A stretch of 33,319 bases of DNA from a virus: positions 1 to 33,319 of IMG/VR virus record IMGVR_UViG_3300017752_000073; one strand, 5' to 3'. Position 1 is the stretch's first letter. Each line of letters begins with the position of its first letter. Both the position numbers and the translations under genes were made by a program. Shown piece after piece: positions 1 to 33,319 of the stretch. The notes beneath the pieces are model-generated. The model was given only the letters and a program-made list of their open reading frames with translations. It had not been told where the DNA came from and did not search any database.

Positions 1-122
1 ATCCAGATGGTCCAGATGTGCTTACAGTTGTTGCTAGAATTACAGAGGATCCAAGTACTGTTAGTCCTGCTAACGCATTTGAAATAAGTGGCAGACTATC
101 CTGGACTGAATCACAGGCATAA
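1..122 (+). CDS. 3' end of an unidentified phage protein (partial)
   Basis: An open frame enters from the left edge, with the first full codon at position 3, and ends at the TAA at 120-122. The 39 visible residues end in SGRLSWTESQA and carry no motif I recognise. Because it sits directly upstream of the giant tail fibre and faces the same way, it is probably another virion or baseplate component, but that is inference from position only. The start and most of the gene lie outside the window. Confidence 0.6.
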   Translation, partial: PDGPDVLTVVARITEDPSTVSPANAFEISGRLSWTESQA

Positions 123-133
123 TATTCCTATAA

Positions 134-141
134 GATAAATA
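134..141 (+). promoter_or_regulatory. Late promoter (GATAAATA) for the giant tail fibre
   Basis: GATAAATA matches the NATAAATA late motif of marine T4-like phages. In T4 late promoters transcription starts about 6 nt after the last A, which here predicts a start near 147 and a leader of about 70 nt. That is the longest leader in the window. Confidence 0.7.
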
Positions 142-146
142 CTATT

Positions 147-191
147 GCACTATTGCTATAGTGTTTATCTGGGCGTCTTCGGACTTGACCC
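147..191 (+). other. Potential 5' leader stem-loops of the tail-fibre mRNA
   Basis: Positions 148-153 (CACTAT) pair with 158-163 (ATAGTG) across a 4-nt loop. This puts a hairpin at the predicted 5' end of the late transcript. A second element at 175-184 is GTC-TTCG-GAC, a UUCG tetraloop, flanked by GGG (171-173) and CCC (189-191). Together they could stabilise the 10-kb messenger. This is inference from base pairing only. Confidence 0.35.
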
Positions 192-201
192 GTACCTATA
201 T

Positions 202-207
202 AGGAGG
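202..207 (+). promoter_or_regulatory. Strong Shine-Dalgarno site (AGGAGG) of the tail fibre
   Basis: A perfect AGGAGG lies 9 nt before the ATG at 217 and fixes the start of the giant fibre gene. It is the strongest ribosome-binding site seen in the window. Confidence 0.8.
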
Positions 208-216
208 CAAGCCTAA

Positions 217-3200
217 ATGGCTACTAAGTTAAAACATAAACGCAGTTCGATTGCGGGTAATAAACCTGAAATTTCTCAATTAGAATCAGGAGAACTAGCA
301 CTTAATACAGCAGATGGTAAAGTATTTCTTTTACGTGACGACAACACTGTTCAAGATATAACCCAAAGAATTTTTGAAAATGACACAGAAATTAAAGTAA
401 GTGATACTGGAGATAGTTCTGGTAGTATTACTATTAATATAAATGGTGATGAAAAATTTACTGCTACAAATGCAAGTTTTAATTTTAACAATGATGTAGA
501 CATACAAGATGGTCAAAAATTAACATTACGTGAATTAAGTGCTTCCGGTGCGGATGGTATTAGTATTAAGTCACCTGATACATTAGAAGCAGGTTATGAT
601 TTAACATTACCTGGACTAGCAGGTACAGTTGGACAACTTTTACGAACATCCGGTGACGGACAATTAGAATTTGTAGATGCTGACTTCTTTGGCGGCAACG
701 TTATTTACGTTAGTGCTGAAAAAGGTAATGATGCTAACGACGGTGTTAACGCACCTGTCTTAACAGTTAAGAGAGCCTGTCAACTTGCCTCTGCGTTGAT
801 ATATAACGCTGACGGGTCATTAACAAATAAAAGAGTAAACGTAAAAGTTGCAGTTGGCGACTATACAGAACAAAACCCTATTATTGTTCCAGACAACACA
901 GTTATCAAAGGTGACGGTTTACGTGGTTGTATTATTCGTCCTGCCAATGCAGGAGAGGATATGTTGCGTGTGCGTAACGCTTGTTACTTTGGTGAATTTA
1001 CATTCCGTGACGGTGTTGATGCAAACTTTGTTCCTACTATTACAGCAGATTATGCTTGTGCGTTTGATGATCCATCAGACAGTACAGTTGATAGAAATGG
1101 TTACACAAATTTACCAACAAGCCGTCCAACTATTACTACATCACCATACATTCAAAACTGTTCTATTATTTCATTCTTAGGTATGAACGGCGCTAAAATT
1201 GATGGTGCAAAAGTTGCAACACCAAACGTTCCGTTAAACGCTATTGAGGCAGAAAATCCAGTTATTGGTGCTGTACCACAACAAGGTAAATCAATGGTTG
1301 CTAACGCCTTTACAATGCTTAGTTTTGGTGGTACAGGTTGGCGATTATTAAACGATGCGTATGCACAGATTGTGTCTTGCTTTGAAATCTTTATGCTTAA
1401 CGGTGTATATTGTCAATCAGGAGGTTATTGTTCTATTACTAACTCCGCAACAAACTTTGGTTTGTATGCGTTGAGAGCCAGTGGTTATTCTCCAAAAGCG
1501 TTTGAATTTGACAGAGGATATGTTACACAAACAGGTCAATCAGAAGGGCAGCAAACTCTCAAAATTATAGGTATTACTAGAGAAACTCCAGTTGAAGAAT
1601 TTGTGTTACGTTTCCGAGATGCAGATTATAAAATTGCATATGACTTAATTGAAATGGATACTGATACACTTGCTACGGATACTGTTACATGGATTAACAA
1701 TAACATTGCAGCAGCATCTCCAAGTATATTTGCAGGATTTGTATATAGTGAATCAGATGCATTTAATGATATACAAACATTAGGTGATGCAATTAGATAC
1801 GATGCATTGTTCAATGCAAACTATAGAACAATAAATGCAGCATTAGCAATGTTGAGAGGATCTGAACCGTCATTGCTAGGTTCAAATGTTACTGTTACTG
1901 TTGATGTTTTAACACAAGCAAAAGGATTCTTTTCAGGACGATTAACAGATGCTACAGCAATTAGCAGATCAAATGACTTATGGGATGAAGTTATAGATAT
2001 TGTAACTAATGGTGATGCAGATACAGTAGCAGGTGATGGTACAGCAGATGCTTACTCTATACCAGATCCAACTGGTTATAATTCAACATACCTAGTAGGT
2101 TATGGCGATGCTAGAGCGCAAATTATTGCAAACACTAATTTTATAAAAGAAGAAATGATTGCCTGGACTGCTGAACAAGTAGCAAACCAAACAGCACCGT
2201 TTACGGCTGCATATAGTTATGATGCTTCTATATTAGAGAAAGAAATGACGTATGTAATAAATGCGTTACGTTATGACTTAACATACGGCGGCAATGCAGA
2301 AATAATTAATGCTGCAAAGGCTTATTTTACAACAGAAAATTTAGATACCGCTGCACAAAAATTAGGGCATATTGCAATATTAGATAGATTACAATCTATT
2401 GTTACTGATATTGTACAAGAGAATACGGTTACAAAAACACCGGCAAACTCCACAACTCAAGATACATCAGGTACACCTGCTTCACTAGCAATAGGTACTG
2501 CAACTGGAGCACTTATACAAGTTATCAGTAATTATGTTGATAACGGAGTAAATCCTGCAAAAACATCTCCAAGTTCATCATGGGTAGGTAATGCAACACT
2601 TATAGAACAGTGCTTAGGTACAATGGATGATGCAGAATTAATCCAAGTTGCACAAGAAGTAATAGAATATACAAATAATCAAATACAAACTAACTTATGG
2701 TATAATTTCTCATATGACAATGCAAAATGTTTGCGTGATGCTAAGTTAATTCTTGATGCTGTAAAAAAGGATACTTGGGGAACGGGTAACACATATACAC
2801 GTGGCGCAGGATTATCTTATTACTTTAGAAATTTACAAGACAGTTCACAAATAAGTATTGCAGGACAAGAATTACAAACAATTGCTGCAATTGACGAACT
2901 AAAGTCTTTAACAAATACAATGCTATCAAGTTACGGCATCAGTGCTGAGGCTAGAGCATTTGTAGATTCAAGATTTGATGTAGTTACAACAATTATAAAT
3001 GACCCAGATGATTTACCTGATCCACAGGCAGTTAGTTCTGATGGTGATATTACTTCAACATTTAAATCAGGTGAAGTAGCAGTAGACTTTGACGGTAATA
3101 GTGGCGTTAGTGCAGCAACTGATACGTTTGCAATTACAAATCATGGATTTATAAATGCACAAAAAGTTGTTTATAATAATAATTCTAATCCGTCTGTTCC

Positions 3201-6200
3201 AGGTCTAGATCCTGAACAAACTTACTATATTATATTTGTAAACAATAACGAATTTAAACTTGCGTTTGATGAAAGTTTAGAATTTGCAGTTGACGTACTA
3301 GGAACTAGCACAGGAACACATAAATTCTTCACAGGTATTAAAGAATTTTTTGTAGATGAGATTACTGAATCTCACCAAACATATCAAGAACTTACTCTTG
3401 CTGCTGGCGCTGAAACTCAAACATATGTTCCTGGTAGAGCCATTGCAGGTAATGTTGATGGTACAGGAAACTCTGCAATTGTTTACAGTTGGAAGCCAGA
3501 AGAGAGAAAACTTATTGTAAGTATTGAACAAGTTTTAGTTGGTTCGTCTTTACTACGTGTGCAGTTTAATAACACTTCGACTATTGATGAAGATCATGCT
3601 GTATCTCCGGCAACTACAACTGCTATAGATTCTGTAGGACCAATTACAACCCTAGGTACTGCAAACTTTACAATTAGTTCAACAGCAACAGGTGAGCAAT
3701 TAACAGACTTAGTTAATCTTGTTGAAAAACAAATTTGGTTCCACAGACCAAGTATTGTTAACAGTTCGTCACATACTTGGGAATATGCAGGTTCTGGTAC
3801 AGACTATAACGCACTACCACAAAACGGTGGTAACACTAGAACAGAATTTGAACAATATGAAGAATTGCCAGGACGTGTTTACGCTTCAGGTACAAACGAA
3901 CTTGGTGACTTTAAAGTTGGTGACTTTATTACAGCGTTCAACAGAACTGGTAATATTACATTCCAAAACAAAGTTGAAGTTAATGAATTAGATGCATTGA
4001 AACTTAGTGTAAGTGACGTTGCTATTGAAGAAATCTCAGTAAGTGTAAACTTAGGAGATGACGAACTAGGTGGTCCTAGTGATGGAAGATTAAGCACTCA
4101 GTTAGCAATAAGAAGTTTCTTATCTAATAGATTGGGACAATTTATTGATAAAGCAGTTTCAACAAGTGCTGTTCCAGGAGCAATAATTCAACTTAACTCA
4201 AATGGACAAATTAACAGTGAATTGATACCTGCAACTAGATCATTCCTGAATAGTAACGGCCAAGGTTATTTGTCAAGATTAGAAGTTGTAGAAGATATTC
4301 CAGCGCTAGATTTAAGTGCAGGCGACATTGGTACTGAAGAATACGAACAACAAGAATTAGAACTTAGTGGAACTATAAGTTGGTCAGATGGAGATACTAT
4401 TACACAGTCTGGTCGTCCTTTTGCTATAGGATATGCAAAGGGTGATGGGTCAACTACTAATATATTAATTGTTGCCTCTATAGGCGGCGAATGGATTGCA
4501 GGCGACGATAGTGTTGGTTCAGAATGGTTCGCAGGATCTGGATATAACATTTTCATAAATGGTGTAGACTCAGGTGTGCATGTAAATGCATTAGGTGGAA
4601 GTTCTGCACAAACTGATAACTTCTTCTTACGCTCTAGTAACTCTAGCCAGTATTTGGTTTTAGATGTTCCATCAACACCGTCAGTAACAAATGATACACT
4701 GACTAATGTAGAAAGAACAAGTGACGTTTCAACTTACACTACAACGAATGCCCATAATTTTAATGCAGGCGGTAGTGTAAGAGTTATATGTAATGATCCT
4801 ACTTATACAGTATCTAGTAGAATTATTGCAACACCTACAACAACTACCTTCACTGTAGCAAATGAAGGTGCAGATGAATCTAGTAAAGCAGCAACAGGTT
4901 CAGTGCAGACAACACTAACTAGTGCTGACTCTAACTCACAAGGTGCTGTTACTGATTTACGTATGGGTGTATGCTTAAATGTAGATAACACTAACATTAC
5001 ATCAGGATCAGGATATAGTCCAGCATTGGCTACTGAAATTTATAATAGTGTTAGTTTAACAAACGTAAGTGGCTCAGGTACAGGCGCAAAAGCAAACATT
5101 ACAGTAACTTCGGGTGCTGTAACAGATGTTGACTTAGTTAGAGGTGGTACTGGTTATGCAATTGGAGATGTGTTAAGTGCTGCTGACGGAGACATTGGCG
5201 GCGGTGGCGGCGCAGGCTTTGAAATAGAAATACTTTCTATAGAAGACAGATTGTATGTAGATTTGTTAGGTGGCGAACTTTTTGTTGCAAGTGCTTCTAG
5301 TGTAGACTATGCAGAAGATAACAGTGCTGTTGCTAATAAACAAACAATAACCTTAACAGATACAATTGATCATTTATTCCTAGCAGGTACTATAGGCGGT
5401 GGCGGCCAAGTTAACTACACAGACAGCAGAATCACTATTGTAAATCACGGATTGACAGATGGAGATCCTGTATCATACACAACTGAAGGCAATGTTGCAA
5501 TAGGTGGGTTACTAAACGATCAAGTTTATTATGTAAAACGTATTGACTCTGATATTATTGAATTATATGTTGATTATGCACTAATTACACAAAGAACATT
5601 TACAAGTACTCCGGCAAATAACAATCATAGACTTATTAGATATACTGTAAACATTACTGATAATAGTGTTGTTGCTCCGGCACACGGATTTGCAGCAGGT
5701 GATGCGATTAGATTAGAAGGTTCTGATTTACCGCAGATAAACGCAGAAGATACTGATACTGGTGTTAGATTTTTTGTTGGATCTGTTACTACAAACTCCT
5801 TTACACTTCATTCGTTGCGCTCAGATGCAACAGTAAGTATTAATGGATTAGTTACTCAAGCAAAAGATCTTACTGATGTAGGAACTGGAACAGTTGACAT
5901 AATTCCAAATAACTTACGTATAAACGATGTAGTAAACACTTCAAGTAGAATTAAAGATAACTGGAGTTCACTTGCAGTTACTAACATTGATGCTGAAAAT
6001 ATTGTTTCTGGTACTATTAGTCCAACAAGACTTGCATCCTCAGGTGTAGCAAATACAGAAACATTCCTCAGAGGTGATAGTACATATGCTGTAGCAGTTC
6101 AACATTTACTAAAAGCAAACACTGTAGACAATCCTATTACACTAACTGGATTGAATATAGGTGGAGAATTTTACGAAGACGTAAGTGTAGGTATTGCAAA

Positions 6201-9200
6201 TGTTGATTTAGATGCTGGTGCTACTTTTAGTAGTTTAGGTGTATCTAGATTTTTACAATCACAATTTGATGTAAACGCTGATGCAAGTGGAGAAGTGTTT
6301 ATTAAAGACGGAGTAATAGATGCCGGTACACTAGATGGATTAGATAGCAGTTATTTTTTAAATCCAGCAAACTTAACATCTTCAGTTCCAGTTACTAGAG
6401 GTGGTACTGGGTTGTCGAATTATGCAACAGGTGATATGATTTTTGCTTCAAGTCCTGGTACTATTACTACTTTGCCATTAGGTATTCCGGGTGCATTTTT
6501 AAGTGTAAACGAAGACGGTAATGCACCAGAGTGGAACACTAACATCTTTATTGAAGAAGGACTTGACTTAGGTAGTGCAAGTATTACTTCAGACAGTACA
6601 GGAAACGGACAACTTTATCCTGCTAACATTACAAGTTTATATGTTGGCTTAGATGCAGAAAATGTTAAAATAGGTAAGAGAACAACTGAAAGAGATATAA
6701 CAAACTTTGTACAAAGTTTTGAAGCAAACACAACTACAAGTGTAGTTGTTAATCTTTTACAATCTACTAAGAGCACTGCATCAGATACAGTAAACGATAG
6801 TAACTATATTGAACTTAGTAACACAACTGGACTTATTCCAGGAATGGTTGTTACAGGAACAAGCATTGCTGCAAACACATCAATATCAGGCATAAGCGGA
6901 GATTATATCTTTGTTAGTAATAACACAACAGGTACCATTACTTCAGGAGACACATTAACATTTTCATATACTCCACAAGTTTTAGGCATAGAAGCAGGTG
7001 ATAGCGTTACCATTAACAACAGTGTTGTTACTAATTTAGACGGCACTTGGTTTATTAGTGGTGCTACATTTAACGCAACATCGTTTACTGTTAAGGTAGA
7101 CAACAATGTTACTACTTTATCTAGCACTGCACTTGCAGTAGGACTATCTGTTGTAAGAGATAATACAATGGTTATGAAAAATGAAAACATAATCTTTGGT
7201 AGTGCAGAAGCAAGTTCAACACCATTTAATGCTAATTTAAAAGGCGAAAGTGGAATTGGTTCTAACATTGAAGGCGGAGATATTATACTTACTTCAGGAC
7301 TAGGAACAGGTAATGCAGCAGGCGGCGAATTTATTGTAAAAACAGGCGAAGCGTTAGCAACACCTAGTTCGTTACAACACACGCCTACAACTAGACTTAC
7401 AATTACAAATACAGGTATATCAACATTTACTAATACGGTCTATGCTAAAAACTTATTTCCAACAGACGGCGACAATCAAGGCGTAGTTGGTGATGGTGGA
7501 AATACATGGAGTAATGGTAATTTTACTAACTTTGCTGTTAACAGCGTATTAACTGTCCGTGGTGCAATTGACCTTGCAGATAGTGACCAATTACGCCTTG
7601 GATCAAGTGATGATATTAAACTGTATTATGATGGCACTGGAAATGTGTTTAATATAGAATTAGAATCTGCTGCAACAAAATTAAGTGTTACAGATAACGG
7701 TACAGAAAGATTTAGTATTGCAAAAGCAACAGGTAACACTTCAGTTGGTGGTAATTTAACAGTTGTAGGTGACTTAGAAGTACAAGGTACTGAAACAGTA
7801 TTGAATACAGCAACTCTTGCAGTTGAAGATAAAAATATTGAAATTGCAAAAGTTACTACTCCAACTGATACAACAGCAGACGGCGCAGGTATTACAATTA
7901 AAGGTGCAACTGACAAAACAATTACTTGGAGTAATAATGCTGGATATTTCAACATAAATCAAAGTTGGAACTTAACAAGTGGCCTTGAATATTACATTAA
8001 CGATATAAGTGTTTTGAGTGCAACGACACTAGGGGCAAACATTGTTAATTCAAGTTTGACTAGCGTAGGAACTATTGGAAGTGGTACTTGGCAAGGTTCA
8101 ATTATTTCGCCAACATACGGTGGCACAGGTATAAACAATGGTACCAAAACTATCACACTAGGCGGCAACTTTACACATAGTGGTGCTCATACACTTTCAC
8201 TTACAACTACAGGAAACACAGCACTTACACTTCCAACAAGTGGTACAGTTGCAAACAGAGGTAACCTAAGTCAGTTTGCTGCAACTACTAGTTTACAGTT
8301 GAAAGGTGTAATTAGCGATGAAACAGGCGGCGGCGCACTTGTGTTTGCAGAATCGCCTACGTTTGTAACTGATGTAGATTCTGCAGATTCTACATTTGAA
8401 GTGTTCAACACTCCGGCAACAATAGTTGCGTTTAGTGCTGGTACTGATATTGAGATAGGTGCTACTACTGGTACTACAACAGTTAAGAATAATTTAGTTG
8501 CTGATAGTATTTCATTACAAGGTGCTGATTTTAATGATGGTAACATTACTAATGTTGGTAGCATTGGCTTAGATACAATTGTAGCAGATGCTCTTACAAA
8601 CGGTTTTGGCTCCATTAACTTTGCTGCAAGTACACAAGTTAATATTGATAATGTAACAAATGCTACAAGCACAACAACAGGTGCGTTAATTGTAGATGGC
8701 GGCGCTGGATTTGCAAAAGATGTTTGGGCTGCGAATTTTTACGGTAATGGTAGCACATTATCTAATGTAGACAATTATGGTAGTTGGACATTAAAAGAAG
8801 GAAACGGCGAAGAAACTTCAACAGTTGGATCAGGCCAAACTGCGCACTTTGAACAAGGCACAGGTATGCAAGTTGAACTGACTGCTGCAAGACAGTTAAC
8901 ATTTACTAACACTGACCGAGGCTCTTCGCAAAACATCTTTAAAAGCGTTCTTGCTGAACAGAGCGATGGTACAGATATTGGAACAGTTGTTGCTGACACT
9001 AATAGTGATACATTAACAATTAGAGAAAATGGAGGCATGTCTTTAGGAGTAGATGCAACTAATGATATTATAACTATTGGTCATGCAGATACAAGTTCAC
9101 AGACTTCTCTTGCAGTTGACAACACTAATGGAACTGTAATACAAGATCTAAGTGTAACAATTGATACGTATGGACACGTAACAGGATTGTCACAAACTAG

Positions 9201-10290
9201 TGTTAACTTAGATACTCGCTATGTTCTTGAAACTGGTGATACAATGACTGGTATGCTTACTGTTGATATGAATAACAGTAACGAAAAAATACGTATGCAA
9301 GGCGATGCCAACGATAGTCCGTTTATTTCGTTCTACCAAGATAACAGAGCAGGCTTTATACAATATAATCATTCACAGCAATCAATGAGAATTGTTAATG
9401 ATATTAGTGATGAAGAACTACGTATTACCTCAGGCGATAATGGTTTACAGTTTATTAATGGTGGAACAGCATATACAGTTTATCATACTGGTAACTCGTC
9501 GACTCTAGCAACTGTTGCTGGTACAGTAACAAGAGATGAGTATAGAAACTTTGGAACAGTTGCATTTACTAACTCTTCAAACACTGCTAACTTTATAGCA
9601 GAATTAGAATCAAAAGGATTCTTTGATTACAGACATGCTGTATGTAAGAATAGTTGGAGTTATGCTGGTAATAGTGATATTAGTGATACAGGGTTTGGTA
9701 CATTTGAATTAGCAGGTTGTGTAATTGAGACATGGACTGACAACTCAAGCGATACTGTAAGAGGTAATGTTACTGTCCGGGTTACAAGACCAAACACAGG
9801 CGGCGACGGTTCTAGTGTACTTGTTTATAATGACCAAGGTCCATCATATTCGCCGGGGTGGAGAGAAATGGTTTCTACTAGAAGTAGTGTAACTAATATT
9901 ACTGGTGAAATACGTGCTACAGGCGAGATTACAGCATACTATTCAGATGAACGACTAAAAACGTTTACTGGAAAGATCGGAAATGCATTAGATAAAGTTA
10001 AAGCATTGAATGGTTATTTGTATGTTGAAAATGATCATGCAAAAGAATTAGGCTTTGATAACAATATTTCACAAGTTGGTGTTAGTGCGCAGGAAGTAAA
10101 AGATGTGTTGCCTGAGGCAGTAAGTATAGCACCATTTGATATGAATGCTCAAGGTGATAGTAAATCAGGTGAAGATTATCTTACAGTTAAGTACGAACGT
10201 ATGGTACCGTTGTTAATTGAAGCAATTAAAGAGCAACAAAGTGAGATAGATGAACTCAAGGCAATGGTTAAAAAACTTCTCGATAAATAG
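217..10290 (+). CDS. Giant tail-fibre protein with C-terminal S74 intramolecular chaperone
   Basis: This 3357-aa virion fibre very likely mediates host recognition. The first ~40 residues (KHKRSS..GNKP..SQLE.GELALNTADGK) match an N-terminal motif common in marine myophage fibres, probably for attachment to the virion. Residues ~160-430 look like a pectate-lyase-type beta-helix entry (NVIYVSAEKGNDANDG, then Gly/Asn-rich rungs). Residues ~490-930 are richer in predicted helix. The remainder is Ser/Thr/Asn/Gly-rich shaft with GGTG motifs near residues 2060 and 2630 and a TRYVLETGDTMTG segment. The last ~115 residues form a peptidase S74 / endosialidase-type chaperone beginning SDERLK. By family analogy Ser3243 is the self-cleavage residue, and a C-terminal coiled coil follows. 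The start is set by AGGAGG. The last codons GAT AAA TAG also form the next late promoter. The fibre role is secure; the receptor is unknown. Confidence 0.9.
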   Translation: MATKLKHKRSSIAGNKPEISQLESGELALNTADGKVFLLRDDNTVQDITQRIFENDTEIKVSDTGDSSGSITININGDEKFTATNASFNFNNDVDIQDGQKLTLRELSASGADGISIKSPDTLEAGYDLTLPGLAGTVGQLLRTSGDGQLEFVDADFFGGNVIYVSAEKGNDANDGVNAPVLTVKRACQLASALIYNADGSLTNKRVNVKVAVGDYTEQNPIIVPDNTVIKGDGLRGCIIRPANAGEDMLRVRNACYFGEFTFRDGVDANFVPTITADYACAFDDPSDSTVDRNGYTNLPTSRPTITTSPYIQNCSIISFLGMNGAKIDGAKVATPNVPLNAIEAENPVIGAVPQQGKSMVANAFTMLSFGGTGWRLLNDAYAQIVSCFEIFMLNGVYCQSGGYCSITNSATNFGLYALRASGYSPKAFEFDRGYVTQTGQSEGQQTLKIIGITRETPVEEFVLRFRDADYKIAYDLIEMDTDTLATDTVTWINNNIAAASPSIFAGFVYSESDAFNDIQTLGDAIRYDALFNANYRTINAALAMLRGSEPSLLGSNVTVTVDVLTQAKGFFSGRLTDATAISRSNDLWDEVIDIVTNGDADTVAGDGTADAYSIPDPTGYNSTYLVGYGDARAQIIANTNFIKEEMIAWTAEQVANQTAPFTAAYSYDASILEKEMTYVINALRYDLTYGGNAEIINAAKAYFTTENLDTAAQKLGHIAILDRLQSIVTDIVQENTVTKTPANSTTQDTSGTPASLAIGTATGALIQVISNYVDNGVNPAKTSPSSSWVGNATLIEQCLGTMDDAELIQVAQEVIEYTNNQIQTNLWYNFSYDNAKCLRDAKLILDAVKKDTWGTGNTYTRGAGLSYYFRNLQDSSQISIAGQELQTIAAIDELKSLTNTMLSSYGISAEARAFVDSRFDVVTTIINDPDDLPDPQAVSSDGDITSTFKSGEVAVDFDGNSGVSAATDTFAITNHGFINAQKVVYNNNSNPSVPGLDPEQTYYIIFVNNNEFKLAFDESLEFAVDVLGTSTGTHKFFTGIKEFFVDEITESHQTYQELTLAAGAETQTYVPGRAIAGNVDGTGNSAIVYSWKPEERKLIVSIEQVLVGSSLLRVQFNNTSTIDEDHAVSPATTTAIDSVGPITTLGTANFTISSTATGEQLTDLVNLVEKQIWFHRPSIVNSSSHTWEYAGSGTDYNALPQNGGNTRTEFEQYEELPGRVYASGTNELGDFKVGDFITAFNRTGNITFQNKVEVNELDALKLSVSDVAIEEISVSVNLGDDELGGPSDGRLSTQLAIRSFLSNRLGQFIDKAVSTSAVPGAIIQLNSNGQINSELIPATRSFLNSNGQGYLSRLEVVEDIPALDLSAGDIGTEEYEQQELELSGTISWSDGDTITQSGRPFAIGYAKGDGSTTNILIVASIGGEWIAGDDSVGSEWFAGSGYNIFINGVDSGVHVNALGGSSAQTDNFFLRSSNSSQYLVLDVPSTPSVTNDTLTNVERTSDVSTYTTTNAHNFNAGGSVRVICNDPTYTVSSRIIATPTTTTFTVANEGADESSKAATGSVQTTLTSADSNSQGAVTDLRMGVCLNVDNTNITSGSGYSPALATEIYNSVSLTNVSGSGTGAKANITVTSGAVTDVDLVRGGTGYAIGDVLSAADGDIGGGGGAGFEIEILSIEDRLYVDLLGGELFVASASSVDYAEDNSAVANKQTITLTDTIDHLFLAGTIGGGGQVNYTDSRITIVNHGLTDGDPVSYTTEGNVAIGGLLNDQVYYVKRIDSDIIELYVDYALITQRTFTSTPANNNHRLIRYTVNITDNSVVAPAHGFAAGDAIRLEGSDLPQINAEDTDTGVRFFVGSVTTNSFTLHSLRSDATVSINGLVTQAKDLTDVGTGTVDIIPNNLRINDVVNTSSRIKDNWSSLAVTNIDAENIVSGTISPTRLASSGVANTETFLRGDSTYAVAVQHLLKANTVDNPITLTGLNIGGEFYEDVSVGIANVDLDAGATFSSLGVSRFLQSQFDVNADASGEVFIKDGVIDAGTLDGLDSSYFLNPANLTSSVPVTRGGTGLSNYATGDMIFASSPGTITTLPLGIPGAFLSVNEDGNAPEWNTNIFIEEGLDLGSASITSDSTGNGQLYPANITSLYVGLDAENVKIGKRTTERDITNFVQSFEANTTTSVVVNLLQSTKSTASDTVNDSNYIELSNTTGLIPGMVVTGTSIAANTSISGISGDYIFVSNNTTGTITSGDTLTFSYTPQVLGIEAGDSVTINNSVVTNLDGTWFISGATFNATSFTVKVDNNVTTLSSTALAVGLSVVRDNTMVMKNENIIFGSAEASSTPFNANLKGESGIGSNIEGGDIILTSGLGTGNAAGGEFIVKTGEALATPSSLQHTPTTRLTITNTGISTFTNTVYAKNLFPTDGDNQGVVGDGGNTWSNGNFTNFAVNSVLTVRGAIDLADSDQLRLGSSDDIKLYYDGTGNVFNIELESAATKLSVTDNGTERFSIAKATGNTSVGGNLTVVGDLEVQGTETVLNTATLAVEDKNIEIAKVTTPTDTTADGAGITIKGATDKTITWSNNAGYFNINQSWNLTSGLEYYINDISVLSATTLGANIVNSSLTSVGTIGSGTWQGSIISPTYGGTGINNGTKTITLGGNFTHSGAHTLSLTTTGNTALTLPTSGTVANRGNLSQFAATTSLQLKGVISDETGGGALVFAESPTFVTDVDSADSTFEVFNTPATIVAFSAGTDIEIGATTGTTTVKNNLVADSISLQGADFNDGNITNVGSIGLDTIVADALTNGFGSINFAASTQVNIDNVTNATSTTTGALIVDGGAGFAKDVWAANFYGNGSTLSNVDNYGSWTLKEGNGEETSTVGSGQTAHFEQGTGMQVELTAARQLTFTNTDRGSSQNIFKSVLAEQSDGTDIGTVVADTNSDTLTIRENGGMSLGVDATNDIITIGHADTSSQTSLAVDNTNGTVIQDLSVTIDTYGHVTGLSQTSVNLDTRYVLETGDTMTGMLTVDMNNSNEKIRMQGDANDSPFISFYQDNRAGFIQYNHSQQSMRIVNDISDEELRITSGDNGLQFINGGTAYTVYHTGNSSTLATVAGTVTRDEYRNFGTVAFTNSSNTANFIAELESKGFFDYRHAVCKNSWSYAGNSDISDTGFGTFELAGCVIETWTDNSSDTVRGNVTVRVTRPNTGGDGSSVLVYNDQGPSYSPGWREMVSTRSSVTNITGEIRATGEITAYYSDERLKTFTGKIGNALDKVKALNGYLYVENDHAKELGFDNNISQVGVSAQEVKDVLPEAVSIAPFDMNAQGDSKSGEDYLTVKYERMVPLLIEAIKEQQSEIDELKAMVKKLLDK
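10282..10289 (+). promoter_or_regulatory. Late promoter (GATAAATA) overlapping the fibre stop codon
   Basis: The octamer is formed by the fibre's final Asp and Lys codons and the first two bases of its TAG stop. The predicted start near 10295 falls at the base of the 10294-10321 hairpin, so a late transcript would begin with that stem-loop. Confidence 0.55.
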
Positions 10291-10293
10291 TAT

Positions 10294-10321
10294 ATAGGAG
10301 TCGATTTTCTTCGACTCCTAT
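10294..10321 (+). other. Perfect 11-bp stem-loop after the tail-fibre gene
   Basis: ATAGGAGTCGA (10294-10304) pairs without mismatch with TCGACTCCTAT (10311-10321) around the 6-nt loop TTTTCT. No T-tract follows, so it is not a canonical intrinsic terminator. It may act as a 3' end stabiliser or processing site of the fibre message, or as a 5' cap for a transcript from the overlapping late promoter. Confidence 0.6.
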
Positions 10322-10322
10322 C

Positions 10323-10351
10323 TTGACATATATTAAATACCGTGTTATAGT
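10323..10351 (+). promoter_or_regulatory. Near-consensus sigma70-type promoter before the accessory cassette
   Basis: TTGACA (10323-10328) is followed by a 17-nt spacer and TATAGT (10346-10351). The -10 box is preceded by TGT (10343-10345), which makes an extended -10. Transcription would start around 10358, about 20 nt before the first small gene. An ATTAAATA (10332-10339) inside the spacer is a weaker late-motif candidate, so the site could serve both early and late transcription. Confidence 0.6.
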
Positions 10352-10376
10352 AAAAAGTGTAATTTAGGAAGTTTGA

Positions 10377-10556
10377 ATGGCTTTACCCGCAACAGGAACT
10401 GCAATGAGACAATATGCTGATGTTAGCGTATTTTTCAGTGGGCCCTCGACTAATGTTGCCCTAGGAACGTTAGGTGCATACATTAGTATAACAGTAGGCA
10501 ATCAAATTTCTCTAAGTTCATCTTTTGGTGGAATTGGTCCGCCTGACTATCCATAA
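10377..10556 (+). CDS. Small 59-aa protein resembling phage tail/fibre N-terminal peptides
   Basis: This short frame begins MALPATGTAMRQYADVSVFF and ends at the TAA at 10554-10556. A good ribosome-binding site (TAGGAAG, about 10364-10370) precedes the ATG. The opening MALP.tG.. followed by a short Ser/Gly-rich stretch with LG and S.S..FGG resembles small tail-associated proteins and fibre N-termini in marine phages that begin 'MALP.SG.lS...I..E.G', but the match is weak. The next gene starts 13 nt downstream, so the two are likely co-translated. Function unknown. Confidence 0.6.
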   Translation: MALPATGTAMRQYADVSVFFSGPSTNVALGTLGAYISITVGNQISLSSSFGGIGPPDYP

Positions 10557-10569
10557 CACGGAGACAAGA

Positions 10570-10947
10570 ATGAAAAGTTTATATGAAGTCATTAACATTG
10601 ACTTAGCACAAGAATATACTAAAGAACGTAAAAGAGTAGCAGCAACATCACTTGAACTTGATGACGATCTTGCTGAACAAGTTTTCGCAGCAATTGACGA
10701 AATGGACATTCCAGATGCTGATGAACGTCATCATTGGATTACAAAAATTGCACATTCTGCTGCTGCTGATTTACTTACATTAGGAAAAGTACAACCTGAA
10801 AATATGTTAGCAATGGCTGCATTACAACTAGACGATTTTAATGAATGTGTTCAGATTGCTACAAGCACTGCACGTAACTTAAATGATGCTACAGTGTCAG
10901 CAGAGAAACAAATAGCAACAGATACAATACCCGACAGCATGACATGA
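10570..10947 (+). CDS. Unknown acidic, helix-rich 125-aa protein
   Basis: I place the start at the ATG at 10570, preceded by CGGAGAC 5-11 nt upstream. A longer frame exists only with a TTG start inside the previous gene. The protein begins MKSLYEVINIDLAQEY and is rich in Ala, Asp and Glu, with segments that look helical (LDDDLAEQVFAAIDEMD, then a second helix-like block around AHSAAADLLTLG). I see no signal peptide, membrane segment or catalytic motif. It overlaps the glycosyltransferase-like gene by 4 nt (ATGA), which implies translational coupling, so it probably belongs to that cassette. Function not recognised. Confidence 0.7.
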   Translation: MKSLYEVINIDLAQEYTKERKRVAATSLELDDDLAEQVFAAIDEMDIPDADERHHWITKIAHSAAADLLTLGKVQPENMLAMAALQLDDFNECVQIATSTARNLNDATVSAEKQIATDTIPDSMT

Positions 10948-11555
10948 AAATAGCAATTAGTGTGCCAGTACGTGATACTGTACACGCTAGTTTTGCATAT
11001 TGTCTTGCAAATCTTACGGCACAACTTATAAGAAATAATATTGATTATACGTTGAACTTTGATCACGGATCTGTTATTGCAGGACAGCGTAATAACTTAG
11101 TATCCAATGCAATAGAAACCAAAGCATCTCATATACTTTGGTTAGATTCTGATATGCATTTTCCTTCTTCTATAGTAAGCAGTTTACTACGTCACGAAAA
11201 GGATATAGTAGCATGTACTTACAGTACACGATACTCTCCTAAGCGCAGTGTGGCATTTACAGATAGAATGGATTTAGATCAAAGACTAGATAAGAAGTTT
11301 GGACTGAATGAAGTATTTGCTGTTGGCATGGGATGTATGCTAACAAAAACATCGGTGTTTGAAAAATTACCTAAACCTTGGTTTCAATATATTTGGAACG
11401 AAGATAGAGAAGATCTAAGCGGAGAAGATATATACTTTTGTAGTCAAGCAATTGATTATGGCTATACTGTATTTGTAGATAGTACTGTTAGTAACAAAGT
11501 TGCGCATTTAGGAACAAAGGCATTTTTAATAAATGAAACAAATGAATTCAATTGA
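10944..11555 (+). CDS. Small GT-A-type glycosyltransferase-like protein
   Basis: The 203-aa protein looks like a compact GT-A glycosyltransferase, an enzyme that moves a sugar from a nucleotide-sugar donor. It opens with a beta strand typical of the family (KIAISVPVRDTVH). It then has GQRNNLVSNAI, and ILWLDSDMHFP carries a DxD-like motif (Asp68-Ser69-Asp70) that would bind the metal and nucleotide. Later come VGMGCMLTKTSVFEKL and the acidic SGEDIYFC, which match the acceptor-side pattern of family-2-like enzymes. At ~200 aa it is a minimal domain. The start overlaps the previous stop (ATGA) and the end overlaps the repeat-protein gene by 23 nt, so the genes are coupled. Likely substrates are virion fibres or host surface glycans; that is inference. 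Confidence 0.7.
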   Translation: MKIAISVPVRDTVHASFAYCLANLTAQLIRNNIDYTLNFDHGSVIAGQRNNLVSNAIETKASHILWLDSDMHFPSSIVSSLLRHEKDIVACTYSTRYSPKRSVAFTDRMDLDQRLDKKFGLNEVFAVGMGCMLTKTSVFEKLPKPWFQYIWNEDREDLSGEDIYFCSQAIDYGYTVFVDSTVSNKVAHLGTKAFLINETNEFN

Positions 11556-14079
11556 ACGGTTTTCAAGATTAGGTAAAAATAATTATACTGGTCTTGATAT
11601 TCTAAAAAATCATATTTTTCAAAAACATCCTGTATGTTTTACTGACGACATGGATGATTACAGCCAAGTAGAAAAATATGATTCTGAATATGTTTGGTTG
11701 GTGAAAACAGGAACGGAACTTTCTAGTAAGTTTCCTTACGGATATAAAACAAATACAAAAAATGTAATTTGTTTTCCTTATATGTACAAAGGAAACAGAA
11801 AAGTATATAGTTGGGATTTAGTAAAATTAATTCCAAATTCAAAAGATAGAATTACAGAACCTGTAAAAGAAAAAATAATTGTAGGACACTATGATGCATG
11901 GAAAGGCAAAGATCATTTTGATATATTTCTATGCGGAAGTGAAGATACTGCTTCTTATAAATCACTACAAGAAAAATATAATTTTAAAACTGTGCAATCG
12001 TTTGAAGAAGCGCAAACAAAATCTGAGACAGATATGTTTTGGTTTATTCCTGATGATGTAGAAGTTTACAGTTCTTTTAATATGAAAAGATATGTTCCAG
12101 ATGAATGGAGTATGAATTTTACACATGTATTTGGAAATGATAAACTAAACGAATTTGACGGTATTGGATTATTTCCAAAAAAGTATACTCCTACAGAAAA
12201 AGAATTAGACTTTAGATTTTATGTTAATAAAAAAGAAATAAAATTACCTGCAAGTAAACGTAGCAACTATCCTGTATTTTATGTAGACACATTTGAAGAT
12301 TACCAAAATGCTCTACAGCAAAGTAACAGTGAATTATTTTGGATTATGTTTCCTAATGTAGAGGCAGATATAAATTTCAATTTTGATATAACTTTTAAGA
12401 TTACAAATGTTTACGACAGGCAAACTAATCATGCGTTTAAGCATGTGGTTGATAATGAAGAAACATACGATGGTATATGGCTGTGCAGTAAGCACGTACC
12501 AATTTCAAAAAATGAAATAGAACATAGGCACATAGTTGATCGTAAAGAATGGGACATAGTAGCAAGTGGTCCTAAATATTATAACAAGTTTTTTATCGAT
12601 ACTTACGATGAATACTTACACGCTTTGAACACAAGCGAAACTGAAATGTTTTGGGGTGTAAGTAAAAATTTGAAAGTAGATCCAAATTTTAAATTTGATT
12701 TATTCTTTGATGATAGAACTGATGAATTTGAATACGAAAGAAATGAAAATCACACATTTATACATAAAGTAAACAACGAGAATTTTTATAACGGTATTTT
12801 TCTGTTTAGTAAAAATAAGGAAGTGTCACAAAGAGAAATTGAACATAGGCATCTTACTACAAGAAAAGAATGGGACATAGTAGCAAGTGGTCCAGTAAAA
12901 TATGATATTTTTGATGTAAACAATTATGATGATTATTTGTTTGCTTTGCATAATTCTAAAACAGAAATGTTCTGGGCAAAAAGTGGCAACGTAAGTGTGT
13001 TTAAAGAATTCCATTATGATTTGTATTTTACACACGACCAAGAGTATGAAAGAAATATCAATCATGCATTTGCACACATGTACAATAACGAAAAAACATA
13101 TCACGGATTGTTCTTGTTTACAAAGCATAAACCTTTATCAGAACGTGAAATAAACAATAGATATATTATAGAAGCAAAGCATCATCCTGTTTTTGTTTCT
13201 CAGTCTATTGTGTATGACATCTTTGAAATTGATAGTTGGGACGAATATCAATATGCTCTTACAACATCCAAAACAGAAATGTTTTGGGCAACAAGTAAAA
13301 ATATTAAGGTAGATCCTAAGTTTAAATTTTCTTTGTTCTTCGATCCAAAAGATGATGAATATGAATATGAACGTAAAGAAAATCATGCATTTATACACAA
13401 AGTAAATGATGAAATATTATACAACGGAATATTTTTATTTTCAAAACATAAGCCTGTAACGCAGCAAGAAATAGAACATAGACATATTTTAGAACGTAAA
13501 GAATGGAGCACAGTAGCAAGCGGTCCTTTACAATACGACATATTTGCTATTGATACTTGGTTAGAATATGACTTAGCACTACAAAATTCTAAAACAGAAA
13601 TGTTCTGGGCAACAAGCAGAAATATTGATACAAGTAATTTTGATTTTGATTTATATTTTACTCACGACAATCATTATGATAGATTTACTAACCATGCATT
13701 TATACACAATGTTGATGGTAAAGAATATTACAATGGATTATTTCTAATGAGTTGTCACAACGAAGTATCTAAACATGAAATAGAATCTAGACATATAATT
13801 GATAGAAAAGAATGGGACATAGTAGCAAGTGGCCCTATAAAATATGATGTGTTTACAGTAGACTCTTATGAAGATTATTTAGACGCAGTTGACAAATCAA
13901 CAACTGAAATGTTTTGGGCAGTAAGTTCAAATGTAGATACAAGCGAGTTTGATTTTGACTTGTACTTTACACATGATAATGAATATGATAGATATATCAA
14001 TCATGTGTTTAAACACGAAGTTGATGATGATGTAATGTTCAATGGTGTATTTTTATTAACAAAAAATATTAAGAAATAA
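11533..14079 (+). CDS. 848-aa protein made of tandem ~103-aa modules (TEMFW repeats)
   Basis: The protein is almost entirely tandem repeats. The core motif (S/T)-E-(M/L)-F-W ends at residues 170 (as TDMFW), 270, 374, 481, 585, 692 and 795, giving a period of 100-107 residues. A decayed copy (EYVWLVKTG) lies near residues 52-60. Each module reads roughly: F.(I/V)D.Y.DY..AL..S.TEMFW, N(V/I).., F.FDLYF.HD..Y.R..NHAF.H.V, Y(N/D)G(I/L)FLFSK. A linker EIEHRH...RKEWDIVASGP follows most modules. The first full copy (FDIFLCGSED..., TDMFWFIPDDVEV) resembles GT-A-like segments of phage proteins in which 'TDMFWVVD.D' carries the DxD; later copies have lost these acidic residues. There is no signal peptide or membrane helix. 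The gene follows and overlaps the glycosyltransferase, so a shared role in glycan handling is plausible but unproven. An alternative in-frame ATG is at 11542. Confidence 0.85.
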   Translation: MKQMNSIERFSRLGKNNYTGLDILKNHIFQKHPVCFTDDMDDYSQVEKYDSEYVWLVKTGTELSSKFPYGYKTNTKNVICFPYMYKGNRKVYSWDLVKLIPNSKDRITEPVKEKIIVGHYDAWKGKDHFDIFLCGSEDTASYKSLQEKYNFKTVQSFEEAQTKSETDMFWFIPDDVEVYSSFNMKRYVPDEWSMNFTHVFGNDKLNEFDGIGLFPKKYTPTEKELDFRFYVNKKEIKLPASKRSNYPVFYVDTFEDYQNALQQSNSELFWIMFPNVEADINFNFDITFKITNVYDRQTNHAFKHVVDNEETYDGIWLCSKHVPISKNEIEHRHIVDRKEWDIVASGPKYYNKFFIDTYDEYLHALNTSETEMFWGVSKNLKVDPNFKFDLFFDDRTDEFEYERNENHTFIHKVNNENFYNGIFLFSKNKEVSQREIEHRHLTTRKEWDIVASGPVKYDIFDVNNYDDYLFALHNSKTEMFWAKSGNVSVFKEFHYDLYFTHDQEYERNINHAFAHMYNNEKTYHGLFLFTKHKPLSEREINNRYIIEAKHHPVFVSQSIVYDIFEIDSWDEYQYALTTSKTEMFWATSKNIKVDPKFKFSLFFDPKDDEYEYERKENHAFIHKVNDEILYNGIFLFSKHKPVTQQEIEHRHILERKEWSTVASGPLQYDIFAIDTWLEYDLALQNSKTEMFWATSRNIDTSNFDFDLYFTHDNHYDRFTNHAFIHNVDGKEYYNGLFLMSCHNEVSKHEIESRHIIDRKEWDIVASGPIKYDVFTVDSYEDYLDAVDKSTTEMFWAVSSNVDTSEFDFDLYFTHDNEYDRYINHVFKHEVDDDVMFNGVFLLTKNIKK
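11920..14079 (+). repeat. Tandem coding repeat array, seven units of about 310 bp
   Basis: Seven in-frame units make up residues 130-848 of the repeat protein. At DNA level the linker is nearly invariant: a 26-nt stretch beginning AAAGAATGGGACATAG is identical at 12544-12569, 12865-12890 and 13807-13832, with a diverged copy at 13498-13523. Such identity over silent positions points to recent duplication or gene conversion between units. Confidence 0.85.
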
Positions 14080-14506
14080 GATCTATAACTTGGAATAATG
14101 TTTGTAATTTTTTAATATTTGCAGATGATTTAACAGTTGCATAAAGTCCTTGATGTAAGGGTTTTGGCCACTTACCAAATGTCACCCAAGCAAACCCGTC
14201 ATGTTCGTTATTTAAAATAGGAATAAATTCTTCTTTAATTACACATAGATACGTGTGAAAGTTAAAGTGTTTATCGTGACTAACAAAAGTTTCTAAAGGA
14301 ACAGTCTTTTTTATTTCAGGAAACATACCAATTTCTTCTTGTATTTCCCTTTGCAACCCTTCCCAAGGTGTTTCAGTTTCGTCATTTGTTCCACCTACTA
14401 ATCCCCAAACATTACTATTTTTACTTTGAGTTCTGTGTAATAACAAAAAACGCTTTGTATTCAAGGCATAGAACAACGCACCACTACATACTATTTTCTT
14501 CTTCAT
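14069..14506 (-). CDS. Nudix hydrolase
   Basis: This 145-aa protein would hydrolyse a nucleoside-diphosphate-linked substrate. It contains a complete Nudix box, G-x5-E-x7-R-E-I-x-E-E-I-G-M, at about residues 39-61 (starting GGTNDETE, then REIQEEIGM), with the glutamates needed for metal binding. The length is normal for the family. I chose the ATG at 14506; the longer frame would need a TTG inside the upstream gene. Its start lies 8 nt after the gp15 stop on the same strand, so it is probably co-transcribed with gp14-gp15, an unusual partner for tail genes. Its 3' end overlaps the convergent repeat-protein gene by 11 bp. The substrate (nucleotide sugar, dNTP, NAD or capped RNA) cannot be told from the sequence. 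Confidence 0.88.
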   Translation of the reverse strand: MKKKIVCSGALFYALNTKRFLLLHRTQSKNSNVWGLVGGTNDETETPWEGLQREIQEEIGMFPEIKKTVPLETFVSHDKHFNFHTYLCVIKEEFIPILNNEHDGFAWVTFGKWPKPLHQGLYATVKSSANIKKLQTLFQVIDLIS

Positions 14507-14514
14507 AATAGTAG

Positions 14515-15984
14515 TTATGTGTCTAAGTATAACATCCAATTGTCATGTGAGTAGTAACCTTCCCAACTTTGAATCCATTCTGTACCGTCCCATTTATATT
14601 GTACACCTGTGTTTAAATTTGTAGTATATATAACATCAGAACTATCGCTTGCATCCCAAACAACATGCCAAGAAACTCCGTCCCATTCTATTATGTCATT
14701 TTCGTTTGCAATAAAATCAGTGCCATCATTGTTTTTCCATGCATCAGGGCCATCAGTATTATCATTACTGCCAATTGACCCAAGCAATAGGTATCTAACA
14801 CCTGCTGTCTTAGTTGTAGGATTATAGTTTTCAGGATCTATAATTGCATCTATACTTGTTAAACTAGAAGATGATCTAGCAACTCCGTCAATAATAGTAT
14901 TACTAGGTAAAGTGTCATTATCCCAAGAAACATTTAGTTTAGTTTCGTCTAGCGAGTTGATTGTTATTGTGCCTACTACATAATTATTTGTATTAAGTTG
15001 ACGCATACGTATTTGACTCAAACCGGCAATATAATCACCTGTATAAATTTCTAGTAATGTTCTCCAATTTACTGAACCAACACTTCCATTATCTACAAGT
15101 TGTGCTGTGTTACCTAACACATACAATCCATAATCTTGATATGTAGTTGTTTGAGTATTTTGATTATTTGTGTAAGCATCAATGTCAGTTGTTGTAGAAA
15201 CATCAACTGTACCGTCACTATTTGTAGTAGTTACTGTTCTTTGCTCCATAGGAGGCATATGCTCACTGTTTCTTAATAAGTCTGGCATACTGTTACCTAA
15301 GTCGATGTCTCCAGTATCTTCATTAAAAATACTTGTGATAATTTTATGTATCACTCCTAATTTTTTAACTTTGACTGGCGCTGAGATATATATTGGAGTT
15401 TCTAAAATTAAGGTAGCAATATCTATTTCTGTTTCAGTGCCAACAGGTATACTTCTATTAGACCAATCATGACGTATTAAATCTACAACTGTTAAACTAG
15501 TCCAATCAATATAATTGTCAGTAGTTTGTATTTCTAAACTAGGATTGAACAGAACTAACATTTGTTCTAGAATTTGTAATTTTTGATCAGTGTTGGTTGA
15601 CCAAATATCTACACTAAAAGTCATCTTATAAGGTGTAGGCATAAGTCTTTCAACCGTGTAGTTTTTACCTTGCTCGTTTAAATACTCGTTACCAGATTCG
15701 TCGTATGCTCTTTCACGTATGTGCATTTTTGATACATATGTGCTATCGCTAGTACGGGAGCGATCAGGTTCTAAACCTGTTACATATACTGTCATGCGTG
15801 GCGCACTAGGTATTTTATTTTCACTGTTGTCTCTAATTAAATTTGCAACCTGCTTTGTTAAATCTCCGTACATTACTGGTACTTGACGTAATGTTCCGCT
15901 ACCGTCTGCATAGGAAAAATTACTCACTAGTCTGATCATTTGAGTAATATAACGTCTAATTTGTCCATCGTAAAAATGCTGCAT
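14515..15984 (-). CDS. 15: Tail sheath stabiliser / tail completion protein, gp15-like, with long C-terminal extension
   Basis: T4 gp15 forms the ring that caps the tail and joins it to the neck. The N-terminus here (FYDGQIRRYITQMIRLVSNF, then RQVPVMYGD) follows the gp15 pattern 'YFYN..FRRY..LM..LFSN', then 'RVPITY'. The PTPYKMTFSVDIWS segment and the 'LE.MLVLFNPSL' segment also match. At 489 aa it is much longer than T4 gp15 (about 272 aa). The extra C-terminal half is Asn/Asp/Thr-rich and ends in W-rich repeats (IIEWDGVSWHVVW and YKWDGTEWIQSWEG, residues ~430-475). The start ATG overlaps the gp14 stop in a TAATG. gp14, gp15 and the Nudix gene form one minus-strand operon. The gp15 call rests on pattern recognition. 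Confidence 0.78.
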   Translation of the reverse strand: MQHFYDGQIRRYITQMIRLVSNFSYADGSGTLRQVPVMYGDLTKQVANLIRDNSENKIPSAPRMTVYVTGLEPDRSRTSDSTYVSKMHIRERAYDESGNEYLNEQGKNYTVERLMPTPYKMTFSVDIWSTNTDQKLQILEQMLVLFNPSLEIQTTDNYIDWTSLTVVDLIRHDWSNRSIPVGTETEIDIATLILETPIYISAPVKVKKLGVIHKIITSIFNEDTGDIDLGNSMPDLLRNSEHMPPMEQRTVTTTNSDGTVDVSTTTDIDAYTNNQNTQTTTYQDYGLYVLGNTAQLVDNGSVGSVNWRTLLEIYTGDYIAGLSQIRMRQLNTNNYVVGTITINSLDETKLNVSWDNDTLPSNTIIDGVARSSSSLTSIDAIIDPENYNPTTKTAGVRYLLLGSIGSNDNTDGPDAWKNNDGTDFIANENDIIEWDGVSWHVVWDASDSSDVIYTTNLNTGVQYKWDGTEWIQSWEGYYSHDNWMLYLDT

Positions 15985-17129
15985 TAATTATCTGCCTTGG
16001 GTCTAAGTGCTTTAGAAAGACTTTGTCTTTCATCGAAAGTTTCACCTGCAACTGTAGAAGTATTTGTGTTGTTAATGAAATTACCTTTTTGTGTAGAACG
16101 TGTATTTGTATTTGTAAGTGTTTCGCGATATCCGTCTTCTACTTTGATCCATCTGTTTCCGTCGTATCTAAATAATCTATTAGGTTTAAAGTCTAATCTT
16201 AGGAAATAGTCTCCTGAAATAGCACTTGATGGAAATTGAATACCACTACCAAATTGTTCTCCATTTGGAGGTATGCCGTCTTGGATTAAGTGTCCTTCAT
16301 ATCCTTCTCTAATAGGACTATCTGGTTTCAACCCTTGACTAACATCATTAGGATCAACTTGAACTAAGTTTTGTTTACCTGTATCTTCATCTGCAGATAC
16401 CGTCCATAAATGTGTAGTGTCGTAACCGCTAGATGATGCATCTACTTCTGCTTGTGTAACAACAGCATTATTAATTTGCATTTCTTTTTCGTAAGTTGAT
16501 AATATATCACGTAACGTTCCGTCTTCGGGATAATCTTCACTTGCAGGTAAATCTAATATCTCAGAAAATTCCTGCGAGTCAACTATTTGTTTTAATTTCA
16601 TTCTATATAAATGCGGATACCAAGTTTGTGAAAAGCCTTCTGCTGCTCTTGTAATTTCTTCAACAACATAGAATCTTTTTAACGCAATACTATAATCATT
16701 TGCTGCATATTCATCTACTAAATGCGGCAACTCAATTACATCACCTGCCATCATTTTTCTGCCTATAGTTTTAACACTTGAATTAATATGAATAGTCATA
16801 AACAATGTGTCATTATTTAAAAACAGACCAAATTGACTTAGATTAAAATCGTTATCAGCAACATTATATACTCCTCTAAGAGTATAAACATCTTCTTCGT
16901 ACTTACGATCTCTATTTTCTAAAAATAACAAATCTTGTATGTTAGTTTCACTTACTACATCGTATTGGGGTTGATCCGCAGTTGCATTTGCTTCTGTTGG
17001 ATTACTAGGACCTATGTACTTGTGTACATGAATATCTGTTCCACCGACACTGAATTGTTCATAGACAATTCTGTCTAGAAAATCATAATCTTGCGTTTTA
17101 TTAGGTCTATATAAACTTAGTCTAGGCAT
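15984..17129 (-). CDS. 14: Neck protein, gp14-like
   Basis: T4 gp14 and gp13 build the neck between head and tail. This 381-aa protein shows the gp14 pattern: an early DIHVHKYIG strand, FLENRDRKYEEDVYTLRGVY, then LSQFGLFLNNDTLFMTI, the GDVIELPHL turn (GDLIYFP in T4), and a 'FYVVEEITRA' strand. T4 gp14 is about 256 aa. The surplus is a C-terminal tail with a W-type module at ~302-333 (SGDYFLRLDF..NRLFRYDGNRW) and a Thr/Asn-rich end. The ATG lies only 5 nt after a CATAAATA late octamer, predicting a leaderless message. It is transcribed divergently from gp13, whose product is its expected partner. Confidence 0.75.
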   Translation of the reverse strand: MPRLSLYRPNKTQDYDFLDRIVYEQFSVGGTDIHVHKYIGPSNPTEANATADQPQYDVVSETNIQDLLFLENRDRKYEEDVYTLRGVYNVADNDFNLSQFGLFLNNDTLFMTIHINSSVKTIGRKMMAGDVIELPHLVDEYAANDYSIALKRFYVVEEITRAAEGFSQTWYPHLYRMKLKQIVDSQEFSEILDLPASEDYPEDGTLRDILSTYEKEMQINNAVVTQAEVDASSSGYDTTHLWTVSADEDTGKQNLVQVDPNDVSQGLKPDSPIREGYEGHLIQDGIPPNGEQFGSGIQFPSSAISGDYFLRLDFKPNRLFRYDGNRWIKVEDGYRETLTNTNTRSTQKGNFINNTNTSTVAGETFDERQSLSKALRPKADN

Positions 17130-17134
17130 ATGTA

Positions 17135-17142
17135 TATTTATG
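17135..17142 (-). promoter_or_regulatory. Late promoter (CATAAATA) of the gp14-gp15-Nudix operon
   Basis: On the minus strand CATAAATA is followed by exactly 5 nt (TACAT) and then the gp14 ATG. With T4-like geometry the first transcribed base is the A of the start codon. It lies back to back with the gp13 late promoter (17148-17155). Confidence 0.6.
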
Positions 17143-17147
17143 CTACG

Positions 17148-17155
17148 GATAAATA
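17148..17155 (+). promoter_or_regulatory. Late promoter (GATAAATA) of gp13
   Basis: The predicted start is at 17161, giving an 11-nt leader GGAGACGTTTT before the ATG at 17172. The Shine-Dalgarno GGAGA would sit at the extreme 5' end of the message. Confidence 0.7.
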
Positions 17156-17171
17156 CTAGTGGAGACGTTTT

Positions 17172-17927
17172 ATGACATTACAAACACAAAAACAAGAAGT
17201 ATTCGATTATGTACATGCTTTCCTAGGCGGCGGTATGGTAGATGTTGAACTTGATCCTATTCATTACGAAACAGGACTTACTAAAGCATTAACTAGATTT
17301 CGTATGCGATCTGATCATTCTGTAGAAGAAAGTTATATTAGTTTAAAACTAATTGACGATCAAAATGATTATATTTTACCACATGAAGTTACTGAAGTTC
17401 GTCAAATTTTTAGAAGAAGCGTTGGTGCTAGGTCAGGCAACGGTGATGGATCAACATTGTTTGAACCATTTAATCTAGCATACACAAATACCTATTTGCT
17501 TGCAGGTACAGGTATGGGCGGACTTGCTACTTACGAATTATTTCAACAACGTGCAGAATTAATAGGACGTATGTTTGGATCATTTATAGAATTTACATGG
17601 AATAATACAAATAAAAAACTTACAGTTTTACAACGTCCAAGAGGCGAAGAAGAAGTTCTTATGTTATGTTATAACTATAGACCAGACGGGCAAATTTTAG
17701 ATGACTATCTTGCAAAGCAATGGATTAAAGATTATACTCTTGCAAGTTGTAAATATATGCTAGGCGAAGCGAGAGAAAAATTTGCCACTATTGCAGGACC
17801 ACAAGGCGGGACCACACTTAACGGCGCAAGTCTAAAAGCAGAAGCACAAAGTGAAATGGAAAAACTTGAAGTAGAAGTTTCTATGGCAGTGCCTGGCGGT
17901 ACAGGTTACGGATTCTTAATTGGTTGA
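17172..17927 (+). CDS. 13: Neck protein, gp13-like
   Basis: This 251-aa protein matches T4 gp13, which seals the head portal after packaging and binds the tail. The C-terminal third is the clearest: WIKDYTLASCKYMLGEAREK, then GPQGGTTLNGASL, EAQSEMEKLEVE and a GFLIG end. These parallel T4's 'WVKEYATALAKELNGQILA..', 'LPGGVTIDGQRL', 'EARLEKEALREE' and 'GILVG'. The N-terminus (VDVELDPIHYETGLTKALTRF) also fits the gp13 opening. The start is supported by GGAGA and a late promoter. Its partner gp14 lies divergently next door. It overlaps the SGNH-like gene by 8 nt. Confidence 0.85.
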   Translation: MTLQTQKQEVFDYVHAFLGGGMVDVELDPIHYETGLTKALTRFRMRSDHSVEESYISLKLIDDQNDYILPHEVTEVRQIFRRSVGARSGNGDGSTLFEPFNLAYTNTYLLAGTGMGGLATYELFQQRAELIGRMFGSFIEFTWNNTNKKLTVLQRPRGEEEVLMLCYNYRPDGQILDDYLAKQWIKDYTLASCKYMLGEAREKFATIAGPQGGTTLNGASLKAEAQSEMEKLEVEVSMAVPGGTGYGFLIG

Positions 17928-18579
17928 TGAAATTGCAATTTTTGGTTGCAGTTTTTCTAGAGGTGTTCCAGAAGTAAGTAACTATGATTGCTGGCCTAGA
18001 CATCTTGCAAAAGCATTTCCTAATGTACAAATAAAAAACTATGCAATGTCTGGATCTAGTTTACTTTATTCCTTGTATGCTCTAGAGAAGTATAAACAGC
18101 AAGTGCGTAATGCTTATACTATTTTTAACATAACAACACCTTTTAGATTTGACTACATTCCTCAAGACACAGACTTGGATGATTTTCTGATAGATACGGA
18201 TTTACCAAACTATAAACAAACTGACATGAATAGGTTATCAGATAAGATTACTCCTTTCAGATATCAAAATTGTTTGTTTTCAAATGTACAAAAACCTAAA
18301 GAACAAAGAAAGTTTGGCAAATTGCTTGCGAAATATTTTAATGATGAAATGGACGAAATTCAATGGAAAGCATGTTCTATATATGCAAACGACCACACTG
18401 ATTTCACTTTCTTCCAAAGGGCATATAGATCCTTTCCTGAAAATTTTTGTGTAGAAAGAGACTTTGGAAAAAAATGGTACAAAAAACATTCACCAGACCA
18501 ATATCATCTTGATTCTGACGGATTAGAAATATTAACAAATAAAATTATAGACTTGACAAAATTAAAAAATATAGTATAA
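17920..18579 (+). CDS. SGNH/GDSL-hydrolase-like protein (TTG start)
   Basis: This 219-aa protein resembles small SGNH hydrolases, which act as esterases or acetylhydrolases on lipids or glycans. Block I is IAIFGCSFSRG with the candidate nucleophile Ser near residue 11. NYAMSGSS supplies the conserved Gly of block II. DQYHLDSDG near the C-terminus supplies the catalytic Asp-x-x-His. Block III (GxND) is not clear. No in-frame ATG precedes block I, so translation probably starts at the TTG at 17920, inside the last codons of gp13, by coupling. There is no signal peptide, so it would act in the host cytoplasm or on the virion. A role in trimming acetyl groups from a glycan is possible but unproven. 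Confidence 0.6.
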   Translation: MVDEIAIFGCSFSRGVPEVSNYDCWPRHLAKAFPNVQIKNYAMSGSSLLYSLYALEKYKQQVRNAYTIFNITTPFRFDYIPQDTDLDDFLIDTDLPNYKQTDMNRLSDKITPFRYQNCLFSNVQKPKEQRKFGKLLAKYFNDEMDEIQWKACSIYANDHTDFTFFQRAYRSFPENFCVERDFGKKWYKKHSPDQYHLDSDGLEILTNKIIDLTKLKNIV

Positions 18580-18580
18580 T
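18553..18580 (+). promoter_or_regulatory. Consensus sigma70-type promoter of the P-loop kinase
   Basis: TTGACA (18553-18558), a 16-nt spacer and TATAAT (18575-18580) give both hexamers at consensus. The -10 box ends 6 nt before the ATG at 18587, so the start of transcription would fall at or within a few bases of the start codon. It overlaps the 3' end of the SGNH-like gene, where AT-rich sequence makes chance matches easier. Confidence 0.5.
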
Positions 18581-18586
18581 TAACTT

Positions 18587-19081
18587 ATGAAACTATTAAT
18601 TATTGGCCACGGCAGACATGGTAAAGATACTGTATGCGAAATCTTAAGAGATGTATACAATTATACATTTGAAAGCAGCAGTAAATTCTGCTCAAAGTTA
18701 TTCATCTACAATGATCTAAAGGACAAGTATGGATACGCCGATGAAGAAGAGTGTTATGCTGACAGGCACAATCACAGAGCAGAATGGTATAATGCTATCT
18801 GCGATTATAATGTTCCTGATGCAGCGACTCTAGGTAGAGAAATGTTTGCTGCTTACGATATCTATTGTGGACTACGTAACAAGCGTGAATACTTTGCAAT
18901 GAAAAATACAGGCGTATTTGACTACTGTATTTGGGTTGATAGGTCAGATCACTTGCCTAGCGAGTCTAAAGACAGTATGAGTCTTGAACAATGGATGGCA
19001 GATTTTACAATTGACAATAATGGTAGTTTAGAAGACTTGAAATTTAATACAGCACAATTAATGGATTATATACACACTTAA
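18587..19081 (+). CDS. P-loop nucleotide kinase, dNMP-kinase-like
   Basis: This 164-aa protein has a Walker A loop near its N-terminus, IIGHGRHGKDTVCEIL (Gly12-Lys13-Asp14-Thr15), of the GKD(T) form seen in deoxynucleoside-monophosphate kinases such as T4 gp1. It continues with a DRHNHRAEWYNAI stretch, GLRNKREYFAMK, and WVDRSDHLPSESKDSMSLEQ followed by an NNGSLEDL segment. That order is typical of the small dNMP-kinase-like family of marine T4-like phages. It would phosphorylate a nucleoside monophosphate to feed phage DNA synthesis. The gene sits among late tail genes but has its own host-type promoter, consistent with earlier expression. Substrate not determined. Confidence 0.72.
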   Translation: MKLLIIGHGRHGKDTVCEILRDVYNYTFESSSKFCSKLFIYNDLKDKYGYADEEECYADRHNHRAEWYNAICDYNVPDAATLGREMFAAYDIYCGLRNKREYFAMKNTGVFDYCIWVDRSDHLPSESKDSMSLEQWMADFTIDNNGSLEDLKFNTAQLMDYIHT

Positions 19082-19112
19082 TGGCGTAAATCCACCTAAT
19101 TTCCTTGTTCCG

Positions 19113-19120
19113 GATAAATA
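19113..19120 (+). promoter_or_regulatory. Late promoter (GATAAATA) of the tail sheath gene
   Basis: The predicted start is at 19126, giving a 30-nt leader that includes AAGGAG (19140-19145) 10 nt before the ATG at 19156. Confidence 0.7.
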
Positions 19121-19155
19121 TTATTGACGGCAAATCCATAAGGAGATTAATTAAA

Positions 19156-22100
19156 ATGGCATTAGTATCACCAGGCGTCCAGGTTAGTGTTGTAGACGAG
19201 AGTTTTTATACTCCATCCGCTCCGGGCACAGTCCCACTAATCTTTGTCGCTACGCAAACAAATAAAACTAATCCAGGGGGCACCGGAATCGCTCCTGGAA
19301 CAACAGCAGCAAATGCTGGAAAAGTGTACGCAGTTACATCACAACGTGAATTAGCAGAAACATTTGGAGATCCAATTTTCAAAACAGACGCTAATAACAA
19401 TCCTATTCACGGTGGTGAGCAAAACGAATATGGCTTACAAGCAGCATACAGTTTTCTAGGCGTTGCAAACCAAGCATATGTAGTTAGAGCAGATGTTGAC
19501 TTAAATGCTATTCAAGCAAGTGCAACACCAACAGCAGGTGCTCCTGCAAATGCATCATACTGGTTTGACACAGATGATTCGAAATACGGTATTTTCCAAT
19601 GGAATGGTTCAGCAGGCACTGTAACTGGCGGTCAGTCTTTTACTAATGTTGCACCAGACGTAATTACTGATACATCAGACGTTGTTGATTTTGCAGGCTC
19701 TGATTATACTCCAAAAGCATCTGTAGGTGCAATTGGTGAGTATGTTTTAGTTGCAGTAACAACACTAAACAGTTTGTGGTACAAAAATAGTAGTAACACA
19801 TGGGTAGAAGTAGGATCAGCAGCATGGATTGCTAGTCATCCAACAGTTGCAGGTACAGGTACAGGCGCTATTGTTATTGGCGAAACTATTGTTATTAATG
19901 GTTCATCTGTTGCAGCAACAGGAACTACATTAACTACACTTGCATCTGACATTAACACAGCAGCGATTGCAGGAATAGTTGCAAGTATTTCAAACGGCAA
20001 GTTGAACATTGCTTCAAACGGTACTGGTGGTGATTCAGTTACTATTGGCGGTGCAGCAGATTTACTTACTGCCGCAGGTATTGCATCTGGCACATATTAC
20101 ATTCCAAAACTAAGTATTGATCCGCATACAAGTGTGCCTGCTTACAAAACAAGCGACACAGAATCAAGACCAACAGGTTCTTTGTGGATAAAAACAACAA
20201 CACCTAACTTAGGTGCAAACTGGAGTGTAAAACAGTACAATGCTAACACAGCATCATGGGTAACAGTTCCAGCAACACTACACGAATCAAACGCCGCAGC
20301 AATTTATGCTTTAGATAGTTCCGGTGGCGGATCTAATCTAGCAGAAGGCACTGTGTTTACACATTACAACACAGCAGGCGCAAGCAGTCCGATTGCAGAT
20401 TTTAAACTTATGCGTAAAAACGGCTCAGGCATATTAGTTGCTCAAACTGCATCAGCAGTAGCACTAGGTGCAGGCACTTATACATTTACAATAAGTGAAT
20501 CAGTAGCAGGAAGTGCAACAATGTCAACACCAGTCACAGGATCATTTACTGTAACAGGTGCTGAAACTGCTACAGAGACAGCAGAAAAAATTGTTGAAGC
20601 AATTAGTAGTACAGGACTTACAAATATCCAAACAAAAGTATCTACAAATGATAAAGTAAACATCATGCACAAATTAGGCGGTGAAGTTGCTATTGTTGAT
20701 ACAGACGGTGGTTTGGCTCTTATGGATCCTAATAACTCTAGCAACATTGACTATACTCCAGGTACAGATGAAAATACATCACCGAAGCAGTATTCAATGT
20801 CGCACTTCAAAAAATTAACTTATACAGCATCAGAGAGCGCACCAACAGCAACACCTACAACAGGTACACTATGGTATAGTTCTATTACTGACGAAGTTGA
20901 CTTAATGGTACACGATGGGCACACATGGAAAGGTTATGCAAATGTATATCCAAACACTGATCCAGCAGGACCAATTGTTGCAGCAAGTGCTCCTTTAACA
21001 CAGTCAGATGCTACAGCGTTAGTTGAAGGTGACCTTTGGGTATCTACAGCAGACTTAGAAAACTACCCAACACTATACCGTTGGACATCAGCAGGTGCAT
21101 GGGAATTAGTTGATAAAACAGATCAAACAACTGAAAATGGTGTACTATTTGCTGACGCACGTTACAACACAACAGGTGCAAACAGTGCCGCAGCAGGTAC
21201 AATTGCTGCACTATTAGCAAGTGATCACTTAGACCCAGATGCTCCAGACCCAGCACTTTACCCACGTGGTATGCTGCTATGGAACACACGTAGAAGCGGA
21301 TTTAATGTTAAGCGTTTCGAGCGTGATTACATCGATGTTAATGGTACAAATCCAAGAGCAAGCGACGAGTCAATGAGTGCTTATGCACCAAACCGTTGGG
21401 TTACTGAATCTGCAAACAATACAGATGGCAGTGGTTCTTTTGGACGCCATGCACAAAGAAAAGTAGTTGTGCAAAAACTACAAGCATCAGTTAATTCAAA
21501 TGACGACATTCGTGATGATGAGTCAAGAGTGTTTAACATGATTGCTACACCAGGATATCCTGAACTAATCGGTGAAATGATTAACCTAAATAATGACAGA
21601 GGCTTAACAGCATTTGTTGTAGGTGATTCACCAATGAGACTACAGTCAAACACTACTTCAATTAACAACTGGGCAAACAACGTTGCACTAGCAGTTGAAG
21701 ATAATGACGACGGTCTTGTAACTAGTGATGAATACTTAGGTGTGTATTATCCAAGTGGATTTAGCAGTGATAACTTTGGCAATAACATAGTTGTTCCTTC
21801 GAGCCACATGGTAATGCGTACTATTGCACTTAACGACCAAGTTGCTTATCCATGGTTTGCACCAGCAGGTACAAGACGTGGCGGAGTTACTAATGCAACT
21901 GCAACAGGTTACATTAATGCAGAAGGTGAATTTACAAGTATTGCACTTAACGAAGGACAACGTGATGTTCTTTATAGTGCAAATGTAAACCCAATTACAT
22001 TCCTAAGCGGAAGTGGTTTAGTTGTATTTGGACAGAAAACTCGTGCAAGTAATGCTAGTGCATTAGATAGAGTAAACGTTGCAAGACTAGTTGTATACTT

Positions 22101-22383
22101 ACGTAGACAATTGAAAGTACTTGCTAAACCGTATATCTTTGAACCAAATGATAAAATTACACGTGATCAAGTTAAATCAAGTGTAGAGTCATTAATGAAT
22201 GAACTTATTGGTCTAAGAGCCATATACGATTTCCTAGTTGTATGTGATGAATCAAACAACACTGCGGCACGTATTGACAAGAATGAACTTTATGTTGATA
22301 TTGCAATTGAGCCAGTGAAAGCAGTTGAATTCATATACATTCCGCTAAGATTGAAAAACACAGGAGAGATTGCAGGTCTTTAA
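19156..22383 (+). CDS. 18: Contractile tail sheath protein, gp18-like, with a large inserted region
   Basis: The sheath subunit surrounds the tail tube and contracts to drive infection. I take the ATG at 19156, next to AAGGAG, giving MALVSPGVQVSVVDES and 1075 aa; a 17-residue longer frame has no such site. Residues 1-120 and ~650-1075 form the conserved sheath: the N-terminal SPGVQV..VDES arm, YPRGMLLWNTRRSGFNVKRF, and the C-terminal domain ending FIYIPLRLKNTGEIAG. T4 gp18 has about 659 aa. The excess is an insert (~120-650) with several W-rich modules (GSLWIKTTTPN, GTLWYSSITDE, GDLWVSTADLE) and two Ala/Thr/Gly-rich beta blocks (around residues 230-310 and 435-530). The insert probably projects from the tail surface. 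Confidence 0.9.
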   Translation: MALVSPGVQVSVVDESFYTPSAPGTVPLIFVATQTNKTNPGGTGIAPGTTAANAGKVYAVTSQRELAETFGDPIFKTDANNNPIHGGEQNEYGLQAAYSFLGVANQAYVVRADVDLNAIQASATPTAGAPANASYWFDTDDSKYGIFQWNGSAGTVTGGQSFTNVAPDVITDTSDVVDFAGSDYTPKASVGAIGEYVLVAVTTLNSLWYKNSSNTWVEVGSAAWIASHPTVAGTGTGAIVIGETIVINGSSVAATGTTLTTLASDINTAAIAGIVASISNGKLNIASNGTGGDSVTIGGAADLLTAAGIASGTYYIPKLSIDPHTSVPAYKTSDTESRPTGSLWIKTTTPNLGANWSVKQYNANTASWVTVPATLHESNAAAIYALDSSGGGSNLAEGTVFTHYNTAGASSPIADFKLMRKNGSGILVAQTASAVALGAGTYTFTISESVAGSATMSTPVTGSFTVTGAETATETAEKIVEAISSTGLTNIQTKVSTNDKVNIMHKLGGEVAIVDTDGGLALMDPNNSSNIDYTPGTDENTSPKQYSMSHFKKLTYTASESAPTATPTTGTLWYSSITDEVDLMVHDGHTWKGYANVYPNTDPAGPIVAASAPLTQSDATALVEGDLWVSTADLENYPTLYRWTSAGAWELVDKTDQTTENGVLFADARYNTTGANSAAAGTIAALLASDHLDPDAPDPALYPRGMLLWNTRRSGFNVKRFERDYIDVNGTNPRASDESMSAYAPNRWVTESANNTDGSGSFGRHAQRKVVVQKLQASVNSNDDIRDDESRVFNMIATPGYPELIGEMINLNNDRGLTAFVVGDSPMRLQSNTTSINNWANNVALAVEDNDDGLVTSDEYLGVYYPSGFSSDNFGNNIVVPSSHMVMRTIALNDQVAYPWFAPAGTRRGGVTNATATGYINAEGEFTSIALNEGQRDVLYSANVNPITFLSGSGLVVFGQKTRASNASALDRVNVARLVVYLRRQLKVLAKPYIFEPNDKITRDQVKSSVESLMNELIGLRAIYDFLVVCDESNNTAARIDKNELYVDIAIEPVKAVEFIYIPLRLKNTGEIAGL

Positions 22384-22390
22384 AAAATTG

Positions 22391-22412
22391 GGGGTCAGCG
22401 AAAGTTGGCCCC
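22391..22412 (+). other. Intercistronic hairpin with GAAA tetraloop between gp18 and gp19
   Basis: GGGGTCAGC (22391-22399) pairs with GTTGGCCCC (22404-22412) over nine positions, two of them G-U, closing a GAAA loop. No T-tract follows. It sits just before the gp19 late promoter and may stabilise the sheath message or attenuate read-through. Confidence 0.55.
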
Positions 22413-22417
22413 TAATG

Positions 22418-22425
22418 GATAAATA
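22418..22425 (+). promoter_or_regulatory. Late promoter (GATAAATA) of the tail tube gene
   Basis: The predicted start is at 22431, giving an 18-nt leader with AAGGAG at 22434-22439 before the ATG at 22449. Confidence 0.7.
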
Positions 22426-22448
22426 CTTGTAACAAGGAGTTATAAATT

Positions 22449-23081
22449 ATGCCAGTCGGATCATTATCTAAAATTACAGTACCTTTGAATAATCAAAGTA
22501 ATGCAAATGGTCAAGGTCTGTTAATGCCAAAATTACAATACCGCTTTAGAGTTGGGCTTGTAAACTTTGGTGTGTCAAACGATACAACAGAACTAACCAA
22601 ACAAGTCCAAGATGTTACAAGACCAAATCTTACATTTGAAAATATGGAATTACACACATACAATTCAAAAGTACATTTGGCAGGTAAACATACTTGGCAG
22701 CCTTTAACACTTACTTTGAGAGACGATCAAAGCGGAAATGTTACACGTTTAGTTGGACAGCAAGTTCAGAAACAGTTTGATTTCCTAGAGCAGTCAAGTG
22801 CAAGATCAGGTCAGGATTATAAGTTTAGAATGAATATCGAAATGTTAGACGGTGGCAACGGTAGAGATGCTGCTTCAACATTAGAAGAGTGGGATTTGAT
22901 GGGTGCATTTATAACAAATGTAAACTATAACACTTTAAACTATGCAGAGAGTGCACCAGTAACGGTAACTATGGAAATACAATACGACAATGCTAGACAA
23001 ATTGGCGTAGATGGTTTCAGTGGTGTTGGTCAAGGCGTTCCAAGAACGATAGGATCAAATGTAACTGGCGTTGGCGGTTAA
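22449..23081 (+). CDS. 19: Tail tube protein, gp19-like
   Basis: This 210-aa protein polymerises into the inner tube through which DNA passes. It has the gp19 layout: a short arm (MPVGSLSKITVPLNNQS), LLMPKLQYRFRVGLVNFG, a central THTWQPLTLTLRDD-like strand (here KHTWQPLTLTLRDDQS), an EEWDLMGAFITNVNYNTLNY segment and a late APVTVTMEIQYDNARQ strand. The length is close to T4 gp19 (163 aa) plus a Gly/Val-rich tail. It follows the sheath gene, as in other T4-like phages. It has its own late promoter, a strong ribosome-binding site and a strong terminator, consistent with high-level single-gene expression. Confidence 0.88.
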   Translation: MPVGSLSKITVPLNNQSNANGQGLLMPKLQYRFRVGLVNFGVSNDTTELTKQVQDVTRPNLTFENMELHTYNSKVHLAGKHTWQPLTLTLRDDQSGNVTRLVGQQVQKQFDFLEQSSARSGQDYKFRMNIEMLDGGNGRDAASTLEEWDLMGAFITNVNYNTLNYAESAPVTVTMEIQYDNARQIGVDGFSGVGQGVPRTIGSNVTGVGG

Positions 23082-23107
23082 GTTTTTTAAATAAAACTCC
23101 TAAAAAG

Positions 23108-23136
23108 AAAGAGGGCTTTTTAAGTCCTCTTTTTTT
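23108..23136 (+). terminator. Intrinsic terminator after the tail tube gene
   Basis: AAAGAGGGCTT (23108-23118) pairs with AAGTCCTCTTT (23122-23132) with one G-U pair and a TTT loop. The run of T continues to 23136. This is a canonical rho-independent terminator. Confidence 0.88.
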
Positions 23137-23160
23137 ATTATATACACAGTTTTACTTTTA

Positions 23161-23168
23161 GATAAATA
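23161..23168 (+). promoter_or_regulatory. Late promoter (GATAAATA), predicted leaderless start
   Basis: The octamer is followed by exactly 5 nt (TATGT) and the ATG at 23174. T4-like geometry puts the first transcribed base on that A. No Shine-Dalgarno site could be on such a transcript. The terminator at 23108-23136 isolates it from upstream transcription. Confidence 0.65.
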
Positions 23169-23173
23169 TATGT

Positions 23174-24187
23174 ATGTCACAGTTCGATAACATAAACAAT
23201 GTTGGGTTTGATCTTAAAGATTATCGCCACGCATCTAAACTATACTTAGAAGGCAATCACAGACTTGCTCCTAAGTATAAATTTCTTTATCATGTTGTCT
23301 TGAATATTAATAGTTCTGCAAGAAATGAAGCACTAACTAATCAAAAAATAAAAGAAATAAACATTCTTGCAAAAATGGTAGATTTGCCTAAATTTAGAGC
23401 AAACGTTACACCAGTACATCAATATAACAGAAAGAAATTAGTACAAACAGGTATTCAATACGAACCGATACAAATTGAATATCATGACGATATGTCAGGG
23501 TTGACTACATTACTTTGGGAAAGTTATTTTAGATATTATTATGCTGATCCGAATTACAGCGAATCAGATGCAGATGGACCTAAAGAGCGTGTTGGTGCAT
23601 ATGAAAGAACTAGAGCAGGACTTAACAAAGCATATGCTAGTGACGAAACATTTAGTGCTAGATTTGGGTTAGACAGATCAGGCAAAAGTCAACCTTTCTT
23701 TAATAGTATTCAAATATTCCAACTTAACACTCAAAGCGGTACGCCAACATATACTGCATTTACTTTAGTAAATCCAATTATAGAAATGATGGAACATGAT
23801 ACACTTGACCAGACTGCAAGTGAATTTACTATTAATAGAATGACACTTGGTTATGAAGCAGTTCAGTATCACAGAGGATATACAAATGTAGGATCTTCGC
23901 CGTCAGGCTTTGGTGAATCTAGTAACTATGATACAGAGCCAAGTCAATACGGTTCTAGTGCTGTTCAAAGTTCTACAGCATTCAATAGTTTAGCAGGCAA
24001 CAGACCAAACGATTTTACCCGCGGTACTGTACCAGAAACGCAAACACAACAATTACAAAAACAATCAACTAGCCCGTTGCAAGGTTCCTTAGTTGATAAT
24101 GTTCAAACAACAAGTGCTAATGGAATAATACTAAATGCAACTGCACCAAGTACAAGTATTACTCAAGCAAGACAGAAGGATTGGTAA
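23174..24187 (+). CDS. Second tail-tube-like virion protein (possible tube/baseplate junction)
   Basis: The 337-aa product looks like a tail-tube-fold protein longer than gp19. It has a KYKFLYHVVLNINS strand, a long middle with RKKLVQTGIQYEPIQIEYHD and SGLTTLLWESYFRYYYAD, and a strand-turn-strand near FTLVNPIIEMMEHDTLD then EFTINRMTLGYEAVQYHRG, the typical end of the tube core. The last ~95 residues are Gln/Ser/Thr-rich and probably flexible. In T4, tube-like proteins outside gp19 (gp48, gp54) start tube growth at the baseplate; I cannot say which, if either, this is. The next gene's ATG overlaps its stop (TAATG). Confidence 0.65.
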   Translation: MSQFDNINNVGFDLKDYRHASKLYLEGNHRLAPKYKFLYHVVLNINSSARNEALTNQKIKEINILAKMVDLPKFRANVTPVHQYNRKKLVQTGIQYEPIQIEYHDDMSGLTTLLWESYFRYYYADPNYSESDADGPKERVGAYERTRAGLNKAYASDETFSARFGLDRSGKSQPFFNSIQIFQLNTQSGTPTYTAFTLVNPIIEMMEHDTLDQTASEFTINRMTLGYEAVQYHRGYTNVGSSPSGFGESSNYDTEPSQYGSSAVQSSTAFNSLAGNRPNDFTRGTVPETQTQQLQKQSTSPLQGSLVDNVQTTSANGIILNATAPSTSITQARQKDW

Positions 24188-24666
24188 TGTCTAGTACAAC
24201 TCAAATTAGTAATTCACGAGATAGCGCAGCAAGTACAAAACTTTTATTCAACAGATTCTTTTCACCTACAGTAAGTTATCCAAGTGCAGAAGTAGATGCT
24301 GTTGTAGGGTTTTTTGTTAAACGTGGATTTGAACAATTGGCAGCATTTAGTGTGTCAAGTGTTATATTACAACAAGCAAAAACAGACAATGTAAAAGTGT
24401 TTGAATTATTAGACACTTTAGCAGGATTAGATAAAGTAAAATTAAGTAATCTTGTACTAGTTATTTTAAATTCAAACAGATCGAAAATAAGTCGTATAGG
24501 ATATAAAGATACAAATATAGACGGCAAAGTCTATTTTGAAGCAAGAAATATTATAGATGTAGAAACTATAGTTACTAGTGATCCGCAAGTTGATTTTGAT
24601 ACTGATTTCAGCAGTATTAGTTCAACATTTGACAATGATTTAGTAACTTGGGATGGAGCAAACTAA
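24187..24666 (+). CDS. Conserved small virion-associated protein (unknown role)
   Basis: The start is the ATG at 24187, which overlaps the previous stop as TAATG; a slightly longer frame would need a TTG. The 159-aa protein begins MSSTTQISNSRDSAAST. It has a helical core: LLFNRFFSPTVSYPSAEVDA, VVGFFVKRGFEQLAAFSVS, VFELLDTLAGLDKVKLSNLV, and ILNSNRSKISRIGYK. I recall similar sequences beside tail genes in marine T4-like phages, without an assigned function. The C-terminal 40 residues are Asp/Ser-rich. Tight coupling to the tube-like gene suggests the two products work together, perhaps in tail or baseplate assembly. I see no catalytic motif. Confidence 0.65.
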   Translation: MSSTTQISNSRDSAASTKLLFNRFFSPTVSYPSAEVDAVVGFFVKRGFEQLAAFSVSSVILQQAKTDNVKVFELLDTLAGLDKVKLSNLVLVILNSNRSKISRIGYKDTNIDGKVYFEARNIIDVETIVTSDPQVDFDTDFSSISSTFDNDLVTWDGAN

Positions 24667-24667
24667 G

Positions 24668-26719
24668 ATGGCAATACAAGTAATAAACGCAGGTGTTTCA
24701 CCTAACGATGGTACTGGAGATACGCTCCGTGCTGGATCACAAAAAATAAATTATAATTTCCAAGAAATTTATAGTACATTTGGTGACGGTACAACACTGT
24801 TAGAATCAGATATAAATTTTGGATCTATAAAACTACTTGCAAATAACTCAGTAGTAAGTGCAGCAAGTTTAAGTGCAATAGACGGCGTTACAAATAGAGG
24901 AACAATAATACATGTACAAGATGAAAATGCTCTGTATTATGTAAATGGAACATCATGGATTAAATTACTAAGTGATGCGACTGTACCAGTAAGTGGATAC
25001 ACTGATAGTTTATCTACAATAGCGTACACAGGACAATATGCAGACTTACAGGGTACTCCTACTATACCTAGCGATTTAAGTGAACTTACAAACACTGGTA
25101 ACGTATATGCTACATCTGCATCATTACCTACAACTATATTAGACTTAGCAATTGATGACGGCGCAGACGGTCAAGTACTTCAAACTGACGGCGCAGGTAA
25201 TTTTACATTTACAACAATACCAGGTGGCACCAATGCAATAGGACTAACTGATTTAAATGTTGTAGTAGGCACTCCAACAGGTAACGGTACTTTATCTTAT
25301 AATAATTTAACAGGTGAATTTAATTATGTTCCACCTAACTTATCAGTTTATACACTTAGTAGTGAATTGGCTGCAATAGCAACGACTGGTAATTGGTCTG
25401 ATGTTATTGACAAGCCTAATCTTGCTCTTTATGCATTAGATGACGACATAGCAGATGTCGGTAAGTCAGGTGAGTATAGTGATTTATTAAATGTACCAGT
25501 TGTACCTACACAAACATCAGACATATCAAACGATAGTGGATTTATAACTTTTGAAGATTTGTCTGCAACAACAGGTACAGCATCGGGCAATGGTAGTATT
25601 GCATTTGATTCTGCAACAGGTATTATTACTTACAATCCACCAGACGTGAGTGGTTTAGTTTCCCTAACTGATCTTAGTGCAATTGTAGCAGTAACACCAA
25701 GCGGCAGCGGTGACTTCCAGTATAACAATACTAACGGACAGTTTACATTTACACAACCTGATTTATCTGTTTATACACTTACTACTAATCTTGCAGCAAT
25801 AGCAACATCCGGTGGTTGGTCAGATCTTACAGGTACACCAACTACAATTGCTGGATATGGAATTACAGATGCATTTGACGGCGTATTTGCTAGTTTAACA
25901 AGTAAACCTACTACAATTTCTGGATACGGAATTACAGATGCATTACAATTAGGTACAACTTCTACTACTGCACTTGCAGGTGATACTGCAATTCCAGCAG
26001 CACTTACTGATTTAGGTATTACTGACGGTACTGCAAATCAAATACTTTCAACTGACGGATTAGGCAACTTTACCTTTATAGATCAAAGTGGCGGCGCTAG
26101 TATAGGTAACCTAACAGTAACAAATAGTACTTTTACTAGTAGTGATTCACAAGTACAGGTAGATAGCAATTTAGATGTTACAGGAACACTTACAGTAAGT
26201 GTTTTAGAAACAGATGACTTAACTATCACTGGATCAGGTACAACAACAATTGACAGTGCAAACAATATTGAATTGAATGCTACTAATAGAGTAGTAATTA
26301 CAGATACTCCGATACAAGTATCAAATAGAACAAACGCTCAGCGAGGCGCAATTTCACCAGTAGCAGGTGATACTATATTCAACTCAACTACATCTGCATT
26401 ACAAGTGTCAAATGGCAGTGAATGGGTTCCTATGCATCAGGGTGTAGGAGTTATAACAGGTAGTGATGCTGGTGCTGCTGATTATATAGGCACAGGCGGA
26501 TATATCTTTAGTAGATCAAACACTGGTGTATATAGTATGAACATTGGATCATTTGCAGGTATAGATAATTATGCCGTATTTGTTACACCAACAAACGAAG
26601 ATGATTGTTATGTTAACGTAACAAAAAATACTACAACTGTAGGTTTGGAGGTTATTAACATAGCCAGTGGTAACCCAATTGATTGCGATATTAGTTTTAT
26701 GTTGTTTGCATTAGCATAG
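24668..26719 (+). CDS. Second fibre-like structural protein, 683 aa
   Basis: The ATG at 24668 lies 1 nt after the previous stop and is preceded by GGATGGAG. The N-terminus (INAGVSPNDGTGDTLRAG, then INYNFQEIY) is a motif shared by many phage fibres and baseplate appendages ('NDGTGD.LR.A..K.N.NF.E.Y'). The shaft contains three ~100-aa repeats, each with a G.G...Y.N.TG.F.Y.PP(D/N)LS stretch, two of them followed by VYTL...LAAIAT.G.WSD. Two TTI(A/S)GYGITDA units follow. The C-terminal ~130 residues (GVITGSDAGAADYIG onward) look like a small globular tip. There is no S74 chaperone. It may be a short tail fibre or whisker; the assignment to a T4 gene is not possible from this. Confidence 0.75.
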   Translation: MAIQVINAGVSPNDGTGDTLRAGSQKINYNFQEIYSTFGDGTTLLESDINFGSIKLLANNSVVSAASLSAIDGVTNRGTIIHVQDENALYYVNGTSWIKLLSDATVPVSGYTDSLSTIAYTGQYADLQGTPTIPSDLSELTNTGNVYATSASLPTTILDLAIDDGADGQVLQTDGAGNFTFTTIPGGTNAIGLTDLNVVVGTPTGNGTLSYNNLTGEFNYVPPNLSVYTLSSELAAIATTGNWSDVIDKPNLALYALDDDIADVGKSGEYSDLLNVPVVPTQTSDISNDSGFITFEDLSATTGTASGNGSIAFDSATGIITYNPPDVSGLVSLTDLSAIVAVTPSGSGDFQYNNTNGQFTFTQPDLSVYTLTTNLAAIATSGGWSDLTGTPTTIAGYGITDAFDGVFASLTSKPTTISGYGITDALQLGTTSTTALAGDTAIPAALTDLGITDGTANQILSTDGLGNFTFIDQSGGASIGNLTVTNSTFTSSDSQVQVDSNLDVTGTLTVSVLETDDLTITGSGTTTIDSANNIELNATNRVVITDTPIQVSNRTNAQRGAISPVAGDTIFNSTTSALQVSNGSEWVPMHQGVGVITGSDAGAADYIGTGGYIFSRSNTGVYSMNIGSFAGIDNYAVFVTPTNEDDCYVNVTKNTTTVGLEVINIASGNPIDCDISFMLFALA

Positions 26720-26727
26720 GAAAATAA

Positions 26728-28260
26728 ATGGAAAATTATTTTGTAACATTAAAAAAAGGTGTAGACGTAGACGAGTTTTCAGATGATATGGAAACACCCG
26801 GCGGTTCTTTATATATTCCAGATAGATCAGTAGATGTAGCGGATAGACGTCCTAATAATTTAAGAAGTACATTATATAACTTATCTGCTGACGAAGCAGA
26901 AACTATAAGACAAGATTCACGAGTAGTTGCAGTTCAACTACCTGTACCTGTATCAGCAAGAACTGATTTTGGTACTCAAACAGGAAGATTTTATAGAGGC
27001 ACGAACAAAGATTCTGGCGTAGTAAATTGGGGACTAAGAAGATGCATTCAAACATCTTATGAATCTTCTCAAGAAACATTTAGCAATAATCAAGGCTTTA
27101 CATACAATTTAGACGGCACAGGTGTTGATGTTGTTATACAAGACAGCGGAGTTATGACAGGGCATCCAGAATGGGAAGACAAGTTTGGTGTAACACGTTT
27201 AGTTGAACATGACTGGTATACGGCAGCAGGTGTTTCAGGTACTATGCCAGTTGGATTTTATGGCGATGTTGGAAATCACGGAACACATGTAGCAAGTACG
27301 GTTGCAGGCAAATTATACGGCTGGGCTAAAAACGCAAGAATTTATAGTATGCGTTATGATCTAATGGCAGAAGATGATATGTATGACTTAATTAGACTAT
27401 GGCATTTAAGTAAACCTATTACACGCACAGGATATAGAAGACCTACAATAGTAAATGCAAGTTGGGGATATAGATGGTACTATCCAGGATATAATGCTGC
27501 TCAAGGCGGAGCAATTACAGATATACAATATAGAGGCGTAAGTAGAGGTACATCATTATCAGTTAATTGGGGAATGAAAGTAAATAGTTCAGGCAGGGTT
27601 GGCTGTCTACGTGATGCCGTAAATGATGCAGCAGCAGAAGACTGTATCGATGCAGGTATAACGGTAGTTAGAGCAGCAGGAAATTACTATCATAAATTAG
27701 ACGTAGCAGGCGGCTTAGATTATGACAATAGTATGACATTAGATACATCTTGGGCCTCAGTTTCTGCAGGAACTCCTATTTTCTATAATCGTCCAGGCTC
27801 TCCGTATGCTGACGGAATGATAATGGTAGCAAATATAAACGCCACTAATACAGTTGCTGGCGTTGAACCTATTGCTAACAGTAGTGAAAAAGGACCTAGG
27901 ATAGATGTATGTGCTCCAGGATCACAGATTACAGCGGCAACTAATACAGCAGGCTATGGATCTTTTTACGATAGTACATATCCTACAAATTCTAATTATA
28001 AAATTTCACGCATTTCTGGAACTAGTATGGCATCTCCGCAAGTGTGCGGTGTCCTTGCTCAATACTTACAAATTAATCCACATGCAACACCTGCAGATTT
28101 AAAAAATTGGGTCATTGCAAATGCTCAATCAGGATCTTTAGATGTAGGTACAGGTACTGGCACTGATTACTCAGACGATTCTAGTTTACAAGGCGGCCCA
28201 GATAGATACTTGTATCAGCCATTTAACAATCCTATTCAAGGTCGCATTAGAAATGCCTAA
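26728..28260 (+). CDS. Subtilisin-family (S8) serine protease
   Basis: This 510-aa protein carries the complete subtilase triad: Asp139 in VVIQDSGV, His184 in GNHGTHVAS and Ser433 in SGTSMASPQ. The oxyanion Asn319 is in RAAGN. Residues 1-~78 (ENYFVTLKKGVDVDEF...) resemble an I9-type propeptide, which folds the enzyme and is then removed. There is no signal peptide or transmembrane helix, so it would act inside the infected cell or be carried in the virion. It lies 8 nt after the fibre gene (AGGAAAATAA before the ATG) and overlaps gp4 by 8 nt, so it is expressed with structural genes. Possible roles are processing of fibre or capsid proteins or cleavage of host surface proteins; none is shown by the sequence. 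Confidence 0.9.
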   Translation: MENYFVTLKKGVDVDEFSDDMETPGGSLYIPDRSVDVADRRPNNLRSTLYNLSADEAETIRQDSRVVAVQLPVPVSARTDFGTQTGRFYRGTNKDSGVVNWGLRRCIQTSYESSQETFSNNQGFTYNLDGTGVDVVIQDSGVMTGHPEWEDKFGVTRLVEHDWYTAAGVSGTMPVGFYGDVGNHGTHVASTVAGKLYGWAKNARIYSMRYDLMAEDDMYDLIRLWHLSKPITRTGYRRPTIVNASWGYRWYYPGYNAAQGGAITDIQYRGVSRGTSLSVNWGMKVNSSGRVGCLRDAVNDAAAEDCIDAGITVVRAAGNYYHKLDVAGGLDYDNSMTLDTSWASVSAGTPIFYNRPGSPYADGMIMVANINATNTVAGVEPIANSSEKGPRIDVCAPGSQITAATNTAGYGSFYDSTYPTNSNYKISRISGTSMASPQVCGVLAQYLQINPHATPADLKNWVIANAQSGSLDVGTGTGTDYSDDSSLQGGPDRYLYQPFNNPIQGRIRNA

Positions 28261-28687
28261 ATATGCTCAAGGCAGATTTGTTGTTAAAAATAAAGACAAA
28301 TACTTAGGAAATAGAGAACCTATTTATAGATCTAGTTGGGAATTTACATTTATGAAATTCTGCGACGAACATCCGTCGATTGTAAAGTGGATAAGCGAAG
28401 GCATAAAAATACCATACAGAAATCCTTTTACTGGAAAGTACACAGTGTATGTTCCTGATTTTCTAATTAGTTATGTTGACGCAAATGGAAAACAAAAAAC
28501 AGAATTAATAGAAGTAAAACCCGCTGCTCAAAGAAGTTTACAAGAAGCCAAAAAAAATAAGCGTAATGCTGCTCATGCTATATTGAACGCTGCAAAATGG
28601 GAAGCAGCGCAAGCATATTGTAGGCAGAATAATATTACATTTAGAGTAGTTACTGAAAATGACATATTCCATAATGGTAAAGGATAA
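28253..28687 (+). CDS. 4: Head completion protein, gp4-like (nuclease-fold)
   Basis: This 144-aa protein matches T4 gp4 (also called gp50/65), needed to finish DNA-filled heads so that tails can join. Shared features are GRFVVKNKDKYLGN..PIYRSSWE, FCDEHPSIVKWISEGIKIPY, YVPDFLISYVD and LIEVKP, ending with AAKWEAAQAYC and ITFRVVTEND. The D...ExK arrangement (PDF, then IEVKP) is that of the TnsA/PD-(D/E)XK nuclease fold, which suggests trimming of DNA ends. The length equals T4 gp4 (150 aa). It overlaps the subtilase gene by 8 nt. Confidence 0.88.
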   Translation: MPKYAQGRFVVKNKDKYLGNREPIYRSSWEFTFMKFCDEHPSIVKWISEGIKIPYRNPFTGKYTVYVPDFLISYVDANGKQKTELIEVKPAAQRSLQEAKKNKRNAAHAILNAAKWEAAQAYCRQNNITFRVVTENDIFHNGKG

Positions 28688-28690
28688 ATA
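28683..28690 (+). promoter_or_regulatory. Late promoter (GATAAATA) of the small terminase, overlapping the gp4 stop
   Basis: The octamer includes the TAA stop of gp4 (28685-28687). The predicted start is near 28696, 21 nt before the gp16 ATG; no strong Shine-Dalgarno site lies between. Confidence 0.6.
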
Positions 28691-28716
28691 ATAGTAGCAT
28701 ATAATGGTAGTATACA

Positions 28717-29223
28717 ATGACTAAAAAATTAGAAGACATGTTAAATCTTCCTGAAGCAAAAGCGATAGTAGAAGAAGATACACAAAAAGAACAAAAAAAA
28801 GCAAAGCAAGTAAAGAAGTCTGCCGCAGAAGATATGCGACAAATTGATGAACTTGATAAAATTAGTTCAGCACTACCTGCCGTTAAAGGCTTAGGCGAAA
28901 TGGCCGACAAAGAATTAAATGAAGTTGCTGACAAGGCAATGACAGCATATGACGATTTAATGGATTTAGGAATGAACGTTGAAGCACGTTACAGTGGCAG
29001 AGTATTTGAAGTAGCAGGTACAATGTTAAAAACAGGACTAGATGCAAAGATAGCAAAATTAGATAAAAAATTAAAGATGGTAGACTTACAATTGAAAAAA
29101 GAAAAGATGGATCGTGATTCGTTTAGTAACAATGATTCAGGCTTTAGTGAAGGTCAAGGTGTAGTCGTTACTGACAGGAATACGCTATTAAGTCGTTTGA
29201 AAGGCGAAGCAGAAGATAAATAA
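28717..29223 (+). CDS. 16: Small terminase subunit, gp16-like
   Basis: The small terminase recognises phage DNA and regulates the gp17 motor. This 168-aa protein has the size of T4 gp16 (164 aa) and its layout: a charged N-terminus (LEDMLNLPEAKAIVEEDTQK), a central helical core (MTAYDDLMDLGMNVEARYSG, RVFEVAGTMLKTGLDAKIAK) with the 'E...A.ML....DAK..KL.K.L..V.LQLKK' heptad pattern that forms the oligomer, and a C-terminal tail with GVVVTDRNTLLSRL. Its place three genes before gp17 supports the assignment. No catalytic motif is expected. Confidence 0.8.
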   Translation: MTKKLEDMLNLPEAKAIVEEDTQKEQKKAKQVKKSAAEDMRQIDELDKISSALPAVKGLGEMADKELNEVADKAMTAYDDLMDLGMNVEARYSGRVFEVAGTMLKTGLDAKIAKLDKKLKMVDLQLKKEKMDRDSFSNNDSGFSEGQGVVVTDRNTLLSRLKGEAEDK

Positions 29224-29242
29224 GTAATATAGGATACAATAT

Positions 29243-29785
29243 ATGAAACATTTAAATGAATACTTAACAGAATCAAAGAAAACATACGAATTTAAGATTG
29301 GTATTGCAGGCGAACTTCCTGAAGGTTTTGAAACAAAACTAAAAACCGCAATGGAAAAGTTTCAAGTTGTAAACATGAGTAAAGGTAAGAAAACACCTAT
29401 CCAAGAACGTCCTTTAGATTTTCCTAGTTTAGAAAATACTGAAGTTACATACTTTGAAGCAGAAGTTAATTACCCTACAACACAAGCAGTTTTACAAGAA
29501 TATATTGCACAAACTTGCACTTGTGATTTAGGACATGTTTTAGTACGAAGCGCACACGAAGCAGAAAAAATTGAAGAAGACGAAAAAGCAGATGACGGCA
29601 CTTATACACCTGTAATTGGATCCGATATGGAAGCAGGTGAATCAGCACAAGAAAGTGTTGGAGACTCAAGAGTTATGAACTTGCTTAAAGAATTAGAAAC
29701 AGCACGTAAAGAAAAAGGTGACAGTGATTTTAAATTAGAAAACACTGATGATAAACCTAACAGTAAAAGTGCAGTAGGGAGTTAA
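29243..29785 (+). CDS. Conserved marine-phage protein of unknown function
   Basis: This 180-aa protein begins MKHLNEYLTESKKTYEFKIG and contains TPIQERPLDFPSLENTEVTY then FEAEVNYPTTQAVLQEYIAQ. I recall this pattern (a small alpha/beta domain followed by an acidic tail) in hypothetical proteins of marine T4-like and podoviral phages. Residues 1-~110 look folded; the remainder is rich in Glu, Asp and Lys and likely disordered. It sits 20 nt after gp16 and 2 nt before the next gene, so it is part of the packaging operon. It may assist head assembly or packaging; that is inferred from neighbours only. Confidence 0.65.
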   Translation: MKHLNEYLTESKKTYEFKIGIAGELPEGFETKLKTAMEKFQVVNMSKGKKTPIQERPLDFPSLENTEVTYFEAEVNYPTTQAVLQEYIAQTCTCDLGHVLVRSAHEAEKIEEDEKADDGTYTPVIGSDMEAGESAQESVGDSRVMNLLKELETARKEKGDSDFKLENTDDKPNSKSAVGS

Positions 29786-29786
29786 A

Positions 29787-30386
29787 ATGCAAGATCCAGC
29801 AATGGCAAATTTACTTAGAAGCCTAACAGCAATAGATAAACCAGTAGCAGAGTGTCCACCGGAAATGGGTCAGGACATGGGTCAGGATATGGCACCACCA
29901 ATGGCACCAGACATGGGCCAAGATGCTGGTGGCGCATCAATTAATATAAAATTAGATGATCCAACTCAAATGGCGCAAGTTCTCAAAGCACTGCAAATGA
30001 TACAAGGCGGCGCACAAGAAGATGCACCAGTAGAAGACGAAGCAGTTACAGAATACGAAAACGAGCCAGAAGAGCACTACGACGATCATGATCATATGTT
30101 GAATAAACTTAGTGGCGGCATCAACAGAAAGAAAGATGCATTTGCAGCAGCACAGCCAGGCGATAATGCAATGGCAGTAGAAACCATTAAATCATCGTTA
30201 AAGGCAGCACTTGCAGAAAAGAAAAACAAAAAGTCTACATGTAAAGAATGCGGCAAGCCAAGTTACACTTCATTAGATGAAGAAAAGCAAAAAGGCGTAG
30301 ACGGCAAAGTATGCTGGAAAGGCTACAAGCGCATGGGCACTAAGAAAAAAGGTGGCAAGACAGTAGACAACTGTGTAAAAATGTAA
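29787..30386 (+). CDS. Unknown protein with Met/Pro-rich linker and C-terminal four-cysteine domain
   Basis: The 199-aa protein starts with MQDPAMANLLRSLTAID, followed by a low-complexity stretch of MGQD and MAP units (residues ~27-46). A DPTQMAQVLKALQMIQGG helix and an acidic region come next, then a Lys-rich C-terminus. The end has Cys152-x2-Cys155 (TCKECGKPSY), Cys176 (KVCWKGYKRMG) and Cys196 (DNCVKM), which could bind zinc. The stretch CWKGYKRMGTKKKGGKTVDN is a recurring C-terminal peptide in marine phage head proteins, in my recollection. AGGGA precedes the ATG, which is 1 nt after the previous stop. A role in head assembly or packaging is likely from context; function unknown. Confidence 0.65.
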   Translation: MQDPAMANLLRSLTAIDKPVAECPPEMGQDMGQDMAPPMAPDMGQDAGGASINIKLDDPTQMAQVLKALQMIQGGAQEDAPVEDEAVTEYENEPEEHYDDHDHMLNKLSGGINRKKDAFAAAQPGDNAMAVETIKSSLKAALAEKKNKKSTCKECGKPSYTSLDEEKQKGVDGKVCWKGYKRMGTKKKGGKTVDNCVKM

Positions 30387-30402
30387 TTCCTACCGATAGG
30401 AA
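30387..30402 (+). other. Short perfect stem-loop before the gp17 terminator
   Basis: TTCCTA (30387-30392) pairs with TAGGAA (30397-30402) across a CCGA loop. It lies immediately after the stop codon. It may protect the 3' end of the gp16 operon message together with the terminator that follows. Confidence 0.4.
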
Positions 30403-30411
30403 GAACGGACC

Positions 30412-30437
30412 AAATAGCACCCACGGGTGCTATTTTT
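30412..30437 (+). terminator. Intrinsic terminator before the large terminase gene
   Basis: AAATAGCACC (30412-30421) pairs perfectly with GGTGCTATTT (30426-30435) around the loop CACG. The T run extends from 30433 to 30437. It separates the small-terminase operon from gp17. Confidence 0.82.
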
Positions 30438-30440
30438 ATG

Positions 30441-30448
30441 ACTAAATA
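30441..30448 (+). promoter_or_regulatory. Late promoter variant (ACTAAATA) of gp17, predicted leaderless start
   Basis: ACTAAATA is followed by exactly 5 nt (TTAAC) and the ATG at 30454. The octamer departs from GATAAATA at its first two bases but keeps the TAAATA core. It lies 3 nt after the T run of the terminator, so gp17 is its own transcription unit. Confidence 0.55.
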
Positions 30449-30453
30449 TTAAC

Positions 30454-32037
30454 ATGTCAAAGTCATTAGATGGCGTTTTAATTAAAAAAGCCAATAAACA
30501 AGAAAAATTTACACAAGAACAAGTAGACGACTTGATGCAATGCATGGATCCTGAAAAGGGATACTTGTACTTTGCAACAAAGTTTGCATATATTCAGCAT
30601 CCTGTAAAAGGAAAATTGTTATACGATCCTTATGAATATCAGTTAGGATTAATGGACAGTTATCATAGTTACAGATTTAACATTAACATGATGCCTAGAC
30701 AAACAGGCAAAACGACATGTGCAGCAATCTACCTTGCATGGTATGCTATGTTTAATCCAGACCAAACTATTCTTATTGCAGCGCACAAATATACAGGTGC
30801 TCAAGAGATTATGTCACGTATACGTTTTGTATACGAAACTTGTGACGATCATATTAGAGCAGGTGTTACTTCGTACAACAAAGGTTCGATTGAGTTTGAA
30901 AATGGAAGTCGAATAGTTAGTCAAACAACGACAGGCAACACAGGACGTGGTATGTCAATTTCATTACTATACTGTGACGAGTTTGCATTTGTTATGCCTA
31001 ATATTGCCGAAGAATTTTGGACATCAATATCACCTACACTAGCAACAGGTGGTCGTGCTATTATTACATCAACACCAAACTCAGACGAAGATACGTTTGC
31101 TACTATTTGGAAACAAGCAGAAGATAAGTTTGACGAACATGGTAATGAGCAAGAGGTAGGTCGTAATGGCTTCCATTCATTCATTGCTCAATGGCATGAA
31201 CATCCTGATAGAGATGAAGCGTGGAAAGTTGAAGAAATTGGTCGCATTGGTGAAGAAAAGTTTAGACGTGAATACGGCTGTGAATTCTTAGTATACGACG
31301 AGACACTTGTTAACAGTATGAAACTTGCTGTAATGGAAGGTGCTACTCCTAAACTTAACATGGGTCAAACACGTTGGTATAAAAAACCAAGCAGTCAGTA
31401 CAATTATGCAATTGCGTTAGATCCTGCTATGGGTACAGGTGGAGACTATGCAGCAATACAGATTGTTGAATTACCCACATACGAACAGGTAGGTGAATGG
31501 CAGCATAATACAACTGCTATACCTGGACAAATACGAGTTCTGCGTGACATATGTAATTACATTGCTAATGAAACAGGCACAGGCGGCTCAAATATATATT
31601 GGAGTGTTGAAAACAACAGTATAGGAGAAGCAGCATTAATTGTAATACAAGATTTAGGTGAAGAAAACATACCTGGATTATTTTTAAGTGAACCGATGCG
31701 TAAAGGACATGTACGAAAGTTCCGCAAAGGATTTAATACTACACATGGTACAAAAGTAACAGCGTGTGCTAGATTAAAAACTATGATAGAAAACGATCAA
31801 TTAATAATTAGAAGTAAACCGTTTATATCAGAATTAAAAGGTTATATTGCAACTGGCTCAAGTTTTCAAGCAAAGTCTGGTATTACAGATGATCTTGTCA
31901 GTAGTATGTTGCTGGCACTTAGAATGATTACAGTAATGAAAGACTGGGATCCTAACATATACAAAACATTTACACACGCAGAAAAAATTGACGAGGAAGA
32001 TCTACCCATGCCTATATTCATCAGTAGTGCATATTAG
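30454..32037 (+). CDS. 17: Large terminase subunit, gp17-like packaging ATPase and nuclease
   Basis: gp17 is the motor that cuts the concatemer and pumps DNA into the prohead. The N-terminal ATPase has Walker A PRQTGKTT (residues 81-88, Lys86) and Walker B LLYCDEFAF (171-179, Asp175 and Glu176), with the coupling motif around ITSTPNSDEDT. The C-terminal RNase-H-type nuclease starts near residue 319: AIALDPAMGTGGDYA carries Asp323, SVENNSIGEAAL supplies the acidic Glu, and ITDDLVSSML the last Asp. The 527 aa are a little short of T4 gp17 (610 aa). The start is fixed by a late octamer 5 nt upstream; no Shine-Dalgarno site precedes it. All catalytic residues appear intact. Confidence 0.95.
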   Translation: MSKSLDGVLIKKANKQEKFTQEQVDDLMQCMDPEKGYLYFATKFAYIQHPVKGKLLYDPYEYQLGLMDSYHSYRFNINMMPRQTGKTTCAAIYLAWYAMFNPDQTILIAAHKYTGAQEIMSRIRFVYETCDDHIRAGVTSYNKGSIEFENGSRIVSQTTTGNTGRGMSISLLYCDEFAFVMPNIAEEFWTSISPTLATGGRAIITSTPNSDEDTFATIWKQAEDKFDEHGNEQEVGRNGFHSFIAQWHEHPDRDEAWKVEEIGRIGEEKFRREYGCEFLVYDETLVNSMKLAVMEGATPKLNMGQTRWYKKPSSQYNYAIALDPAMGTGGDYAAIQIVELPTYEQVGEWQHNTTAIPGQIRVLRDICNYIANETGTGGSNIYWSVENNSIGEAALIVIQDLGEENIPGLFLSEPMRKGHVRKFRKGFNTTHGTKVTACARLKTMIENDQLIIRSKPFISELKGYIATGSSFQAKSGITDDLVSSMLLALRMITVMKDWDPNIYKTFTHAEKIDEEDLPMPIFISSAY

Positions 32038-32044
32038 ATAAATA
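32037..32044 (+). promoter_or_regulatory. Late promoter (GATAAATA) at the gp17 stop codon, predicted leaderless start
   Basis: The G of the gp17 TAG stop is the first base of the octamer. Exactly 5 nt (ACTAT) separate it from the ATG at 32050, predicting a leaderless message for the next gene. Confidence 0.65.
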
Positions 32045-32049
32045 ACTAT

Positions 32050-33319
32050 ATGAAAAACATTAAAACTATTGCCAGTGATTTATTTGACAAAATTAGAGGA
32101 CGCTTTCCAAGTGTCACTATTGGCGACGAAAATGGCAAAGTTACAAACATGCCAGAAGAAGCAAGATTTTATGACTTTACTTATAACACGCAAGGTATGC
32201 AGTTAGGCAAAGTTAGTATAGGTCTAGACGAAGAAAATGGTGTAACAGTTATTGTAGGCAGAGACATTGTAGGTAATGAATCAGAAGAAGTTCAAGATAA
32301 CTGGTACGGATTTTTAAGAGAAATTAGACAGTTTGCAAAGAAACGTATGATGAAGTTTGATGTTAGAGATATTAATAAATCAAATTTAAGCAAAAAAGAT
32401 TACGAGTATATGGCTAACGCTCGCGGAGAAACACAAATGGCTGAATCAAAAATGTATGGTACAAATAAAACAAGTTATCAAAGAGTAGGAAATGCAAGAG
32501 TTGCTATCCGACATACAGCACCAATTGGTGAAGGTGAAAGTAGACTTAAAAATATTGGATCAATTTTTATTGAATCACCAGAAGGTGAAAAATTTAAGTA
32601 TCCTGTGAAACACTTACAAGGTGCAAGAGCACTTGCTTTACATGTTAGTGAAGGTGGTCATGCTTACGATGATTTTGGAAAGTATATTACAGGACTTAGC
32701 GAAGAACTTTCTAGTTTAGGTAAATTTAAAACTTACATGAATCGTAAAAGTGTAATGGCAGAAGCATTACAAGGATACATGGGCGTTGTTGAAACAAGAG
32801 TAAAAGAAGTACGCAAAGAAATTTCCAACTTACAAAAACCTAACTACTATGCAGAAACTATAGATGGTTGGTCTGCACCATTGAAAGAAGATGTACCTGT
32901 AGATGTAGAAGAAGCATGGATTGATCAATTAACTGTAAAGCAATTTAAAGAAGATATTGCAGATGTGTTTCCATATATCTATAACTTAATAGGTGAAGGA
33001 TCAAAAGCAACAGAACTAGGTCCAGAAGATTTAATTGACGAAGCAAGCAAAGGCATTGAAGCAATGAAAAAAGCAGGCAATGCAAAAGCAGATGCAGAGG
33101 CAAAGGAACGGGCGAAAAAAGACAAGTCGGTAGAAGAGTCAGGTCTACAGTACCATACTGGTGTTAAGAAGCACGGTAAAGAATACATGGTTAAAGCAGC
33201 ACAAGCAGGCCGCGATGGCGCAAGTCAACAAGAACTAGGCGCACTAAAAGACAAGTATAGCAAAGCAGAAAAAAATAAAAAAACTAAAGAAGACATAGAA
33301 CTAGAATCAGCATTTAACA
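32050..33319 (+). CDS. Marine-phage conserved structural-type protein (partial, runs off the window)
   Basis: The frame opens at the ATG at 32050 (MKNIKTIASDLFDKIRGRFP) and stays open to the window edge, so 423 codons are visible. Notable stretches are ESKMYGTNKTSYQRVGNARV then AIRHTAPIGEGESRLKNIGS, FIESPEGEKFKYPVKHLQGA and LHVSEGGHAYDDFGKYI. Further on it has an Ala/Lys/Glu-rich helical region and GLQYHTGVKKHGKEYM, followed by AAQAGRDGASQQELG and KDKYSKAEK. The last block is a peptide I recognise from several marine T4-like phage proteins, often near head genes. A capsid-associated or scaffolding role is likely from position after gp17. Function unknown; the C-terminus is missing. Confidence 0.75.
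   Translation, partial: MKNIKTIASDLFDKIRGRFPSVTIGDENGKVTNMPEEARFYDFTYNTQGMQLGKVSIGLDEENGVTVIVGRDIVGNESEEVQDNWYGFLREIRQFAKKRMMKFDVRDINKSNLSKKDYEYMANARGETQMAESKMYGTNKTSYQRVGNARVAIRHTAPIGEGESRLKNIGSIFIESPEGEKFKYPVKHLQGARALALHVSEGGHAYDDFGKYITGLSEELSSLGKFKTYMNRKSVMAEALQGYMGVVETRVKEVRKEISNLQKPNYYAETIDGWSAPLKEDVPVDVEEAWIDQLTVKQFKEDIADVFPYIYNLIGEGSKATELGPEDLIDEASKGIEAMKKAGNAKADAEAKERAKKDKSVEESGLQYHTGVKKHGKEYMVKAAQAGRDGASQQELGALKDKYSKAEKNKKTKEDIELESAFN

Follow-up and report, generated by a model that had tools for sequence, protein, structure and literature searches.

A tandem array of degenerate glycosyltransferase half-domains in uncultured phages: a possible accessory arm for phage glycosylation

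The nearest described enzymes are the GT2-type glycosyltransferases (GTs) with a GT-A fold (PF00535; WrtF, ThuS/SunS, B4GALNT1). Most relatives of the phage protein considered here likewise carry a C-terminal domain with a DxD motif and a predicted GT-A fold, whereas the protein itself consists of degenerate N-terminal halves of such a domain, seven times over, with no complete catalytic domain. In human LH3/PLOD3, the AC domain has a GT fold that has lost catalysis, is kept beside an active GT, and has been suggested to recognize the collagen substrate (PMC6082870). A dead GT-fold domain retained next to an active GT is the best precedent for the array, but LH3/PLOD3 has a single accessory domain where the phage proteins have up to 16 half-domains in variable number, and no sequence relationship between the two was found. 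The A064R protein encoded by chlorovirus PBCV-1 is a GT with several domains and glycosylates the major capsid protein of that virus (PMC9614988). Its first domain (2p73) ranks second, with a weak score (E 1e-2), among the array's Foldseek matches; the domains of A064R are, however, active and few, and it has no tandem array of dead modules. Finally, in the T4-like marine pelagimyophages, the genome place in which the array is found is occupied by a host-recognition cluster, with GT and radical SAM genes beside the tail fibres and before the neck gene gp14, that is thought to alter the host surface (PMC7029224). This cluster differs in that the available part of its description does not mention GT-derived module arrays and names GT8 as the most frequent GT family (PMC7029224).

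The array gene and its surroundings

The window, i.e., the whole stretch of 33,319 nucleotides analysed (IMG/VR record IMGVR_UViG_3300017752_000073), is a 33-kb fragment of its virus genome. It belongs to a T4-like myovirus, with genes for a 3357-aa tail fibre, gp15, neck, sheath, tube and terminase, and its DNA has no near match among GenBank phages. The array gene lies between the long tail fibre (3357 aa) and the neck genes and gp15, and the features of this region are as follows.

10283..10289, + strand: ATAAATA, a T4-type late-promoter-like site before the operon, tentative (number of such sites in the window not above chance)
10570..10947, + strand: small upstream gene in the same gene run, phrog_1409-type (PHROG), ATG start read by eye, syntenic in relatives
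10944..11555, + strand: partner glycosyltransferase P0002, 203 aa, DSD at residues 68-70 and GED at 160-162 (Pfam, PHROG, motifs)
11533..14079, + strand: pseudo-glycosyltransferase array protein P0001, 848 aa (continuous ORF, module alignments, profile, AlphaFold model)
11620..11907, + strand: decayed GT-like copy forming the N-terminal extension, about residues 30-125 (hhalign to first modules, common to 19 relatives)
11917..12267, + strand: module 1, first-type, residues 129-245, keeping beta1-alpha1 and the second Asp of DxD (profile, AlphaFold model, VIA)
12052..12057, + strand: DD at residues 174-175, left over from the DxD motif of module 1 (sequence, family statistics)
12268..12579, + strand: module 2, residues 246-349 (profile)
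12580..12900, + strand: module 3, residues 350-456 (profile)
12901..13212, + strand: module 4, residues 457-560 (profile)
13213..13533, + strand: module 5, residues 561-667 (profile)
13534..13842, + strand: module 6, residues 668-770 (profile)
13843..14076, + strand: module 7, C-terminally truncated, without the catalytic GT domain that most relatives have at this point (profile)

A sequence-only reading of this DNA had described a seven-fold repeat of about 103 aa preceded by a decayed N-terminal copy, and this architecture is borne out. The internal-module profile finds exactly seven domains in the 848-aa protein, starting at residues 149, 246, 350, 457, 561, 668 and 771, and the N-terminal copy aligns with first modules at E 7e-8 (hhalign). 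The core motifs stand at residues 51 (the decayed copy, SEYVW), 166, 266, 370, 477, 581, 688 and 791, spaced by 100-115 aa, in modules of 96-107 aa, the last one (module 7) of only about 78 aa. Local alignments among modules 2-7 score above 200 of 200 shuffles (z = 26-56), while module 1 is more distant from the others (z about 3-12, 200 shuffles); the corresponding identities are 38-68% among modules 2-7 and 25-34% between module 1 and the rest. The same reading had noticed an acidic segment in the first unit whose acids are replaced later, and indeed module 1 retains TDMFWFIPDDVEV, the equivalent site being VSKN, KSGN, TSKN, TSRN and VSSN in modules 3-7 and, deviating from these, MFPN in module 2.

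The overlap with a gene for a GT bearing an intact DSD, also pointed out from the sequence, amounts to 23 nt. The product of that gene, P0002, matches Pfam Anp1 (1.4e-9; 38.3 bits, cut-off 28.8) and phrog_1574 (1e-26), and both its DxD (D68, D70) and its GED are invariant in 21 homologues; in cyanophages and others, its more distant relatives bear the label glycosyltransferase or hypothetical protein. An array or GT gene follows P0002 immediately in 51 of 56 loci, usually overlapping it by a short stretch, or in 53 of 56 if a non-ATG start is accepted in L065 and L073, which leaves only L209, L211 and L212 unpaired. The late-promoter argument for this operon is tentative.

Relatives and their C-terminal domain

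Relatives of the array were recovered by profile. No match was obtained with the whole array protein against GenBank phages (tblastn), with the array family in 50,697 GenBank phage records at the sensitivity used, or with the GT domain alone against GenBank phages, even at E 0.1, and a single-protein scan of IMG/VR with the array protein returned no relatives. The module profile detected 521 related stretches in IMG/VR, and 77 of these loci were retrieved and studied. In most of the complete relatives, 0-16 modules precede an intact GT-A/GT2-like domain at the C-terminus. This domain is about 225 aa long and in the alignment is of the type YDIVFISYNEPNADEN / RVHGVKGIHQAHIEAAK / TDMFWVVDGDA / VHVWRSKNPIN / YGYGGVKL / DMTTS / FRECVKL. 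A profile of this domain finds at least 591 IMG/VR stretches, as well as 21 places in genome assemblies, including those of Bdellovibrionia, Streptomyces and Dyadobacter.

DxD is present in all 41 distinct GT-domain sequences. Of four members compared with Pfam GT2 (PF00535), one scores above the cut-off (25 vs 23.3 bits), one falls below it and two give no match. The AlphaFold model of L069, a relative of 552 residues with a first module, two internal modules and the GT domain, has a mean pLDDT of 94.6 and a pTM of 0.83, and in Foldseek it matches GT2-type enzymes (best E 6e-6). Structural alignment of the GT domain (VIA-align) gives Z 11.4 with human B4GALNT1 (rmsd 2.6 over 137 residues), 10.7 with WrtF and 10.6 with ThuS, but IspD-type nucleotidyltransferases score about as high as GTs. 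GT-A enzymes and IspD-type nucleotidyltransferases have a common Rossmann-like core, so similar scores are expected. The assignment of the C-terminal domain as a predicted GT2-like GT-A glycosyltransferase is therefore based on the DxD motif, the Pfam match and the gene context jointly.

The GT domain is missing from the window protein, from L002/L003, L011/L013, L191 and L192, and L184 retains only its helical tail behind a degenerate module; L183 and L073 were discounted because their contigs end at that point, and L065 because an in-frame stop splits the gene. These comparisons indicate that the GT domain is usual at the array C-terminus and was lost in the lineage of the window. That the usual form of the family carries the catalytic domain in cis is not visible from the window alone. 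A frameshift or assembly artefact was considered as the cause of the missing domain and is opposed by several observations: the array gene runs straight into a convergent NUDIX gene, L002 and L011 each have this form in two metagenomes, and L191 and L192 likewise stop with no GT. Between L002 and L011, both GT-less, dN/dS is 0.065 overall and 0.04-0.15 per module, so that GT-less arrays are under purifying selection and do not resemble genes in decay.

GT-less and GT-bearing arrays can occur together, as in a 236-kb virus record that holds the GT-less L003 and a second array, L025, with seven modules and a GT, or in a 330-kb record with L184 and the GT-bearing L010. Some arrays, those of L030 and its kin and of L132, are divided between two overlapping genes that both start with an ATG, one encoding modules only and the other a module and the GT. 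Both the split arrays and the co-occurrence in one record favour the view that an array may work as a separate subunit, in trans.

Many family members on other virus contigs are located in islands of biosynthetic genes. Within the DNA examined, radical SAM genes lie near 65 of 135 array loci and 48 of 66 single-GT loci, further neighbours being methyltransferases and a GT paralogue about 300 aa long. In Bdellovibrionia assemblies, the GT is accompanied by its paralogue and a twitch-type radical SAM gene.

Ancestry and evolution of the modules

Profile-profile comparison (hhalign) relates the first modules to the N-terminal half of the GT domain at E 1.7e-22 and the internal modules to the GT domain at E 8.4e-12, first-type and internal-type modules matching each other at E 3e-36, which shows that the modules share ancestry with the N-terminal half of the GT-A/GT2-like domain. 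The AlphaFold model of the window array (pLDDT 91.6, pTM 0.65) is consistent with this relationship. Its best VIA matches fall on module 1 only (residues 121-245), with B4GALNT1 at Z 8.1 and a beta-1,4-galactosyltransferase at Z about 8, a moderate score; Foldseek matches are likewise moderate (E 9e-3), and the list also includes LH3 and 4ayj, both weak. The structure prediction suggested by the sequence-only reading thus returned GT-A folds, and its view of the units as degenerate GT-A modules agrees with the profile homology as well as with the predicted fold, which tie the modules to the GT2-like domain and not to an unrelated fold.

No lectin or CBM family or fold appeared in Pfam, in NCBIfam or among the structural matches listed, which are filled by GT-A folds, a result that leaves room for a lectin fold. 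PDB sequence searches gave nothing significant. The array's hits to RNA_pol_Rpa2_4, phrog_33652 and PRK01736 in Pfam, PHROG and NCBIfam are attributed to chance, having no passing stretch or a score below the cut-off.

The catalytic motifs have largely disappeared from the modules. Of 92 first modules, 1 has Asp at the first DxD position, and in 387 internal modules Asp does not rank among the eight commonest residues there. At the second position, 79 of the 92 first modules have Asp, and Asn (192), Asp (104) or Glu (26) is seen in internal ones. A DxD was found in none of the modules of the window array protein, module 1 having PDD and the rest being without the first Asp, and a GT profile search of that protein found no full GT-A catalytic domain. 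Both features having been looked for and not found, the window array protein is not classed as a glycosyltransferase. Internal modules further lack the beta1-alpha1 unit, the HGxKGIHxAH segment conserved in the catalytic domain, and its helical C-terminal half. The modules are gutted GT-A half-domains, and since the first metal-binding Asp is lost and the first beta-alpha unit is missing from internal modules, catalysis of transfer is unlikely. Canonical nucleotide-sugar binding by internal modules is also unlikely, because they are without beta1-alpha1 and HGxKGIHxAH.

A tree was built from 119 modules of syntenic relatives; it has few columns per row and leaves many inner forks unresolved. 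First modules form one group in it (support 100/98), and the modules near the GT and at several middle positions also cluster by position. Module positions are thus preserved even as module number varies. The same tree contains lineage-specific duplications, namely modules 5-7 of L182, and modules 3 and 5 of the window with module 6 of L002. An origin by serial duplication, together with coupling to a catalytic-type GT, had been proposed from the window; the duplication is supported by these sequence comparisons, and the coupling by the gene adjacent in 53 of 56 loci and the C-terminal GT fused in most relatives, so that homologues generally do have a glycosyltransferase at hand. Between L031 and L046, synonymous divergence differs from one module to the next, with values from zero to about 1.8 changes per site, and this mosaic points to recombination within arrays.

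Possible roles of the array

The explanation we prefer, with about an even chance of being right, is that the array is a non-catalytic accessory arm of duplicated GT half-domains serving a phage glycosylation machine. The dead half-domains would hold an acceptor, the enzyme or partner proteins for a catalytic GT that acts in cis in most relatives and in trans in the lineage of the window. The acceptor might be a glycan or a repetitive fibre protein, and the trans-acting GT could be P0002, whose gene overlaps that of the array, or a GT-bearing array encoded at another place in the genome. P0002 as a strict replacement of the missing GT was rejected, as it also accompanies arrays that carry their own GT. 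Since the array sits in the place of the pelagimyophage host-recognition cluster, gene context points to a host surface glycan or the phage's own fibre as the candidate target; the substrate, too, is a guess based on such context. The earlier idea of a multivalent sugar-binding partner is possible, with nucleotide-sugar binding counted against it because donor-site elements are lost from the internal modules.

The array could instead be a pure protein scaffold whose modules bind no sugar and hold the enzymes of a glycan pathway together, each position-specific module recruiting a partner. The clustering of modules by position across relatives would fit distinct partners, the donor-site segments are gone from internal modules, and methyltransferase, radical SAM and GT genes neighbour other members of the family; yet the window operon offers just P0002 and one small gene as candidate partners, and module number varies widely among relatives with similar neighbourhoods, which makes this scaffold rather unlikely. 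The position of the array between the 3357-aa tail fibre and gp15, after a late-promoter-like site, would suit a virion adhesin, a structural lectin-like protein near the base of the tail fibre that binds host glycans directly. This we consider improbable, as a catalytic GT domain ends the same chain in most relatives, which would be unusual for a virion fibre, many members reside in islands of biosynthetic genes instead, the array matches no structural-protein family in Pfam or PHROG, and the promoter argument is weak with a site count not above chance.

Metal-independent GT-A enzymes exist, and one of them, 4ayj, turns up as a weak match to the array in Foldseek. Together with the second Asp of DxD kept in most first modules, this might suggest that the modules catalyse transfer themselves, at a non-canonical site that needs no metal, but with neither donor nor acceptor site evident in internal modules that are without beta1-alpha1 and without the helical C-terminal half, such activity is very improbable. 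It is equally hard to credit that the array has no function of its own, its repeats being neutral duplications or a store of cassettes that could recombine into the GT. Varying copy number and the recombination mosaics of neighbouring modules in L031 and L046 would agree with it, whereas modules are kept by position, they lack the catalytic motif and would thus be poor donors, and purifying selection acts on every module measured, in GT-less arrays too (one pair, L002/L011, dN/dS well below 1), a result by which neutral duplication was rejected.

Stated for the family, the accessory-arm explanation would mean that across a widespread set of uncultured phages a dead GT half-domain was duplicated up to 16 times into position-specific modules that serve as an acceptor-binding, processivity or scaffold arm, and that some arms outlived their own catalytic domain and act in trans; this version, in which the pseudoenzyme repeat array is new, could as readily prove correct as not. 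Tandem arrays of degenerate GT half-domains are not described in the family libraries or the open-access literature searched, and while the catalytic domain is of a known kind, the array of dead modules would be a new form. To our knowledge, pseudoenzymes of the GT class are known mostly as single accessory domains or subunits. Because no Pfam, PHROG or NCBIfam model recognizes the modules reliably and the GenBank phage records gave no match at that sensitivity, the family represents a blind spot of present annotation in aquatic phages. The series from a bare GT through 16 dead modules with a GT to GT-less arrays, all kept in related viruses, makes the path from enzyme to repeat scaffold traceable stepwise and the ligands of dead GT domains testable module by module.

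Variation within arrays and loss of the glycosyltransferase domain

Between two related arrays (L031:6342-12380 and L046:3879-9908), synonymous divergence forms a mosaic, with adjacent modules ranging from 0 to ~1.8 synonymous changes per site, and, since neighbouring modules differ in this way, the comparison points to recombination inside arrays. At another locus, L065, a stop codon in frame where two modules meet (7930-8060) cuts the array into products of 846 and 436 aa; because a related ORF (L073:5451-8405) reads through the same position, this stop looks polymorphic. The array gene at L184:7597-9192 retains, behind a degenerate module, just the helical tail of the C-terminal glycosyltransferase domain (GT), the catalytic half being absent, and looks like an intermediate in GT loss.

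Paired arrays, module-free relatives and a neighbouring gene

One virus record, IMGVR_UViG_3300026085_000093 (236,366 bp), holds two family loci: L003, a GT-less array of 7 modules that adjoins tail genes, and L025, at a different site, with 7 modules and a GT. A similar pair, L184 and L010, is found in one 330-kb record.

In Bdellovibrionia-type MAGs, GT family members without modules adjoin radical SAM genes (L160, L161, L163, L168 and L169), some of them on contigs of 0.5-0.9 Mb; a second, paralogous GT is also found in several of these loci, and the radical SAM gene of L160, where the type was tested, is of the NF033640 twitch type. At L192, an 821-aa gene (3987-6449) is placed between a 2-module array and the NUDIX-side genes; its product has no Pfam match and finds weak matches in L207 and L208.

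Other features of the window

ATAAATA motifs resembling T4 late promoters lie a short distance upstream of structural genes, their count being no higher than chance expectation. These sites, and features before the operon and among the tail genes, are as follows.

135, 10283, 17149, 22419, 23162, 28684, 29216: ATAAATA sites
near 10297-10320: hairpin-like inverted repeat, read by eye, 5' of the 59-aa ORF
10378-10557: small 59-aa ORF (MALPATGTAMRQYADVSVFF...), flanked by the tail fibre gene and the operon
19105-22383: enlarged tail sheath gene, 1092 aa, preceding the tail-tube-like pair
22449-23081 and 23174-24187: two tandem tail-tube-like genes, 3' of the sheath gene
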